The notes under the pieces: generated by a model
The model's input: only the letters and a program-made list of their open reading frames with translations
Databases searched by the model: none
What the model was told of the DNA's origin: nothing
Program-made: the position numbers and the translations under genes
NCBI RefSeq assembly: GCF_003258315.1
Contig: NZ_CP030032.1
Location: forward strand, 844,001 to 908,000
Direction: 5' to 3'
Length of the DNA: 64,000 bases
Origin: Bradymonas sediminis
GTDB taxonomy: Bacteria; Myxococcota_A; Bradymonadia; Bradymonadales; Bradymonadaceae
Shown: in pieces, positions 1 to 64,000 of the stretch
Position numbering within the stretch: the first letter of the stretch is position 1
How the letters are laid out: every line of letters begins with the position of its first letter

Positions 1-86
1 CGGTGGCGATGCTCACTCCGGTGATGCTGGTTTTAAGTGTCGGGCTCATCGTTTGGACGAAGTCTCCCCAGGGTTTAACGCGTTAA
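1..86 (+). CDS. C-terminal end of a membrane protein (partial)
   Basis: An open frame enters from the left edge and ends at a TAA at 84-86. It encodes 27 residues: a hydrophobic stretch (VAMLTPVMLVLSVGLIVW) and a short polar tail (TKSPQGLTR), as in the last membrane helix of an integral membrane protein. Its end overlaps by 12 bases the end of the convergent lycopene cyclase gene. Family cannot be told from so little; it could also be a chance open frame. Confidence 0.4.
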   Translation, partial: VAMLTPVMLVLSVGLIVWTKSPQGLTR

Positions 87-1358
87 AAATGACGGTCCGC
101 TCGCGCGTAATAGATAGGCCGCTTGCTTGGAAAATCCCGCTCTTGCGAATTGAATCTTTAGCGCCGGTGGAAGGTGGCGAAATACCTCAAGCATCATCTG
201 AGTAATCTCAGCAGGTGAGGCCGTACCGCTCAAATAGGCTGCCCATTGGGCTGGCGCGAGCCTAAAGAATGCATTGAAAAACACACGTGTTTCATCTGCG
301 TTGAGCTTTAATAGTGTTTCGAGGCCAAAAAGCAATAGCTCGCGCGAGCGGCGGGTTGATTGGGGCCAGATCGCCTCGCGACCCGCCGCCACCGCACGCA
401 TCGGGTCGCCGCCGGCGCGCCCAAGTTCCTCGGCGATCGCGAAGGCCAGCGGCTGGGCCGCCTGCAAAGCGCGTCCGACCATATATCCCGTCGCCGGATG
501 AACCATACTCGCCGCGCCGCCAAAGCCGAGGATGAATGGGTTTGAGATGGGCAAATCGAGCCCCATCGGGAACGCAACTCGCTCGGTTTCCAGAACCTCA
601 ACGACTTCCACACCGCGCATCTCAAGGCGCGTTGCGAGTCGGTGCTGAAGGCGCTCGATCTTGAAGGCTGGGCGCGAGGCGAGGACGGTCTCTTCGAGGA
701 AGTAGCGCCCGCCGCCCATATTCATCGCGTATAAAAACGAGGGAGGCTCCGCGAAGGTGGATTCACCATCGATGGCCGAGAAATCCATCAGCGCCATCGA
801 CGCCCCGCCGAGAATTGGGTCCCCTTTGCAATGGGCCATGATGCCCCAGGCGGTTTGCCAGGCGGGGGCGACGCGCGACGCGCGTTTAAGCAGCGCCGGG
901 AAATGTCCCGTCGCGTCGATGACCGCGCGCGCCTCGTAGCAGCGCGGTGATTGATGCGGAGCCGTGGGACTCGCGGCAATTTCGACGCCGCGAGATATGC
1001 GCGCCCAATCTCGAGCGACGCCCGTGAGCCAGGTGATATTGCCGTCTTCTGCCCGCTCGATTAGGCGCGCGATGAGCTTCTTATTATCGAGGCGCGCATA
1101 ACTTCTGGGGAGACGATGAATCGTGTTGGAGCCGGCCACGACGGTCGGTGAATCCCAACAAGTATCGACGCAGTCTTGAAGCCCCAGCGTCTCCAACTCG
1201 TCAAGCCATAGCCCGTAGGTATTGGACCATCGCGGCGGATGCTGGGGCGCGAGACACCCCACCCGCAGCCCGCGCTGGGAAAGCGCCGCCGCCGCGGCGA
1301 GCCCCGCAGGGCCTGCGCCGACCACCAGAATGTCGAATTGAAGAGATGCGTTGTTCAT
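75..1358 (-). CDS. crtY: Lycopene cyclase, FAD/NAD-binding CrtY/CrtL type
   Basis: 427 residues, the usual length for this family. It would close the linear ends of lycopene into ionone rings. The N-terminus has a Rossmann dinucleotide fold (ILVVGAGPAGLAAAAAL, about residues 10-26). Around residues 206-230 lies the family hallmark, FLYAMNM then RYFLEETVLASRP. A second cofactor-binding patch (GFGGAASMVHPATGYMVGRAL) starts near residue 277. The start is the ATG of MNNASLQFDILVV, immediately before the Rossmann strand. It is divergent from the carotenoid hydratase gene, so the two probably share a control region. The CrtL-like (plant/cyanobacterial) flavour is notable in a proteobacterium-like genome. 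The exact ring type (beta, gamma, one or two rings) cannot be read from sequence. Confidence 0.85.
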   Translation of the reverse strand: MNNASLQFDILVVGAGPAGLAAAAALSQRGLRVGCLAPQHPPRWSNTYGLWLDELETLGLQDCVDTCWDSPTVVAGSNTIHRLPRSYARLDNKKLIARLIERAEDGNITWLTGVARDWARISRGVEIAASPTAPHQSPRCYEARAVIDATGHFPALLKRASRVAPAWQTAWGIMAHCKGDPILGGASMALMDFSAIDGESTFAEPPSFLYAMNMGGGRYFLEETVLASRPAFKIERLQHRLATRLEMRGVEVVEVLETERVAFPMGLDLPISNPFILGFGGAASMVHPATGYMVGRALQAAQPLAFAIAEELGRAGGDPMRAVAAGREAIWPQSTRRSRELLLFGLETLLKLNADETRVFFNAFFRLAPAQWAAYLSGTASPAEITQMMLEVFRHLPPALKIQFARAGFSKQAAYLLRASGPSFLTR

Positions 1359-1532
1359 GAGCTAGTCGATATCGCATAATATTGAATTCATTTGGAATAA
1401 GACGCCCCACATATCGTTATTCGCACGGTCTGAAACTTTGTGTGGTATCTGAAAGAATAATCAGGTGCTTTTATTCCGACGTGCGAAAAAAAAGTCCGGC
1501 AGGGTCCATCTTTGTGCGAATGAGAGTTGTAA
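1359..1532. promoter_or_regulatory. Divergent crt control region with three GTGCGAA motifs
   Basis: This 174-bp AT-rich gap lies between the divergent lycopene cyclase and carotenoid hydratase genes. The 7-base motif GTGCGAA occurs at 1481-1487 and 1514-1520, and inverted (TTCGCAC) at 1420-1426. A shorter TCTGAAA word occurs twice (about 1429 and 1448). Repeated words in a shared promoter region suggest an operator, perhaps for light or stress control of carotenoids. That role is inference; no regulator gene lies nearby. Confidence 0.4.
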
Positions 1533-2738
1533 ATGATTTCAATTGGAAATGAGCCGCGAACACTCGACCATCAATGCCTCGACGCGCCGGGAGGGTTTTT
1601 ATGGTGGTATGTGGATCTGATCGATGCGCGCGGGAACGGTCTCGTGCTCATCTGGTCTTTTGGACTTCCGTTTTTGCCCGGCTACGCGCACGCCGCGCGC
1701 GCCGGGCGCGCGCAGGCGGCGGGCGAGCGTCCGAGCCTGAACGTGGCGGTCTATAAGGGCGGAAAACTCGACTGCTACCTATTGCAGGAGTACACGCCCG
1801 CGCAGGTTGAATGGGAGCCCGAGGGCGGCTCCTGGCGATTCGGGAAGACCCGCATTCATACCCGGATCGAGGGCGACCAGCGCGTCGTCGACGTCGCGCT
1901 GGACTGCCCGATGCCGGCCGGGGCGGGGCGCCTCACCGGTTCGGTGCGCGTGCAGGGAAGGGCGCCAAAGCTGGAGGCGAAGATTCCCGAAAACGTCGTC
2001 TCACCAGCGGGCTTTGAGCGCGATCACGCCTGGATTCCACTCGCCGTTCCTGCCCGCGGCGAGGCCAAACTTCGCTGCGGAGAGGTCCGATATGAGTTCT
2101 CCGGGCGGGCGTATCACGACTGCAACGTGGGCGCGCGCCCGCTGCACGACCTCGGCATTAATCATTGGCTGTGGGGGCGCGCGGCGTTCGAGAACAAGCG
2201 CGCCGAAACGATCGAGCGCGTCTATTATGCGCTGTGGCCCGAGGGCACAAAACCCCAACGAAGCCCCGAAGGCGCCCGTTGCTTCGGCCTCGAATTTCAT
2301 CCGGACGGCCGCGTCGAGCATGTCGAAAATCTACGCATCGAACTTCTCGAGGAGCGCCGAAACCTCGGCGGCGTCGTATGGTGGCCGCATTTTGCGCTCT
2401 ATCGCACCGAGGAAGCCGAGCCCTGGATGGTAGTGACGCAAAAGTCCGCGGTCGACAGCGGTCCATTTTATATGCGCCATATCACCGAGAATCAGCATGG
2501 CGATGGTGCGCGCGCGGTCGGCTTTAACGAGGTGATTTGTCCGGAGCGCGTCGACTTATCGCGCCACCGCCCGCTCGTCAGCATGCGCGTGCATCACGCC
2601 GATGAATCGAGCGATGCGGCGGCAAAGGACGATAAAAATTCGATATGGCTGCCGCTTTTTACGGGACCACGACGCGGGCGTGTTCGCCGGCTGGGCCGGC
2701 AGGCCGTGGTGGCGTTGCTGGGGCGTGGGGAGGCATAA
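1533..2738 (+). CDS. crtC: Carotenoid 1,2-hydratase (CrtC-like)
   Basis: 401 residues resembling hydroxyneurosporene synthase (CrtC), a cofactor-free lipocalin-like enzyme that adds water to the psi end of acyclic carotenoids. Visible hallmarks are GGFLWWYVDLID at about 20-31, RPSLNVAVY in the first sheet, and RAYHDCNVGARPLHD near 192-206, matching the conserved Y-x-D-x-N-x-G region. It is divergent from lycopene cyclase. A cyclase plus a hydratase suggests a carotenoid cyclised at one end and hydroxylated at the other, as in saproxanthin- or myxobacton-like pigments; this is inference. The last ~60 residues are basic and poorly conserved in appearance. Confidence 0.8.
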   Translation: MISIGNEPRTLDHQCLDAPGGFLWWYVDLIDARGNGLVLIWSFGLPFLPGYAHAARAGRAQAAGERPSLNVAVYKGGKLDCYLLQEYTPAQVEWEPEGGSWRFGKTRIHTRIEGDQRVVDVALDCPMPAGAGRLTGSVRVQGRAPKLEAKIPENVVSPAGFERDHAWIPLAVPARGEAKLRCGEVRYEFSGRAYHDCNVGARPLHDLGINHWLWGRAAFENKRAETIERVYYALWPEGTKPQRSPEGARCFGLEFHPDGRVEHVENLRIELLEERRNLGGVVWWPHFALYRTEEAEPWMVVTQKSAVDSGPFYMRHITENQHGDGARAVGFNEVICPERVDLSRHRPLVSMRVHHADESSDAAAKDDKNSIWLPLFTGPRRGRVRRLGRQAVVALLGRGEA

Positions 2739-2797
2739 ATTGGTGGAGACGAGCGCGAGCGTGGATAAAATCCTCGACCTCGGGGACCAATATGCGC

Positions 2798-4546
2798 TCA
2801 CGCCTCCAAAAGATGCGCCTCGCCGATCTCCAACCATTCCCGCAACACCTCATCATCGGCGTGTTGCACCGCGCGGTCGATAAGCGTCGTGAGGACCTGA
2901 GACTTCAAGTCCGGGTTGCCCGAGATGCCGTTTTTGAGCGCTCGGCGCGTGCTGCGCGCGGCGGCCTCGGGCCACGGGTCGTCGAGCTCTTTGCAGCTCA
3001 AGACTTGCGCGCTCAGCGTCCACCAACCATAGCTTGGCTGCGGGGCGCGGACGATCCAGCGGTCGAAAATCTCGCGGGTTGAGGCGGCGATGCGATGCGT
3101 CGTGGTGGCGTCGCCTTCGGCGTCGCGATGCGCGGCGAGGTAGGCGAAGAGCGACGGCCAGATAAGCCCGATGGGCTTGAGAGCTGCGGGTTGAAGTTGG
3201 GTAATGCGCAACTTTCCTTCCAGGCTCCCGAGGGCGGTGGCCAACTTCGAGGCGTCCTCGGACAGGATGGCGAAGAGGGCGCTTAGCGTGGTGCCGGCGA
3301 GCGGAAAATAGCTTTCGATGCGGCTCAGGTCGTCGGGGTGGGGCGAGGGGATCGGTTTTCCGGCGGCCTGTGCGGCGAAATAATACTCCAGAATCTGGCA
3401 AAAATCGGCGGCCGCCTGTCCCGCAGGCCCCGAGTTCAGCGCCATCTTATCGGCCGGCTCGCCGGCGCGCGTCAGCGGCAAATCGGTGAGGGCGTGCAGC
3501 TGTGTGCGCAGCTCCAAGTTTTTGGCGAGGTGTGCGGCGTCTTCGACCGGCCCGAGCAGGTCGATCAGCTCTTCGAGGCGATCGACTTCGATCGGTTGCA
3601 ATTGCAGGGGCGCCTGCTCGAAAAGATGGCGCGTGGCGAGCTCGAGGTCTGCGTCTTGGCGCGGCGGGGTTTGGGTGGCGCCGCGCGTCGTGCGCGCGCT
3701 CAAGGCGATCACCTGATCAGCCGCGCGCACCCGGTCCAGCCAAAACGAACTATGCGCCATGGCGACGGCATACCAGAGGCGGTCGGCGCGGCTCAACGCC
3801 GGCGCATCAACCTCTCGCAGCAACTCGCGCCCGCGCTCGGGTGCCTCGCCGGAGCGCAACAAAATCGCGCCGCCCCGAAGTCGCGCTCGTTGCGCAAACG
3901 CGCCCATCTCAAGCAACTTCGCGAGCTCCTCGGCGCGCCCAAAATTCTGCCCGATAAATTGCGGCGTACAGACGCTCGGAAGGTTACGCTCGCCCAGATG
4001 GAGCATGCGATCCGCGAAATGCGCGCAGGCGTAATAGCCGAGCGGAGACTCCGGAAAAACGGTGCAGATAAGCTGCGCCAATTTCAGCCCGTTCAGGTGT
4101 TTTTCCTGCTGCTCCGCCAACTCAAAGAGATCGGCCAGCTCCCAGGGCATCGCGCGGCGCTTATTTCTTAAAAACGTTGCCTCACCCTGCGCGTTCGAAA
4201 AATCAGTGGGCCAGGCGCGGGTGGCGTAGCGCTCCATGAGTGATTCAATCGCCGGAATCACCCCCGACACCGGCGCGCTGATGCCGCACCAGGCGCTCGC
4301 CAAAATCAGCTCGCGCCAGGCTGTGGGCGGGATGTCACGGCGCTCTAATTTATCGGCCAGGCCAAGGATTAACTCGGCTGCCTGCGGCCACTCCTGGTGC
4401 TCAATCGCGCGGTCGACCATCGTTAACGCGAAGGCGATGCGCGCGTTGGCGAAGATGCCATCGACCTCATTTAAGAGCGTGTCGAAGGTCGGCTTTTGGG
4501 CGACGCTCGGGGCGCCAGAAGATGCTTCGGGGGCTGTTGAATTCAT
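2798..4546 (-). CDS. Helical-repeat protein at the 3' end of the Hsp70 operon, function unknown
   Basis: 582 residues with no signal peptide or membrane helix. The sequence is rich in Ala, Leu and Glu and reads as stacked alpha-helical hairpins of TPR-like type (for example DRAIEHQEWPQAAELILGLA near residue 45), but no clean motif series is visible. Its ATG overlaps the TGA of the upstream Hsp70 gene as ATGA, so the two are translationally coupled. I do not recognise the family. The position suggests a client adaptor or scaffold for the neighbouring Hsp70. The ATG at 4546 fits the coupling. Confidence 0.6.
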   Translation of the reverse strand: MNSTAPEASSGAPSVAQKPTFDTLLNEVDGIFANARIAFALTMVDRAIEHQEWPQAAELILGLADKLERRDIPPTAWRELILASAWCGISAPVSGVIPAIESLMERYATRAWPTDFSNAQGEATFLRNKRRAMPWELADLFELAEQQEKHLNGLKLAQLICTVFPESPLGYYACAHFADRMLHLGERNLPSVCTPQFIGQNFGRAEELAKLLEMGAFAQRARLRGGAILLRSGEAPERGRELLREVDAPALSRADRLWYAVAMAHSSFWLDRVRAADQVIALSARTTRGATQTPPRQDADLELATRHLFEQAPLQLQPIEVDRLEELIDLLGPVEDAAHLAKNLELRTQLHALTDLPLTRAGEPADKMALNSGPAGQAAADFCQILEYYFAAQAAGKPIPSPHPDDLSRIESYFPLAGTTLSALFAILSEDASKLATALGSLEGKLRITQLQPAALKPIGLIWPSLFAYLAAHRDAEGDATTTHRIAASTREIFDRWIVRAPQPSYGWWTLSAQVLSCKELDDPWPEAAARSTRRALKNGISGNPDLKSQVLTTLIDRAVQHADDEVLREWLEIGEAHLLEA

Positions 4547-7182
4547 CGTCGCACCAATCCCAGGGTTGAAAGTTCGACGACACGTTTCTCCAGTCGCGTG
4601 GCGGTCTCGGCGAGCTTGGCGAGCTGCGGTTTGACCACGGCGGTGTCGGCGTGTGTGTCGATTAATTTGAGCGGGTCTTCGAGCTCGTCTTCGAGGTCGG
4701 CCTTCAGGCGCATAATCTCGCGGCGCTGAAGATTCGCGGTGTCCGGATTGCTCGAAAGCGTGAACGCATCGACGGTCTTTTTAAGCTCCTCGCATTGATG
4801 GCTCAGGCCGAAATGAAGCTTCTGCACATACTCGGTTGTGTTCGTCGATTTGAAGCGAAATTCGTCCTGCGCGAGGCTCTCCCAGGTCGCCTGGATCTGG
4901 TCGAAGGTCTGTCGCCAGCCCTCCTGGTCACGCGCCTTCCACGCCTCATTGGCGTCTTTTTCGATGCTGGCCAGGTGCTGATGCCACTCGTCGATGCTGC
5001 GCCCAAGGGGGCGCGCCTCGGCGTCGCGATAGGCCACGCGTTTGATGGCGTTGAGCAGCGTCGTATAGCGCGAATAGGCCGGCGAAAGATCGGTCTGGCG
5101 GTTCTGATAATCCTCCATGACCGTCTCGAGGCGGCGCACCAAAACCTGCAATTTGTCGGGGTCGGTGCGCGCGGTTTCGTGGATGCCGGCGATCAAAAAA
5201 TCGACGCGTTTTGCGAAGCTCCTTTGCTCAAGTCCCCACAGCTTTTGACGAATCGCGGCGGTGGTATCAAGCAGGGCTTCGATCTCCTCCCAATTGCGCA
5301 GCGCCTGAGCCGGCGGCGGGGCGATCTCGGCCGAAAACTCCTGCCCATTTACATCGCCATTGGCGACGATGGCCATCGTTTCGTCGACATCAATCCGTAG
5401 GTTGACCGGCGTGCCGAGCTCGGTATCGTCCGGAATCTCGAGGTGAATCGTGCGAATCGGATAGCGATTCTGAAAGAGTCGCAAGAGCACCGCGCCGGAG
5501 CGGTCGGCGGTAAAGAAGCGGAACTCCTGGCGGGTCGGAAGACTCGTGCCGCGCGGGACGAGCAAAACCCGGTCGGGCGCCGAGTCGCCGGCGACCTCCA
5601 AATAGATATCTTTGGCCAGCACGCTCGGGTTCGACAGCGCGCTGCCGGTGGGGCGATAGGGCGCGTCGTCGGCGAGGCGCTGCATAAAGATCGGGAAGGC
5701 CACCAGCGCCTCGCCGGACTCCTGGCAAAACTCGAGCACGAAGTCATGGCGCCCCTCATCGCGAAGCGTCACCGCGTCGAATTCGAAGCGAATTTGCTCG
5801 CCGGGGACGCTGAGCGCGTCCGCCCGGCAGATGCTCGCGATCTCGCCGCCGGGCGTCGCCAGGGCGACCGTGGTGACATCCCTGGGCACCGGGCCTTCGA
5901 GAAATCCGATAAGATGCGTGGTCTCGCTGCGGGTCGACAGCGACGAGGTCACGGTCAACTTGAGGGGATCTTCGTCTTCGGCGTCTTTTGGCTGCACCCA
6001 TTGGACGCCGCTGAGGTTGGCGGCGTGGATCGCCGCGCCGAGCGCCACGCAGGTATCCGGCTCATCGATCAGCGGGCGCTCGCCGCGCGCCCCGTCGGGG
6101 CCGCAAAGCGCCGCGGCGATCCGCTCTTGCACGCGCGGCACATGGGTCGAGCCGCCGACGAGCAGGACATAGTCGATATCGCTCAGCTCGACGTCGGCCT
6201 GCTCCTTGGATTGAGCCAGCGCGCGGGTGCAGGCCTCAAGGCTCTGGTCGATGAGGTCTTCGATAAGTTCTTCGAATTCGACCCGCCCGATCTCGAGGTC
6301 GAGCGTCACTGATTGCGCCGCCTGATCCTCGAAGATATCGCGCCGCCCGACATATTGAACCTCGCTGCTGGTCAGCGCCTCTTTGACCTCGCGGGCGATG
6401 CGCTCCAGGAGCGTAAAACGCAGGCGGTCGTCGGCGTTGTTGGCCACGTCGAGCTCGAGCTTATAGCCCTGCTCGACCAGGTGTTTGCGCAACTTCTCGG
6501 CCAGGCGTCGGTCGAAATCATCGCCCCCCAAGAAGTTGTCGCCATCGACGGCCAGCACCTGATACTCGCCCATCAACGAGCGAATAATCGAGACGTCGAA
6601 GGTGCCGCCGCCCAGGTCATAGACCAGAAAATTGCCGTCGCCGATGCCATTCTTAAAGGCGTAATACATGGCGGCCGCGGTCGGCTCTTGCAAGAGCCCC
6701 AGGACCTCGATGCCGGCCAACTCACCGGCGACGCGCGTCGCCTCAATCTGCGGCGCGTCGAAATAGGCCGGGACCGTGATAACCGCGCGATCGATGCGCA
6801 AATGGTGGGCGCCTTGTGGGTCGCGCTCGCTCTCGAGCGCATCCAAACTCTCAACGAAATCGCGCATTTGCACGACCAGGTGCTCGATGGTCTTTGCCGA
6901 GACTTCCTCGGGCAACATATTATGCGGACCGACCTCGACGCGCTCCTGGGAGCCCATCTTTCGCTTGATCGACGCGATGGGTTGAGGCTGCAACACGCGG
7001 CGATTCCAGGCGCGATGCCCCAGCACGAAGTCCGCGCTCTCGGGGTTCCAGCCGACCATCGACGGCACGGTTTTTCGGCGCAGGCGATCCTGGAGCAGCA
7101 CAATATCGTCGCCCTCCGGGCGCATCACGGCGATGGCTGAGTTGGTGGTGCCAAGGTCGATACCAGCAGGGCGGTTGATCAT
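4543..7182 (-). CDS. Large Hsp70-family chaperone (DnaK/HscC-like)
   Basis: 879 residues from the MINRPAGIDLG start, against about 640 in DnaK. The ATPase domain is intact: phosphate loop GIDLGTTNSAIAV at 6-18, VITVPAYFDAPQIEATRVAG, LVYDLGGGTFDVS, and the adenosine motif VLLVGGSTHVPRVQ. The interdomain linker does not match the canonical VLLLDV; the segment there reads DPLKLTVTSSLS. The beta-rich substrate domain is diverged. A helical C-terminal extension of some 300 residues (ending VVELSTLGLVRR) replaces the DnaK lid. An open frame extends upstream to 7224, but the ATG at 7182 sits right before the first ATPase strand. Upstream lies a small J-like gene and downstream, overlapping, a helical-repeat gene. 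This is a dedicated chaperone rather than the housekeeping DnaK; no grpE or dnaJ is adjacent. Confidence 0.85.
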   Translation of the reverse strand: MINRPAGIDLGTTNSAIAVMRPEGDDIVLLQDRLRRKTVPSMVGWNPESADFVLGHRAWNRRVLQPQPIASIKRKMGSQERVEVGPHNMLPEEVSAKTIEHLVVQMRDFVESLDALESERDPQGAHHLRIDRAVITVPAYFDAPQIEATRVAGELAGIEVLGLLQEPTAAAMYYAFKNGIGDGNFLVYDLGGGTFDVSIIRSLMGEYQVLAVDGDNFLGGDDFDRRLAEKLRKHLVEQGYKLELDVANNADDRLRFTLLERIAREVKEALTSSEVQYVGRRDIFEDQAAQSVTLDLEIGRVEFEELIEDLIDQSLEACTRALAQSKEQADVELSDIDYVLLVGGSTHVPRVQERIAAALCGPDGARGERPLIDEPDTCVALGAAIHAANLSGVQWVQPKDAEDEDPLKLTVTSSLSTRSETTHLIGFLEGPVPRDVTTVALATPGGEIASICRADALSVPGEQIRFEFDAVTLRDEGRHDFVLEFCQESGEALVAFPIFMQRLADDAPYRPTGSALSNPSVLAKDIYLEVAGDSAPDRVLLVPRGTSLPTRQEFRFFTADRSGAVLLRLFQNRYPIRTIHLEIPDDTELGTPVNLRIDVDETMAIVANGDVNGQEFSAEIAPPPAQALRNWEEIEALLDTTAAIRQKLWGLEQRSFAKRVDFLIAGIHETARTDPDKLQVLVRRLETVMEDYQNRQTDLSPAYSRYTTLLNAIKRVAYRDAEARPLGRSIDEWHQHLASIEKDANEAWKARDQEGWRQTFDQIQATWESLAQDEFRFKSTNTTEYVQKLHFGLSHQCEELKKTVDAFTLSSNPDTANLQRREIMRLKADLEDELEDPLKLIDTHADTAVVKPQLAKLAETATRLEKRVVELSTLGLVRR

Positions 7183-7243
7183 GGTTCGAGTCGCGTGTTG
7201 GAGGTTAAAAGTGTGCGCAAACAAGCAAGCGGTCGGGGCCGAG

Positions 7244-7684
7244 TCAGGAGGTCGTATCGGTCGCGAGCCCCTCGGCCTTGATGCTCATAAATCCCGAATC
7301 GGGCCGCAATTTCGCGTCGATCTGCAGGCCGCCCGGGTTATTGGAGTCGCCGAATTCGAGCAGCGCGTCGAAGACGGTCGCCGCGAACTTCGCGTCATCT
7401 TTGAGCGCAGCGCCGGCACGCGTGGGCGGAATCTGGCGGCGCAACGCGTCGATGCTCTCGGAGCTTCCCGGGTGGGCAAAAAACGCCAATTTGATGCGCT
7501 CCGAATCCTTGATCGTCAGCTCACGCCAGATGGCGCGAACCTCGTCGCGCTTCTCGGGCGTCAAGCGCTCGGCCATGCGCTGCAGGCGCTCGGTGAGCTG
7601 GGCCGGGCTCAGGCTCGGGTCGAGCCCCAGGCGGTCAAAGGGGTTCTGATAGGCCGGATTGTCAGGATTCTCGCGATCACTCAT
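7244..7684 (-). CDS. Small J-domain-like protein lacking the HPD motif
   Basis: 146 residues. Residues ~13-75 fit the helix layout of a J domain: NPFDRLGLDPSLSPAQLTERL resembles helices I-II of a DnaJ, and RDEVRAIWRELTIKDSERIKL resembles helix III and the following turn. The HPD tripeptide that triggers Hsp70 ATP hydrolysis is missing; the equivalent place reads LTP. The rest is a short acidic tail. Its ATG overlaps the TGA of the upstream TPR-like gene (ATGA), and the Hsp70 starts 61 bases downstream. The J-like assignment is my inference from pattern and context; the protein may be a J-like antagonist, a tethering subunit or an unrelated helical protein. Confidence 0.55.
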   Translation of the reverse strand: MSDRENPDNPAYQNPFDRLGLDPSLSPAQLTERLQRMAERLTPEKRDEVRAIWRELTIKDSERIKLAFFAHPGSSESIDALRRQIPPTRAGAALKDDAKFAATVFDALLEFGDSNNPGGLQIDAKLRPDSGFMSIKAEGLATDTTS

Positions 7685-9105
7685 CGGGTCTTCTCCGTGC
7701 CCAGGCGCTTGGCCTCGTGGGCGAGTTGCTGGCGATATTCGTCGATCTTATCGTTGGACGGGTAGAGCGATTCCGCCTGCTCGAGTAACTCCCAGGCTTC
7801 GGCGATGGCTGTCTCGACCCGCGTCGCCGTGCCCGGCAACATCGTGATCGCCGAGGGGACCATGCGCACGCGCAAGAGCAGGTCGCTGAGGTTTAATAAC
7901 TTCTCATAAGACAGCATCATCGAGGCGTTTCGGTGCCCCGGGCAAACCTTAATCGCGCGCTCAAAAAACGCATCACGTCCCTTCGAGCGCGAGCGATGCT
8001 CGCCGCGAAATACCAAAAAGTCCGCGCAGGTCGAGTTCTGCCCAAACGCCTGGCCGTCCAGGATAAACGCCTCAAGCGCGTCGTTAAACGGGCGCGCAGC
8101 GCTGAGCAGTCTTTTCATCCATTTGTCGAGCTCGTCGGGGCCGAGTTTTCGCAGCTTCCAGCCGATGTCGACCGCCGCGTCGCTCACCCGTGCGGCGACC
8201 GACGCGTCGATGGGCAAAATCTCGAAGATGGCGTCCGCCCAGTTAAACGGAGCGAGCAACGCGTCGATATTTGGCGCGCTCAAATCAAGCGCGTCGATCA
8301 TGCGGGCGAATTGGCGAAGCAGCGCGGCTTGGGTGTCGCCGAGGTCACGCGCGACCGCGTCGCCGAGGCCAATCAGCGCCGGCTCTTCGCTCCCCGAAGC
8401 CTTGATTTGCGCGGCGAGGTGCGTCAGCGCCTGCCAGGCGAAGCGGGTTTTTTGAAGGTCGACAGCGGTTGGGTTTGCCGCGTTTTCCAGGCTGAGCCCG
8501 CTGCGCAATTGGGCCGCGCGCGCCGCGATGATGGGCTCCAGAAGTTGCTCGCGCGTCTGCGCTTTTGTGGCGCCCATGCCCTTTAGCCAGGCGTCCAGAT
8601 AATCTGAGCTCAGCACCCGCAGCCAGGCGGCGACGCTCTCGGTCCAAAAATATTCGGCGGACTCGAAATCCTTCGCGGCGACCGCCTCATCGCAAAAACG
8701 CCCGAAGAGAAGGGCGTGGTGGTGGTCTGTGCGGGGCGACCAGCCGGCGGCGACGGCTTTTGACCATAATTGGAGCCAGTCAGCGGCCAGGCGCGTCCCG
8801 GATTTTTTGGGATCTTCGGCGAGCGCCTCGACCCGCGGGCCGATGACCTGCCAGCCGGGGTCTGTGACGATGGACTCGACCCAATCGCGCAGGATGCGCG
8901 GGTCATCTTTGCGCGCCTTCGACCGACCTCTAGACAAGCAATGGATGAGCGTCGGGACGAGGGTTTTGGCGCGCAGCGCGGCCAATAACCTGCGCTTGGG
9001 CGAGCGCTCGGGGAGGTTCTGGGGCGTTGTAATATGCCGCGGCTTCAAATTCGCTGCCTCGGTGAGTGGGGTGAATTCGAATGAGATTAACGTCAGGAGC
9101 GCCAC
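7681..9105 (-). CDS. TPR-like helical protein of the Hsp70 operon, function unknown
   Basis: 474 residues, cytoplasmic in appearance. Repeated helical hairpins occur, including FFERAIKVCPGHRNASMMLS near residue 385 and AWELLEQAESLYPSNDKIDE near the C-terminus, typical of tetratricopeptide repeats. The annotated start is a GTG at 9105 with no clear Shine-Dalgarno, only 13 bases after the stop of holA, so it may be read through from holA. A start further inside is possible. It overlaps the J-like gene by ATGA. Function is unknown. Its tight coupling to the J-like and Hsp70 genes suggests that it delivers clients or localises the chaperone. Confidence 0.6.
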   Translation of the reverse strand: MALLTLISFEFTPLTEAANLKPRHITTPQNLPERSPKRRLLAALRAKTLVPTLIHCLSRGRSKARKDDPRILRDWVESIVTDPGWQVIGPRVEALAEDPKKSGTRLAADWLQLWSKAVAAGWSPRTDHHHALLFGRFCDEAVAAKDFESAEYFWTESVAAWLRVLSSDYLDAWLKGMGATKAQTREQLLEPIIAARAAQLRSGLSLENAANPTAVDLQKTRFAWQALTHLAAQIKASGSEEPALIGLGDAVARDLGDTQAALLRQFARMIDALDLSAPNIDALLAPFNWADAIFEILPIDASVAARVSDAAVDIGWKLRKLGPDELDKWMKRLLSAARPFNDALEAFILDGQAFGQNSTCADFLVFRGEHRSRSKGRDAFFERAIKVCPGHRNASMMLSYEKLLNLSDLLLRVRMVPSAITMLPGTATRVETAIAEAWELLEQAESLYPSNDKIDEYRQQLAHEAKRLGTEKTR

Positions 9106-9118
9106 ATATTAAGCGTGG

Positions 9119-10171
9119 TCAGGCGGCCGCTTCGCGGAAGCAAATATCGTAAATAAGTTGCTCGAGCAGCGTTTTATCGTCGAGGCTGCTCGACTTCAGA
9201 GCGCGGTCAACGCGCAACAGTTGCGAGCGAATATTCTCGATATCGCGCAGCCCAAAGGTGCGCGCGTGGCGCTCATAATCCTTGAGGAAAAACGGCGAGA
9301 CACGCACCGCGCTGGCCTTCTGGTTGCGCGTTAGATTGCGCACCGACGGGTCTTGCAGGCGCGCGACGATTCGGAAATGGCGGGCGAGCATCGCGACGGA
9401 ACCGATGGCCGACTCACCATTGCGCAGCATATTCGCCACGATATGCAGCGCGTCCTCGAATTTGCGCTCGCCGACCGCGTCGGTGAGCTCAAAGACCGAG
9501 CGAACTTTGGTGTCCGCCACCACCTCGCGCACGATAGCCTCGTCGACGACCCGCAACTCTTTGGTGCCTGACTCGTTCGGGCCAATATAGAGGTCGATTT
9601 TATCCAGCGCCTGGTCCAGCGTCGCCAGGTCGGTGCCGACCGCCGCCACAAGATAGGCAGAGACCACCGGCAGCAGGCGAAGGCCACGGCGACCCGCGCG
9701 GCTGTCGAGGATCTCGGCGACCTCGTTCTCATAGAGGCTCGCAAATTCGCAGGAGACGCCCGCTTTTTTGAGCTTTTTGACCACGGCCTTTCGCCCGTCG
9801 AATTTCTTCTTGGCGGTCTGCGCGTGGACGATAAGGCAGGTCGAGGGCGACGGGTTGTCCAGATAACTCGACAGTCGGTCGAGCTCCGACAGCGGCACCT
9901 CCTGGGAGTCGCGCATCAAGACCACCCGGCGTTTGGCCATCATCGGCAGCATCTCGCAGGCCGACACGACCGAGTCCATATTGGCCTCGCGCCCGTGAAA
10001 GGAGTCGAAATTAAAGTCATTGGTCCCCTCGGGCGCGGCGTGCTTGATGATCGCGGCGACCGCCTCGTCGAGCATCATCGTCTCTTCGCCCCAGATAAAA
10101 TAAACCGGCGCGGCTTCGCTTTTTTTGAGCGTGCGAAAAAAGTTGCGCGCGTTATCGAGTTTTTTGCCCAT
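9119..10171 (-). CDS. holA: DNA polymerase III subunit delta (HolA)
   Basis: 350 residues, normal for the delta subunit, the clamp-loader wrench that opens the beta sliding clamp. The N-terminal AAA+-like domain shows APVYFIWGEETMMLDEAVAAI (residues ~21-41). Then come FNFDSFHG and CEMLPMMAKRRVVLMRD, the usual delta block, and a helical C-terminal collar domain (VDRALKSSSLDDKTLLEQL near the end). As is normal for delta, there is no working Walker A. It is the first gene of the minus-strand run that continues, 13 bases on, into the TPR/J-like/Hsp70 cassette. That neighbourhood is unusual for holA. Confidence 0.9.
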   Translation of the reverse strand: MGKKLDNARNFFRTLKKSEAAPVYFIWGEETMMLDEAVAAIIKHAAPEGTNDFNFDSFHGREANMDSVVSACEMLPMMAKRRVVLMRDSQEVPLSELDRLSSYLDNPSPSTCLIVHAQTAKKKFDGRKAVVKKLKKAGVSCEFASLYENEVAEILDSRAGRRGLRLLPVVSAYLVAAVGTDLATLDQALDKIDLYIGPNESGTKELRVVDEAIVREVVADTKVRSVFELTDAVGERKFEDALHIVANMLRNGESAIGSVAMLARHFRIVARLQDPSVRNLTRNQKASAVRVSPFFLKDYERHARTFGLRDIENIRSQLLRVDRALKSSSLDDKTLLEQLIYDICFREAAA

Positions 10172-10521
10172 TCAAATCCCGCCTGCGATCGTGGCCGTCA
10201 TTATCATCTGGATAGCTATATTCGGCGTGTCTGCAATCAATGCCCGTCGCCTCGTATCGTCGCACAGAGCTGTATCATAATCGTGCAGAAATTACGCCCG
10301 GAATTTCTGGCGAACCCGGCCGGGTTGCCTAGCTTTGAGGTCTGGACTGGGCGGCCTTTCGGGTTGACGAGGGTTGGCGATCTTGATTAGACCATCGCCC
10401 AGCGATTTAGAAGATGCAATCGTTCAACGAATTTTTTTATTTCAACCGCGTTTAGTAGGCCGGCGCGTCGACTCGCGCCGCCGAATTTTCATTTTAAACC
10501 CACCCATTTAGGAGAACAAAA
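10172..10521. other. 350-bp divergent intergenic region (holA / FKBP)
   Basis: No gene is visible. The stretch holds the divergent promoters for holA and the cytoplasmic FKBP. An inverted repeat CGGCGCG-6-CGCGCCG at 10461-10480 lies about 40 bases before the FKBP start and could be an operator or leader hairpin. A short GGTCTGGACTGG word near 10340 faintly resembles the repeat arms found at 17.3-18.9 kb. Confidence 0.4.
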
Positions 10522-10890
10522 ATGGTCAACACCAACGCCCCCGACAACGTCGCCGCAGCCCCCGCAGAAGCCACCGTCACCGACAGCGGCCTGGCCTATC
10601 TCGTCCTCACCGAGGGCAACGGCGCGTCGCCCAGCGCGAGCGACACCGTGCGCGTCCACTATACCGGCTGGACCACCGACGGCGCGAAATTCGACAGCTC
10701 GGTCGACCGCGGCCAGCCCGCCGAGTTCCCGCTTAACCGCGTGATCGCCGGCTGGACCGAGGGCGTCTCGCTGATGAAAGAAGGCGAGACCACCCGCTTC
10801 TGGATTCCCCAGGCCCTCGCCTATCAGGGACGCCCCGGCGCCCCCAAAGGCATGCTGGTATTCGACGTGCAGCTGATCGCCGTCCTCTGA
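10522..10890 (+). CDS. FKBP-type peptidyl-prolyl cis-trans isomerase, cytoplasmic form
   Basis: 122 residues: a ~25-residue linker, then one FKBP domain (VRVHYTGWTTDGAKFDSS, VIAGWTEGVSLMKEGE, AYQGRPGAP, LVFDVQLIAV). These are the conserved active-site aromatic and Asp positions of FKBPs. A strong ribosome site (AGGAGA) precedes the ATG. It is a near copy of the lipoprotein FKBP at 14445 but lacks the signal peptide. There is an in-frame stop (TAA 10495-10497) just upstream, so no leader can be recovered. The leftover linker NAPDNVAAAP is shared by both copies, indicating that this one descends from an exported form. It likely acts as a cytoplasmic folding helper. Confidence 0.88.
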   Translation: MVNTNAPDNVAAAPAEATVTDSGLAYLVLTEGNGASPSASDTVRVHYTGWTTDGAKFDSSVDRGQPAEFPLNRVIAGWTEGVSLMKEGETTRFWIPQALAYQGRPGAPKGMLVFDVQLIAVL

Positions 10891-10929
10891 AGATAATATC
10901 TTTATAAATATTCAGTGGGTGTCACTAAT

Positions 10930-10999
10930 CGGGGCCAGGTCATCTTGAGCTGGTAGTAAAATAGGGCTTCTATCCCAGACCTAGAAGGTCTGGCTCCGG
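10930..10999. repeat. Solitary relative of the 76-bp inverted-repeat element
   Basis: The segment opens with GGGGCCAGGTCATCTTG and ends with CCAGACCTAGAAGGTCTGG followed by CTCCGG. This is the same two-hairpin design and orientation as the units of the 17.3-18.9 kb array, with arms diverged. It lies between the FKBP and MurC-like genes and shows that the element is dispersed as well as tandem. Confidence 0.65.
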
Positions 11000-11059
11000 T
11001 ATTCAACTTTTGAACGTCTAAACCCGATGCCGATTGATCGGAACCTCCAAGGCAGTATC

Positions 11060-12511
11060 ATGAGCGAATCAACTCCGTTACTCGATAAAAATACGCGCAT
11101 TCATATGCTGGGCATCGGCGGCATCGGCGTCTCGGCCGTCGCGCGGGTTTTGCACCAGCGCGGCTATAAGGTGCGCGGTTCCGATATCCGTGAGAGTTCG
11201 CTCACCGAGGCGCTGCGGGCCGAGGGCGTTGAAGTTGCCATAGGGCATGACGCCTCGCAGATCGACGGGGCCGACGTAATCGTGGTGTCGACCGCGATCC
11301 CCGACCATAATATCGAGCTGGTCGCAGCGCGCGAGCAGGGCATCCCGGTGCTACATCGCTCCGAGGTGCTCGCCCACCTGATGCAAGGCTACCGCACCGT
11401 CGGCGTCACCGGCACCCACGGCAAGGGCACCGTGTCGAGCATGATCGCCTGGATTCTAGAGTGCGCGGGCCTCAAGCCCGGCTTCATTATCGGCGCGATG
11501 CTCCACAACTTCGGCACCAACGCGCGCGACGGCGAGGGCGATATCATGGTGGTCGAGGTCGACGAGAGTGACGGCTCGCACCTCAATATCAAGCCCGACT
11601 ATGTGGTCTGCAACTTTCTGGAGCTCGACCACCTGAATTATTACGACGGCCTCGACGATATTATCCAAAATATGGTCGACTTTATGGAGTCCAACGAGCG
11701 GCTTAAAGAAGCGTTCGTGAACCTCGACTGCGACGGCAATCGCCGGCTCAGCGAGCTGGTCGCGCTGCGCCCGACCGGCTACGCCACCGAGCACCGCGCC
11801 GAGTTCCACGCGCGCCTGCTCGGCCCGGGCCAGCTCCCCATCAAATTCGAAGCCTCGCGTCGCGGCGAAGTGCTCGGTGAGTGTGAGTTGAACCTTCCGG
11901 GACATTATAATGTGGTCAACGCCATGGCCGCGATGGCCGTGTGTCGGCGCCTGGGCGTCGAGATGCCCGCCATCCAAGAGGGGCTGCGCACCTATAAGGG
12001 CATGGAGAATCGCTTCACCATCGCCACCGGCGGCGGCGTGACCATCGTGAAGGATTATATCTCGCACCCGACCGGCATGCGCAAAGTCCTGCAGTCCTCG
12101 CTGAACCTGGGCGAAGGCCGCGTCATCAGCGTCTTCAAGCCCTATCGCTACACGCTGATCAAATACCTGCAGCATGAATACGGCGAGGCGTTTGTGGGCA
12201 GCGATGAGGTGATTATCACCAAGATGTACGCCGCCGAAGAAGACCCGATCCCTGGCATCAACACGATGACGGTGGTCGAGCGCATCCGCGAAAATGATCT
12301 TGAGTGCACCTATATCGAAGACCAGACCCAGATTAACGATTATCTCTACGAGCATGTGCGCCCGGGCGATAAGGTCATCTTCTTTGGGGGCGATGATTTC
12401 TTCCGCATGGCCGACGAATTCCTCGCGGAGTTCACCCAACGCGCGCAGACCTCCGGCCCAAGCCCGGAGCAGCGCCGCGTGAGCGGTCCCTTCGATGAGC
12501 CCTCCGAATAA
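11060..12511 (+). CDS. murC: MurC-like Mur ligase (UDP-MurNAc--amino acid ligase family)
   Basis: 483 residues from the ATG of MSESTPLLD, which has AAGG 8 bases upstream; an in-frame ATG at 11027 lacks a ribosome site. The three Mur ligase domains are present: N-terminal UDP-sugar domain (MLGIGGIGVSAVARVL), central ATPase (GVTGTHGKGTVSSMIA) and C-terminal domain (RVISVFKPYRYTLIKYL, MYAAEEDPIPG). The overall match is MurC, which adds the first stem amino acid, normally L-Ala, to UDP-MurNAc. Two signatures deviate: the ATP loop is GKGT rather than GKTT (a FolC-like form), and the C-domain DYxHHPTE reads DYISHPTG. It could be a specialised paralogue or an Mpl-like recycling ligase. murD follows 63 bases on; no other dcw genes are present. 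Confidence 0.7.
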   Translation: MSESTPLLDKNTRIHMLGIGGIGVSAVARVLHQRGYKVRGSDIRESSLTEALRAEGVEVAIGHDASQIDGADVIVVSTAIPDHNIELVAAREQGIPVLHRSEVLAHLMQGYRTVGVTGTHGKGTVSSMIAWILECAGLKPGFIIGAMLHNFGTNARDGEGDIMVVEVDESDGSHLNIKPDYVVCNFLELDHLNYYDGLDDIIQNMVDFMESNERLKEAFVNLDCDGNRRLSELVALRPTGYATEHRAEFHARLLGPGQLPIKFEASRRGEVLGECELNLPGHYNVVNAMAAMAVCRRLGVEMPAIQEGLRTYKGMENRFTIATGGGVTIVKDYISHPTGMRKVLQSSLNLGEGRVISVFKPYRYTLIKYLQHEYGEAFVGSDEVIITKMYAAEEDPIPGINTMTVVERIRENDLECTYIEDQTQINDYLYEHVRPGDKVIFFGGDDFFRMADEFLAEFTQRAQTSGPSPEQRRVSGPFDEPSE

Positions 12512-12520
12512 TAACAATTC

Positions 12521-12561
12521 GAGGCAGGCCATCTTGGCCTGCTTTGGGCGCAGGCCCAAAA
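12521..12561. repeat. Paired-hairpin repeat between murC-like and murD
   Basis: CAGGCCATCTTGGCCTG forms a 7-bp stem with the same TCT loop as the first hairpin of the 76-bp array element. It is followed at once by a second hairpin, TTGGGC-4-GCCCAA. The order and loop are as in the array unit but the stems differ, so I read it as a distant relative. Confidence 0.45.
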
Positions 12562-12574
12562 CGATGGCGAGCAT

Positions 12575-13966
12575 ATGACAAAGCAATGGCTTGATTTCGA
12601 CCGCTACGCAGTCTTTGGCATGGGCCGAAGCGGCATCGCCGCCGCTAACCTGCTCGCCAGGCGCGGCAAGCAGGTTCTGGCCAGCGATACCCGAAGCGAC
12701 GAAGACCTCAGCGCGGTCGCAGCCAAGCTCGAAGACGGCGTCGAGTTGCGCGGCGGCGGGAACCACTGCGGCGACGCCCAGGTGGTCGTCGTCTCCCCCG
12801 GGCTCAAGCCCACGCTGCCGATCTTCGCGGAGCTTCGCGCTCGCGAGATTCCCGTTATCTCCGAGATTGAGCTCGCCGCCGCCGCGACCGACACGCCCAT
12901 CATCGCCATCACCGGCACCGACGGCAAAAGCACCACCACCGTGCTCGTCGAGCATCTGATTCAGGCCGCCGGCGTCGAGTGCGTCGCCGGCGGAAACCTC
13001 GGCGTCCCCCTTTGCGAACTCGTCGAGACGATCAGCCCCGAGGGCTATCTTGTCGCCGAGGTCAGCGCCTTCCAATTATGGACGACGCATCATTTCAAAC
13101 CGGCTGCCATCGGCCTCACAAATATCGCCTTTGACCACCTCGACTATTTCGACACCTACGCCGAATATGTCGAGTCAAAGCGTCGCGTGCTCAAAAATGC
13201 CGGCCCCGAAACTCCCGGCGTCTTTAACCTCGAAGACACCTATATCCAAAAATGGCACGCCGATTTTGAGGGCAAGGCGATCGCCTATGGGCTCTCCGAA
13301 GAGGCCGTACGCGACGCCGAACACGCCTTCTGGCTCGACGGCAATACCTTGTCCGCACGCCTGGACGGCACCGAGTACCGCGGATGGCTCCCGGACATCA
13401 AAGCCCTGCCCATCGCGGGCCCCCATAATATGCTCAACTTGATGTGCGCCACGGCCCTGGCGCTGCGCGCAAGCGTGACGCTGGAGCAAGCCGCCGCCGC
13501 CGCGAAGACCTTCAAGCCCCTGGCGCATCGCCTTGAATTCGTTGAAGAAATTGACGGAATTAAATATTTCGACGACTCAAAGGCCACCAACGCCCACGCC
13601 GCGCTGGCCGGGCTAAAATCCCTCGACGGTTACCTGGTGCCGATCGTCGGCGGCGTCGACAAAGGCCTCGACCTGGCCGGGCTGGTCGACTTTCTCAAGG
13701 CCCGCGCCGCGGCGGTCGTGCTCATCGGCGAGATCGCCGAGCGCGTCGCCCGCGAGCTCCAGGCCGCTGGCTACCCCGCCGACGCGCTACACTTCGCCGC
13801 CGATATGCCCGCGGCCGTCGAAGCCGCCACGAAAAACGCCGGACTCTCGGCCGACGGTGCGACCGTCAGCCTGAGTCCGGCGTGTTCGAGCTTCGATATG
13901 TTCGACAGCTATGCCCACCGCGGCGATGTCTTCCAACAGGCCGTGCGGGCGATGCTCAAAGATTAA
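12575..13966 (+). CDS. murD: UDP-N-acetylmuramoyl-L-alanine--D-glutamate ligase (MurD)
   Basis: 463 residues, normal length. It adds D-Glu to UDP-MurNAc-L-Ala in the cytoplasm. Domain 1 has YAVFGMGRSGIAAANLLARR; domain 2 has the ATP loop ITGTDGKSTTTV and FDHLDYF; domain 3 has YFDDSKATNAHAALAGL and LSPACSSFDMFDSYAHRG, both diagnostic of MurD. The P-loop Asn (GTNGK) is Asp here, a mild change. It follows the MurC-like gene and probably shares its transcript. Its TAA overlaps the stop of the convergent biotinyl-domain gene by four bases (TTAA). Confidence 0.93.
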   Translation: MTKQWLDFDRYAVFGMGRSGIAAANLLARRGKQVLASDTRSDEDLSAVAAKLEDGVELRGGGNHCGDAQVVVVSPGLKPTLPIFAELRAREIPVISEIELAAAATDTPIIAITGTDGKSTTTVLVEHLIQAAGVECVAGGNLGVPLCELVETISPEGYLVAEVSAFQLWTTHHFKPAAIGLTNIAFDHLDYFDTYAEYVESKRRVLKNAGPETPGVFNLEDTYIQKWHADFEGKAIAYGLSEEAVRDAEHAFWLDGNTLSARLDGTEYRGWLPDIKALPIAGPHNMLNLMCATALALRASVTLEQAAAAAKTFKPLAHRLEFVEEIDGIKYFDDSKATNAHAALAGLKSLDGYLVPIVGGVDKGLDLAGLVDFLKARAAAVVLIGEIAERVARELQAAGYPADALHFAADMPAAVEAATKNAGLSADGATVSLSPACSSFDMFDSYAHRGDVFQQAVRAMLKD

Positions 13967-14181
13967 TCCTCTTCCATGATGATCAGCACCTGGTCCTCAT
14001 CAACGGCGTCGCCTTCTTTGATGAGGATCTCTTTGATCACACCGTCACACGGCGCCTCAACCGGCATCTCCATCTTCATCGACTCGAGGATGATAACCTC
14101 ATCATCTTCTTCGACCTCGTCGCCAATCTCGACTTCAATCTTCCAAACCGTTCCGGTGATATGCGCTTTGATATCCGCCAT
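13963..14181 (-). CDS. Stand-alone biotinyl/lipoyl carrier domain protein
   Basis: 72 residues forming just one carrier domain. The acceptor motif ESMKMEMPV is at residues 33-41, with the biotinyl Lys in MKM, and the second half has the expected GVIKEILIKEGDAVDEDQ strand-turn-strand. AMKM/SMKM signals biotin rather than lipoate. No carboxylase, biotin ligase or transcarboxylase gene is adjacent, so it must serve a partner encoded elsewhere (an acyl-CoA or pyruvate carboxylase) or act alone. The gene is convergent with murD and its stop overlaps that of murD. Confidence 0.85.
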   Translation of the reverse strand: MADIKAHITGTVWKIEVEIGDEVEEDDEVIILESMKMEMPVEAPCDGVIKEILIKEGDAVDEDQVLIIMEED

Positions 14182-14257
14182 AATTCAAACTCCATTTAAT
14201 CGGCTAAATTAGGTTATTGACGCTTCACTAATCACGGCGCAGAAATAGCATCGAGTT

Positions 14258-14278
14258 CGCCCGCAAACAAGGCGGGCG
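14258..14278. other. Inverted repeat upstream of the biotinyl-domain gene
   Basis: CGCCCGC-7-GCGGGCG is a perfect 7-bp stem about 80 bases upstream of the minus-strand carrier-protein start and 170 bases before the lipoprotein FKBP. It could be an operator or an RNA hairpin. The rest of the 263-bp gap shows nothing else. Confidence 0.3.
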
Positions 14279-14444
14279 TCGCGCGCTCTCGCTGGCTGCG
14301 CGACCTGGTATGAGCGCTGATGCCCTGAGTCTTCGGCATTCGCCCACCCCGAGCTCACGAATTCGCTAGATGCTCCATCTGAAAAGTGATAGCGATGCCG
14401 TGTTTGATTTTCGTTTATCGTCCCTCTTAAAACCCGAGCAGCCC

Positions 14445-14882
14445 ATGAAATTCATCCGACTATCTCTGCTACTTTTTACGATGCTCTTCTTTGTTGGCTG
14501 CACCAGTGGCCCCGACGAGAACGCCCCCGATAACGTCGCTGCGGCCCCCGAAGACGCCACCGTCACCGCCAGCGGGTTGGCCTACGTCATCCTCAAAGAA
14601 GGCAACGGCGCATCGCCAAACGCAAGCGACACGGTGCGTGTCCACTATACCGGCTGGACCACCGATGGGGCCAAATTCGACAGCTCGGTCGACCGCGGCG
14701 AGCCGGCTGAGTTTCCCCTCAGCGGCGTCATCGCTGGTTGGACCGAAGGCGTCGCGTTGATGAAGACCGGCGAGAAGTCGCGCTTTTGGATTCCCGAAGA
14801 CCTCGCCTACCAGGGCCGAATGGGCGCCCCCAAGGGGATGCTCGTCTTCGACATCGAGCTGCTCGCCATCGTTGGAAAATAA
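14445..14882 (+). CDS. FKBP-type peptidyl-prolyl isomerase, lipoprotein
   Basis: 145 residues from MKFIRLSLLL. The signal peptide ends in a lipobox (FFVGC; Cys20), so it should be lipid-anchored in the envelope. A linker (DENAPDNVAAAPEDATV) leads to an FKBP domain with VRVHYTGWTTDGAKFDSS, VIAGWTEGVALMKTGE and LVFDIELLAIV. It assists folding of exported proteins. It is a close paralogue of the cytoplasmic FKBP at 10522, with murC-like and murD between them. An upstream frame extension to 14370 is rejected because the signal peptide begins at 14445. The leader closely matches, at the DNA level, that of the unrelated lipoprotein starting at 15023. Confidence 0.9.
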   Translation: MKFIRLSLLLFTMLFFVGCTSGPDENAPDNVAAAPEDATVTASGLAYVILKEGNGASPNASDTVRVHYTGWTTDGAKFDSSVDRGEPAEFPLSGVIAGWTEGVALMKTGEKSRFWIPEDLAYQGRMGAPKGMLVFDIELLAIVGK

Positions 14883-15022
14883 AGCGGCTTAAATGCGGCG
14901 AAGCGCTTGTATTCTCGGGCCAAAGACGCGCTTTGCTAGATGCGATTTTAGAAAAATGTTAGGGTTGCGCCTCCGGTATTTGCTAATTCAGCTAATCATA
15001 TAATTCGACCTCAGAGCAGACC

Positions 15023-17161
15023 ATGAAATCGATACGACTCTCCCTATTGCTGTGTGCGGTGCTTTTATTTGCGGGCTGCTCGGACGACGCGCCGAAAGAG
15101 AATAATGGCGGGGCCGATATTGTGGAGGATAGCGGCGGCGACGTCGTCGATATCGTCGAGCAAGAGGGCACCAAATTGCGCTTTGAGCCCAAGAGCGCGG
15201 ACTTCTTCGCGGTGCCGCTACCCAGTGATACCCGCCTGGCCGAAGACGGTTCGGTGTCGCTGCAGGCGTGGGAGAGCGCGTATGGCAACGCGCTGGTGAA
15301 GCTGTGGTTCGACGCGGCCGAAGAGTTGATGAACGGCTGGGGGCTTATCAGCGGTGTGTTTATGAATTTCAGCGCGCCGCTGGACCCCGCGACGCTCCCG
15401 CAGACCATCGAGGGGACGGCTTTTGACCTCGACTCGGTCGGTGATTTCCCGAGCGTCTTCCTCATGGACGTCGACCCGACGTCGCCCCAAAAAGGCGAGG
15501 CGCTGCCGATTGAATGCAAATTCACCGAGGGGCAGGGCACCTACCACGATGAGAATCTGCTGAGTTGTATCTCGCCGTTCGGCGTGGTGCGCCGCCCGCA
15601 GACGCGTTACGCGCTGGTCGTGACCTCGGCGGTCAAGGATGCCGAGGGCGAGGCGCTGGTGCCGGCGCTGGCGATGCAGAAGCTGCTTATGGGGCAGGAC
15701 GTGGACGGGCAAAACGGCACCGTCGCCGCCGCTCCTTATGTCGAGACCAGGGATATGTTGGTCGAGGCGGGGCTCGGGGCCGATGATATCGTGTCCGTGG
15801 TCCTCTTTACCACCGGTGACCCGGCGAGCCGGTTGGTGAAGGTCAACGATTGGTATCGCCAACTTCCGGAGCCCGAGGTCGACGCGGGGAGCCTCGAATA
15901 TGTCGAGGAATTCGACGATTATATCGTGCTTCGCGGCACCTATACGGTCCCGGTGGTTCAGTCCGGCGAGGCGCCGTTTGACGCGCCGCCGGCGGGTAAG
16001 ATTGTCTTTGATGACGCGGGCGCTCCGGTGGAGCAGTCCACCGACACCGTGCCGTTTTTGCTCACCATTCCGAAGTCGCCGATGCCCGCGGAGGGTTGGC
16101 CGACGATGATGTATATGCACGGCTCCGGCGGCGAGATGCAGGAGCTTATTGACCGCGGCGCGCGCACGATTCGCGATAAGCCGGAGACGGCGCCGCGCGG
16201 CACCGGCCCGGGCGGGGTGGTTGCGCCCTATGGTATCGCCGGCTTCGCGGCCGAGTTCGGCTTCCACGGCACGCGCTTTAGCCCGTCGGACACCACGGGC
16301 CTGAAGCTCTATAACCTGCTGGGCAACCCGCGCGCGGCGGTCGATAACTTCCTCGTGGCGGCCAACGAAGTAACCCTGCACGGGCGTCTGCTCGCCGGCC
16401 TGAGCATCGACCCACAGAGCATCGCCGAGGTCGCCGCCGCGGTCGACGTGAGCGCGGCCTCCGATGGCATGATTCGCTTTAACGACGAGCGCCTCAGCGC
16501 GATGGGTCAGTCGATGGGCTCGACCATCGGCCTGCCCGCGCTGACCATCAGCAAGAAGATCGACGCGGGCATTTTGTCGGGCTCCGGCGCGACTCTTATC
16601 GAAGTGGCGCTCAAGACGACCAAACCCGTGACGCTCAAGCCCATCTTGCAAGGGTTGTTGCGCTATCGCTCCGACGAAGAGTTGGACCGCTTCGACCCGA
16701 TCTTGAACTCCCTGCAATTCGCCTGGGACTTCGTGGACCCGGCGGTCCATGGTCGCCATCTCTTCACCGAGACGCACCCCGACACCTCGGCCAAGCATGT
16801 CTTGCAGCACTCAGGCGTCGACGATGGCTATTTTAGCATCTATAGCCGCACCGCTCTTTCGGGGGCCATTGGGCTTGATTTCGTGGACCCGAATCCCGAG
16901 CCCGAGACCCTTGAGATCATGAAGATTATCGCCCCGGACCACGCCACGCCGCTGAGCGCACCGGTCCAGGCAAACCTCGCCGACGGCACCATCACCGGCG
17001 TCGTGGCCGTCTATGAGCCCGAGGTCATGGACGGGCATAATATCGCGTACCAGGTCGATGACACCAAGGCTCAATACGCGTGTTTCGCCAAGTCGGTGGG
17101 CGTGGGCGACGCGCCGGTGTTTCGCAGCGTCGCAGACTCTCAGGTTGATACCTGTGACTAA
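15023..17161 (+). CDS. Large lipoprotein with lipase/esterase-like alpha/beta-hydrolase fold
   Basis: 712 residues. MKSIRLSLLL... ends in lipobox LLFAGC (Cys19), so it is anchored in the envelope, probably at the outer membrane. After an acidic linker, the N-terminal ~250 residues (ADFFAVPLPSDTRLAEDGSV, VFMNFSAPLDPATLP, RPQTRYALVVT) resemble the N-terminal domain of bacterial VolA/virulence-factor lipases. The catalytic part has a probable oxyanion region (GWPTMMYMHGSGGEM) and a nucleophile elbow SAMGQSMGSTIG (G-x-S-x-G, near residue 495). The substrate is unknown: lipid, ester or polymer. A clear terminator follows at 17191. Confidence 0.7.
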   Translation: MKSIRLSLLLCAVLLFAGCSDDAPKENNGGADIVEDSGGDVVDIVEQEGTKLRFEPKSADFFAVPLPSDTRLAEDGSVSLQAWESAYGNALVKLWFDAAEELMNGWGLISGVFMNFSAPLDPATLPQTIEGTAFDLDSVGDFPSVFLMDVDPTSPQKGEALPIECKFTEGQGTYHDENLLSCISPFGVVRRPQTRYALVVTSAVKDAEGEALVPALAMQKLLMGQDVDGQNGTVAAAPYVETRDMLVEAGLGADDIVSVVLFTTGDPASRLVKVNDWYRQLPEPEVDAGSLEYVEEFDDYIVLRGTYTVPVVQSGEAPFDAPPAGKIVFDDAGAPVEQSTDTVPFLLTIPKSPMPAEGWPTMMYMHGSGGEMQELIDRGARTIRDKPETAPRGTGPGGVVAPYGIAGFAAEFGFHGTRFSPSDTTGLKLYNLLGNPRAAVDNFLVAANEVTLHGRLLAGLSIDPQSIAEVAAAVDVSAASDGMIRFNDERLSAMGQSMGSTIGLPALTISKKIDAGILSGSGATLIEVALKTTKPVTLKPILQGLLRYRSDEELDRFDPILNSLQFAWDFVDPAVHGRHLFTETHPDTSAKHVLQHSGVDDGYFSIYSRTALSGAIGLDFVDPNPEPETLEIMKIIAPDHATPLSAPVQANLADGTITGVVAVYEPEVMDGHNIAYQVDDTKAQYACFAKSVGVGDAPVFRSVADSQVDTCD

Positions 17162-17190
17162 GGTTTAAGTGCGCTAAAGCACGACAAAGA

Positions 17191-17226
17191 GCCCCGAGAC
17201 GAATGAATTCGTCTCGGGGCTTTTTT
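17191..17226 (+). terminator. Rho-independent terminator after the lipase-like lipoprotein
   Basis: GCCCCGAGACGAA and TTCGTCTCGGGGC pair in a perfect 13-bp stem with a 4-base loop, followed by a run of six T. It closes the plus-strand transcript before the repeat array. Confidence 0.92.
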
Positions 17227-17316
17227 ATATTTGTGGCCGTCGCCGCAGGTTGTGTGCTGTGGGAGCCAGACCATCTTGGACTGGAGGTGTTCGATAAAGG
17301 CTATTGAGACCAAAAA

Positions 17317-18880
17317 CCGGAGCCAGACCATCCTGGTCTGGTGGCATTTTGAGAAGAATTTTACTCGCCAGACCTTGAAGGTCTGGCTCCGGGGGAAGCG
17401 CCGGACAAGTATTGGATAAATAAGTGCCCGACACCAAAAACCGGAGCCAGACCATCTTGGTCTGGTGGGATTTTGAGAAGAATTTTACTCGCCAGACCTT
17501 GAAGGTCTGGCTCCGGGGGAAGCGCCGGACAAGCATTGGATAAACAAGTGCCCGACACCAAAAACCGGAGCCAGACCATCTTGGTCTGGTGGGATTTTGA
17601 GAAGAATTTTACTCGCCAGACCTTGAAGGTCTGGCTCCGGGGGAAGCGCCGGACAAGCATTGGATAAACAAGTGCCCGACACCAAAAACCGGAGCCAGAC
17701 CATCTTGGTCTGGTGGGATTTTGAGAAGAATTTTACTCGCCAGACCTTGAAGGTCTGGCTCCGGGGGAAGCGCCGGACAAGCATTGGATAAACAAGTGCC
17801 CGACACCAAAAACCGGAGCCAGACCATCTTGGTCTGGTGGGATTTTGAGAAGAATTTTACTCGCCAGACCTTGAAGGTCTGGCTCCGGGGGAAGCGCCGG
17901 ACAAGCATTGGATAAACAAGTGCCCGACACCAAAAACCGGAGCCAGACCATCTTGGTCTGGTGGGATTTTGAGAAGAATTTTACTCGCCAGACCTTGAAG
18001 GTCTGGCTCCGGGGGAAGCGCCGGACAAGCATTGGATAAACAAGTGCCCGACACCAAAAACCGGAGCCAGACCATCTTGGTCTGGTGGGATTTTGAGAAG
18101 AATTTTACTCGCCAGACCTTGAAGGTCTGGCTCCGGGGGAAGCGCCGGACAAGCATTGGATAAACAAGTGCCCGACACCAAAAACCGGAGCCAGACCATC
18201 TTGGTCTGGTGGGATTTTGAGAAGAATTTTACTCGCCAGACCTTGAAGGTCTGGCTCCGGGGGAAGCGCCGGACAAGCATTGGATAAACAAGTGCCCGAC
18301 ACCAAAAACCGGAGCCAGACCATCTTGGTCTGGTGGGATTTTGAGAAGAATTTTACTCGCCAGACCTTGAAGGTCTGGCTCCGGGGGAAGCGCCGGACAA
18401 GCATTGGATAAACAAGTGCCCGACACCAAAAACCGGAGCCAGACCATCTTGGTCTGGTGGGATTTTGAGAAGAATTTTACTCGCCAGACCTTGAAGGTCT
18501 GGCTCCGGGGGAAGCGCCGGACAAGCATTGGATAAACAAGTGACCGACACCAAAAACCGGAGCCAGACCATCTTGGTCTGGTGGGATTTTGAGAAGAATT
18601 TTACTCGCCAGACCTTGAAGGTCTGGCTCCGGGGGAAGCGTCGGACAAGCATTGGATAAACAAGTGCCCGACACCAAAAACCGGAGCCAGACCATCTTGG
18701 TCTGGTGGGATTTTGAGAAGAATTTTACTCGCCAGACCTGGAAGGTCTGGCTCCGGGGGAAGCGTCGGACAAGCATTGGATAAACAAGTGCCCGGCACCA
18801 AAAACCGGAGCCAGACCATCTTGGTCTGGTGGGATTTTGAGAAGAATTTTACTCGCCAGACCTTGAAGGTCTGGCTCCCG
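17317..18880. repeat. Tandem array of 13 x 124-bp units, each a 76-bp inverted-repeat element plus 48-bp spacer
   Basis: Units start with CCGGAGCCAGACC at 17317, 17441, 17565 and so on every 124 bases to 18805. Within each unit a 76-bp element has perfect 13-bp inverted ends (CCGGAGCCAGACC / GGTCTGGCTCCGG). It folds into two hairpins, CCAGACCATCTTGGTCTGG and CCAGACCTTGAAGGTCTGG, joined by an AT-rich middle (GATTTTGAGAAGAATTTTAC). A constant 48-bp spacer (GAAGCGCCGGACAAGCATTG...) follows. Inner units look identical; changes cluster in the first unit and the last three to four. A degenerate half-unit precedes at 17261-17316. It resembles REP/BIME or MITE arrays rather than CRISPR, since the spacers are constant. 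124 is not a multiple of 3, so the overlapping 99-codon frames on the minus strand are artefacts. Confidence 0.95.
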
Positions 18881-18903
18881 GGGGGGAACTCCGGGTTATG
18901 TCG

Positions 18904-20076
18904 TCACAGGCTCACCGAACAGAATTGCTCATAGTCGATAAACTCGATCGGGCCGGCGTCGTCGCCGCAGACCGCACAGCCCGGATCGCGGCGCAATTTA
19001 AGCTCGCGGAAGTTCGTCTTGAGCCCGTCAAACAAAAGCAGGCGTCCCGCCATCGACTCGCCGACGCCCAGTAATAACTTAATGGTTTCAATGGCTTGCA
19101 GGCTCCCGACGATGCCCGGAAGCACGCCCAGGACGCCGGCCTCCTGGCAACTCGGCGCGAATTCGGCGGGCGGCGGCTCCGGGTAGAGGCAGCGGTAGCA
19201 GGGGCCGACGTGGGGCACAAAACTCGTGACCTGCCCCTCGAAACGGAAGATGGAGCCATGGACGTTCGGGATGCCGAGCTTCACGCAGGCGTCGTTGATC
19301 AGATAGCGCGTGGGGAAGTTGTCGCCGCCGTCGACCACCAGGTCATAGCCCTCGAAGATCTCGAGGATATTCTTGCTGGTCAGACGAGTGTTGTGCATCT
19401 CGATTTTGACGTCGGGGTTGAGCGCCTGCAGCGTCTTCTTGGCCGACTCGACCTTGGGCTCGCCGATGCGCTCGTCGGTGTGCAGGATCTGGCGCTGCAG
19501 GTTCGAGCGGTCGACGACGTCGGAGTCGATGATGCCAATTTGGCCCACACCCGCGGCGGCCAGATATAGGCCGACGGGGCTGCCGAGCGCGCCCGCGCCG
19601 AGCATCATCACCTTCGAGTTGAGCAGCTTTGTCTGGCCCTTCTCGCCGACCTCCGGGATGATCAGGTGGCGGCTATAGCGGGTCATCTGCTCCGGCGTGA
19701 GCGTCTTGGCGATATGCACCGGGAAGCCCTGCTGCTTCCACGCACGGAACCCGCCTGCCACCGACGCGACGTTCGTGTAGCCGAGGTCTTCGAGCGATTT
19801 CGCGGCGAATAACGAGCGCGTGCCGCCGGCGCAGTAGAGCAGAATCTCGCGCTCGCGATTGCTCTCGATATTCTCGATCTTCATCTCGAGGGTGCCACGC
19901 GGGATAAACTCACAGCCCTCAACATGCCCGTCGACGAACTCGTCGCGCTCGCGCACGTCGATGATCAGCGGCCCGTCCTCGGCACCTGCTTCCTTCCACC
20001 GAGAGTGGAGTTGCTCGGCGTCGACCTCTCGAATCGTTTCCCTGAGCTTGCTGACTATTTCGTTGATTCCGGCCAC
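18904..20076 (-). CDS. moeB: Rhodanese-MoeB/ThiF fusion: sulfur-carrier adenylyltransferase
   Basis: 390 residues. An N-terminal rhodanese domain (LIIDVRERDEFVDGHVEGC; catalytic Cys82 in LLYCAGGTRS) is joined to an E1-like adenylyltransferase domain. The latter has ATP loop GAGALGSPVGLYLAAAGVG, then DVVDRSNLQRQILH, and two Zn Cys pairs (CYRC and CAVC). Such proteins adenylate and then thiolate the C-terminal Gly of MoaD/ThiS-type carriers for molybdopterin, thiamine or thiouridine. In MOCS3-like enzymes the rhodanese is C-terminal; here it comes first. The start is GTG at 20076 with GGAG six bases upstream; the longer frame to 20133 has no such site. The carrier served is not encoded nearby. 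Confidence 0.88.
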   Translation of the reverse strand: MAGINEIVSKLRETIREVDAEQLHSRWKEAGAEDGPLIIDVRERDEFVDGHVEGCEFIPRGTLEMKIENIESNREREILLYCAGGTRSLFAAKSLEDLGYTNVASVAGGFRAWKQQGFPVHIAKTLTPEQMTRYSRHLIIPEVGEKGQTKLLNSKVMMLGAGALGSPVGLYLAAAGVGQIGIIDSDVVDRSNLQRQILHTDERIGEPKVESAKKTLQALNPDVKIEMHNTRLTSKNILEIFEGYDLVVDGGDNFPTRYLINDACVKLGIPNVHGSIFRFEGQVTSFVPHVGPCYRCLYPEPPPAEFAPSCQEAGVLGVLPGIVGSLQAIETIKLLLGVGESMAGRLLLFDGLKTNFRELKLRRDPGCAVCGDDAGPIEFIDYEQFCSVSL

Positions 20077-20301
20077 GGTGGACTCCTTCGGTGAGTGAGC
20101 GATCAAAATTGAGTAGCCCTGGAAAACGGGCATATAGAAAATTTGGATGCAATGGAAAAACAGCTCGGCGCTAAATCCATAGCAACCAGGTATGGTTTGT
20201 TCAACAAATCCGCCGGTGATTTGTTCCCGTGGATCGAGACGCTGGCCAATACGGGCGCCTTAGAGGTCGGCGGCGCTCGAAGCGGTGAGGGCGCCGATAC
20301 G

Positions 20302-23118
20302 TCAATCGCCGACATCGTCGATGCCATCTTTGATGCGCTCGAGCGTGCGACGGCGCTCGATCATCGTGATGGTTTCGTCGATGAGGTTTTGCTTTTTGGG
20401 CTCTGAGGTTTCTCGAATCTTTTCAAGGGTTTCGAGTAGCTCCAAGTCTTTATAGAAGGCGAGGGCGCGCAGGGAGATCTGCTGAATTTCGGGAGAGGTC
20501 GAGGACGCGGCCAACTCGAGCATCGCAGCGCGCGCCTCGAGATTTCTGCGGCGGCCAAGGGTCATAAAAACGCGCTGGCGCGCGATATGTTGAGCCTTCG
20601 GGTCCTCGAAGAGTTGCTCCCAACCCTGGGCGCGAAAGATGCCGAGCAAAAAGTCCTCGCCCGACTGGCTGATGTCGAGCCCGAGCAGGTTAAACATCTC
20701 CAAACGCAGCGCGACATTCACCGAGGGGTCGCGAATGATTCTCTCCGCGATCTGGGCGTCCAGGTGCCCCTCGGCGCGGCGCAGGGCGCGCGCGGCGAGC
20801 AGGGCGGTGTCGGAGTTCGGCTCTTCCGCAAATAGCGTCTGGAAGCGCTGGATCGCCCTCGGATCGCTGCTCTTTGCGAGGATGATGAACGCTCGTTGCA
20901 ACCCCGCCTTCCACCGCTCGGTCTGTGAGTATTCGATGACCGCTTCGAGGTCTTGTGCAAGATCGCTTCGCTCGCTGAGGGCGCCGATCGCCGCGATGCG
21001 CACGTCCGGGGACTCGTCTTTGAGCGCCGCGACGAGGATATCGCGCGCCTCGGGCGCCGGGTTGCGAGACAGCGCCTGCACGCTGGCCCTGCGGGTCATG
21101 GGGTCCGGGTCGCTGATATATTTCGGTTGGATGATCTCGACAAAACCCGGCACGTGGAAGTATTTCGCGAGCTCGAGGATGCGAAGGCGGGTGCGTCTTT
21201 TGTCGGCCGCAGCCAGGATTTCTTTATAGAGCTCCGGGCGAGGAAGTTCGCCCTGGTCCCGATAATGAAGGCGGTGGCCGAGCAGGTTCAGGGCCTGAAT
21301 GGCGTCATAGCCCGCCACCACGCCCGGGTTCTCGCTGGCGTGTACGAGCAGCGGCTCAATCATCGGATATTTGCCCGCGCTGAGGGCGCGAATGCGCTCA
21401 TTGCGCTCGGCGAGGGTGCCCTGGCCGAGCTGGTCGATGAGTTGGACCAGCTCGTCGGTCGACGCCACCCGCCCGATCAGGCGCAGCAAGTCGACGCGTT
21501 TTTGGGGGGACTGAATCGAGTTTTCCCGCATATACTCGATGAGCCCCGGCGACGCGTGTTGCTGCAGCGAGGCCAGGGCGCGTTTGATGGCGCGGTATTC
21601 CGGGGCGCCCGGGTCGGTGTGGCGCAGGAAGTCGATCAGCAGCGAGGCGGCCTCGTTGGACGGCAGGCTTCCGATGAGCGCGATGATGCGCTCGCGCTCC
21701 ACGGGCGTGCCCTCGCTGGCCGCGCGGCGGACTTCCTTGCTCAGCGGTGTCTTCAGCGCCAGGGCCATCTGGGCGATGCGGGCGCGGGTTCGCCCGTCGG
21801 GTTCGCTGGCGATGCGCGCGACGATTTGCTTGGCGGTTTGCTCCGGATTCGCCAGGTGCAGCGAGGAATACGGGGTGATCTGGGCGATCACCACGGTCTC
21901 GGTAGCCCAGTCCGGCTGGCTCTTAATTGGCTGGCCCGGCGTGGACTCCAATAGCATCACGCTCATGCAGTTTGTCTTGACCGGTTCGGGCAATTTCACC
22001 ACGACGCCGTGGCCGGCGTTGACGCTCTCGAGGGGCACATCTTCGAGGTCGACCACAAAACGTGAGCCATCCGACAGGGCCAGCAGGACCTGGCTGGGGC
22101 GGGCGAACGCGGCGAGTGTGTCTTCGTTGGTGCCAAGTCCGGTGACGATGCGAACCGAGCTTAATTCGATCGCGTCGTTGATCTGAGCGCTGACAAATTC
22201 CCCGCGCCCCAGGCCCTCGGCGCCCTCCATCCAGACCGTGTCGAATCGCTGGTCTCCCAGCTCAAGCGGGCGAATCGTTGCGCCCTGGCGACTCCCTCCG
22301 CGACGGTCGCTTGAGGCCGCGAACCATTGGGACCAGGTGCGCAAAAAGGGCGGGTTAAAGTCATCGTCGGCCGCTTCGCTTGTGAGCGATTTCGCCCCGT
22401 CGAGCAGCGCGTCGATATTCACCCGGTTCACGAACGCGTCGCTGGCGGGCTCGTAGACCTCGAAGATCGGGGAGTATTTGCCCTGCACCGTGTCGACGCC
22501 GCAGAAATTTGAGCTTCGGTTGGGGCGGCGGCGGATCAGTCGATGCTCGCCGCGCGGCGTGATGATTTTGAATTGGGAGCCGCCGTCGAGCAGCGAGTAT
22601 TTGGCGGTGCCCACGCGCCGCCACTTTCGATTCTCGCGAATCCACGCGACCTGAAATTGTGCCGCGTCGGGAGGGGTATCCGCGTTGATGCCGGGCAGCG
22701 CGGTGAGCAGAAGGATATGGGCGCCGTCGCGCAGGCGCTCGGCCTGCAATTCATAGCCATAATGCTCGAGCGTCGCCCAGGCCGGGAAGGTGTCCTGAAA
22801 GACGAGCTTCTTTTTGCCCGTCGCCGAACTTATCGTCAGCGCCCAATCGCGCTTGTTGAGCGCGCCGCGGTCGCCGGTTTGTAGCGGCTCCTCGCTGAGG
22901 GTGAGTTTAAGGCGGTCTTTTATGTTATCTTCTTGTAATATAAGGGTTTTTTGAAAGCGTTGGCCTGCGATTTCTGCGCCGGTCGCGCTCGGCTTGGCAC
23001 CCGCCTCTTGAGCCGTCGCGCTCGCCGGAAGACCCAGGGAGATGAGCAATAGCCCGAGCGAAATCATGCCTGACTGCCGGCGAATCGCTGCGTAAAGTCG
23101 GTGTGCTTTGATGCTCAT
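20302..23118 (-). CDS. Exported HEAT-repeat protein with a discoidin-like N-terminal region
   Basis: 938 residues. A signal peptide (SGMISLGLLLISLGLPASATAQ) predicts export. Residues ~40-420 are beta-rich and include a segment around 290-400 (FDTVWMEGAEGLGRGEFV... ELSSVRIVTG) that looks like a discoidin/NADase-type glycan-binding domain. From ~430 to the end are many HEAT-type helical pairs (DPDPMTRRASVQALSRNP, DESPDVRIAAIGALSE, ARDILVAALK), built for protein binding. It probably works in the periplasm or at the surface as a scaffold or adhesin. A Nudix gene lies 63 bases upstream on the same strand. No enzyme motif is seen. Confidence 0.6.
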   Translation of the reverse strand: MSIKAHRLYAAIRRQSGMISLGLLLISLGLPASATAQEAGAKPSATGAEIAGQRFQKTLILQEDNIKDRLKLTLSEEPLQTGDRGALNKRDWALTISSATGKKKLVFQDTFPAWATLEHYGYELQAERLRDGAHILLLTALPGINADTPPDAAQFQVAWIRENRKWRRVGTAKYSLLDGGSQFKIITPRGEHRLIRRRPNRSSNFCGVDTVQGKYSPIFEVYEPASDAFVNRVNIDALLDGAKSLTSEAADDDFNPPFLRTWSQWFAASSDRRGGSRQGATIRPLELGDQRFDTVWMEGAEGLGRGEFVSAQINDAIELSSVRIVTGLGTNEDTLAAFARPSQVLLALSDGSRFVVDLEDVPLESVNAGHGVVVKLPEPVKTNCMSVMLLESTPGQPIKSQPDWATETVVIAQITPYSSLHLANPEQTAKQIVARIASEPDGRTRARIAQMALALKTPLSKEVRRAASEGTPVERERIIALIGSLPSNEAASLLIDFLRHTDPGAPEYRAIKRALASLQQHASPGLIEYMRENSIQSPQKRVDLLRLIGRVASTDELVQLIDQLGQGTLAERNERIRALSAGKYPMIEPLLVHASENPGVVAGYDAIQALNLLGHRLHYRDQGELPRPELYKEILAAADKRRTRLRILELAKYFHVPGFVEIIQPKYISDPDPMTRRASVQALSRNPAPEARDILVAALKDESPDVRIAAIGALSERSDLAQDLEAVIEYSQTERWKAGLQRAFIILAKSSDPRAIQRFQTLFAEEPNSDTALLAARALRRAEGHLDAQIAERIIRDPSVNVALRLEMFNLLGLDISQSGEDFLLGIFRAQGWEQLFEDPKAQHIARQRVFMTLGRRRNLEARAAMLELAASSTSPEIQQISLRALAFYKDLELLETLEKIRETSEPKKQNLIDETITMIERRRTLERIKDGIDDVGD

Positions 23119-23181
23119 GAACGGCCTTTGATAATACTAAAAAAGATAGAGGCTACGCGTGGTTCTGGGCGACCGATGCGA

Positions 23182-23646
23182 TTATTTCGCCGCGGACTTA
23201 TCGCGATAGCGCTGCAGCTCGGCCGCAGGGGCGGGGCGTTTGCCGCTGCGTCGATACTCTCGGTAATGCGCCAGAATGCGCGCGTGGTCAAAGGCGATAT
23301 CTTCGGGGAGCGCGTCGAGCTCAAAGAGCCGAGCGTCGGCGGCGTCATCGCGCGCGTCGGGCGCGCCGGTCGCCGTGGCGATAAACACCGCCGACATCGT
23401 GTGCTGGCGCGGGTCGCGCTGTGGGTCGGAGTAGACATAGAGCAGGTCCGTCAGCTCGACCTCAAGCCCGGTCTCCTCCATCGCCTCGCGCCAGGCGGCG
23501 TTTTCTACGCTCTCACCCTCGTCCACAAAGCCCCCCGGAATGGCCCAGCCCAGCGGCTTGTTCTTTCGCTCGATCAGCACGACGCGCCCGTCGATCTCGA
23601 TGATAATATCAACAGTGGGCGTCGGATTTTTATAGTTCTCAGTCAT
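23182..23646 (-). CDS. Nudix hydrolase (ADP-ribose pyrophosphatase-like)
   Basis: 154 residues. The Nudix box is complete: [19 protein letters not shown] then EETGLE (G-x5-E-x7-REUxEExGU), the metal site for splitting nucleoside diphosphates linked to another group. The N-terminus ([21 protein letters not shown]) and the [19 protein letters not shown] segment resemble ADP-ribose/NADH pyrophosphatases. A basic 25-residue tail follows. It is likely a cytoplasmic nucleotide-clearing enzyme; the substrate cannot be fixed from sequence. Divergent from maf. Confidence 0.85.
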
Positions 23647-23747
23647 AATTATAGCGCCGATATTTTGACAATGTGCAGAAGCAAACCTACCGTCCGGCCG
23701 AACTCAGGGCGATGATGCCCGCCCGCCTTTTTAACCCCGACAGGCCT

Positions 23748-24434
23748 ATGTCTCAAGCTAGCAGCGACGCGATCGCACAGAATAACTCGTCAAACCCAAT
23801 CTCCGACACCCAGCGCGGTTTTATCCTCGCCAGTGGATCGCCGCGGCGCCTTGAGCTGATGGCGAAGTTGGGCTTTGCGCCCAAGGTTCGGGTCAGCGCG
23901 GTGCCCGAGGAGCGCGGGGCGGGCGAATCGCCCAGCGAGTATACCCGACGCTTGGCGCTTGCGAAGGCCGAGGCGGTGCGCGATGAGATGGCCGCCGAGA
24001 GCGACGTGCGCGACTGGATTTTGGCCGCCGACACGATCGTGATTATCGAGGATGAGGCCGGCCGCGAGGTCGTGCTTGAGAAGCCCGCCGACGGGGACGA
24101 AGCCGCCGAGATGCTCGGGCGCTTGTCCGGGCGCGCGCACGTCGTGGAGACCTCTTATTGCTGGCTGCAACGCTCGACGGGTCGCTCGAAGGTCGAGTCG
24201 GTGCGGGCGAAGGTCGAGTTTCGCGAACTCACCCCCGAGATGATCGCGCGCTACGTCGCCACCGGTGAGTCGCTCGATAAGGCTGGCTCCTACGGGATTC
24301 AGGAGGTCGGCGCGGCCCTGGTTCGGCGCATCGAGGGCTCGTATTTCACGGTGGTCGGGTTGCCGGTCTGCGAGGTCGTTGAGACCCTGACCGAGCTCGG
24401 CGGGTTGAGCGGATTTCCCTTTCAAGACGAATAG
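23748..24434 (+). CDS. maf: Maf-family nucleoside triphosphate pyrophosphatase
   Basis: 228 residues from MSQASSDAI. The signature ILASGSPRRLELMAKLGF (start of the mature domain), the catalytic AADTIVIIED and the C-terminal GSYGIQEVGAALVRRIEGSY are all diagnostic. Maf proteins hydrolyse non-canonical or modified dNTP/NTPs (dTTP/UTP or m7GTP types) and are tied to division arrest. The ~20-residue N-terminal extension is unusual. A longer GTG frame from 23673 is less likely. It heads a plus-strand run maf-yggS-proC-divIVA with short gaps. Confidence 0.9.
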   Translation: MSQASSDAIAQNNSSNPISDTQRGFILASGSPRRLELMAKLGFAPKVRVSAVPEERGAGESPSEYTRRLALAKAEAVRDEMAAESDVRDWILAADTIVIIEDEAGREVVLEKPADGDEAAEMLGRLSGRAHVVETSYCWLQRSTGRSKVESVRAKVEFRELTPEMIARYVATGESLDKAGSYGIQEVGAALVRRIEGSYFTVVGLPVCEVVETLTELGGLSGFPFQDE

Positions 24435-24447
24435 ACACAAGAGTTAT

Positions 24448-25209
24448 ATGTCTGAAGACACTACGGTTTCTAAGAATTCATCGGCCGACGCAGCGCTCCG
24501 CGCCAACCTCGCAGAGATCCGCGCGCGCGTCGACGCCGCGTGTTCGCGCGCCGGGCGCAGCGTCGAAGACGTCACGCTGGTCGCCGTGAGTAAGACCCAC
24601 TCGGTCGAGGCGATTCGCGCGCTCTACGACGCCGGCCAGCGGGTCTTCGGCGAGTCCTATGTGCAGGAGTGGCAGGAGAAGAGAGAGCTGCTTGAGGGCG
24701 CCGGTTGTGGCGATGTCGAGTGGCATTTTATCGGCCATCTTCAGTCCAACAAGGCCAAATATCTCGCCGATGAGGTCGCGTTGATCCATTCGGTGGACCG
24801 AAAGAGCGTGCTCAAGCGTCTGCAAAAGCGCTCGCGCGAGCCGGTCGACGTGCTATTGCAGGTCAATGTGGGAAATCAGTCGACCAAAGGTGGCGTTGCT
24901 TCAAACGCGGTGATCGACCTGATTAAGACGGCGCGAGAGTTCGCGGATATCCGCGTCTGCGGGCTGATGTGCATCCCGCCTTATGTCTCGAATCCGGAGG
25001 ATAATCGCGGTCATTTTCGCCAGATGCGCCAGACCTTTGAGCGTGCTCGTGAGTGGCTGGGCGCCCAGGAAGATGGCGATGAGGCGAGCGCGAATTTTCG
25101 GCATTTGTCGATGGGGATGAGCGGTGATTTTGAGGTCGCCATCGAAGAGGGCGCGACGCATGTGCGCGTGGGAACGGCGCTATTTGGCGCGCGAGATTAC
25201 GATAATTAA
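24448..25209 (+). CDS. yggS: YggS-family PLP homeostasis protein
   Basis: 253 residues. The PLP-binding Lys is in LVAVSKTHSVEAI (about residue 51). The family blocks FGESYVQEWQEK (usually GENY), WHFIGHLQSNKAKYL, VLLQVNVG and LSMGMSGDFEVAIEEGATHVRVG are all present. It is a single-domain fold III PLP protein that controls free PLP and amino-acid balance. It lies 13 bases after maf and 23 before proC, the common yggS-proC pairing. Confidence 0.93.
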   Translation: MSEDTTVSKNSSADAALRANLAEIRARVDAACSRAGRSVEDVTLVAVSKTHSVEAIRALYDAGQRVFGESYVQEWQEKRELLEGAGCGDVEWHFIGHLQSNKAKYLADEVALIHSVDRKSVLKRLQKRSREPVDVLLQVNVGNQSTKGGVASNAVIDLIKTAREFADIRVCGLMCIPPYVSNPEDNRGHFRQMRQTFERAREWLGAQEDGDEASANFRHLSMGMSGDFEVAIEEGATHVRVGTALFGARDYDN

Positions 25210-25232
25210 TCAATGGCTTAGGGCGGATCATC

Positions 25233-26060
25233 GTGGATAAATCGACGGATAAATTGGGCGCTTCGCAGGTCATCTTCGTGGGCTGTGGGCGCATGGGAAG
25301 TGCGTTGGCCGAAGGGGTCGTAAATTCGGGGCGAGTGAAGGGCGAGCGCGTGGTTTGCCTGGACGCGGACGCGGCGAAGGCGAGCGCGTTGGCCAAAAAG
25401 ATCGGCGCCCAAACGCAACTTCTTGAGGGCTTCGAAGGCGCGCGGATTTGGATCATCGGCGTAAAGCCCAATGACGTCGCCAGTGTCATTAGGAGCTACG
25501 CGAGCCAGTTTGAGAGCAACGACACGGTCGTTTCGATCGCGGCGGGCCTGCGGCTTGGGTATCTGCGTAACCTTCTGCCCCCTGGGGTTGGGTTGGTTCG
25601 GGCGATGCCGAATACCCCGGCTCTGGTGCAGCGCGGTGTCACTGGGATTATGGCCGATGATAAGGAGGATTTGACGCCAATTCGGGCGTTATTTGAGGGC
25701 GTGGGGCATGTGGTCGAGCTCAAGGCGGAGTCGGAATTCGACGCGCTCACCGGCCTGAGCGGCAGCGGCCCGGCGTATATTTTCACCGCCATCGAGGCGC
25801 TCGCCGACGGCGGTGTCTTGATGGGCTTGAGCCGTGAGGTTGCTCGCCAGCTTGCGGTGCATACCGTTGCTGGGGCGGCGGCGATGGTCGAGGCCGATCC
25901 GAGCGTGCATAGCGCGGAGTTAAAAGATCGGGTGGCGAGTCCTGGAGGGACGACCATCACGGCGCTGGCGTCGCTTGAGGCCAATGGTTTTCGCCACGCG
26001 TTGATCGAAGCGGTGCGAAGCGCGGCGCTACAGAGCCGCGCGATGAGCGGGGAAGAGTAG
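25233..26060 (+). CDS. proC: Pyrroline-5-carboxylate reductase (ProC)
   Basis: 275 residues, the usual length. It makes L-proline from pyrroline-5-carboxylate with NAD(P)H. Evidence: N-terminal Rossmann motif VIFVGCGRMGSALAEGVV, GLVRAMPNTPALVQRGVTG, and the C-terminal signature LKDRVASPGGTTITALASLE, with ALTGLSGSGPAYIF at the dimer core. It starts with GTG at 25233. The order yggS-proC-divIVA is a common arrangement. Confidence 0.95.
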   Translation: MDKSTDKLGASQVIFVGCGRMGSALAEGVVNSGRVKGERVVCLDADAAKASALAKKIGAQTQLLEGFEGARIWIIGVKPNDVASVIRSYASQFESNDTVVSIAAGLRLGYLRNLLPPGVGLVRAMPNTPALVQRGVTGIMADDKEDLTPIRALFEGVGHVVELKAESEFDALTGLSGSGPAYIFTAIEALADGGVLMGLSREVARQLAVHTVAGAAAMVEADPSVHSAELKDRVASPGGTTITALASLEANGFRHALIEAVRSAALQSRAMSGEE

Positions 26061-26169
26061 GGCGGATAAAAACATGACGACGCGCCCAGAGGGTGTATAA
26101 AGGAAGGCGCAGTGAACGTGATGTGAGATGCGTTTTGGACCGAATAATGCGACCACGGAGGGCAGCAAG

Positions 26170-26781
26170 ATGATAAAGTTTAGCGCTGAAGATATCGTCA
26201 ATCAGACTTTCGAGACCCGCTTTCGCGGCTATGATCGCGCCCAGGTCGATGAGTTTCTAAACGGGCTGAGCCGCGAATTCGATCATATCGTGACCGAGCA
26301 CAAGCAAGCGCGCCAGGAGCTCAAAGAATATAAGGCGGAGCTCAGCGAGTATCGCCGCCGCGAGGCCAGCCTGCACGACGCGCTGAATATGGCTCGGCAG
26401 GTCGGCGAGCAGATCCGCCAGCAGTCCGAGCGCGACGCAGAGTTGACCATTGCTGAGGCCGAATTGCGCGCCGAGCGGATGTTGGCCGGCGTGCAGAATC
26501 GGGTCAGCGCGCTGCGCGAAGAGATGTTTGAGTTGCAGCAGCAGCGCGTGCGCAGTCAGACCGAGCTTCGAAATGTGCTCGAGTCACACCTGAAGATGCT
26601 CGACCTGCTCAGCCCGCCCGAGAATGTGCAGCGCTCGTCGATCTCGCGCGCGCCCAAGCCCCCGCAGGGCGATCCGCGCGATCACGACGCTCATTTTGAG
26701 GTCGGCGACGAGGATATCGAAGACGCTCATGCCATCGACACCGTCTCGAAGACGGCGCCCGGGATCGTCGGCGCCTCCTGA
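26170..26781 (+). CDS. divIVA: DivIVA-domain coiled-coil protein
   Basis: 203 residues from MIKFSAEDIVNQ, chosen because GGAGG lies 8 bases upstream; a GTG/ATG extension to 26128 is possible. Residues 1-35 are the DivIVA membrane-curvature domain (FETRFRGYDRAQVDEFLNGL). A coiled coil runs to about residue 150 (EYKAELSEYRRREASL, ALREEMFELQQQRVRSQTEL), followed by an acidic disordered tail. DivIVA proteins mark cell poles or septa and recruit wall or division machinery. It follows proC by 109 bases. Confidence 0.88.
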   Translation: MIKFSAEDIVNQTFETRFRGYDRAQVDEFLNGLSREFDHIVTEHKQARQELKEYKAELSEYRRREASLHDALNMARQVGEQIRQQSERDAELTIAEAELRAERMLAGVQNRVSALREEMFELQQQRVRSQTELRNVLESHLKMLDLLSPPENVQRSSISRAPKPPQGDPRDHDAHFEVGDEDIEDAHAIDTVSKTAPGIVGAS

Positions 26782-26799
26782 TTTGTCGGCGACCTTTGT

Positions 26800-28101
26800 T
26801 TAGTCGACGCCGTCGTCTGACCAGACTTGGGATGCCTGAAATGGGCCGGCCACGGCGTGCTCGTCCATGCGACCTTCGAGGTGCCAGAGCAGCAGCGCCA
26901 TCGAGGTATATGCCGACGCGCTGGTGACCTGTTCGCGAGACTTTCCGGCGAAGAGCGCCTCGAAATGCCAGACGCCGTCGGGCGCGGCGAGGGCGAAATG
27001 CACGGTGCCCACGGGCTTGTCGGGGGTGCCGCCGGTCGGGCCGGCGATGCCGCTGATAGACAACGCGTAGGTCGCGCCGGCTTCTTTTTGAGCGCCGGCG
27101 GCCATCTGGCAGACGACCTGCGGGCTGACCGCGCCGAAGCGATCGATGATCTCAGCGCTCACCCCCAGAGCTTTGGTTTTGGCGTCATTGGAGTAGGTGA
27201 TGAATCCGCGCTCGAACCAATTGGACGCGCCCGACACCGAGACGAATCGGGCCGCGAGTTTGCCGCCGGTGCAGGATTCAGCGCTGCTGACCGTCGCGCC
27301 TTGCTCTTGGAGCAGGGCGCCGATGCGCGCCTCGGTCGGCTGATCGCCTCGGGCGATGACCCATTTGCTGACGCGCTCGAGCGTGAAGTCGAGCATACGC
27401 GAGACGGCTTTGGCGCCGGGGGCCTTGAGGTGAATCTCAATCAGCGGCGCCTTCGCCAAATAACTGACCCGCCCGCCAACTTCGCTGGCCAATTCCTCGA
27501 TGCCCTCAAGTTGGCTCTCCAGCCAACTCTCGCCGGCGCCAAAGAAGACGAGCCTTTCGCGATGAATCAGGTCTTCGGCGTCGCCCGCTGGCTTGAATTG
27601 AGGGAGCATATAATGCTCGATAAACCAGCGGAATTCGCGCGGGACGCCGGGCAAAAAGGTGATGACGCAATCGTTGTTCTCCACCGCGAACCCGGCCGCG
27701 GTGCCCACGTCGCTCTTGAGGATCTTGGCGCCCGCGGGGAAAAGACATTGGCTCCGGTTATTTGCGGTATATGAGTAGCCCCGCGCGGCGAATCGTTGCT
27801 TGAGCGCGCGCAATGCGCTCTCGTCGAGTTGCAGCGCGGCGCCGAGCCACTTCGACGCGGCGTCGCGGGTGATATCGTCGGCCGTTGGCCCGAGGCCTCC
27901 GCTGACGACCAAAAAGTCACAGGTCTGACTGACCTCTTCGAGCGCGTTGATGATAGTGTCTTGGGCGTCCCCGATGATATGGATGGAGCTCAAGTCAAAC
28001 CCGTGATCGGTGCTGGCACGCGCCAGCCAAATCGCGTTTTGGTCGCGGGTTCGCCCGTCGAGCAATTCTTCACCGACGCATAAAATGGAGACGGTCTTCA
28101 T
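26800..28101 (-). CDS. cinA: CinA-family protein (MoCF domain plus NMN deamidase domain)
   Basis: 433 residues, full length. The N-terminal molybdopterin-binding-like COG1058 domain has SILCVGEELLDGRTRDQNA and VVSGGLGPTADDITRDAASK. The C-terminal domain has VSSAESCTGGKLAARF (catalytic Ser) and ALSISGIAGPTGGTPDKPVGT. CinA hydrolyses ADP-ribose (N-domain) and deamidates NMN (C-domain) in pyridine nucleotide recycling. It is convergent with divIVA and divergent from the PEGA kinase. The Nudix hydrolase at 23182 may act on related metabolites. Confidence 0.93.
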   Translation of the reverse strand: MKTVSILCVGEELLDGRTRDQNAIWLARASTDHGFDLSSIHIIGDAQDTIINALEEVSQTCDFLVVSGGLGPTADDITRDAASKWLGAALQLDESALRALKQRFAARGYSYTANNRSQCLFPAGAKILKSDVGTAAGFAVENNDCVITFLPGVPREFRWFIEHYMLPQFKPAGDAEDLIHRERLVFFGAGESWLESQLEGIEELASEVGGRVSYLAKAPLIEIHLKAPGAKAVSRMLDFTLERVSKWVIARGDQPTEARIGALLQEQGATVSSAESCTGGKLAARFVSVSGASNWFERGFITYSNDAKTKALGVSAEIIDRFGAVSPQVVCQMAAGAQKEAGATYALSISGIAGPTGGTPDKPVGTVHFALAAPDGVWHFEALFAGKSREQVTSASAYTSMALLLWHLEGRMDEHAVAGPFQASQVWSDDGVD

Positions 28102-28272
28102 AGGGGGCCTCTAAAACTTGTAGTTATCAGCTTGGTGAAATTCGATTGTTGCGTTTTGTTTAGATGGTGTATGTGCATAAAAACATAGCTTAATTATTTG
28201 AGCAAAGGTGCTAAACTCGCCCCGCGAGCGGAAGCACTTTCGAGTACCTACGAAAAGCGGCGAGAGCATCAT

Positions 28273-30579
28273 ATGGAGCAGACCTTCGGAAAGTATCAGC
28301 TGATTGAGAAAATCGGCAGTGGTGGCATGGCCGAAGTTTATTTGGCGACTCAGATCGGCGACCTCGCCGGGTTTGAGAAACAGGTCGCGCTTAAAATGAT
28401 GTCTCAGAACCTGAGTGACCGTGAAGATCTGGTCATCATGTTTTTGGACGAGGCGCGCATCGCTGCCCAGCTAAATCACCCCAATATCGTGCATGTATAC
28501 GACCTGGGGCGGGTTGAGGATACGCTTTATATCGCGATGGAATATGTCGAGGGCAAGGACCTGCGCCGCATCTGTGAGCAGGGAATTGACCAGGGTAATT
28601 TCATCTCGCGAGAATTCGCCGCGCGCATCATCGCCGACGCCGCTGCGGGTCTGCATTACGCGCATTCCAGCACGGATAACCAGGGGCAGCCGCGAAATAT
28701 CGTGCACCGTGATGTCACGCCCCAGAATATTCTGGTGAGCATGGACGGCCAAATTAAGGTCGCGGACTTTGGCGTCGCCAAAGCCGAAGATCGTCTGGGT
28801 CACACGCGCGTGGGCCAGCGCAAGGGCAAGCTCTCCTATATGAGCCCCGAGCAATTCGAAGCCTCCAAGGTCGACGCGCGCAGCGACGTCTATGCCCTGG
28901 GGATTTTGCTCTATGAAACGACGGTTCAAACCCGTTTATTTCGCGGGCGCAGTGATTTCGAGACGATGAGCCTGATCGCGAATTCGCAGGTCACGCCGCC
29001 GCGCGAACTTCGCCCCGATTACCCCGAAGAACTCGAGGCGATCGTGATGCGCGCGCTCCAAAAAGACCTCGATAAACGCTATCAGTCCGCGCTTGAATTG
29101 CAGACCGCGCTGGAAGACTGGCTTCACGCCCAGGAGAAACGCGTGGGGCCGGCGGAACTCTCGGCGTATATGCACCAGATTTTCCCGATTCAGCCCAAGG
29201 CCCCGGCGCAAGAGTTGCCGTTGCCCCAGGCGCCCGAACCGCGCGCAATCGCGCCGCCCTCCGAAGCCGCGGCGCCCCAGGCGCAACCTGCGCAAGTAAC
29301 GCCCGCGCCGAGGTCTGCGCCGACGCCGCCCCCGGCCGCTGCGCCTCCCAAAGCTGCGGCGCCGGCGCCCGAATTAGCCGCTTCGCCGCAGGTGAGTCAG
29401 GCGCTGGCGACCGAGGAGATCGACCGGAGTTCGCTTCGCGCCGACGGCGCCTGGCAAGACGATATCATGGAGATTCAGGCCGTCAGCAACCGCGGCACCT
29501 ATGTGATGGCCGGGTTGGGTTTGCTCGTGGTCGCCGGTGTGCTCGGGTTGGCGGGCTATTCGATGATGAACTCCAAGCCGGGCATCGACACCTCCGAATC
29601 CCAACGCATCAAAGAGGCGCGGGCGCTGGCGGCACAGCAGTTAGATGAGCCACTGAAGCCGCCAAGTTTTGTGGACGTTACGCTTAAAACCGACCCGCCG
29701 GGCGCGCGCGTTGTGGTGAACGGTCTGGCGGCCGAGGCGATGACGCCGGGTGAGTATAAGTTGGTCCAGGGCGAGCAAAATGAGGTGATTTTTTATCACG
29801 CCGACCACCCGCCGACGCGCCTGTCACTTGCCGGCGAGGTGGGCGCTCAGAAGGAGGCGACCGCGCTCGATAAATACGCCGAGAAACCGGTCGCGGGCGT
29901 CCTCGAGATTCAGAGCGATCCGCCCGGCGGCATTGTCTATGTCGACGGAGAGCGATTGGGCGAGGCGCCGCAGGTTATCGAAGGAATTTCAGCAGGTTAT
30001 GCTCATCACGTGCAGGTCCGAAAGGCCGAGCATTGGGCGTTTGCCGGCTTCTTCGAGGTTGCGCCGGAGCAGCGAAATGCGTTCCGCGTCAGCCTGGCTC
30101 CCAGGGAGTCCATCAGCTATCAGGATAAGGTCGAAGTGACCTACGATGTGATCCCGAAGAATAGCGAAGTCACCGTTAATGGCGAACTTCGCGGGGTGTC
30201 GCGACTTCAGGCGCGTGAGCCGCGCAATCAATTGCTGCGCGTCGGGCTGGCCAAGAAATATAGTGAGCCCCAGGAGTTCACGATTCTCACCCATGAGATC
30301 GGAACCTTCACCCTGCGTAGCTTCTTGGAGGCGCGAGAGCGACGCGAGGGCACGTTAAAGGTTGCGACCAGCCCGGAGGGGTCGATCGTGTACGTCAATT
30401 CGAGTTCACACCGAACGAACCCGCTGACGCTAAAATTGCCCGAGGATTCGTATGATATGGTGGTCGAGACCCCTGACGGCGTGCGCCATGAGACCCGCGT
30501 TGAGGTAAGCGCGGACTCCGCGAATTCCTATAAAATTGACGTCCAAGACGGCGTGTTGCAGATAAATTCGACAAATTGA
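28273..30579 (+). CDS. Membrane Ser/Thr protein kinase with extracytoplasmic PEGA repeats
   Basis: 768 residues from MEQTFGKYQL. Kinase domain 8-270: glycine loop IGSGGMAEVYLA, Lys41 in VALKMM, Glu60, HRDVTPQN (145-152), DFGVAK (165-170) and APE-like SPEQ, all catalytic residues kept. A Pro/Ala-rich linker follows (~310-390), then one membrane helix (VMAGLGLLVVAGVLGLAGY, ~407-425). The remainder carries four PEGA-type beta modules (SDPPGGIVYVDGERLG, TSPEGSIVYVNS and two weaker ones), likely binding wall or surface ligands. The frame is open to a TTG at 28198, but the kinase fold starts here. It precedes an L,D-transpeptidase gene, hinting at wall sensing (inference). Confidence 0.9.
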   Translation: MEQTFGKYQLIEKIGSGGMAEVYLATQIGDLAGFEKQVALKMMSQNLSDREDLVIMFLDEARIAAQLNHPNIVHVYDLGRVEDTLYIAMEYVEGKDLRRICEQGIDQGNFISREFAARIIADAAAGLHYAHSSTDNQGQPRNIVHRDVTPQNILVSMDGQIKVADFGVAKAEDRLGHTRVGQRKGKLSYMSPEQFEASKVDARSDVYALGILLYETTVQTRLFRGRSDFETMSLIANSQVTPPRELRPDYPEELEAIVMRALQKDLDKRYQSALELQTALEDWLHAQEKRVGPAELSAYMHQIFPIQPKAPAQELPLPQAPEPRAIAPPSEAAAPQAQPAQVTPAPRSAPTPPPAAAPPKAAAPAPELAASPQVSQALATEEIDRSSLRADGAWQDDIMEIQAVSNRGTYVMAGLGLLVVAGVLGLAGYSMMNSKPGIDTSESQRIKEARALAAQQLDEPLKPPSFVDVTLKTDPPGARVVVNGLAAEAMTPGEYKLVQGEQNEVIFYHADHPPTRLSLAGEVGAQKEATALDKYAEKPVAGVLEIQSDPPGGIVYVDGERLGEAPQVIEGISAGYAHHVQVRKAEHWAFAGFFEVAPEQRNAFRVSLAPRESISYQDKVEVTYDVIPKNSEVTVNGELRGVSRLQAREPRNQLLRVGLAKKYSEPQEFTILTHEIGTFTLRSFLEARERREGTLKVATSPEGSIVYVNSSSHRTNPLTLKLPEDSYDMVVETPDGVRHETRVEVSADSANSYKIDVQDGVLQINSTN

Positions 30580-30825
30580 GCGTCCGATTATTTTCGCGGC
30601 GCGTAGATTTTTTCGAATAAAAAACTCGCCTGCAAACCTGGTTGCGTTTATAGTGAGAAGACGCCGACCAAGTAGATGCGCCTGACATCCCAAACCCTAT
30701 TTGGGCGTGTCGGTCGTATTGGCTGAGCGGTAGTAATAACGGTTCGATATTTAAAAAGTATGGGGTGTCGCCCGCGTGGCGGAGATATTTCTTGCTGACT
30801 CACAATAAAGCTTATTGAGTGATCC

Positions 30826-32931
30826 ATGTTTCGAGAGTCATCTTCCAATAGGGCTGTTTGCGCTGGCGCTACCCGCGTGCTGGGCACCCTTGTTCGCGCG
30901 GTGATTCTGCTCTCACTTGTGGGCGCGGCGTCGTCTTGCACTGGCTCTCAAACGCAGACGACGAACGAGCGTCTGGAGCGTGTGTCGGAGCGACAGGTTG
31001 ACGCCCTCGAGGCAGACCTGCAGGGCCTGTTGAACGAGCTCGCCGAGAATCGGGCGAGCGGCCGCAGCGTGCGGGCGATCTTGGACGCGCCGGAGGCGGA
31101 GCTCTCGGCGCTCGAACTGCAGCATCTCGACGCATTGCGCGCGCTCTACGCGGGCCGCGATAATCAACTGCTCTGGGTGGAACATATTGGCGTAAGCGCC
31201 AGCCTCAGCGCGCCGGGGCGCCAACTTTGGAAGGTGCTCGAAGACGGTGTCTTGGGCCACGCGATCTGGCCGGATGAGCTGCACTTTCGAGAACTCGACC
31301 CGACCCAATTGCCCGCCGCGCAGGCCACCAGCGGTGCCGCGTTCGAGGGGGTGCGTTTGAGCGAAGATGAGCGCAAGAAGGTGATCCAATGGCTGAATGA
31401 ATCGCGCGGTGCCAACCGCCTCGTCGGCGCGCCAGATCAAGGCCCAAAGGCATTGCTCGAGGAGCTGCTTGAAGACGGCCGACCGCTCGCGCATCTGAAC
31501 ACCCCGGTCGAAGAGCAGGCCGCGCGACTGACCGCCGCCGCTCGTCAGAGCAGTCGCATGGACGTGCTCTTATCCGATGCTCTGGCGCAATATGCCTGGC
31601 GCATGCGCTTCGAAAATAAAGCCTGGCAAAAGGGCGTTCAATGGCCGGTTTCACTGCGCGATGCGTCGGAAGATTCAGCTGTGGTCGAAACGGAACCCAA
31701 ACTCGTGGGCGTCGCGTTGACCCAGGCCCGCGCTGAGCATCTGATGATGCGGGCGCTCGAGGGTGTTTTCGACGATCCTGCCCAAATCTCTTCTACTTTG
31801 GAGAGCCTCGCGCTTCCATTTGAGCCCTACCAACGCCTGGTGCGCGCGTTTCGACAATATACTGAATATGCTGAAGCCGGCGGGTGGCCGGATCTTCCCA
31901 GCGAGGCCGAGGGCCTGAAGCGAGGTCAGCGAAATCCCTGGGTTGCCACCCTTAAAAAACGTCTGAGTCTCGAGGGCTATTATCAGGGGGACGACACCGA
32001 ACTCTTCACTCAAGAATTGCGTCGGGCGTTGGTTAAGTACCAAAATACCCACCAACTTTGGGCGAATGGGCAGTTGAGCGCGGTGACCATCCGCAGCCTG
32101 AATGTGTCGGCGCTCCAGCGCCGCCATCAGATCCAATTGACCCTGCAGCGCTGGCGCGAATCCCGAATTGGCCCAGACGCTCATTTCGTCTTGGTAAACC
32201 TGCCCGATTTCCACGCATCAGTTTGGCGAGATGGTGAGCGGAAGATGTATTTTGGGGTCGTTGTTGGGGCGAATCGACGCGACCGAAAGGGCGCCTTCCC
32301 TACCGCGACGCCGCGGTTTAGCGACGAGATTGGGTATATCGTTTTTAATCCCTATTGGAACGTCCCGAAGGAGATTCGACTCAAGGAGTTAGAGCCGAAG
32401 CAGGCCAAGGACCCGACCTATTTTGAGCGCGAGGGTTTCGAGTACCACACCTCCTCGAACGGGCATCGATTCCTTCGCCAAAAGCCCGGGCCAACGAACG
32501 CCCTTGGCCGGGTGAAATTTATGTTCCCGAACCAATATAATATTTATATGCACGACACCCCGAGCAAGTCCTATTTTAAGCGGCCGCATCGGGCGTATTC
32601 TCACGGTTGCGTGCGGGTCGAGGACCCAATGACCTTCGCCGACTACCTGCTCGACCTCGACGGGCGCTGGATGGAGGAGAAGCGCGAAGAAAAGCTCGAG
32701 AAATGGTTCGAGAAAGAGGGCGAAACCTGGGTCAATTTGAGGAAGAATCTGCCGGTTCATATCGAGTACTATGTCGTGCGCGTGGACGATGAGGGGCGGG
32801 CTAACTTCCTCTCCGATCTCTACGATCTCGACGCACCTCGCCTCGAATTGATCGCGCAAAGGTACGAAGAGAGCGACGCCCTAAAGGTCGCAGATGAGGC
32901 GCAGACCCAGCAGCTAGAAACCTTTGACTAG
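30826..32931 (+). CDS. L,D-transpeptidase (YkuD family, YcbB-like), probable lipoprotein
   Basis: 701 residues. N-terminal hydrophobic segment VILLSLVGAASSC resembles a lipobox with Cys about 38, so it should be envelope-anchored. The middle region is helical. A peptidoglycan-binding domain (WVATLKKRLSLEGYY ... ALVKYQNTHQLWANGQL) lies near 365-425. The YkuD catalytic domain spans about 440-610, with the active Cys in HRAYSHGCVRVEDP. The layout matches YcbB/LdtD enzymes, which make 3-3 cross-links in peptidoglycan. It sits between the PEGA kinase and the type III cluster; L,D-transpeptidases can remodel wall for envelope machines (inference). A terminator follows. Confidence 0.9.
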   Translation: MFRESSSNRAVCAGATRVLGTLVRAVILLSLVGAASSCTGSQTQTTNERLERVSERQVDALEADLQGLLNELAENRASGRSVRAILDAPEAELSALELQHLDALRALYAGRDNQLLWVEHIGVSASLSAPGRQLWKVLEDGVLGHAIWPDELHFRELDPTQLPAAQATSGAAFEGVRLSEDERKKVIQWLNESRGANRLVGAPDQGPKALLEELLEDGRPLAHLNTPVEEQAARLTAAARQSSRMDVLLSDALAQYAWRMRFENKAWQKGVQWPVSLRDASEDSAVVETEPKLVGVALTQARAEHLMMRALEGVFDDPAQISSTLESLALPFEPYQRLVRAFRQYTEYAEAGGWPDLPSEAEGLKRGQRNPWVATLKKRLSLEGYYQGDDTELFTQELRRALVKYQNTHQLWANGQLSAVTIRSLNVSALQRRHQIQLTLQRWRESRIGPDAHFVLVNLPDFHASVWRDGERKMYFGVVVGANRRDRKGAFPTATPRFSDEIGYIVFNPYWNVPKEIRLKELEPKQAKDPTYFEREGFEYHTSSNGHRFLRQKPGPTNALGRVKFMFPNQYNIYMHDTPSKSYFKRPHRAYSHGCVRVEDPMTFADYLLDLDGRWMEEKREEKLEKWFEKEGETWVNLRKNLPVHIEYYVVRVDDEGRANFLSDLYDLDAPRLELIAQRYEESDALKVADEAQTQQLETFD

Positions 32932-32973
32932 CGCGTCTCCCCAAAACTCGAGTCATCGTCGTTTATTCCTATT

Positions 32974-33001
32974 AATCCGCCCATTCGGGCGGATTTTTTT
33001 T
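32974..33001 (+). terminator. Rho-independent terminator after the L,D-transpeptidase
   Basis: AATCCGCCC-ATTC-GGGCGGATT is a 9-bp stem with a 4-base loop, ending in a run of T. It separates the L,D-transpeptidase transcript from the type III secretion operon. Confidence 0.9.
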
Positions 33002-33279
33002 GTGCCTTCGACTCGCGGAAAATTGCTTCGCAAGAGGCGAAGTGGAGCGAGTTCGCAGGAGGGAGAAACAGAGAATCAGAAATGATCTAAAACGAGGAGT
33101 CGCTCTAAGTTGCTGATAATATTGTTTTATCGGTGGGCTCGGGGCGGGCAGTCGAAATTTGTTCAGAGAAATCCGCAACAAATGGGGGCGATTTGTCGAA
33201 AACAATAGGGGGCGCCCGCGCAACGTGCCCTTCGAGTGCGCGTATGAATGACGCAGGACTTCTTCTTGAGGAGACGAAT
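33002..33279 (+). promoter_or_regulatory. Upstream region of the type III secretion operon
   Basis: No gene is visible in these 278 bp. The stretch is more AT-rich than its surroundings. It has an imperfect palindrome GATAATATTGTTTTATC at 33114-33130 and a small stem CTTCGC-5-GCGAAG near 33026-33042. The sctI ribosome site (GAGGAG) is at its right end. These are candidate control sites only; no sigma-54 or confident sigma-70 box was found by eye. Confidence 0.35.
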
Positions 33280-33702
33280 ATGGACCCAATCAGTGGGCAG
33301 ATGGCAGCGCAGATGAGCGAGCAGGCGTCAAAAATCTCCGAGCATCCCGAGGCAATGGGCGGCGCAGATGCGGCGAAGTCCAGCTCATTCGAAGACGTGT
33401 TCTCGCAGGTCCAGGCGCGCGAGGTTGAAGCGTCCGCGCCGATTGAAGCGGTCGCTGAGGTGGCGCCGACGGAGGGGCCTGCGAGCACGCGATTGCGCGA
33501 TTTCATCGACGGTGTCCAAAGCGATGAGACGACCCTTGATAAGCTGATGACCAAGAGCATGTCGGGCGCCGAGATGTCCTCCCAAGATCTTCTGCAAATG
33601 CAGGCGCTTATCTACAACTACTCACAGAAAATCGAGCTCGCCACCAAGGCCGTCTCAAACGCGGGGAGCGGTATAAAGCAAATCATGAATACCCAGGTTT
33701 AG
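33280..33702 (+). CDS. sctI: Type III secretion inner rod protein SctI
   Basis: 140 residues from MDPISGQMAAQM, with GAGGAG upstream; longer in-frame starts (33133, 33244) lack such a site. The acidic disordered first half (EVAPTEGPAS) and the C-terminal helix SSQDLLQMQALIYNYSQKIE followed by SNAGSGIKQIMNTQV match the YscI/PrgJ/HrpB rod pattern (LLxMQ, then a final helix ending TQ). SctI forms the inner rod and substrate-switch element of the injectisome. It is the first gene of sctIJKLNO, and its place directly before sctJ supports the call. Confidence 0.82.
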   Translation: MDPISGQMAAQMSEQASKISEHPEAMGGADAAKSSSFEDVFSQVQAREVEASAPIEAVAEVAPTEGPASTRLRDFIDGVQSDETTLDKLMTKSMSGAEMSSQDLLQMQALIYNYSQKIELATKAVSNAGSGIKQIMNTQV

Positions 33703-33784
33703 CCGGGGCGAGCGTCGAGAGAAGGTTGGCGAGAATGGAGAGGGTTCAGAGTGCGGGAGCCCATAAACGAGCGAGGCGGCTTTG

Positions 33785-34591
33785 ATGCAGATTACGCGAA
33801 TACGGTGGTTTTTTTATCTGATAGCGATGGGTTCGCTGGTGATTTTGACCTCCGCCTGCGCGGAGCCGGTCTATCATGGCATTGCCGAGGTTGAGGCCAA
33901 CGAGATGGTCGTCGTGCTGGAGCAGCATGGGCTTGAAGCGGGCAAAGAGCGCGATCCGGAGGGCGACAATTTGTGGATGGTGACGGTCCCAAGCGCGGAG
34001 CGGGTGCGGGCGTGGAAGGTGCTGCAAGATGAAGGGCTTCCGCGCCCAGAAGTGTCTGGATTCTCGGCGTTTTATCCGAGCGGAGGTCTCGTGCCGACCT
34101 CCAGCGAGGAGCGTGTGCTCTTGCAATACTCGACCGCGCAGGAGTTGCGAGAAACCCTGCTGGCGATCGACTCGGTGGTGGGCGCGCGCGTGAACCTGGT
34201 CTTGCCCGAGAAGCCACGGGTTCGCTTGCAAAATACGGTGATCGAGCCGCCCCGGGCGAGCGTGTTGATCAAATATCAACCAACCCAGAAGGAGCCGCCG
34301 CTGAGCGAGTTGGCCGTGCAGCGTCTTATATCAGGCGGGGTGGAGGGGCTGAGCCCGGAGAATATCGAGGTCATCTTTACGCGCTCGATGCGCAGCGCTC
34401 GTCCCCTTAGCGAACCGACCCTCGCCTCGATTGGCCCGGTCTCAGTCGCTCATAAAAGCAAATTGGCCTTTCAGGTTCTGATCTTCGGCATGGGCTTGTG
34501 CATCATGTTCCTCTGTGTCGGCCTCGGATTCATGATCTTTCGCCAGCAACGCTCGCTCAGAAAGGGTGATGAGATTGGGGCGATATCATGA
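33785..34591 (+). CDS. sctJ: Type III secretion inner MS-ring lipoprotein SctJ
   Basis: 268 residues from the ATG at 33785, typical of YscJ/PrgK and far shorter than flagellar FliF. Signal peptide with lipobox ILTSAC (Cys ~25). The first ring-building motif is YHGIAEVEANEMVVVLEQHG, the second EERVLLQYSTAQELRETLLAI with ARVNLVLPEK. A C-terminal membrane helix (LIFGMGLCIMFLCVGLGFMIF) and a short basic tail follow. SctJ builds the inner-membrane ring of the injectisome. Its stop overlaps the sctK start (ATGA). Confidence 0.95.
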   Translation: MQITRIRWFFYLIAMGSLVILTSACAEPVYHGIAEVEANEMVVVLEQHGLEAGKERDPEGDNLWMVTVPSAERVRAWKVLQDEGLPRPEVSGFSAFYPSGGLVPTSSEERVLLQYSTAQELRETLLAIDSVVGARVNLVLPEKPRVRLQNTVIEPPRASVLIKYQPTQKEPPLSELAVQRLISGGVEGLSPENIEVIFTRSMRSARPLSEPTLASIGPVSVAHKSKLAFQVLIFGMGLCIMFLCVGLGFMIFRQQRSLRKGDEIGAIS

Positions 34592-35637
34592 GTTGTGAGT
34601 CGCTCAATCAACGTCGCCGCGTTGAGTCTGCGGCGCCGGGCGCCGGGCTCGAGTTTTATCAGCGTAGCGGGCTGAACTCCGCAGAAGCGGCGACGGCCTG
34701 GGCGATGCTTCATTTTGGCGGTGACCTTCAGGCCTGTGACCGGCTTCAAGGAGGAATTGGCGCGCGGATTCGAGAGGTCGCCGAGCCGGTTCTCGCCCTT
34801 GACGAGCGGGCGCAATTCAAGGTGCTCGAGCGCTGGCGCGAGGAGGACCGCGCGTGGGATCGACTGGACGGTCTTGTCTCCCATTGCGATAGCCCTCCAG
34901 CGGTGAACCCGCGGCCCGAGGACGCGCGTTGGCTTCGCGCATACGCGCTGATTCGCGACGCCGCTCCCGGCCGCACGCGGCCCTGGCGGAGCGCGCATTC
35001 GCGCACGCGCCGCGCCGTTGAATGGCTGGCCGTTGAAGATCGGCGCGCCACTATCCCGATATTTCGGCCCGAACTAAGAGCGCGCAAGGGTTTTGATTGC
35101 GTCGAACTCGGCGAGATGTCGCGCGTTGAATTGCAGCTCTATATTCGGCAATTGGGGGTCTATCAACTCGCGGAGCTTTCGCACCAACAACCGCGTCGAA
35201 ACCTCGTGCGCCTTCGCCAGCGGCTGCTGGCGGCGGATCGGGGTTGGTTCGAGCATTGCCTCTTTTGCTCAAAGCATGTCGACGCTGAGTTTCGCGCGCG
35301 CATGCGCAAATTATTTGGCGGAATCAGCGCTGAGGGGGCGATGCTCGTGAGCTATCTGCTCAAGATAGGCGTCTACTCAGTCGCGGTCGCCACCCATTCC
35401 CGATTCCGCCATCAGATGCGCCATATCCGACGCGAACTCCCGCCACCATATGCCGAGCAATTGATGAAATTAGAGCATCGCGCGGCCAAATTGCCCGTTA
35501 TGGTCAGCGCGCAATGGCAGGTGATGGTCGATGATTTCACCGACCAATGGCGTGACTATTACCGCGAGCTTCGCGCCGAAATATCTGCGCCTGATACGCG
35601 CGCCAATCCACGAGCAGTCGAGGGGACCGATGAGTGA
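34588..35637 (+). CDS. sctK: Probable type III sorting-platform protein SctK
   Basis: 349 residues without signal peptide or membrane helix, rich in Arg and helical. It lies exactly where sctK sits in Ysc-like operons: between sctJ (4-base overlap) and sctL (8-base overlap). Sequence similarity to YscK/OrgA is not obvious by eye, and it is longer than YscK (about 200). Assignment therefore rests on position. SctK links SctQ pods to the inner ring. The N-terminal ~150 residues look like an added module. Confidence 0.55.
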   Translation: MSCESLNQRRRVESAAPGAGLEFYQRSGLNSAEAATAWAMLHFGGDLQACDRLQGGIGARIREVAEPVLALDERAQFKVLERWREEDRAWDRLDGLVSHCDSPPAVNPRPEDARWLRAYALIRDAAPGRTRPWRSAHSRTRRAVEWLAVEDRRATIPIFRPELRARKGFDCVELGEMSRVELQLYIRQLGVYQLAELSHQQPRRNLVRLRQRLLAADRGWFEHCLFCSKHVDAEFRARMRKLFGGISAEGAMLVSYLLKIGVYSVAVATHSRFRHQMRHIRRELPPPYAEQLMKLEHRAAKLPVMVSAQWQVMVDDFTDQWRDYYRELRAEISAPDTRANPRAVEGTDE

Positions 35638-36280
35638 TGAACAAACGTCATGGATGCCAGTGCTGCGGGCAAGCGACGTGGTCGCTGAGAAGGTGCGTCC
35701 GCTCTTTCGTGAGCCGGGCGTCCGGGTGATTCGCCGTCGTGTCATCGAGGATCTTGAGCAGATCGATATCGCCGTGAACACCGCAAGAATCCAGGCCGAA
35801 GTGATCGTGAAAGAGGCGCAGCAGACCGCCTCAGACATTCGGGAGGCGGCCCATCTCGAGGGCCGAAGCGAGGGGCTAAAAGAGGTGCTCGTGGAGCTCG
35901 CTCGGGCCCGAAAGGTCTACGCAAACGCGCTCGACACCGCAGAAAAAGATATGGTCGAGCTCGCCTTTCGACTCGCCGCGCGCATCATCGGTGACTCCGT
36001 GGAGCGCGAACCGGAGCGGGTCGCCGCCATGGTCGCTGGAGTGCTCCAGCGGGCGCGTGGAAAGCGCGATATCATCGTCATGGTTTCTCCGGAGGACCTC
36101 GCGTCGCTCAGCGCGGCGGGGCCTGCGCTGGCGCGGTCGGTCGACGGGGTCAATATTCATTTCGAGACCGATTCGAGCCTGACACGGGGCGGTTGTGTAA
36201 TTCAGACCGAAAGCGGGCGAATCGACGGTCAAATTGAAACTCAACTCGATGCGCTTCAGAAGGCATTGACGGGGAATTAG
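35630..36280 (+). CDS. sctL: Type III secretion stator protein SctL
   Basis: 216 residues from MSDEQTSWMP; the ribosome site GAGGGG lies about 5 bases upstream and the frame's earlier starts fall inside sctK. A helical first half (IAVNTARIQAEVIVKEAQQT) leads to the FliH/YscL C-terminal domain (VELAFRLAARIIGDSVEREP, RDIIVMVSPEDLASL, RGGCVIQTESGRIDGQIETQLDA cut in parts). It resembles V-ATPase E subunits. SctL binds and regulates the SctN ATPase encoded next, 2 bases downstream. Confidence 0.9.
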   Translation: MSDEQTSWMPVLRASDVVAEKVRPLFREPGVRVIRRRVIEDLEQIDIAVNTARIQAEVIVKEAQQTASDIREAAHLEGRSEGLKEVLVELARARKVYANALDTAEKDMVELAFRLAARIIGDSVEREPERVAAMVAGVLQRARGKRDIIVMVSPEDLASLSAAGPALARSVDGVNIHFETDSSLTRGGCVIQTESGRIDGQIETQLDALQKALTGN

Positions 36281-36282
36281 GG

Positions 36283-37626
36283 ATGAGTGAGAAGGCAAAA
36301 ATCGCGGGCGCCGGCAGCTCAATTCTCGGCAATTACCTCGACAGGCTCGACCAGGTCGACACCGTTCAGGTGCGCGGGCGGGTGCGGGAGGTCACAGGTC
36401 TCGTGGTGCGCGCGTCGGTCCCCGAGGCGCGGGTCGGTGAGGTCGTGGAGATTACCTGTCGCGGCGGGCAGAAAGTGCGAGCCGAAGTCGTCGGATTTGA
36501 GGGCGATGATATCGTACTAATGCCGCTGGGGGGCGTGGAGGGGCTGGGGCCGCGCTCGGAAGTGGAGCCCCTGGGCCGACCGATGTCAATTCGTTGCGGC
36601 CCGGGACTTTTAGGGCGGGTGCTCGACGGTCTGGGCAACCCCATCGATGGAAAGGGAGCGCTGACCGGCCCCGGATTCGAGGACTGGGCGATCATGCGGG
36701 ACCCGCCGCATCCGCTGGAGCGAGAGCGCATCACGAAACCGATGCAGATGGGACTTCGGGCCATCGACGGACTTCTGACCGTCGGAGAGGGGCAGCGCGT
36801 GGGGCTCTTCGCGGGCTCAGGAGTGGGGAAATCGACCCTGATGGGGCAAATCGCCAAGGGATGTTCGGCGGACGTGATCGTGCTGTGTTTGATTGGTGAG
36901 CGCGGGCGTGAGGTGCGTGACTTTCTCGAAGAGGTCCTCGGGGACGACGGCCTCGCCCGCTCCGTCGTGGTCTGCGCGACAAGCGATAGGCCCAGCCTGG
37001 TGCGCCTGAAGTCGGCGTTCGTCGCTACCGCCATCGCCGAGTGGTTTCGTGACCAGGGCCAGAGCGTGATGCTGATGATGGATTCCACCACCCGCTTCGC
37101 CCGCGCGCAACGCGAGGTCGGGCTCGCCGCGGGTGAACCCCCGGCCCGCCAGGGCTATCCGCCCAGCGTCTTCAGCATGCTGCCGAGGCTGCTGGAGCGA
37201 AGCGGAAATAGCGCGAAGGGTTCCATCACCGCCCTCTATACGGTGCTCGTCGCCGGCGGCGACATGGAGGAGCCCATCGCTGACGAGGTGCGTGGCATCC
37301 TCGACGGGCATATTATCCTGAATCGCGACCTCGCCAGCCGCAATCACTGGCCGGCCATCGATATTCTGCCGTCGCTGTCGCGCGTCATGTCTGCGGTCGC
37401 AAGCGCCCCCCATAAGCGCGCAGCGGGCAAGTTTCGGGAGGTCTTGGCGACCTACGAATCCAAGCGCGACCTCATCTCGCTGGGGGCCTATCAATACGGC
37501 ACCGACGCCGACGTCGACTACGCAATCGACCTTATTGAGGAATTAGAGGGTCTGCTTAAACAGGGCCTGGAAGAGCACACCCCGATGGCCGTCACGGTCG
37601 AGCGTATGCTCGATATCTTCGGGTAA
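36283..37626 (+). CDS. sctN: Type III secretion ATPase SctN
   Basis: 447 residues, normal length. Walker A FAGSGVGKSTLMGQIA (about 178-193), Walker B region VMLMMDSTTRFARAQ, and the T3SS/flagellar ATPase signature PPARQGYPPSVFSMLPRLLE. An N-terminal beta-barrel domain precedes. The hexamer unfolds and feeds substrates to the export gate. The single-ring SctJ next to it argues for an injectisome rather than a flagellum (FliI). Confidence 0.95.
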   Translation: MSEKAKIAGAGSSILGNYLDRLDQVDTVQVRGRVREVTGLVVRASVPEARVGEVVEITCRGGQKVRAEVVGFEGDDIVLMPLGGVEGLGPRSEVEPLGRPMSIRCGPGLLGRVLDGLGNPIDGKGALTGPGFEDWAIMRDPPHPLERERITKPMQMGLRAIDGLLTVGEGQRVGLFAGSGVGKSTLMGQIAKGCSADVIVLCLIGERGREVRDFLEEVLGDDGLARSVVVCATSDRPSLVRLKSAFVATAIAEWFRDQGQSVMLMMDSTTRFARAQREVGLAAGEPPARQGYPPSVFSMLPRLLERSGNSAKGSITALYTVLVAGGDMEEPIADEVRGILDGHIILNRDLASRNHWPAIDILPSLSRVMSAVASAPHKRAAGKFREVLATYESKRDLISLGAYQYGTDADVDYAIDLIEELEGLLKQGLEEHTPMAVTVERMLDIFG

Positions 37627-37657
37627 AACTAGACATTGAGCTGAGTGCGGAGAGGCG

Positions 37658-38146
37658 ATGGGCGACAAATATAAACTGACGGCGCTGCTTGGGATTCGCG
37701 AGCAAGAGCAGGTCGACGCCGAGGAAGAATACGCCCGCGAGATTCAGGAACTCGCGCGACGTAAACAACTCGTCACCGCCAAGGAGGAGGCGTTGGAGGC
37801 ATGTATGAACGGGCGAAAGGAAGCCTGTATTGCGCATGACTCCCGCAAGGTCCAGGGGGACGCGACGATGGTCGAGATTCAATTCTTCGACATCTACTTG
37901 AGGGGACTCGAGGTGGACGCACAGCGTATCCGCGATGAGAAGCGCGCGCTGCTCCAGGCGATGAAGACCCAAGAGGCGGTTGTGGGGAGGGCCAAAGGCG
38001 CGCTGATTGAGGCGACCAAAGAACTGAAGGCCGTGCAAAAGCATCACGAAAATTGGCGAAAAGAACAGGCCGTGGAGTCTGCGCGCCGCAATTCGGCGGC
38101 GATGGACGAGGTGGCGGTTCGCCTGTGGGCGGAGAATCAACGATGA
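37658..38146 (+). CDS. sctO: Type III secretion stalk protein SctO
   Basis: 162 residues, almost entirely coiled coil (REQEQVDAEEEYAREIQELA, RIRDEKRALLQAMKTQE, KAVQKHHENWRKEQAVES). It matches YscO/FliJ in size, charge and position directly after the ATPase gene. SctO is the central stalk that couples SctN to the export gate SctV. Its TGA overlaps the next start (ATGA). Confidence 0.82.
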   Translation: MGDKYKLTALLGIREQEQVDAEEEYAREIQELARRKQLVTAKEEALEACMNGRKEACIAHDSRKVQGDATMVEIQFFDIYLRGLEVDAQRIRDEKRALLQAMKTQEAVVGRAKGALIEATKELKAVQKHHENWRKEQAVESARRNSAAMDEVAVRLWAENQR

Positions 38147-38559
38147 GCAAAATATCGGGACATAGCGCGGTGAGCCAGGGCGTTGAAGTGCCCTGGAACG
38201 CCGAGGCGGGCGTCGAGGTGCGTGGGTTGCGTGGCGCGATCAGCGCGCAGATGGCGCACAAGCCGGTCTCCAACGACGTAGCGCCCATGATGTCGGAGCT
38301 TCTCGCTCGCCTCGACACCCTGGTCGAAGGCGCGCCGCGCCACCATGTGGCGGCGCCTCCGTTGGGTGGGTTGAGCGAAACGCCGAGCCTTCGAGCAAGC
38401 GTGTCGGCGATGGGGAGCGTGGGCCCGAAGGTGCGCGCGTTTATGCAGTCTGAGGCCGGCGCCGAGACCCAAAACAGGGGAGCGCTTGATACCATGTTGC
38501 GCGTGCTCGACCATCATTTGAGCATGCGCCAGGAGGTCGTCATGCGCTCCCAGATATAG
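38143..38559 (+). CDS. Small type III operon protein of unknown function
   Basis: 138 residues from the ATG that overlaps the sctO stop, so it is co-translated with the type III genes. There is no signal peptide, membrane helix or recognised motif. The middle (MMSELLARLDTLVEGAPRHH) and end (LDTMLRVLDHHLSMRQEVVM) form amphipathic helices separated by a Pro/Gly-rich stretch. It occupies the position of sctP (needle-length ruler) but is much too short for one. It could be a chaperone, an early substrate or a divergent SctP remnant. Confidence 0.6.
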   Translation: MSKISGHSAVSQGVEVPWNAEAGVEVRGLRGAISAQMAHKPVSNDVAPMMSELLARLDTLVEGAPRHHVAAPPLGGLSETPSLRASVSAMGSVGPKVRAFMQSEAGAETQNRGALDTMLRVLDHHLSMRQEVVMRSQI

Positions 38560-38567
38560 GAGTCGCG

Positions 38568-40649
38568 TTAAGGCGAGAAGTTATAGGTCACGCGAACGTA
38601 GCAGCGCCCGTCCTGCAGGGGCGCGAATCTCAGGCGCTTCAGCTTCGCAATCATGCAGCTATTCATCGACGAAATGTCGGAGACCTGAACGCTGGGGCTA
38701 AGGATGCCGCCGTCAGGCGTGATATTCCAAGACATCATAATCTTGCCCGAGGCAGTGGCGTCCGTTTCTAGGGCATCATTATAGCAGCTTAAAAACTGGC
38801 GACTTGCCGATTTTAGGACCTTGTCGACGTCTGGCTCAAGGCAGGCTTCGCCGGCGGCAGAGAGGCTTCCCTGCCTCATATTTCCCGTCGGAGCGGTCGG
38901 CTCAGGCTTCTTTGGCTTCTCCGCTGTTGGCTTCTCCTTCGGTTTGGTGGGTTGAGTATTCGTCTCTTTGTCGCGCGCATTGACCTCCACCGTGTTGGTG
39001 TTGATCACAACGTTTTGTGAGCCGTTCTTCTCGGGCGCGTTATCATTCGCCGTACTCTTAGACGGTTCTGTTTTGCCGGGGTCGGTCTTGGGCGTGTCTT
39101 TCTTGTTCTGCATGTCAACCCCAGGCGAGAGGGGTGTTTTCTCGTCCTTGGTCGCACTATTCTGGGCGAGTTCCGTGCCGGGTGCCGGGTCGTCTTGAGG
39201 GTTCGCCTGCGCTGGGTCTTCACCCGTTGGGACGACCGCCACCGGCTCGTCGTCGGTTCCCGGAGCGTTCTCAGGAGTATCGTCCAAGTCGTTGACCGCG
39301 ACCTCGTCGTCGTCATCAATGGCCGCTTCACCGGTCGGTTCATCTTCACCGGTCGCCTTGGAATCATCACCGCCGAAGATGCTGGCGAGGAATCCACTAT
39401 TTGAATCGCCATCGGAGGGCGCAAAGACTGCGAAGTAGACCCCAAAGGCACAGCCGGAGCCGAGAACAAGCAAGATCATCAGGCCGAGAATAATCGGCAG
39501 CGGGCTCTTCTTTGGTTCGGCCTCGAACTCGGAGGGGAGGCGGGTCATCCCATCGGGCAATGAGGTCTTTTGGGATTCACCGGTGCTGTGGGGGCCGGGA
39601 GCCGCGGGCACCGGGCTTCCGCCATCTGCCGCGGTATCTGCAGGTGCCCCAGCGACCGCGGGCGTCGTCTTGCTGCGGACCGCAGGCGTGGCTTGGGTGG
39701 TGGTCAGATCGAGGATCGCCTCGAGCTCCGCGCGGACCGCCTGGGCATCCGCCGGGCGGTCGTCGGCTTGCTTGGACAGCAAGCGCATACATAGGTCTGC
39801 GAAGGCGTCGGGGATATCGTCGCGGGTGATGAGTTCGCGGATATCGACCGGATCTTGGCTGACGTGCGCGACCAGGATGGCCATCGGCGTGTCGGCCTGG
39901 AAGGGCGGGTGACCCGCCAACATCCGATACATGATGCAGCCCAGGCTATAGAGGTCGGAGCGCCCGTCGACGAGGTCGCCGCGGCATTGCTCCGGGCTCA
40001 TATACTCGGGGGTCCCAAAGACCTGTCCGGTCTGGGTCATTTGTTTCTCGGCGCCGAGCACTTTGGCGATGCCAAAGTCCAGGACCTTGATGAAGATACT
40101 CTCATCGGAGATCGAGAGCAGATAGATATTATCGGGTTTGAGGTCGCGGTGGATGATATCGTTGGCGTGCGCGGCGGCGAGGGCCGACGAGATCTGGATG
40201 CAGATTTCGATGATATCGCGCACCTTGAGTTCACCCTGCTCAAGTCGCTCCGACAGCTCCATGCCGTCGAGGAACTCCATCGCGAGATAGAGCGTGTCGT
40301 CGCTGGTCTGGCCGAAGTCCAGAATCGTGACGCAGTTGGGGTGCGATATTTTGGTGGCAACCCGCGCTTCACGGAAAAAACGATCGACGAATTCGCGGCT
40401 ATTGCTCAGCTCGGGCTTGAGCGTCTTGATGGCGACCTTTCGGTCGACGCTGCGCTGAGACCCCAGATATACCGCGCCCATACCGCCCACGCCGATCTGT
40501 TTCTCGATGACCCAACGGCCGTCGAGCGCGCGCCCGATAAGTGGATCCGAAGACTCGTCCTCCAATTCATGCAAGCGCGTACCATCCTGCGCGCAGAACT
40601 CGATATCTTCGGGGTATTTTCGATCACATTGAGGACAGACTTTAATCAT
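38568..40649 (-). CDS. Membrane Ser/Thr kinase with zinc ribbon and AgmX/TonB-like C-terminal domain
   Basis: 693 residues. The N-terminal ribbon CPQC...FCAQDG (5-23) is followed by a kinase domain (~45-305): IGVGGMGAVYLG, Lys75 in VAIKTL, HRDLKPDN (167-174), DFGIAK (191-196), GTPEYMSPEQ. Then comes a low-complexity linker, a membrane helix (IILGLMILLVLGSGCAFGVYF, ~385-405) and a long acidic Pro/Thr/Lys-rich spacer. The C-terminal ~90-residue domain (ASRQFLSCYNDALE, SGKIMMSWNITPDGG, LRFAPLQDGRCYVRVTY) is the AgmX/PglI-type TonB-like fold seen in Myxococcota. It would signal between cytoplasm and periplasm. It is convergent with the type III operon, 8 bases apart. Confidence 0.88.
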   Translation of the reverse strand: MIKVCPQCDRKYPEDIEFCAQDGTRLHELEDESSDPLIGRALDGRWVIEKQIGVGGMGAVYLGSQRSVDRKVAIKTLKPELSNSREFVDRFFREARVATKISHPNCVTILDFGQTSDDTLYLAMEFLDGMELSERLEQGELKVRDIIEICIQISSALAAAHANDIIHRDLKPDNIYLLSISDESIFIKVLDFGIAKVLGAEKQMTQTGQVFGTPEYMSPEQCRGDLVDGRSDLYSLGCIMYRMLAGHPPFQADTPMAILVAHVSQDPVDIRELITRDDIPDAFADLCMRLLSKQADDRPADAQAVRAELEAILDLTTTQATPAVRSKTTPAVAGAPADTAADGGSPVPAAPGPHSTGESQKTSLPDGMTRLPSEFEAEPKKSPLPIILGLMILLVLGSGCAFGVYFAVFAPSDGDSNSGFLASIFGGDDSKATGEDEPTGEAAIDDDDEVAVNDLDDTPENAPGTDDEPVAVVPTGEDPAQANPQDDPAPGTELAQNSATKDEKTPLSPGVDMQNKKDTPKTDPGKTEPSKSTANDNAPEKNGSQNVVINTNTVEVNARDKETNTQPTKPKEKPTAEKPKKPEPTAPTGNMRQGSLSAAGEACLEPDVDKVLKSASRQFLSCYNDALETDATASGKIMMSWNITPDGGILSPSVQVSDISSMNSCMIAKLKRLRFAPLQDGRCYVRVTYNFSP

Positions 40650-40869
40650 GCGTATATTCCGTTGGTGTCACCGATGCGCATCGACTTTACGATATATTGC
40701 GACAAAAGACAGCACCGCATTTTGCCAAAAATATCAATCCTCACAGGCGACTAGACGAGATTTATGGAAGAGCCGGGGCCGGTGCTATGTTATGGTCCTG
40801 ACGTCCTCGCGGCCCTAATATTTAACGGCTTGAGCCCGGGCGCCCAATCTATTTCTCAGGAGCAACGAT

Positions 40870-41571
40870 ATGCCAGAGTCACGGTTTTGGTACCTACGCC
40901 AATTGAACGTCGATCAGCGCCTGCCCGCCGATGTCGGGGCGGAGCTGCGCTCGCGCGCGCAGCTTGAGCGGTGGGGGCACCACGCCGATATCTTCCGGGG
41001 GCCGGCGGACTCGGGGGTGTCGATTGTGTTGAAAGGCCGCGTGTGGCTGCAGGACCGCCCCGATGCCGCGCCGGTGGGGCTGCTGCGCGGGGATATTTTC
41101 GGGCGAGTTGATACCGAATTGCCCGCCGATGAGCTGAGCCTTCGCGCCCACGACGACACGCTCTTGGCCGTGCTAAGCCGCGAAGAATTTGGCGAGTTAG
41201 TCGAGCCGCATCTCGGCGGCGTGTCGACAAAGGTTGGGCGCTTTCGCAAGCGCCGCGACCTCTGGGTGCCGGTCAAACCCCTGCTCTTTACGGACGCCGG
41301 CTCGCGCCTTGCCAAGGTGCTCTTGCACCTGGTTAAGACCGAAGGCGAGTTGAACGAAGACGAGGGTTTGGCGCGACTTCGGATGAAACTTCAGGCCAAA
41401 TGGCTGGCCAAGCTTAGCTCCGTGGACCCGATGACCGTGCGCCGTGAGTTGGAGGCGCTCGAGGTCAACCGCATCCTCGAGCGAGGCAGCGACGGCGAGT
41501 TGATCTGGGACGTTGAGTCCCTGGGGCGCATGGCCCAGAGCGGTGGCCAACCGCCGAGACCGTTGGCCTGA
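40870..41571 (+). CDS. Crp/Fnr-type regulator with a diverged effector domain
   Basis: 233 residues. The N-terminal half reads as a cyclic-nucleotide-binding-like beta roll (GVSIVLKGRVWLQD, GLLRGDIFGRV, DTLLAVLSREEFGELV), but the phosphate-binding GE...R...A cassette is not intact. The C-terminal half is a winged helix (KLSSVDPMTVRRELEALEVNRILERG) as in Crp. It probably binds DNA and responds to something other than cAMP. It is divergent from the zinc-ribbon kinase across 220 bp and convergent with the DnaC-like gene. Targets are unknown. Confidence 0.65.
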   Translation: MPESRFWYLRQLNVDQRLPADVGAELRSRAQLERWGHHADIFRGPADSGVSIVLKGRVWLQDRPDAAPVGLLRGDIFGRVDTELPADELSLRAHDDTLLAVLSREEFGELVEPHLGGVSTKVGRFRKRRDLWVPVKPLLFTDAGSRLAKVLLHLVKTEGELNEDEGLARLRMKLQAKWLAKLSSVDPMTVRRELEALEVNRILERGSDGELIWDVESLGRMAQSGGQPPRPLA

Positions 41572-41585
41572 AGCCGCCGGCGCGG

Positions 41586-42455
41586 TCAGCGACGGCGATA
41601 ATCCGGCGCGTCGATCTCAATAAACTGCGCCATCTCATGCAGACGACTAAAGATGCGCTCGCCGATGCGCTCGCGCATCGTCTCCTGGGTGGTCAGGTGG
41701 CGGAAGTCTTGGTTGCTCGGGTCCGGCCGGCCCGCCCGCGCCTCATTGACCGTGTAGTTTGAGGTGAAGAGGGTGGTCAGTTCGCGGTTGTAGCGCTTCG
41801 AAATAATCTCATCGATGATCGACAACTGCCAGGCGTTGTTTCGCCCCTTGCCCAACTCGTCGATGGCCAGCACCGGCACCTCCGAGATCGGCCCAAGAAT
41901 ATCCGCTTCGCCTCGGCCCCGGTCGAATTGCTCGCGAATCTCGCTGAGCAAATGCGTGAACTCGACAAAGCGACACGCGATGCCTTTCTCCAGCGTGAGG
42001 TAACGGATGACACCCGCCAGCAGGTGGGTTTTTCCGGTGCCGACGGGCCCGTGGAGCAAAAAGCCCTTCTCGCCCGGGCTAAACCCGGTCGCCCAGCGCA
42101 GCACCTTCATCTGAATTTGCGGCAGGTTTCCGACCGGTTGGCCGGAGGGATTCGTGATCTTAAATTGCTCGATCGACGACTTGTTTTCGTAGTAGCGCGC
42201 AGGAATACGCGCTTCGTTAAACGTCGCGATCCGCTGGTTAAGCGTGCCGCAGAGCACGCAGCGCTTCACATAGCTATAGCCGCGCTCGTCGGTCTCGTGG
42301 GTGAACTCTTCGCCGTGGCAGGCCGGGCATACGCTAAAGCAGGTGCCGCAAAGCGAAGCCTGCGCGTGCTCACCGACGCGACGAATGACATAGCGCTTCT
42401 CATTGCACTTCTCACAGACCTTCTTATACGGCTCAGTTTCAAGTGATTTTGTCAT
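41586..42455 (-). CDS. DnaC/IstB-like AAA+ ATPase with zinc-ribbon N-terminus
   Basis: 289 residues. The N-terminus has several Cys pairs (CEKC, CGTC, CPAC, CVLC) forming one or two zinc ribbons. The AAA+ core has Walker A LLHGPVGTGKTHLLAGVI, Walker B VPVLAIDELGKG, sensor I LFTSNY and the arginine-finger block RIGERIFSRLHEM. The architecture resembles helicase loaders of DnaC/DnaI type. It may load DnaB-like helicase. IstB-type transposition helpers are less likely, as no transposase lies near. It lies 67 bases downstream of oppF on the same strand, so could be read from the transporter operon. Confidence 0.8.
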   Translation of the reverse strand: MTKSLETEPYKKVCEKCNEKRYVIRRVGEHAQASLCGTCFSVCPACHGEEFTHETDERGYSYVKRCVLCGTLNQRIATFNEARIPARYYENKSSIEQFKITNPSGQPVGNLPQIQMKVLRWATGFSPGEKGFLLHGPVGTGKTHLLAGVIRYLTLEKGIACRFVEFTHLLSEIREQFDRGRGEADILGPISEVPVLAIDELGKGRNNAWQLSIIDEIISKRYNRELTTLFTSNYTVNEARAGRPDPSNQDFRHLTTQETMRERIGERIFSRLHEMAQFIEIDAPDYRRR

Positions 42456-42521
42456 CGTACCAGGGGAGCAAGGGAAGCGGTTGAAGCGAGTGCGGTACGG
42501 TTATTCATCGGCTCGAAACCA

Positions 42522-43775
42522 TCACTCGTCGGCGGCGCCTTCGCCGGCTTTGTCGTCGGCCGCGCCTTCGGTCGCCACGGGCGCCTCGACTTTCGCCTCG
42601 GCCTTCACCGCGCCCTCATCTTCGGCAGGTTTGGCCTCTTTGGCAATCGTCGCGTCCTCGCCCGAGGTCGCCTTGGCGTCGGTGACCTCGGGGATGTTGA
42701 GCCCCTTGGGCTGCAGCGGCATCCGTGCCCAGACTTCCGGATCGGTCGGCGCGTACTCTGGGTCATAGAGATGGCAGCGCACGAAATGCCCCGGCTCGGC
42801 CTCGACGCTGCGCGGCACGACCTTGCTGCACGGCCCAAAGCGCGCGGGGCAGCGGGTGTGGAAGGTGCAGCCGCTGGGCGGATTGATCGGCGAGGGCACG
42901 TCGCCCTTGAGGATGACGCGCTTCTTTTTCTTGGACGGATTGGGCGTCGGGATCGCCGACAAAAGCGCCTGCGTATAGGGGTGAAGTGGGTTCTCGAAGA
43001 GGTCCTCGGTGGTCGCAAGTTCGACGACGCGCCCAAGGTACATCACCGCGATGCGGTCCGAGATATGCTTCACGACCGAGAGGTCATGGGCGATGAAGAG
43101 ATAGCTGAGGTTATACTCTTCCTGCAGGTCCTGGAGCAGGTTGATGACCTGGGCCTGGACCGACACGTCCAGGGCGCTGACCGCCTCGTCGCAGACGATA
43201 AAGTCCGGGTTCAGGGCGAGCGCGCGGGCGATGCCGATACGCTGGCGCTGGCCGCCGGAGAATTCGTGCGGGTAGCGCGTGACATAGCTGGGCTGCAGTC
43301 CCACGCGCTCGAGCAAACTCTCGACAATCGAGCGGCGCTCCTCGCCCTTGGCGATGCCGTGGAATTCGATGGCCTCGCCGATGATGCTCTCAACGGTCAT
43401 GCGCGGGTTGAGGCTTGAGAAGGGGTCCTGGAAGATGATCTGCATCTGCCGGCGCAGCGCGCGCATCTGCTCAGTCTTCAGGTCGTAAATGCTATCGTCG
43501 CGGAAATAGACCTTGCCGGAGGTCGGCTCCAGCAGGCGCAAAATCGTGCGTCCCGCGGTCGTCTTTCCGCAGCCAGACTCCCCGACCATCCCGAGCGTTT
43601 CGTTCGGATAGATATCAAAGCTGATGCCGTCGACGGCTTTGACGTCGCCGACGTGGCGGCCCAGGATTCCCTTGTGAATCGGGAAATACTTTTTGAGGTC
43701 ACGCACCCGCAGCAGCGGCTCGCGCTCGGAGTCGACGGACATCTTATCGTTGAGTTTTTTGGTAGAGGAGCTCAT
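42522..43775 (-). CDS. oppF: Oligopeptide ABC transporter ATP-binding protein, OppF/DppF type
   Basis: 417 residues from [13 protein letters not shown] core: Walker [17 protein letters not shown], signature [17 protein letters not shown], Walker [18 protein letters not shown]. The oligopeptide-type C-terminal region with Cys cluster ([14 protein letters not shown]) may hold an iron-sulfur centre as in Dpp/Opp. An extra ~85-residue Ala/Glu/Lys-rich tail ([20 protein letters not shown]) is unusual. An in-frame start at 43844 is rejected because it codes a hydrophobic stretch foreign to the family. Last gene of oppABCDF. Confidence 0.92.
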
Positions 43776-43889
43776 GGCGCTCTTAATATGGCTTGCCGGC
43801 AAGGGGAGTCTACCGGCGTATGAGAATAAGAGGGCAAACCCCATCGCGCGTTGGCCCGCAGGCCGCGGCGCGAGGGAGCGACCCGAATA

Positions 43890-45020
<1,131 letters not shown>

Positions 45021-45028
45021 AACTGCTC

Positions 45029-46273
45029 TTATTTACGCATTTTCGGGTCAGTGGCGTCACGGACACCTTCGCCGACCAGGTTCAACAGGCTGACAGTGAT
45101 AAAGATCGCGATGCCCGGGGCGAGGATGAGGGCCCATTGGCCGGTCTCACGTCCGGTGGTCAGGATCTGGCCCCAACTGGGCGCGGTGGGTGGTCCGAGG
45201 CCCAGGAAGCTAAGCGACGCCTCGATAAGAATCGCGCCGGCGACGCCGAAGGTCGCCGAGACGAGCACGGGACCCAGCGCGTTGGGCAGCATATGGCGGA
45301 AGATGATTCGCTTCTGGCTCAGGCCCATCGCGAGCGCCGCCTGCACGAACTCCTGGTTCTTCAGGCGCAGGAACTCACCGCGCACCAGTCGCGCGACCGT
45401 GGTCCATCCCGTCAGGCCGATGATGAGCATGATGTGAAAGATCGACGGGTCGTCGATGAATCCGCGGATGGTCAGGATCAAGAAGAAGGTCGGGAAGCAG
45501 AGCATCACCTCGATCATGCGCAGAATGATGGCGTCGGTCTTGCCGCCGAAATACCCGGCGATACTCCCCAGCACCATGCCGATGCTCACGTAGATCGCCA
45601 CGGCGACCACGCCGATGGTCAGCGAGATGCGCGTGCCAAAGAGCAGGCGCGTGAAGACGTCTCGCCCGGCGCGGTCGGTGCCCAAAAAGTGCAGCCAACT
45701 CATACCCTGCTGGGCGGCCTGGATATCCGGCTCGCGATAGGCGTATTGGATGGGCGGGAAGATGCTAAAGACCCCGTCGGCGCCGGCGAGTTGCTCGTAG
45801 TCGACGTAGGGGATGCTGAAGTTGGCCAGGAACACCACGATGCAGGTGACCAGCAACACGAGGCTGGAGACCGTCAGGTAGCGTGCCCGGGCGCGGCGAT
45901 AGGCCGCGATATTGGCGAAGGAGCCAAATTTCTTGAGCGCAAACGCCCCGGCGATGAGCAGCGGCAAGCCGAACATCAGGACGTTGAAGAAGATATCGAC
46001 GCCGCTCTCAAAGAAGTTGGAGTCGAAGAGCACGCCAAACCAGGGGAATTGCACTCCCTGGGCGGCGGCCGGCCCCACGCCGTCGGGGACCGAGATGATG
46101 AAGGGGACGTTCATCGCAATGACTGGCGCGTAGGTCGCCAGCAGAAACATCAGACCGATAGCCCAGAGGCTATAGCGGCTCATCGGATATTTCTTGAATT
46201 GACCCCACACAATCTCCCCATACGATTTATAATCGGGGCGGGGTGCTTGTTCGGTGTTGGTGTTTTCAGACAT
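45029..46273 (-). CDS. oppC: Oligopeptide ABC transporter permease, OppC type, extended
   Basis: 414 residues versus about 300 for OppC. The C-terminal permease has the family pattern (FLGTDRAGRDVFTRLLFGTR, and the EAA loop FVQAALAMGLSQKRIIFRHM). The first ~190 residues carry added membrane helices (LPLLIAGAFAL; YLTVSSLVLLVTCIVVFLANF) not seen in E. coli OppC. Start at ATG 46273; TAA at 45029. It forms the channel with OppB. The extension may bind an accessory envelope protein (inference). Confidence 0.9.
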   Translation of the reverse strand: MSENTNTEQAPRPDYKSYGEIVWGQFKKYPMSRYSLWAIGLMFLLATYAPVIAMNVPFIISVPDGVGPAAAQGVQFPWFGVLFDSNFFESGVDIFFNVLMFGLPLLIAGAFALKKFGSFANIAAYRRARARYLTVSSLVLLVTCIVVFLANFSIPYVDYEQLAGADGVFSIFPPIQYAYREPDIQAAQQGMSWLHFLGTDRAGRDVFTRLLFGTRISLTIGVVAVAIYVSIGMVLGSIAGYFGGKTDAIILRMIEVMLCFPTFFLILTIRGFIDDPSIFHIMLIIGLTGWTTVARLVRGEFLRLKNQEFVQAALAMGLSQKRIIFRHMLPNALGPVLVSATFGVAGAILIEASLSFLGLGPPTAPSWGQILTTGRETGQWALILAPGIAIFITVSLLNLVGEGVRDATDPKMRK

Positions 46274-46395
46274 CGTATTTCGTCAACAGGGTCGATTGTA
46301 CTTGGGAGCGTGAGCCGCGTTCTGCGAGATTCTGGCCTCTCAGGCCGCCCCCTGCGCGATGCAGGGAGCGGGTGCGCGATTCGCGAAGATTCGAT

Positions 46396-47901
46396 TTAGT
46401 CAAAGCTGATGCGCGGGTCGACGATGGCGTAGCTCAAGTCGGACAGCAAAATACCGACCAGCGTCAGGACCGCGGAGACCAGCGTAATCGCCATGATGGC
46501 GTTATAGTCGCGCACAAAAATGCTATCGAGCATATACAGGCCGAGTCCCGGCAGGTTGAACACGAACTCCAGGACGACCGAACCGCCGATGATGGCCGGC
46601 AGCAGGGTGCCCAGCAGCGTCAGGATCGGGATCATGCCGTTTCGCACGGCGTGCTTTAAGACGACCATCGACTCGGACAGGCCCTTGGCGCGCGCGGTGC
46701 GGATATAGTCGGCGCGGATGACGTCGAGCAGGCCGGTTCGGGCGTAGCGGCTCAGGCTGGCCAGGGCGCCGTAGGTCAGGCAGAAGACCGGCAACACCAT
46801 ATGATAGCCGATGTCGATGACCCGCTCGAGGGTCGTCATATATTCGGCCCCGCTGCTCTGGAAGCCGCCGGTGGGGAACCAGTCGAAGGGCTGGCCAACG
46901 GTCAACCACTTGAGCACCAGCACCGCCGTGAAGAAGCTCGGCAGGCTATAGAGCAAGAAGAGACCGATGGTCACCGCCTCGTCGGCCTTGGTGCCCTGGC
47001 GATACGCGCTCCAGACACCCAGCGGCACGCTGATGAGGTAGGCGAAGAAGATCGAGAAGAACCCGAGCACCGCCGAGACTTTCATCTTCTCCAGCACGGT
47101 GGGCATGATGGGCTGCTTGTCAGCGCTACTGATGCCGAAGTCGAAGCGCAGGATATTGCTCAGGTATTTGGCAAAGCGGGTGTCGCCAAATGTGATGAAG
47201 AATTTGTCGTTGAAGCTATAATCAAAGCGCTCGACGTTCTCGGGCTCCTGCATCCACGGGGTCCACTTTTCGGCGAGCAGGGCGTCGATGTCGGCGCCGG
47301 TGGCGTCGGGGGCGACGGTCCATTCGCGGATCTCACGGTTCTTTTTGAAGACGACTTTATTATATTCTTCGTCTTCGGCGGAGCGCGAGCCGCTGAATTC
47401 GTTGCGCAGCTTATATTGCGCGTTGACCGACAGGTGGCTGATGGCGACGGCGCGCACGTCGTCGCGTTTATTGGTCTTGGCGATCTCGTAGAGCGCCGGG
47501 GTGATATAGGTGCCGAGGTCCTCGACGCGGTCCTGGGCCGCGATGACCGAGGCGGAGTCCGGGCGCTCCTGGGCCGGCAGGCAATCGGCGACGGTGGTGC
47601 CGTCTTCCGGGCAAACCGGGCGCGCGTAATCCGCGAGCACCGTGATATCCTCGATGATATCTTCGGGTCCCAGAGAATAGCGCAGATTCAAGAGAATCGG
47701 CTTGTCCAGGTTAAATTGCTCTTTGAAGATGCGATAACTCTCGCGTCCTTCCATCGATTGCGTGTTCTCCGCGCCCGAGGCGCTCGCCTGAGTCGGGGTG
47801 GGCTTGCCGGGCGCAAGTTGCAGCAGCCCGAACACGACCAACACGATCAGAAAGAGGGTGGGAATCATCAGGAGGATGCGCTTGACGATATAAGTCGTCA
47901 T
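46396..47901 (-). CDS. oppB: Oligopeptide ABC transporter permease, OppB type, with large periplasmic insert
   Basis: 501 residues versus about 310 for OppB. An N-terminal helix (ILLMIPTLFLIVLVVFGLLQL) is followed by a ~220-residue hydrophilic segment. The standard five-helix permease core then ends with the EAA loop DYIRTARAKGLSESMVVLKH and SVVLEFVFNLPGLG. The insert contains paired Cys (PVCPEDGTTVADCLPAQ) that could form a disulfide. Gaps of 122 bp to oppC and 159 bp to oppA contain no genes. Confidence 0.9.
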   Translation of the reverse strand: MTTYIVKRILLMIPTLFLIVLVVFGLLQLAPGKPTPTQASASGAENTQSMEGRESYRIFKEQFNLDKPILLNLRYSLGPEDIIEDITVLADYARPVCPEDGTTVADCLPAQERPDSASVIAAQDRVEDLGTYITPALYEIAKTNKRDDVRAVAISHLSVNAQYKLRNEFSGSRSAEDEEYNKVVFKKNREIREWTVAPDATGADIDALLAEKWTPWMQEPENVERFDYSFNDKFFITFGDTRFAKYLSNILRFDFGISSADKQPIMPTVLEKMKVSAVLGFFSIFFAYLISVPLGVWSAYRQGTKADEAVTIGLFLLYSLPSFFTAVLVLKWLTVGQPFDWFPTGGFQSSGAEYMTTLERVIDIGYHMVLPVFCLTYGALASLSRYARTGLLDVIRADYIRTARAKGLSESMVVLKHAVRNGMIPILTLLGTLLPAIIGGSVVLEFVFNLPGLGLYMLDSIFVRDYNAIMAITLVSAVLTLVGILLSDLSYAIVDPRISFD

Positions 47902-48060
47902 GGCTCAATACTTCCGCTTCAGTGGCCGTCGGCGCCCGGCGAGGGGTTTGTGCGAAACCCGGCTCCCCGGGGGCGCAACGGCAGTTAGATGCTCAGGGAC
48001 ATTCGGCGCGCGTGTGGCTGGCGTGCCCTTCCAACAGGTCGAGCCGCGGCTCGGGCAGAG

Positions 48061-49989
48061 TTACTGCATATCCTGGTCGATCCACCAGGGCAGCGAGAGG
48101 TCCTGCGGGCGCAGCTTCTGGAAGACCATATTCTGCATGCGCGGCTGCCAGGCGAAGGCCGTGTCGAGCTGGTAGAAGAACGTGTAGGGCTGCTCCTTAT
48201 GCATGATCATATGGAAGTCTTGCAGCAGCTTAATACGCTCCTGGGTGTCGAAGGTCTCGCGCAAGGTCTCGATGATCTTGTCGGCTTCTTTGTTGCGGAA
48301 TCCGACGCGGTTGGAGCCCTTGACCATATCGGCCTGGCTGGAGTGCCAGAGCTGATAGGGGTCGGTGGTCCAGCTGAGTCCCCAGCCGCCGGTGAAGGCG
48401 TCGAACTCGCGCTCGTCCATCTTCTTTTGCATCAGTGACCAGTCGAGGTAGCTCGGGGTCATATTGACGCCGATTTTGCGCAGCGCCTCTTTATAGACCG
48501 ACAGATAGCTGCGGGTGGTCGGCTTATTATAGGCCAGGATGGTGAAGCGAAATTCGGTCTTCTTGCCGTCGATGACTTTGTCGAGGATGCCGTTGCCGTC
48601 GGTGTCTTCCCAGCCGGCTTCTTTGAGCAGCGCAGCCGCCTTGTCCAGGTCATACTCATAGGCTTTGACCGCCGGGTTATTGCCGGGATGGTCGGGCAAA
48701 AACGGGCCGGTGAGGACCTTTCCGAGGCCGCTAAGCGTATGCTTGATGATGCCCTCGCGGTCGAGCGCGTGGGTCATGGCGGTGCGCACGCGGGCGTCGG
48801 AGAAGATCGGTTTGTCGGCGTTCCATCCGAGGTAATAATACACGGGACGGGTCACGACGTCGTATTTGAGCTTGCCGGTTTTGAAGGGGCTATTGGGGCC
48901 GCCGTCCACCACGTCTTGCTGATAGACCGGCTCGGGGAGCGAGGTCAGGTCGAGGTCACGTCCGCTGGTCAACTTCAGGTACGCGGTGTTGGGGTCTTTG
49001 ATGATCTGGTACTCGACCGTTTTAATCGGGGGCTTCGGGCCCCAATAATTGTCGTTTCGCTCCAGAGCGATACGCTTATCGGTCTCGATGGCCGAGATCT
49101 TGTAGGGACCGGTGCCGATCGGGAAACGCGCCGACCAGTGGTTGTTGAATTGCGTGCCGAGGGTTGCCTCCGGGATGTCGGTGCCGTCGTCGTTTTTGGT
49201 GAACAGCCATTTGGGAAGTGGGTAGCCGCCCAGGGTCATGTCTTGGGACTGGTAGACCTTCTTCTTCCACGTCACCTTGAAGGTGTAGCGGTCGATGACC
49301 TCGGCTTTGTCCATGTCCTCAAAATAATTCTTGATGGAGCCGGCCTGAACCTGCGGGTTCTGGATCATCTCGAAGAAGAAGACAGCGTCCTCAGCGGTGA
49401 GCTCACGCTCTTTTTTGAGCCACTCGTATTTCGAGTCCGAGAAGTCGACGTTCGGGGTCTGCCAATAGACGCCCTCGCGCAGGTGAATCGTGTAGACCAG
49501 GTTGTCGTCGCTGACCTCGATTTTATACGCGAGCTCCGAGATCCACTTGTCGGGGTCGACCGGGTCACGGTTGGCGAACGCGTTGTGCACGTAGGTCTGC
49601 AGCTCGGCGACGTCGGCGCCGTTCTCGGTCAACCAGTTATAGCCCTTGGGGGTGGAGCCCATATAGCGGCGCAGCGTGCCGCCTTCCTGGGCGTCGGCCG
49701 GGATAAGCGGCTCGGTGCGCGGCTCCAAAAGGTTGCCCGGCTCGCGCAACGCGGCCGCGTATTTGTCGTTGCTCGGCGAGCTCGTCGAAGTATGACCGCT
49801 GACCGCCACGCCTTTTTCGAGCTGGCGCAGGATCTTGGCGTTATTCTCGGAGATGGCCTCAATCTTGCGGCTCATTTCGGAGATTTTCTTTTCGGCATTA
49901 TTGGTCTGCGTGACGTTAAAAACCGTCAACAGGGCCAAGACCACCAGCGATATAATCAGAGCAATTGTTGCTTTAAACGTTCTCGGCAT
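48061..49989 (-). CDS. oppA: Oligopeptide-binding protein (OppA/SBP_bac_5 family), membrane-tethered
   Basis: 642 residues. Instead of a lipobox it starts with a membrane helix (IALIISLVVLALLTVFNV) followed by a short coiled coil (EKKISEMSRKIEAISENNAK), so it is likely tethered as a non-cleaved anchor. The SBP family 5 domain follows (DKWISELAYKIEVSDDNLVY, RFPIGTGPYKISAIETDKRI, ARVRTAMTHALDREGII, EFDAFTGGWGLSWTTDP). It captures peptides for OppBCDF, encoded next on the same strand. First gene of the operon. Confidence 0.92.
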   Translation of the reverse strand: MPRTFKATIALIISLVVLALLTVFNVTQTNNAEKKISEMSRKIEAISENNAKILRQLEKGVAVSGHTSTSSPSNDKYAAALREPGNLLEPRTEPLIPADAQEGGTLRRYMGSTPKGYNWLTENGADVAELQTYVHNAFANRDPVDPDKWISELAYKIEVSDDNLVYTIHLREGVYWQTPNVDFSDSKYEWLKKERELTAEDAVFFFEMIQNPQVQAGSIKNYFEDMDKAEVIDRYTFKVTWKKKVYQSQDMTLGGYPLPKWLFTKNDDGTDIPEATLGTQFNNHWSARFPIGTGPYKISAIETDKRIALERNDNYWGPKPPIKTVEYQIIKDPNTAYLKLTSGRDLDLTSLPEPVYQQDVVDGGPNSPFKTGKLKYDVVTRPVYYYLGWNADKPIFSDARVRTAMTHALDREGIIKHTLSGLGKVLTGPFLPDHPGNNPAVKAYEYDLDKAAALLKEAGWEDTDGNGILDKVIDGKKTEFRFTILAYNKPTTRSYLSVYKEALRKIGVNMTPSYLDWSLMQKKMDEREFDAFTGGWGLSWTTDPYQLWHSSQADMVKGSNRVGFRNKEADKIIETLRETFDTQERIKLLQDFHMIMHKEQPYTFFYQLDTAFAWQPRMQNMVFQKLRPQDLSLPWWIDQDMQ

Positions 49990-50239
49990 GGAACTCGGGC
50001 TCGTCTACAGATTAAGTGGGTAACTGGCGCGCGGTATAAATTGTCTATTTTTCAATATCGAATGCGCGCGTTTGGTCGGTGCGTGTATGAGGCAATTTCA
50101 AAGTCGCCGCACAGTACAGAGGAGGGGGCGACAGTGTCAACATGATTGATGGAACGCTTGAACTATGGGGGACAGGAGAGAACTCTTGTTTTCTGCTGGG
50201 TTTGGCGCTGATTTGGGCGCGCACGGCGCGCCCGATGGC
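49990..50239. other. Intergenic region between glp operon end and oppA
   Basis: 250 bp with the oppA promoter region. A GC-rich stem GGGCGCGC...GGCGCGCCC at 50215-50233 follows the last glp gene; it lacks a T tract on either side, so it is at most a weak or Rho-aided stop. Confidence 0.35.
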
Positions 50240-50716
50240 TCACGCCTTGAGCTGCTTCGGCGCGGTCTTGGAATCCTTGCGCGTCGAAGCGTCGAGGCGA
50301 ATCAGGAAATGAGCCAGGTCGTTCAGTGGAATGTCGACCGGGCAGATGGCCTCGAGCGTGTCGCCGTCGACCTTGGCCAGCGCCTCGGCCGAGGGCAGGG
50401 CGAGGTCGGCGCGCGACAGGTCGCGCATCGCGCTCTCGGCGATAAGCTGCGGACCCATCAGGCGCGTATTTTTGGCGTATTCGGGGATGACGCTGAGCTG
50501 CGGACACACCGCCTCGCACAAGCCGCAGCCGATGCAGCGCTGCCACTTCGTCATCATCTCGCGCTCGGCTTCGGTCAGCGGCGTGAGCCCCTCGGGCTCG
50601 AAATTCTGATTGACCCGCTCCAATCCGCCGGGGCGGTAGAGGAAGAAGAGTTTGCTCAGGATATGGAGCCAGAAATGCCAGCCAAGGTATAGATAAGCGT
50701 GAAATTTCTTCAGCAT
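50240..50716 (-). CDS. glpC: Short GlpC-like iron-sulfur subunit (4Fe-4S domain only)
   Basis: 158 residues, against about 400 for E. coli GlpC. A basic amphipathic N-terminus with a hydrophobic stretch (LYLGWHFWLHILSKLFFLY) could attach to the membrane. One clear ferredoxin-type cluster site WQRCIGCGLCEAVCPQLSV is followed by only a single later Cys-Pro (AICPVDIPL), so a second cluster would be incomplete. The C-terminal CCG domains of GlpC/HdrB are absent. It directly abuts glpB (its ATG precedes glpB's TAA by no bases), so it belongs to the dehydrogenase. It likely passes electrons to menaquinone. Confidence 0.65.
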   Translation of the reverse strand: MLKKFHAYLYLGWHFWLHILSKLFFLYRPGGLERVNQNFEPEGLTPLTEAEREMMTKWQRCIGCGLCEAVCPQLSVIPEYAKNTRLMGPQLIAESAMRDLSRADLALPSAEALAKVDGDTLEAICPVDIPLNDLAHFLIRLDASTRKDSKTAPKQLKA

Positions 50717-52087
50717 TTATGCTCCCTGGGGCGCAGGTGTTGGGGTCGGCGCGTCGAGGCCAATTTGGGCCAGCGCGTTCTTCGCGGCGAGGTACCCGGT
50801 GATGAGGTCGACGCCCTCGGTGGTGCCGTCCCAGATGGCGTTATACCCGGCCAGGACGCGACCGGCCGCGAAGATATTGTCGGCGAGCGGCGCGCCGTTT
50901 TGGTCGAGGGGGCGAAGGTCTGAATCGGTGGCAAGACCCGCGCGAAAATACGGGTGATCCTGCCAGACCTGGCGCTCGAGAAGATGTGGAATCCAGGCCC
51001 GGTCGGGGTCGCTTATTGGCGCGCCGTCCATCCACAAATCAGCGTTGAGGATCTGCTCGCGAAGCGGCGCGGCGGCGGGGAGTCCCCGGCCCATCCAGCG
51101 CCCGGTCGCCAGAATATATGCGTCGGCCTGAATCGAGCCGACCTCGGTCTCGATATTGGTCACACTTGATGTGCCCCGGTCGGCGGTGAGCGCGCGGCCT
51201 TTAAGGCAGTCGACGGGGTTATTGGCCCGCAAATAGCGGTCGAGACGCCAGCCGTGAATCGAGTTGCGCGCGGCCGCAGATTCGGCGACTCGGCAGGGCA
51301 GGGCGTCGCGCAGCGCTTCCATCCACGCTTCGTTTTTAGCGCTCGTTTGGCCGATGCAGGGTGGTAAGATCAGCAGGTCGATTTCGCGTCGCGTGACCTG
51401 CGCCAGGAGCGCGTCGATGAGCAACATCGGCTCGGCATTGAGTAGCGCGTCGAGTTGTGCGGCGACAGCGGCGGAGTGCTTCGAGCGCCCCGGGATCTGG
51501 CTCAAAGGCGCGGCTTCGATGAGCTGTGCCTCGGGGCCTTCGAGTGAGTTCAGCGTGTCGATGAGGCGGCTCGGGAACCAATCCCCGAGCGCCGGGCATG
51601 CGACGACGCCGACCCGATCGCCGCGCATAATCGCCGAGTCGACGACCGAAGTCGCCGCGATATCGGCCGGAAATGGCGCACCGGCCGCCGACGGGAAAAC
51701 GATCTCTTCGCGGATGCTCTTGATGCCCGGATAGTTAAGGATTTCAAGGGCTTGGAGGGAGGTCGTGTCGACCGCGTCCTGATTTAGGCCAAGGCGCAGG
51801 TAGGGGTGAAATTGCCGGCTATGCGTGAGCGCAAAGAAGCGGTCCGCCCGGGTGACGCGGATATTGCTCGGCAGCGTGGCGCCCTGGCCGAAGAGGCCAA
51901 CCGAGCGCGACGGGAAGTCCGAGGACGGCCCGAAGACCTGTCCGAGGCCGCCCCAAAGCGCGGTGATGCCGGGGCTTGAAGGGCAAATCATCAGGGCGTC
52001 GGCGCCCGCCATATGGACGGTACGCGCGGCGCATTGGCCGGCGAGTCCGCCGCCAATGATTGCGATCTGGGTGCGACGCGGGTTCAT
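50717..52087 (-). CDS. glpB: Anaerobic-type glycerol-3-phosphate dehydrogenase subunit B (GlpB)
   Basis: 456 residues. The N-terminal flavin fold QIAIIGGGLAGQCAARTVH and CPSSPGITALWGGLGQVFG, the central VGVVACPALGDWFPSRL and C-terminal ILATGRWMGRGL, DNIFAAGRVLAGYNAIWDGT follow the GlpB pattern. GlpB holds FMN and relays electrons from GlpA to GlpC. It overlaps glpA by ATGA and abuts the short glpC, so the three are co-expressed. Confidence 0.85.
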   Translation of the reverse strand: MNPRRTQIAIIGGGLAGQCAARTVHMAGADALMICPSSPGITALWGGLGQVFGPSSDFPSRSVGLFGQGATLPSNIRVTRADRFFALTHSRQFHPYLRLGLNQDAVDTTSLQALEILNYPGIKSIREEIVFPSAAGAPFPADIAATSVVDSAIMRGDRVGVVACPALGDWFPSRLIDTLNSLEGPEAQLIEAAPLSQIPGRSKHSAAVAAQLDALLNAEPMLLIDALLAQVTRREIDLLILPPCIGQTSAKNEAWMEALRDALPCRVAESAAARNSIHGWRLDRYLRANNPVDCLKGRALTADRGTSSVTNIETEVGSIQADAYILATGRWMGRGLPAAAPLREQILNADLWMDGAPISDPDRAWIPHLLERQVWQDHPYFRAGLATDSDLRPLDQNGAPLADNIFAAGRVLAGYNAIWDGTTEGVDLITGYLAAKNALAQIGLDAPTPTPAPQGA

Positions 52088-53853
52088 GCAGATTCTCGAG
52101 ATGTGGGATCCGACGTGGCCCCGGGTGGGGTCTTGGCAGGGTCGTTAAGCAGTGATTTAGGGTCCGCGCCGATGGCGCCTCCGGCGGTGAAGAACCAGGT
52201 CTGGCCGACGGCCTCGGCGGCGAGTTGCTCATTGCGAATAATATCGCGGCGGTCTTTCCAGCGACCCCGCTGGAAAGACAGCGCGACGTCGAAGCGGTCC
52301 CGCTGCGAATAGCCCTTCTCGTCGCAATAGATCTCGGCGGCCCGAAGCGTCGCGCTCCACCCGCCGTCGAGCCCCTGGCCCAACCGGCTGCGGCGTTTGC
52401 AATCGTCGAGCTGGCTGACCAACTCATGGCGCATCACATAGCGAAGCTCGGCCTCGGTGACCGGCTCCGACGGGTCGACGATGGCGGCCGTTTCGGGGTT
52501 TTTGCGCATGATCTCAAGCACGCGATCTGCGCGCGAACCCTGGCGATAGATCAGCCGACCGGCGCTATAGTTGTCGAGGCCAAACTCCGCGAAGGCTTCC
52601 GGCGAAATATCGTGGGCCTCGCCGCCGGGCAGGGCCTCGAGGTGGGTGCGCCCGGGTTTGTTATTGCCTAATTTAGCGCAGATCGCGTCGACGGCCTCTT
52701 CGCTCATGAGTCGGTACGCGGCGAGCTTGCCGCCGGCGATGGACATGAAGTTGGGGATGCCTTCTTCGCCGTGGTCGTAGACCGCGTGGTCGCGACTGAG
52801 CTGACTCTCGTATTTATTGTCGCCATAGAGGGTCGGGCGACAGCCCACGATGGTGTCGATAATGCGGCACTCATCGATCTTCGGGAAGACCCGGCGCGCG
52901 CCGTCCAGGACGTATTTGACCTCGTCTTCGAGGACCGGAATATCGTCGAGGTCGCCCCAATAATCATCGTCGGTGGTGCCGACAAAGGTGACGTTTTGGT
53001 GCGGCGCGATAAACATCTGGCGGCCGTCGACCGCGTTGGTGATCAACGCGTAATTGGTGACGCGGCCGGCCAGGAGCAGGTGAATGCCTTTGCCCGGGCG
53101 CAGCCGGCACATCTGGGCGCCGGCGCTTTTGGCGACCCGCTCGGCCCAGGCGCCGGTGGCGTTGAAAGTGATGCGCGCGTGGACATCGCGCACGCCGCCG
53201 CGCTCGCGGTCGCGTACCCGAACGCCGCGCATCGCGCCGCGCTGGGTGCTGGTTTTATCGTCGGCGTCGCCGGTGCCGTCACCGCGCAAAAAGCCCACGA
53301 CTTCGTGGTAATTATGCACATGCGCGCCGCGCTCCTGGGCGTCCAGGATATTGATCAGCGTGAGCCGGGGCGAGTCAATGCCCCACTCGTCGGTGGTCAC
53401 CGCGCCGATGATATCCTTGGGAAGCCCCGGCTCCATCGCCAGGGCTTCGGCGCGGTTCAGGCGGCTATGCGGCACGCCGCCTTTGAGCGGCGCCCAGCGG
53501 TCGTAGGTGTCGAAATACACCTCGACAAGCTCCAGAAATATCTTATTCGTGAGCGTGTCGGGGCGCATCGGGAAGAGGAAGGGCACCCGAAACAAAAGAT
53601 GCGGGGCGATCTGCTGGATCAGGCCGGAATCATAGCATGACTTTTTGGTGACGTTGGGGTCGGCCTCCAAGTAGCGGATGCCGCCGTGAATCATGCCACT
53701 GGAGGCCCAGGTGGCGCCCGTTGAGAAGTCATTCTTCTCAAAGAGCGCCACGCTCAACCCGCGCATCACAGCGTCGCGGGCGATGCCCGCGCCGTTGATA
53801 CCCCCGCCAATGATTACAAGGTCATAGGGGTTTTCAGGTGTTCCGAGTTCCAC
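52084..53853 (-). CDS. glpA: FAD-dependent glycerol-3-phosphate dehydrogenase (GlpA/GlpD family)
   Basis: 589 residues with GTG start (MELGTPENPYDLVIIGGG). FAD fold LVIIGGGINGAGIARDA, then STGATWASSGMIHGGIRYLE, and KGIHLLLAGRV, TFVGTTDDDYWGDLDDIP, the GlpD/GlpA signatures. It oxidises glycerol-3-phosphate to DHAP. The C-terminal region has a GlpA-like CKRRSRLGQGLDGG stretch where E. coli GlpA has an iron-sulfur BFD-like Cys set, but the other Cys are missing. It starts one base from the aspS stop, so translation is coupled to aspS. With glpB and the short glpC it forms the dehydrogenase. Confidence 0.9.
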   Translation of the reverse strand: MELGTPENPYDLVIIGGGINGAGIARDAVMRGLSVALFEKNDFSTGATWASSGMIHGGIRYLEADPNVTKKSCYDSGLIQQIAPHLLFRVPFLFPMRPDTLTNKIFLELVEVYFDTYDRWAPLKGGVPHSRLNRAEALAMEPGLPKDIIGAVTTDEWGIDSPRLTLINILDAQERGAHVHNYHEVVGFLRGDGTGDADDKTSTQRGAMRGVRVRDRERGGVRDVHARITFNATGAWAERVAKSAGAQMCRLRPGKGIHLLLAGRVTNYALITNAVDGRQMFIAPHQNVTFVGTTDDDYWGDLDDIPVLEDEVKYVLDGARRVFPKIDECRIIDTIVGCRPTLYGDNKYESQLSRDHAVYDHGEEGIPNFMSIAGGKLAAYRLMSEEAVDAICAKLGNNKPGRTHLEALPGGEAHDISPEAFAEFGLDNYSAGRLIYRQGSRADRVLEIMRKNPETAAIVDPSEPVTEAELRYVMRHELVSQLDDCKRRSRLGQGLDGGWSATLRAAEIYCDEKGYSQRDRFDVALSFQRGRWKDRRDIIRNEQLAAEAVGQTWFFTAGGAIGADPKSLLNDPAKTPPGATSDPTSRESA

Positions 53854-53854
53854 T

Positions 53855-55657
<1,803 letters not shown>

Positions 55658-55703
55658 TTTAAGTTCAATTTTACGCGCTTCTTTATACCGCTACGCGCAT
55701 AAT

Positions 55704-55720
55704 GACGCCGTGCGTCATCG
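55704..55720. promoter_or_regulatory. Palindrome upstream of aspS
   Basis: ATGACGC-CGT-GCGTCAT is a perfect 7-bp inverted repeat with a 3-base spacer, 47 bases upstream of the aspS start codon. Its size and place fit an operator for the aspS-glp transcript. It could also be an RNA hairpin in the leader. Confidence 0.4.
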
Positions 55721-55890
55721 CGAAGTTGGTGGAATTAAACACGCACCTTGATGCATGTCAACGTATTGGGCGATCAAATAATTCTCACGCACTTTCTCAG
55801 GGGCAAAATGCGGTTTTAATCTCGGCGCATCACCCGTCGGATGAACGGTCAGACGCGGTTTGAGGAATCGAGGCTTGTGGGGGATTTTCG
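55721..55890. other. Intergenic stretch left of the MITE-like element
   Basis: 170 bp without an open frame of note. It forms the left part of a 527-bp gene-free gap between aspS and the RCC1 lipoprotein. Nothing else is recognised. Confidence 0.4.
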
Positions 55891-56019
55891 GCCCCCGAAG
55901 TTGTTCAATTGGATAAGCATTGCGTCTTCTATATGGGGTGGATTATCTGGGCTTTGTTGTTTGGTAATCGTGCGGTGTGCTATACCTTGATGCTGCGCGA
56001 AACGCCTAACTTCGGGGGC
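55891..56019. mobile_element. MITE-like 129-bp element with 12-bp perfect inverted ends
   Basis: GCCCCCGAAGTT at 55891-55902 is the exact reverse complement of AACTTCGGGGGC at 56008-56019. Directly outside both ends is TTCG (55887-55890 and 56020-56023), a possible 4-bp target duplication. The 105-bp interior is AT-richer than its surroundings and holds no open frame. This is the form of a non-autonomous transposable element. No transposase of matching ends is in the window, and no second copy was seen. Confidence 0.5.
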
Positions 56020-56184
56020 TTCGCATCGAGTAAGCTGGAGTGATGCTTCGGGTTCCGATTCGCCTTAATTTCACCGAATTCCAGCGGGAACATTGCCCGA
56101 GCCACTCGTATAGACGCGGGCGCTCGACGTTCTTACTTAATGATATAAAAGCCGAAATTATAATTTTCGAGTGAATGGACCAAT

Positions 56185-58491
56185 ATGAATATGCAAAAGA
56201 AATGGACAAGCTTTCCCTTGGCGATGATCGGGCTGTTCTGCCTGCTCGGGTTGCAGCCGGGCTGTGCGGATGAGGATGATAGCGCAGGGCCGGGAAGGCC
56301 CAGCGTCAGCGTGGCGAGCGACGCCGGGTTTGGGTCGACAGGCGATACGGGCGATGCCGGTGACGCAGAAGAAGATGTCGAGGAATGCGTTGGGGAGACC
56401 GACGCGGAATTATGCGACGCCAGCGCGGCGACCTGTGGTGAGTTGGTGGTGACCGATAGCTGCGGTGTGGAGCGGACCGTCGAGAGCTGCGGTGAGTGCA
56501 ACGCGCCGGATTCCTGTGGTGCGCTCGAGGCGAATCTGTGCGGATGCGCGCCGCAGACTGACGATGAGTTGTGTGCCGAAAACTCGGCGGTATGCGGCGA
56601 GTTGGTAGTGACTGACCGGTGCAACATCGAGCGCACGGTCGCGAGCTGCGGTGAGTGTGCGGGGGTCGAGTCCTGCGGCGAGCTTGCCGCGAACCAGTGT
56701 GGCTGTGAGCCGCAGACCGACGCTGAGCTGTGCGCCGAGAACTCCGCGGTCTGCGGTGAGTTGGTCGTAACCGACCGCTGCGGCGTGGAGCGAACCGTCA
56801 GCAGCTGTGGCGACTGCGTGGCGCCGGACCAATGTGGCGACATCGCGCCGAACCAATGCGGCTGCGCGCTGCCGACGGTGGCGGAGCTATGCGCCGAGAA
56901 TAACCTCGAGTGCGGCGAAACCCAGGTCGTCGATAAATGCGGCGCGGATCGCATCCTCGATTGTGGCGAAGAGTCGCTGGTCTGCACCACGCCCTTTGAT
57001 ACTTGCGGCGGCGGCGGTGACGATAATATCTGCGGATGTACCCCGACCACCTGCGAGGAGAGCGGGACCCTCTGTGGCCAGATCGACGACGGCTGCGGCG
57101 GCACGCTCGACTGTAATTATTTCTGCGTCGAAGGGCTGTCGCTGGGCGCCAACCACGCCTGCGCGCTCGGCTCGGGCAAGGCAAAGTGTTGGGGCAACAA
57201 TACCCGCGGAAAGCTCGGCGATGATTCCACCACGCAGCGAAAAAACCCGGTGGACGTCTCCGGCCTGGATCTCATCACCCAGATTTCGAGCGGCGGCGGG
57301 CATACCTGCGCGCTCACCCACGACCAGAAGGTCATCTGCTGGGGCGATAACTCCGAGAGTCAACTCGGCATCGGCACAACGGTCGACGCGCGCAAGCCTG
57401 GCCTGGCGGCGGTTACCTCCGGGGCGACCCAGGTCGTCACCGGTGACGAACATACCTGCGCGCTGGTCAATGGCGGCGTGAAATGCTGGGGCGCCAGTGG
57501 GGACGGGCAAATCGGAAACGATGAGATCACGCTGGGGGCAAAAATCGGCGTCCCGATCGAGGTCACCGGCCTCACCTCTGGCGTGTCTATGATCGCCGCC
57601 GGCGCCTACCATAACTGCGCATTGCTCGACGACGGCTCCGTGCAATGTTGGGGGCGCGGCGACTACGGTCAGCTCGCCAATCTTTCGACCACACCGGAAC
57701 TGGGTGGAACCGCGGTCGGTGTGCGAGAGCCGGACGTTCTGAGAACAGCCGCGCGTGAAAAGACGCCGGTCACGGTCGTGGGGCTGCCGTCCGATGTGGT
57801 TCAGATCACCGCTGGCGATAACTTCTCCTGCGCGCGCACTGCGCCTGGCGAGCTGTTTTGCTGGGGCGCGATGACCTTCCAGAGCCTGATTTGTGAGGTC
57901 GATGGACGCCGCGCCGATGATTGCGCAGTCTTCCCGACTATCGGTCTGGGTCACCCGATTGTGCGGTATCGAAAGGTCGTGAAATCAGCAAATCCCGATG
58001 CTGATGATGTGTGTCAACCTCCAGCGACGCGAAGAAATCCTGTAACAGATAAGTGTGAGTGGGATGAGTATCCGGTTACGAAGGCCTATATCGACCGCGC
58101 GCAGCTTACGCCCTTGCAGATATCGGACACCCGCAACAACCTCGATGTCGCGGCAGGCGCCAATCACATTTGTGCGCGCAGTGACGAGGCCGACCCGACC
58201 AGGACGAATGTCTTTTGCATGGGCCGAAACGCCACGGGTCAGCTCGGCGATGGCACCACGAACTCTTGGACCTCGCCGCGGGCCGTGCACGCCGACTCCG
58301 TCGGTAATGTGATGCGGGCGGAATCTTCGACCGTGCCGTTCTCGCTGTCGCTTGGCGATGAGTTTAGCTGCGCGATTGTCGAGGATAATAACCTGCAATG
58401 CTGGGGCAGTAACCGTGACGGCCAGATTGGCAACACGGCGCTGTCGCGCGACGAGAGTCTCATCCCCTTTGATGTGAAAATCTCGTATTGA
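56185..58491 (+). CDS. Lipoprotein with Cys-rich repeats and a seven-bladed RCC1-like propeller
   Basis: 768 residues. Signal peptide with lipobox LGLQPGC (Cys 28) predicts a surface or outer-membrane lipoprotein. After an acidic Gly/Asp linker come about four repeats of ~52 residues (units such as ELCAENSAVCGELVVTDRC, then ERTVSSCGDC, NQCGC) and a fifth degraded one, to about residue 310. Then follow seven RCC1-like blades, each with a C-A-L...C-W-G motif (HACALGSGKAKCWGNN, HTCALTHDQKVICWGDN, HNCALLDDGSVQCWGRG, FSCAIVEDNNLQCWGSN). The paired Cys in each blade suggest a disulfide-braced exported propeller. It probably binds a ligand or partner outside the cell; no enzyme motif is seen. A terminator follows at 58535. 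Confidence 0.85.
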   Translation: MNMQKKWTSFPLAMIGLFCLLGLQPGCADEDDSAGPGRPSVSVASDAGFGSTGDTGDAGDAEEDVEECVGETDAELCDASAATCGELVVTDSCGVERTVESCGECNAPDSCGALEANLCGCAPQTDDELCAENSAVCGELVVTDRCNIERTVASCGECAGVESCGELAANQCGCEPQTDAELCAENSAVCGELVVTDRCGVERTVSSCGDCVAPDQCGDIAPNQCGCALPTVAELCAENNLECGETQVVDKCGADRILDCGEESLVCTTPFDTCGGGGDDNICGCTPTTCEESGTLCGQIDDGCGGTLDCNYFCVEGLSLGANHACALGSGKAKCWGNNTRGKLGDDSTTQRKNPVDVSGLDLITQISSGGGHTCALTHDQKVICWGDNSESQLGIGTTVDARKPGLAAVTSGATQVVTGDEHTCALVNGGVKCWGASGDGQIGNDEITLGAKIGVPIEVTGLTSGVSMIAAGAYHNCALLDDGSVQCWGRGDYGQLANLSTTPELGGTAVGVREPDVLRTAAREKTPVTVVGLPSDVVQITAGDNFSCARTAPGELFCWGAMTFQSLICEVDGRRADDCAVFPTIGLGHPIVRYRKVVKSANPDADDVCQPPATRRNPVTDKCEWDEYPVTKAYIDRAQLTPLQISDTRNNLDVAAGANHICARSDEADPTRTNVFCMGRNATGQLGDGTTNSWTSPRAVHADSVGNVMRAESSTVPFSLSLGDEFSCAIVEDNNLQCWGSNRDGQIGNTALSRDESLIPFDVKISY

Positions 58492-58534
58492 TTCGACACC
58501 GCCGCCCGCCAGGGCGCCAGTGAGGTGAAAGAGA

Positions 58535-58571
58535 AACCGAGCCGCCCCCTCACGGGCGGCTCGGTTTTTTT
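58535..58571 (+). terminator. Rho-independent terminator after the RCC1 lipoprotein
   Basis: AACCGAGCCGCCC and GGGCGGCTCGGTT pair in a long GC-rich stem around a short loop (CCTCAC region), followed by seven T. It ends the RCC1 transcript. Confidence 0.92.
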
Positions 58572-58653
58572 GACGTTTAGGCGATTCCGGATACAGTGGC
58601 GGCGTTAATGAGCGCGAGGGAACGCGCGTCACGATTTTTTCATGGAGGAAACG

Positions 58654-59346
58654 ATGTCTATTCGGCGTTTAGGTGTGTGTTTTAGTCTTATTTTGATGGG
58701 TGCCGTGGGCGCCTCGGTTGGTTGCGGAGACCCGGTCGATGCGCTGGGCGACGGCAGCCTGCAGCTTGAGTGGGAGGTCAATCCGCTCGGGTGTGAGGGG
58801 GCGGATATCGAGCGCGTGCAGGTCAGCCTGCAGAGCGCGTACCAGACCTATGAGGAGAGCTTTCGTTGCACCGACTCCGGCGCCATCCTCTCCGGCATTG
58901 AGGCTGGGACCTACGAACTCGAAGTGAGCGGGAATAACGACGTCGGACGGCCGATTTTTTCGGTGAAGCCGCGCAAGGTCACCGTGAGCGCCGAGAAGCT
59001 CAACACCACCTCGATGATTCGCCTGACCGCCAAACCCTCCGAGGTCCAGGTTGTCTGGGGATTTGAAAACGGGCTGGTCTGCGGCGCCAACGGCGTCTCC
59101 AAGCTCGAGATCGCTTTTTACGACGACCAGTCCTTTGAGCACGAGCGCTTTCGCGTTTCCTGCGACGCGGGCAGCGCCACGGCCGGAGACCTCTTCGCCG
59201 GCGACTATATCGTCGAGGTGAGCAGCGTCGATAGCGAAGTTAAATTTAGCGGCTTCGAGGAGATTGAACTCGAGCGCGGCATCAACGTGGATGTTCGCGT
59301 TGAATTAAAGCCCAAGACCACCCGTCCAAGCACCGGCGAGCACTAA
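58654..59346 (+). CDS. Small exported lipoprotein, unknown function (paralogue A)
   Basis: 230 residues from MSIRRLGVCF; the ATG at 58642 is rejected because GGAGG lies between it and 58654, correctly spaced for the latter. Signal peptide ends in lipobox ASVGC. The mature part repeats one beta-rich module twice: SLQLEWEVNPLGCEGADIER ... and VQVVWGFENGLVCGANGVSK ..., each W-x-n-C followed by an ESF/ERF strand and a Cys. The pattern resembles carboxypeptidase-regulatory or PEGA-like sandwich domains (inference). A relative with the same two-module plan follows at 59465. Role unknown. Confidence 0.75.
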   Translation: MSIRRLGVCFSLILMGAVGASVGCGDPVDALGDGSLQLEWEVNPLGCEGADIERVQVSLQSAYQTYEESFRCTDSGAILSGIEAGTYELEVSGNNDVGRPIFSVKPRKVTVSAEKLNTTSMIRLTAKPSEVQVVWGFENGLVCGANGVSKLEIAFYDDQSFEHERFRVSCDAGSATAGDLFAGDYIVEVSSVDSEVKFSGFEEIELERGINVDVRVELKPKTTRPSTGEH

Positions 59347-59362
59347 GTCTACTTTGAATTCA

Positions 59363-59390
59363 GACGGCCCATATTTAGGCCGTTGGTTTT
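59363..59390 (+). terminator. Possible terminator between the paired lipoproteins
   Basis: GACGGCC and GGCCGTT-type arms (6-bp stem ACGGCC/GGCCGT, 8-base loop) are followed by GGTTTT. It is weaker than the other terminators here and may only attenuate. Confidence 0.4.
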
Positions 59391-59464
59391 GAAGCACCAC
59401 TTGCGCTAGGCTGATATTGAGAAATATTCTTTCAGGTATCCAAAATTTGAGCAGAGGAACGCAG

Positions 59465-60145
59465 ATGCTAGTCAGAAATCGGAATTGGGTCGTTGGCTTG
59501 TCGCTGGTGGTAGGTTTTTCGGGCGTGCTCATTGGCTGCGGCGATGATGCGCCGACCGGACCCGGCGGGCTCGAGGTCACATGGAAGACCAGCCCGCGAG
59601 GCTGCGAGGATTCCGGCGTTGAGCAGGTGAATATTCAATTGACCCGAGACGACGTCTCCACCGATAATCTCTTCCCATGCACCGACGGCGCTGCGCTCAT
59701 CGAGGAGATCGACCCGGCAGAATATACGCTGACGGCCTTGGGTCTCGACGACGAGAGTCGCACCATCTTCATCGCCGAGTCGACGAAGGTCACCGTGGTC
59801 AGTGATTCAGTGCGCTCCGCCAAGGAGCAGGTTTTGACCGCGAAGCCCGCCGAAGTGAAGGTTGAGTGGCGCTTTGACGGTGGCGCGATGTGCAATTCGG
59901 TGGGCGTCTCCGAGGTATCTGTGTCGATCTTTGATGACGCGGACTTCTTGATTCAGAACGACACCTTCTCCTGTGGCGATGGCTTCACGGTCTTTGGCGA
60001 TATCAAGACCACCGGTGATTTCACCGTCATCGCCGAAGCCAACGGCGCGGATGAAAAAGTATACCGGGGCGACGAGACCGTCTCCCTGGACCGCGGCGAA
60101 GAGGCTGAGGTCATCGTCGTGATGTCCGAAGAAGCGGCGCAATAA
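59465..60145 (+). CDS. Small exported lipoprotein, unknown function (paralogue B)
   Basis: 226 residues from MLVRNRNWVVGL, with GAGGAA upstream; an earlier in-frame ATG at 59417 has no leader character. Signal peptide ends in lipobox LIGC. As in the gene at 58654, the mature part contains two modules opening with LEVTWKTSPRGCEDSGVEQV and VKVEWRFDGGAMCNSVGVSE, with conserved Cys pairs and acidic C-terminus. It is a tandem duplicate with diverged sequence. Function unknown; exported and likely displayed or periplasmic. Confidence 0.75.
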   Translation: MLVRNRNWVVGLSLVVGFSGVLIGCGDDAPTGPGGLEVTWKTSPRGCEDSGVEQVNIQLTRDDVSTDNLFPCTDGAALIEEIDPAEYTLTALGLDDESRTIFIAESTKVTVVSDSVRSAKEQVLTAKPAEVKVEWRFDGGAMCNSVGVSEVSVSIFDDADFLIQNDTFSCGDGFTVFGDIKTTGDFTVIAEANGADEKVYRGDETVSLDRGEEAEVIVVMSEEAAQ

Positions 60146-60180
60146 GCAGCGGAAGTAACTAATCGCCGGCGCGCTGGCAA

Positions 60181-60214
60181 AAAAAGAGCGGCCCGAAAGG
60201 GCCGCTCTTTTTTT
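60181..60214. terminator. Bidirectional rho-independent terminator
   Basis: AAAAAGAGCGGCCC-GAAA-GGGCCGCTCTTTTT: a perfect GC stem capped by a GAAA loop with A and T tracts at both sides. It can end both the plus-strand lipoprotein transcript and the minus-strand menaquinone operon. Confidence 0.92.
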
Positions 60215-60234
60215 GCGTTATCTGAATCCAAAAA

Positions 60235-60927
60235 TCACTTGCGCGTCGCCACATAGATATAGTTGACGCCGAACATCGCAGGCTTGGCGACGACCTTCTC
60301 CTCGAAGCAGCCGGTCTCGCGAATCATCGCGACGAATTCGTCGCCGTAGGGGAAGTTGTCGGAGGTGCGCTGCAGGTATTGGAAGGCGCTCTTATCGGCA
60401 CCGGCCATGCCCCCGATGGTCGGGATAACCCAGCGGTTATAGGCGAGGTAGAAGGGGCGCAGGATGGCCGGCGGCTGGCCGAACTCGAGCACGACCAGGC
60501 GGCCGCCGGGGCGAAGCACGCGCGCCATCTCTTTGAGCGCGACCAGCGGCTGGTCGACGTTGCGGATGCCGTAGGCGATGGACGCGATATCAAAGGACGC
60601 GTCTTCAAAGCTCAGGTCCTGGGCATCCTCGACTCGCCACTCGATATCGGCGCCTTGCTTGGCCGATTTGCGCTCGGCGTGCGACAGCATATCGGCGTTG
60701 AAATCGGTGCCCACAACGCGCGCGTTAGGGCCGACGATATCGTGAAATTGCAGGGTCAAGTCGCCCGTGCCAGCGGCGCAGTCCAGTACATCTTCGCCGC
60801 GCTTGGCCCCCGAGAGTTTCACGGCTTTTCGCCGCACGCCCTGATCGGTGCCCATCGAGATAAAGCGGTTCGCGCGGTCATAGCGGTCGGCGATGCGCGA
60901 GAACATCTGATTGACTTCAGCGGACAT
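60235..60927 (-). CDS. menG: Demethylmenaquinone methyltransferase (MenG/UbiE)
   Basis: 230 residues. SAM motif I DVLDCAAGTGDLTLQF, the UbiE signatures FSRIADRYDRANRFISMGTD (start) and IAYGIRNVDQPLVALKEMARVL, RPGGRLVVLEFGQP. It adds the ring methyl in the last step of menaquinone (or ubiquinone) synthesis. Since menE and menC lie upstream on the same strand, menaquinone is the likely substrate. Terminated by the hairpin at 60181. Confidence 0.94.
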   Translation of the reverse strand: MSAEVNQMFSRIADRYDRANRFISMGTDQGVRRKAVKLSGAKRGEDVLDCAAGTGDLTLQFHDIVGPNARVVGTDFNADMLSHAERKSAKQGADIEWRVEDAQDLSFEDASFDIASIAYGIRNVDQPLVALKEMARVLRPGGRLVVLEFGQPPAILRPFYLAYNRWVIPTIGGMAGADKSAFQYLQRTSDNFPYGDEFVAMIRETGCFEEKVVAKPAMFGVNYIYVATRK

Positions 60928-61018
60928 GATTTCTCCTATCGGTTTCGATATTGCTTCAAAAGATATGGATGCGCGGCGCCGGGGGCGTTTCGTTGGCCCT
61001 CGGCGTCGCGAAATAGGC

Positions 61019-61951
61019 TCAAATGGCCCGGCCCACGGCGTGCGCGACCGGCGTGACCGCGGCCATCAGGGCGTCGAATTCGTGCGGCGTGAGGGCCTGG
61101 TCGGCGTCGCAAAGCGCACGGTTGGGCTGCGGGTGAACCTCGACCATGGCCCCGTCGAGGCCGGCCGCGGCGGTGGCTGCGACCGCGCCTGCCAGCAACG
61201 TAGGGATGCCGATGGCGTGCGAGGGGTCGACGATCACCGGAAGATGCGTGCGCTCCTTGGCCCACATCGCCCCGGCGATATCCATCGTGAAGCGGGTCTC
61301 CTGGCCGAAGCTGCGGATGCCGCGCTCGCATAGGATGATCTGGTCGTTTCCGCCCTTGGCGATATACTCGGCGGCCATCAGCCATTCGCTGAGCGTGGCG
61401 CCGAAGTTACGCTTGAGGAGCACCGGGATCTTGGTGCGCCCGACGGCCTCGAGCAGCGCGAAATTTTGCATATTGCGCGCGCCGATCTGGAAGGCGTCGA
61501 CGCGCTCTTCGAGTTCATGGACCATCGGCGCCGACATGACTTCGGTGACGAAGGGCAGGTTGAACTCGGTCGCGGTGCGGCGAAGCATCGCGATGCCGTC
61601 GAGGCCGTGGCCCTGGAAGGAGTCCGGCGAGGTGCGCGGTTTGAACGCGCCGCCGCGCAGCACGCGCGCGCCCGATTTAGCGACCGCACGCGCGGCTTCG
61701 TCGAGCAACTCCTGGGACTCGACGGCGCAGGGGCCGGCGATGACCACGAAGTCTTTGGCGCCGAAGACGACGTCGCCGATGCGGACCGTCGAACCCTGCG
61801 GGTGCAGATTGCGCCCGACGCGCGGAAATTCAGCGCCGAGCGTGGGCGCCTGGGCTTCGCATTGCGTCGACTGGGTGGCTTTGGCGTCGGTGGGCTTTGC
61901 GTCGCGACGCTCTGCGGCGGGTTTGGTGGGTGCGATATTGTCGCCAAGCAT
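61019..61951 (-). CDS. aroF: 3-deoxy-7-phosphoheptulonate synthase (DAHP synthase, type I-beta)
   Basis: 310 residues. The KDO8P/DAHP aldolase barrel shows FVVIAGPCAVESQELLDEAA, VLRGGAFKPRTSPDSFQGHG, PVLLKRNFGATLSEWLMAAE, ILCERGIRSF, LPVIVDPSHAIG and GAMVEVHPQP, the set for type I-beta enzymes lacking the regulatory ACT/chorismate mutase domain. An extra ~45-residue polar N-terminus (MLGDNIAPTKPAAERRD) is present. It condenses PEP and erythrose-4-phosphate, the first step toward chorismate. Placed between menE and menG, it supplies the precursor of menaquinone. Confidence 0.93.
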   Translation of the reverse strand: MLGDNIAPTKPAAERRDAKPTDAKATQSTQCEAQAPTLGAEFPRVGRNLHPQGSTVRIGDVVFGAKDFVVIAGPCAVESQELLDEAARAVAKSGARVLRGGAFKPRTSPDSFQGHGLDGIAMLRRTATEFNLPFVTEVMSAPMVHELEERVDAFQIGARNMQNFALLEAVGRTKIPVLLKRNFGATLSEWLMAAEYIAKGGNDQIILCERGIRSFGQETRFTMDIAGAMWAKERTHLPVIVDPSHAIGIPTLLAGAVAATAAAGLDGAMVEVHPQPNRALCDADQALTPHEFDALMAAVTPVAHAVGRAI

Positions 61952-62011
61952 AGGCTTTCTCGGGTAAAAAATAAGTCGTTATATAATGCGGCAAAAAAGT
62001 ATGTTTTTGAG

Positions 62012-63529
62012 CTAATTATCGCCGTCAGTAGTGGCGAAGAGTGCTCTTATTTGATGTCGGTTCGTTTTTGAAGTGGCGGTCCGCGGTATTTCGTCGATAA
62101 ACCGCCATTTTCTCGGTATTTTAAAGGGAGCCAACTCGGCTGCGCACGCTTGTTTGAGCGTCTGTAATAGGGGCTCCGTCGGGGCGTTGGAGTCCTTGCG
62201 GACAACAACCGCCGCCACGACCTGGCCCCATTCCGGGTCATCCACGCCGACCACGGCAAGTTCCCTTACACCGTCAACGCCGCGCAGCACACGCGCAACT
62301 TCGGTCGGGTCGACATTTTCGCCGCCGCTCACGATCAGGTCGCTGATGCGATGCTCGATATGAAGGTAGCCCTCCGCGTCGAGCCAACCCATATCGCCGG
62401 TGTGAAACCATCCGTCGATAAATCGCAAATCATGCTCGGGTGGGTCCGCGTCCGTGCTCAAATAGCCCGGACTTTGCATCGGGCCGCTCACCCGAATTTG
62501 GCCGACCTCGCCGGCCGCGCACGCGCTGCCATCCTCGGCTTCGATGCGAATCGTGACGCCGTCCAGTGGCGTCCCTGCGGTGTCAAATCGGTCGTCGCCA
62601 CCGGGTGTGCGCTGGCGGGTCTCGTGCGGCGACAGCGTCGCGATTTGAGAGCCCATTTCGGTCATGCCGTAGGTCGGCAGCGCCGGGATGCCTCGGCGGT
62701 GTGCCTCGCGCAAGAGCTCCGCGTCCATCGGACCGCCGCCGATGAGCACTGCGCGCAACCGGGTGCGGATATCAGCATCGGCTTCGTCGAGCAAGCGATA
62801 GAGCATCGTCGGCACAAATGAGGCCAGGGTCACGCGCTGCTCGGCGAGGAGCGCGAGGACCTCGGGGGCCGAGAATCCCGGCATCAGCTCAAACGAGGTT
62901 CCGTAGATCGCGCTTCGCAGCATGATGGCCAATCCGCCGACGTGGCATAGCGGCAGGCAGCAGAGCCAGTGGTCATCTTCGCACAGCCCCAGGCGCATCG
63001 ACGACGCGCTTGCGCTGGCCTGATGATTTTGAACGCTCAGCGGCACCGCCTTGGCGTGGCCGCTGGTGCCCGAGGTGAAGAGCACCGTCATGGTATCTTC
63101 GCCGTTGATTTGCGCGGGCAGGCATTCGCTTCCAAGCGGCGCGATGGGCGCGCTAAAATCAAGGATATTTGTCGGCGGATGCTTCAACTCAGCGAGGCGA
63201 CCCGCGTCGTCCACGAGCAATAGCTCCAGCGCGATCTTCGAGAGCTGGATATCCAATTCGGCCGCGCTCGCCTTCGAGTGCAGGGGAACAAGTGTCGCGC
63301 CCACCCACAAAATCGCGTGCGCCCAGAAGACAAAATCGAGGCTATTCTGGGAATCTGGCGAGGTCAGGATGCCGACCCGTGAACCACGCGCAACCCCGCG
63401 CTCTTGCAGGGCGATCGCGCGGCGCTGGGCCTCACCGGCGAGCTCGGCATAGGTGAGCGCGACGTCGCCGGCGCGCAGCGCGAGCGTGTCACCTCGGTCA
63501 ATCCATCGTTGCGCGAGCCACGGTCTCAT
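62012..63529 (-). CDS. menE: o-Succinylbenzoate--CoA ligase (MenE)
   Basis: 505 residues from the ATG at 63529 (MRPWLAQRW). A ribosome site GAGGGAG lies upstream, and an in-frame ATG three bases earlier overlaps menC's stop (ATGATGA). ANL-family motifs: MTVLFTSGTSGHAKAVPLS (P-loop), LPTYGMTEMGSQIA, GWFHTGDMGWLDAEGYLHIE, ISDLIVSGGENVDPTEVARV and catalytic Lys near the end (RTATSKTNRHQIR). It activates o-succinylbenzoate with CoA. Coupled to menC, it makes the pathway step before MenB. The longer frame to 63652 is rejected, since it runs inside menC. Confidence 0.9.
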   Translation of the reverse strand: MRPWLAQRWIDRGDTLALRAGDVALTYAELAGEAQRRAIALQERGVARGSRVGILTSPDSQNSLDFVFWAHAILWVGATLVPLHSKASAAELDIQLSKIALELLLVDDAGRLAELKHPPTNILDFSAPIAPLGSECLPAQINGEDTMTVLFTSGTSGHAKAVPLSVQNHQASASASSMRLGLCEDDHWLCCLPLCHVGGLAIMLRSAIYGTSFELMPGFSAPEVLALLAEQRVTLASFVPTMLYRLLDEADADIRTRLRAVLIGGGPMDAELLREAHRRGIPALPTYGMTEMGSQIATLSPHETRQRTPGGDDRFDTAGTPLDGVTIRIEAEDGSACAAGEVGQIRVSGPMQSPGYLSTDADPPEHDLRFIDGWFHTGDMGWLDAEGYLHIEHRISDLIVSGGENVDPTEVARVLRGVDGVRELAVVGVDDPEWGQVVAAVVVRKDSNAPTEPLLQTLKQACAAELAPFKIPRKWRFIDEIPRTATSKTNRHQIRALFATTDGDN

Positions 63530-64000
63530 CATGCTCCCTCGGTCGAAGTGAAGGCGACGGTCGGCACAAATCCCAGGCCGTGGGCGCCGCTGAGGATAAA
63601 CTTCGCGCCTTCGATGCGGTCGGCGTCGGGCGCGGTGTCTTCGCGAAACCACCCGCCGGTGGCGAGGCCGTGCGGGCCTGCGACCTGCGGGAAGGCAGCG
63701 GCGAGCTGGGCGACCGCGCGGCGTCCAATCGCGGAGGCGATAAGATTGCTCAGGACCACGCGCACGTCGTTCTCGATCGCCAGGGCGATGAGCTTCGCGC
63801 TCGGCAAAAGGCCGCCGAGGGTCGAGGGTTTGAGGACGACGGCGCGCATCGCGCCCCCCTCGATCAATCGCGCGCAGGCCGTGTAGGAATCCGCGCTCTC
63901 ATCGGCCGCAATGGCCAGGTTGGAGGAGGCGCCTCGTTGCTCGGCTTGGGCGGCGAATTGGGTGAGGAAGTCGTCGAAATCTTCGACGGCGACCGGTTGC
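63529..64000 (-). CDS. menC: o-Succinylbenzoate synthase (MenC), partial at window edge
   Basis: About 156 C-terminal residues; the gene continues beyond the right edge. Enolase-superfamily features: an IAADESA loop with a metal-binding Asp/Glu near codons at 63900 and catalytic Lys in VVLKPSTLGGLL near 63830. The end reads GGWFREDTAPDADRIEGA. It dehydrates SHCHC to o-succinylbenzoate, the substrate of the MenE encoded next. The stop overlaps menE's start region. Confidence 0.85.
   Translation of the reverse strand, partial: QPVAVEDFDDFLTQFAAQAEQRGASSNLAIAADESADSYTACARLIEGGAMRAVVLKPSTLGGLLPSAKLIALAIENDVRVVLSNLIASAIGRRAVAQLAAAFPQVAGPHGLATGGWFREDTAPDADRIEGAKFILSGAHGLGFVPTVAFTSTEGA

Follow-up and report, generated by a model that had tools for sequence, protein, structure and literature searches.

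A conserved gene cassette of Myxococcota pairing an atypical Hsp70 with a J-like protein without the HPD motif

In the DnaK-DnaJ system, residue R167 of DnaK contacts the aspartate of the HPD motif, linking HPD to the linker and SBD (PMC7289447, PMC13012618), and F47 of DnaJ is among the residues which contact residues of the DnaK NBD and linker (PMC13012618). A specialised bacterial Hsp70 with its own dedicated J partners is described in E. coli, in the form of HscC with DjlB and DjlC, and DjlC was reported to stimulate HscC (PMC8215388). J folds without a functional HPD occur in mitochondrial Pam16 (Tim16) and trypanosome TbPam18 (PMC11349236). In yeast RAC (Zuo1-Ssz1) an atypical Hsp70 is paired with a J-type protein (PMC8476630), and Shewanella AtcJ is a J protein of short length which has dedicated partners (PMC6715715).

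The cassette described here consists of four genes, designated A, J, K and H, in which K encodes an atypical Hsp70 and J a J-like protein. Like the HscC system, it joins a specialised bacterial Hsp70 to a dedicated J-type partner, but HscC is 556 amino acids long, has no inserted beta domain and keeps R151, R167 and N170, and K falls in a clade separate from it. K and J share with DnaK-DnaJ the order of NBD, SBD-beta and helical region, the ATP residues and the J-like fold of the partner, whereas HPD, R167, R151, N170 and the linker are missing, an extra beta domain is present and the tail is much longer. Pam16 and TbPam18, which J resembles in its fold, are membrane-linked, eukaryotic proteins whose Hsp70 retains the standard switch, whereas in the cassette both sides of the contact are changed. 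In RAC, the J domain of Zuo1 still works and serves a third partner, Ssb, while the cassette encodes no third Hsp70 and K retains its ATP residues; for AtcJ, the difference lies in a functional J domain and in DnaK as its Hsp70.

Gene layout and genomic setting

The four minus-strand genes, in the order A, J, K, H, occupy positions 2798-9105 of the window (the whole stretch of 64,000 nucleotides of Bradymonas sediminis DNA which was analysed), in a genome consisting of a single contig of 5,045,683 bp. Gene A (7681-9105, minus strand) encodes 474 amino acids from a GTG start and overlaps gene J (7244-7684, minus strand; 146 amino acids) by ATGA. A spacing of 61 bp separates J from gene K (4543-7182, minus strand; 879 amino acids from the ATG at 7182), which in turn overlaps gene H (2798-4546, minus strand) by ATGA; H is a helical protein of 582 amino acids. 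The open reading frames therefore bore out the gene lengths, overlaps and spacing given in an initial annotation of this DNA, including its 582-residue helical protein.

Upstream of A, at a distance of 13 bases and in the same orientation, is holA, a gene which also precedes A in several relatives. Promoter and terminator scans at the cassette gave signals near background. No Pfam family was found above its cutoff for A, J or H, and plain family searches with these three proteins returned nothing above cutoffs. An anti-phage defence system was considered and rejected, as no PADLOC model matched any of the four proteins. A description of the cassette was not found in the literature, in a search which covered openly licensed papers. 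A lycopene cyclase gene (Pfam, 2.2e-72) and, next to it, a 401-amino-acid open reading frame with no Pfam match occupy window positions 75-1358 and 1533-2738, convergent with the cassette.

The Hsp70-like protein K

The NBD of K (residues 1-395; 5998-7182, minus strand) matched the Pfam family HSP70 (PF00012, 2.7e-71) and gave structure matches to Hsp70 NBDs with Z values of about 35-37. In the K model the DnaK linker is replaced by a beta domain of approximately 115 residues (residues 396-512; 5647-5997, minus strand), with predicted strands between residues 408 and 502. An SBD-beta was placed at residues 513-625 (5308-5646, minus strand) by hhalign and structure alignment: this region scored 27.0 against the SBD by hhalign, compared to 14.5 for the 396-512 insert, for which hhalign indicated no SBD similarity, and the structure alignment of K with DnaK extended to model residue 622. 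The motif RGTxLP...TAD.SGAV...QNR is retained in the SBD-beta, and this core motif aligns to DnaK. The remainder (residues 626-879; 4546-5307, minus strand) is a tail of nine predicted helices; a sequence search of solved structures with the K C-terminal profile returned only apolipoprotein and coiled-coil noise. K thus has the features that place a protein in the Hsp70 superfamily, namely an NBD with ATP motifs and catalytic residues and an SBD-beta, while those of DnaK-type allostery (a hydrophobic linker and the R167/R151 switch) were absent. The 879-residue Hsp70 with a non-DnaK linker and a long helical tail, as first annotated, was seen in all three respects.

In a tree of NBDs the K tips formed one clade (support 0.992), which a long branch separated from the DnaK, HscA and HscC of E. 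coli, and K fell far under the cutoffs of the NCBIfam equivalogs. Assignment of K as HscC, HscA or DnaK was rejected on the basis of this separate clade and of differing residues.

Residues were compared between 35 K proteins and 49 other Hsp70s sampled from the Bradymonas sediminis genome and its relatives. The equivalent of DnaK R167 was kept in none of the 35 K proteins (G, A or S instead), nor was that of R151 (I, V, A or M), while N170 and E217 were each replaced by Q in 35/35; in the window K protein these positions are G162, I146, Q165 and Q208, respectively. The other Hsp70s, by comparison, kept R167 in 47/49, N170 in 47/49 and R151 in 49/49, and all three residues are retained in E. 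coli DnaK, HscA and HscC. The ATP residues of K were conserved, with the T199 and E171 equivalents present in all 35 proteins and that of K70 in 34 (T194, E166 and K73 in the window protein).

Other Hsp70-like genes were observed in the course of the analysis. In the Bradymonas sediminis genome a 735-amino-acid frame (L121/L003, G000:C1:3494042-3496789), with a weak J domain carrying HPD, lies directly before a short Hsp70 which is an open frame of only 519 amino acids; similar Hsp70s of approximately 515-540 amino acids are present in many relatives. Two Hsp70-like proteins of relatives (L179 and L183), outside the K clade, have A and Q at the R167 position.

The J-like protein and its neighbours A and H

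A profile of J homologues scored 25.6 by hhalign against a reference profile of real J domains, taken mostly from the same genomes; by comparison, the score was 5-9 for reversed profiles and did not exceed 15.8 for shuffled profiles or 17.9 for 47 unrelated windows. Two J homologues matched Pfam DnaJ directly (best E 0.0087), while the window J protein itself gave no Pfam DnaJ match. The AlphaFold2 model of J was modest overall (mean pLDDT 68, pTM 0.46), with a good J-like part and a disordered tail, and contained helices at residues 15-19, 27-40, 43-58 and 60-70 (DSSP). No significant match to the model was found with Foldseek. The top structure alignments were to J domains, with Z values up to 5.7 (unrelated rows, at most 3.6): the Tetrahymena J1 subunit, a J-domain protein (5.7), CbpA (5.5), C. 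elegans dnj-12 (5.2), DNAJB8 (5.1) and Thermus DnaJ (4.2). Profile and model together support a J fold for J, with helices I-IV and an antiparallel II/III pair, and fall short of proof because the Z values are moderate. The J-like identity originally proposed was therefore supported, and a predicted fold unrelated to the J domain, named at the outset as a refuting result, was not what the model gave.

The HPD motif was missing from the loop between helices II and III in 36/36 J homologues; an HPD string does occur in two of them, further on, in the III-IV turn, and is not equivalent. In the window J protein the canonical HPD site, between helix II (27-40) and helix III (43-58), is shortened in the model and alignment to about two residues (41-42; 7559-7564, minus strand). 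The sequence LTP was initially said to stand where HPD should be: the profile alignment does set LTP against HPD, yet the homologues do not conserve it and it is incidental, since the loop which would carry HPD has itself been shortened.

Positions of J and DnaJ were mapped by counting helix III back from W53 (equivalent to DnaJ Y54) and aligning helix II likewise. By this mapping an invariant threonine, T31, lies at the position of DnaJ R22, and a nearly invariant arginine, R46, at that of DnaJ F47, a linker-contacting residue, while K is without such a linker. This placement is no more than suggestive of a remodelled docking face.

Degenerate J domains are common in the Bradymonas sediminis genome, where J-domain matches at G000:C1 2162356, 2098553 and 921844 (L116, L119 and L120) read HAD, DPD and DPA, respectively, in place of HPD. 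A large protein of another genome (L050:8491-9387, G025), outside the cassette, has a degenerate J domain and was a weak match to the J query. In E. coli DjlC (L199:1713-3164) the J domain, close to the N terminus, has HPE instead of HPD, although stimulation of HscC by this protein was reported (PMC8215388).

Homologues of A align only from about residue 37-40, so the true start of A may lie further in. A conserved HRNA motif was found near its C-terminal repeats. The protein is helical and weakly TPR-like, as had been suggested, but the TPR label rests on weak TPR_2 matches in 4/21 homologues (best E 0.0014). H is homologous to the gene which follows K in distant Myxococcota (97% probability, E 5e-11 by hhalign against that divergent family), while A gave less than 1% against both H and the same family.

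Distribution and interpretation of the cassette

The order A-J-K-H was repeated in many relatives with ATGA overlaps or short gaps, which argues that the cassette is more than a chance arrangement. J was found in 21/95 relatives in a first search. In a phylum survey of 377 genomes drawn from Myxococcota, matches were obtained in 43 genomes with the K C-terminal profile, in 41 with the J profile and in 42 with the A profile (3 weak), and comparison of the match lists showed that strong A, J and K matches fell in an identical set of 39 genomes. K was seen without J in four genomes (G008, G012, G098 and G318), where K was fragmentary, had only a partial frame, matched weakly or lay on a short contig ending within the gene, and J without K in two, where a contig end cuts J (G024) or the match was weak (G347). 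In four genomes of one family (f2) A was present but J-K lay on another contig, and no functional neighbour of A was evident there; in G021 and G022 approximately 9 kb upstream of J was present, without A. This indicates that co-inheritance does not follow from adjacency alone. The co-occurrence of A, J and K is confounded by shared ancestry. H or a distant homologue was found near K in 31 of the 36 loci holding downstream sequence, mostly directly after K, and on the strand of K in 29 of these 31.

When contigs spanning all phyla were searched with one pattern, 11 loci were matched, with titles of Myxococcota or loosely classified proteobacterial assemblies; Lujinxingia was among the named relatives. 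No K tail was found on plasmids. The genes thus stay together in relatives, and the opposite result, named in the initial annotation as a refutation, was not observed.

A matched loss in J and K is supported by sequence and predicted structure and, as the two proteins have lost matching halves of the contact which activates an Hsp70, the cassette is probably controlled differently. The reading we favour, with a probability of roughly 45%, is that of a dedicated Myxococcota Hsp70 machine in which docking and regulation by the J-like subunit need no HPD-arginine switch. A little more tentatively, both halves of that switch, nearly universal elsewhere, may have been lost together in favour of another allosteric route, possibly through the linker insert. 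By sequence and prediction K keeps an intact ATP-hydrolysing NBD, the SBD-beta and the helical tail, with the receivers and relays of the HPD signal gone, and J retains the J-type helices without an HPD loop. In such a machine J, by homology, would use its ancestral helix II/III face to dock on K, the contacts there having been remodelled. Control of the ATPase may have shifted to J-K contacts, the inserted domain, the client or a mixture of these; A, whose translation in most genomes is coupled to that of J, may present clients or target J, and H may be a second helical adaptor on K.

The initial annotation had argued from the missing HPD that the cassette may work by another rule, and had suggested a client-specific machine. 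Loss of HPD alone is no proof of a new rule, since J-like proteins considered to be independent of Hsp70 are known (PMC11349236); it is the matched loss in the linked Hsp70, and not the absence of HPD, which sets the cassette apart. The idea is strengthened because K has also lost the arginine which would receive the HPD aspartate. The J-like protein, the atypical Hsp70 and the conserved cassette all stand, but "client-specific" was not borne out, no client or phenotype having been found.

It is possible, although we consider it unlikely, that J, in the manner of Pam16, serves as a structural or inhibitory subunit which holds K in a complex with A and H and never stimulates ATP hydrolysis, the rate being set by clients or by K's own domains. 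In the mitochondrial motor the HPD-less J-like proteins do not act as stimulators, independence of Hsp70 is assumed for TbPam18 and TbPam16 (PMC11349236), and HPD is wholly absent in the J family; J and K are, however, adjacent and co-inherited, and the contact has also changed on the side of K, a change that a passive tether would not call for. That K is an ATP-dependent switch or scaffold and not a chaperone, like other non-DnaK Hsp70 proteins of myxobacteria which have regulatory roles, and that its state is read out by A, J and H, seems improbable given the recognisable SBD-beta and motif retained in K, even though K is separated from DnaK, HscA and HscC by a long branch and non-canonical Hsp70s are numerous in myxobacteria, where the tested ones influence sporulation and resistance to oxidation (PMC8265645) and StkA affects exopolysaccharide (PMC4319316).

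Stimulation of K by a canonical J-domain protein encoded elsewhere, with J only a helper, would be consistent with the ten J-domain matches of the Bradymonas sediminis genome, several with HPD, and with the rescue of a DnaK R167A mutant by DnaJ D35N (PMC13012618), but is very improbable, since a standard HPD would meet no receiver on a K altered at R167, R151, N170, E217 and the linker alike. Most doubtful of all is a chance helical-hairpin likeness with J not a J relative, as the Foldseek result, the middling Z values and the lack of a Pfam DnaJ match for the window protein would allow, against a profile match in the correct register which beats all controls, the two homologues matching Pfam DnaJ, J domains as top structure rows and an adjoining Hsp70 gene.

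J-Hsp70 coupling is regarded as having an invariant core, made up of the HPD motif and the arginine of the Hsp70. A natural pair without both, with the J framework and the ATPase kept, could test which parts of the mechanism are truly required. K adds a conserved, unnamed Hsp70 type beside the DnaK, HscA and HscC discussed for bacteria, in a phylum known for its predatory and social members.

Follow-up and report, generated by a model that had tools for sequence, protein, structure and literature searches.

The locus analysed here raises the question of what kind of object a 76-bp element with inverted ends is when it stands thirteen times, in strict register, between two convergent genes of the predatory marine bacterium Bradymonas sediminis, which activity could have spread it, and whether it serves any purpose at that site. 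The array lies in a stretch of 64,000 nucleotides (positions 844,001 to 908,000 of contig NZ_CP030032.1), hereafter the window, whose positions are counted from its first letter, while coordinates preceded by C1 are those of the whole chromosome. The locus is very probably a tandem array of REPINs, and its REP family has its cognate transposase in a RAYT of the same chromosome (C1:2524653-2525255). The features that enter the argument are collected in Table 1.

Table 1. Location of the array, its component repeats, the neighbouring genes and the RAYT gene (window positions unless preceded by C1).
Feature	Position	Strand	Basis or remark
Whole tandem array, 13 REPINs and 12 spacers	17309..18884	.	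Tandem Repeats Finder, unit alignment
REPIN copy 1 (76 bp)	17317..17392	+	further copies each 124 bp; last one at 18805-18880
5' REP of copy 2, tag GGAG, loop ATCTT	17443..17465 (C1:861443-861465)	+	genome pattern match
3' REP of copy 2, tag GGAG, loop TTCAA	17492..17514 (C1:861492-861514)	-	genome pattern match
Constant 48-bp spacer 3' of copy 2	17517..17564	.	BLAST and 20-mer comparison: this array alone
Upstream of the array: decayed REP GGAGCCAGACCATCTTGGACTGG with a single mismatch in its stem	17262..17284	+	palindrome search
Solitary REP of the array's family, between two genes	10975..10997	-	palindrome search, genome pattern match
Left neighbour gene (712 aa; N-terminus weakly similar to VolA/Pla-1 lipases)	15023..17161	+	converges on array
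Intrinsic terminator-like hairpin of left gene, apart from the array	17186..17225	+	18-bp stem, then T-rich tail
Right neighbour gene, ThiF (MoeB-type) + rhodanese, 409 aa	18904..20133	-	converges on array, whose end lies about 20 bp beyond its stop codon
RAYT gene, 201 aa	C1:2524653-2525255		Y1 transposase domain; between two arrays of the window array's REP

Organisation of the array

In the unit alignment, the 76-bp element is repeated thirteen times at 17317-18880, its copies starting at 17317 + 124n and being separated by 12 complete spacers; Tandem Repeats Finder, with slightly wider limits, returns a period of 124, 12.7 copies, 99% matches and 0 indels. Copies 2-9 are letter-for-letter identical. 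Differences are found at 4 positions in copy 1, at 1 each in copies 10 and 11 and at 3 in copy 12, one substitution being common to copies 11 and 12, and copy 13 is not followed by a matching spacer. Thus, the near-perfect copies every 124 bases, the perfect 13-bp inverted ends, the constant 48-bp spacer and the homogenised centre with variants confined to the outer copies (1 and 10-13), all of them noticed in a preliminary description of this DNA, are confirmed by the alignment and by Tandem Repeats Finder. The same description had taken the minus-strand frames of about 99 aa for artefacts, and rightly so, because the array period of 124 is 1 modulo 3.

Each element of the array contains two inverted REPs of the form GGAG-CCAGACC-N5-GGTCTGG, one per orientation, and REP orientation alternates (+-) along the whole array. 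The inverted ends of the element are perfect over 13 bp, and 48 of its 76 positions are palindromic. Folded as single-stranded DNA, it gives one long hairpin of -24.8 kcal/mol, compared with -8.15 +/- 2.2 kcal/mol for shuffled sequences (z -7.57). An inverted REP pair, a short linker and the capacity to form a single hairpin are what is expected of a REPIN or BIME and, judged by its sequence, the array unit is a REPIN, that is, a non-autonomous element of two inverted GGAG-tagged REPs.

A REP family dispersed across the chromosome

The tagged palindrome GGAG-CCAGACC-N3-7-GGTCTGG has 84 copies in the 5,045,683-bp chromosome (26 of them in the array of the window) and 0 in the reversed control, and the untagged palindrome has 87 against 2. 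When only GGAGCCAG and CTGG are fixed, this looser pattern yields 119 matches versus 10 in the control, with stems of the AGGTC/GACCT and AGCGC/GC(A/T)CT types alongside AGACC/GGTCT. Within the window, the palindrome with up to 2 mismatches is matched 29 times where 0.17 would be expected. Of 88 hairpins in the loci that were examined, 82 fall outside genes predicted with a simple codon model, and most of the remaining 6 are placed at the ends of called frames.

Pairing of the stem was assessed on 18 distinct sequences, in which 95% of the cells are paired; shuffling lowers this value to 88%, and sliding of the partner to 47% at most. The four outer stem pairs, fixed by the search pattern, are uninformative in this comparison. 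Double-sided changes are seen in 8 stem cells, and two of the three stem pairs that are free to vary show them, a sign of selection on the stem.

A short palindrome of high copy number, distributed genome-wide and mostly extragenic, corresponds to a REP. Its conserved tetranucleotide is GGAG, and not the GT[AG]G tag of the canonical REPs, which is carried by described REP families (PMC6006769, PMC3733652). Taking into account that some TnpA_REP classes have REPs without GT[AG]G (PMC6006769), this tag excludes the family from the canonical subset and not from REPs at large.

The preliminary description had proposed that the 76-bp element be sought elsewhere in the genome, and had named its absence there as a refutation. 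This recurrence is real at the level of the REP (the 84 tagged copies) and fails for the entire element, whose best match outside the array (BLAST) is 76% identical and adjoins the RAYT gene; beyond the array, the repeats are 23-nt REPs alone. Other REP arrays of the genome have periods of 44, 85, 87/91, 97-99 and 108/109, with different flanks and spacers. Elsewhere in the window, two FKBP-type isomerase genes (10522-10890 and 14370-14882), about 83% identical over 300 nt, flank a murC/murD-like pair, and only the gene at 10522-10890 has a REP after it.

The cognate RAYT gene

The chromosome encodes nine Y1 transposase domains, one of which (C1:2524707-2524919) is located inside the RAYT gene of Table 1. 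One flank of this gene has eight REPs repeated every 44 bp, and the other a REPIN array of 108/109-bp period, in which two unit variants mostly alternate. The ATCTT-loop hairpin of both arrays is identical to that of the window array.

The encoded protein scores 26.9 bits against PF01797 (cut-off 23), and 67.7 bits against the RAYT model NF047646 versus 19.4 against the IS200 model NF033573, the equivalog cut-off of NF047646 being 80 bits, a value exceeded by two other RAYTs of the genome. TnpA_REP (4er8) is the best solved structure for the family profile. In the alignment of homologues, the HIH motif (H122, H124) and a tyrosine at the catalytic position (Y182) are invariant, as are W161, Q162, D167, R168 and R171, which, in our reading of the alignment, would correspond to the guide-contacting residues W94, Q95, E/D100, H/R101 and R104 (PMC6006769). 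A HuH motif and the catalytic tyrosine of a Y1 transposase, in a gene that stands between arrays of its own REP, point to a RAYT, and this enzyme probably spread the REP element of the array. The presence of such a gene (TnpA-REP), for which the preliminary description had proposed a search, outside the window and between arrays of the same REP, together with the tagged palindromes distributed genome-wide, bears out the early suggestion of a REP/BIME-type array.

GGAG-tagged palindromes of other sequence surround two further RAYTs, at C1:1511583 and C1:3846158. In both regions (C1:1510000-1514000 and C1:3844500-3848500), these palindromes are of the GCGGGC type and occur on either side of the gene, and in the first a 111-bp REPIN-like repeat is present on one side.

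Distribution in related genomes

The closest homologue of the RAYT, 53-54% identical, is encoded in another genus of the family (genome G013), where its gene has flanking arrays of GGAG-G-CAGACC-ATCTT-GGTCTG, repeated every 33 bp; this genome has 48 exact copies of that sequence, most of them dispersed. Among 284 genomes of the phylum, the REP is present in number only in B. sediminis (86) and G013 (50), the others having 0-2, and a RAYT at least 49% identical is encoded only in the same two. Such a coincidence would have a chance of about 1 in 40,000 if the genomes were independent, which relatives are not, and the co-occurrence of REP and RAYT rests on few events because only two genomes carry the pair.

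A scan of wider genome contigs with the RAYT profile gave 40 loci, at most 47% identical and none titled Bradymonadales; at one of them, from Acidobacteria, an AGGAGC-tagged GCGGGC palindrome adjoins the RAYT. Some additional arrangements were observed. The RAYT locus of G013 (L119:2366-3940) has two REP flavours, CAGCGCT-TCG-AGCGCTG with a 30-bp period and CAGACC-N5-GGTCTG with a 33-bp period, and a CAGCGCT-like stem is also present at locus L043 of the B. sediminis genome. About 17 further weak RAYT-like matches in the G013 chromosome, in frames of about 330-518 aa, apparently belong to a separate multi-copy family. At L124:4505-5955 (G020 C415), a RAYT-like gene lies between long inverted arrays of about 45-bp units, an arrangement that resembles a RAYT flanked by terminal inverted repeats.

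Neighbouring genes and a possible boundary role

Whether the array does anything for its neighbours is a matter of function, compatible with its identity as a REPIN array and not a competing identity. The same applies to the other two suggestions of the preliminary description, a protein-binding or chromosome-organising site and a source of RNA hairpins, which would be effects that a REP array may have. The array could have been kept, like a BIME, for terminating transcription, for protecting the 3' ends of convergent mRNAs or for relieving supercoiling through the binding of gyrase or a nucleoid protein, effects of a kind known for REPs of other bacteria (cited in PMC8049555 and PMC3733652). 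The position between convergent genes agrees with such a role. On the right side, the stop codon of the ThiF-type gene and the last hairpin are about 20 bp apart, and the interval from this gene to the array shows no terminator with a T-run. A function at this site is possible for that reason, and it may be speculated that the array sets a boundary to transcription of the ThiF-type gene or to the 3' end of its mRNA. However, the left gene already has a strong terminator of its own, for which a search of Rfam gave a sub-threshold match to NsiR1 only; the loci orthologous to the neighbour genes, as far as they were examined in family members, lack the REP; and the identical central copies indicate recent growth instead of long conservation. 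Retention for a boundary role is judged rather unlikely. A wider scenario, in which a separate Bradymonadales RAYT/REP lineage with a GGAG guide makes very long REPIN arrays that the host has come to use, between convergent genes, as strong boundaries in both directions, seems a good deal less likely still. The array probably represents a by-product of the life of REPINs in the genome, tolerated because of its placement between two gene ends.

Origin of the array

By analogy with E. coli TnpA_REP, the RAYT would most likely recognise single-stranded hairpins through their tag and stem-loop, and would have cut one REPIN and re-joined it into the gap between the convergent genes. The repeats themselves suggest that host replication or recombination would then have duplicated in tandem a 124-bp segment, made up of the REPIN and 48 bp of local flank, and that unequal exchange would have homogenised the central copies. 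The 20-mers of the spacer were not found elsewhere in the 64-kb window, and none of the listed out-of-array BLAST matches of the 124-bp unit reaches beyond unit position 91. As no second place was found for the 48-bp spacer, the most likely course is the insertion of one REPIN, followed by its local duplication in tandem. No similar DNA was found in a plasmid collection. When the spacer is compared with the surrounding DNA, the alignment on the left is marginal (4 of 500 shuffles were as good) and there is none on the right, so that the original flanks of the array could not be identified. Neither an empty site, sought through the orthologues of both array neighbours, which lie far apart in the complete genome G013, nor a second isolate was found that would prove insertion before expansion.

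The RAYT itself could also build arrays, for instance if it inserts concatemers or if it cleaves and transfers strands several times at a REPIN already in place, and perfect arrays do flank RAYT genes both here and in the related genus. This seems improbable, taking into account that each array has its own local spacer and period, for which local duplication is simpler, and that local REPIN amplification has been attributed to the host replication machinery (PMC8049555).

More improbable than this is an assembly artefact, in which one or a few units were expanded by the assembler or their number is wrong. Copies 2-9 are indeed identical, and the copy number of such arrays is hard to assemble, but the edge copies 10-12 bear ordered private and shared substitutions, and comparable arrays with distinct variants exist elsewhere, at several places in this genome and also in another one.

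Other repeat classes

The regular spacing and the palindromic units could recall a CRISPR, an integron attC array, an RNA family or a protein-coding repeat, but the likelihood of any of these is negligible, since the spacers are identical and not diverse and, at 48 bp, contain no gene, every Rfam match stays below its gathering score and a period of 124 bp is not divisible by three. The exclusion of CRISPR on account of the constant spacers, already made in the preliminary description, stands on the unit alignment. Over the array, Rfam gave only sub-threshold matches, at chance level, to eukaryotic miRNA models, as a hairpin artefact. Apart from this locus, the window contains at 56433-56900 a diverged tandem repeat of 159 bp (2.9 copies, 71% matches), which is probably coding.

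Significance and comparison with known systems

With this array, REPIN/RAYT systems are extended to the predatory Bradymonadales (class Bradymonadia, Myxococcota), where no earlier description was found, and the tag of their REP differs from the published guide sequence. No paper was found that mentions a RAYT along with GGAG, nor one that names both RAYT and REP sequences in connection with Deltaproteobacteria, which is weak evidence of novelty, as most subscription journals lie outside the search. The genera of B. sediminis and G013 constitute a natural pair for testing how a RAYT recognises tag and stem, and the 13-copy array offers a convenient locus for measuring the expansion and contraction of REPIN arrays.

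The nearest parallel is Pseudomonas fluorescens SBW25, in which tandem clusters of REPINs that include their flanks, the largest with four REPINs, adjoin RAYTs (PMC3116915). Both systems share inverted REP doublets, near-identical tandem REPINs with flanking sequence, clusters beside a RAYT and one REP flavour per RAYT, whereas in B. sediminis the REPINs are thirteen instead of four, the host phylum and the palindrome are others and the tag is GGAG. As in the BIMEs and the REPtron of E. coli, with its TnpA_REP (PMC8266576, PMC6006769), a REP and an inverted REP are joined by a linker and repeated in tandem, and the HuH/Y1 gene is flanked by its own REPs; unlike the E. coli REPs, with GTAG and a bulged stem, the REP of B. 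sediminis is tagged with GGAG and its 7-bp stem is perfect, which brings it nearer to the perfect-palindrome REPs of group 3. The GTAG-tagged REP families (PMC3733652) and the RAYTs of Nunvar et al. (PMC2817692) offer the same picture of short, tagged, intergenic palindromes near RAYT genes, although here the tag is GGAG, which is also carried by the palindromes next to two further RAYTs of B. sediminis. In sum, the class of object is already known, and what this case adds is the new lineage, the altered tag and an unusually long and regular array.
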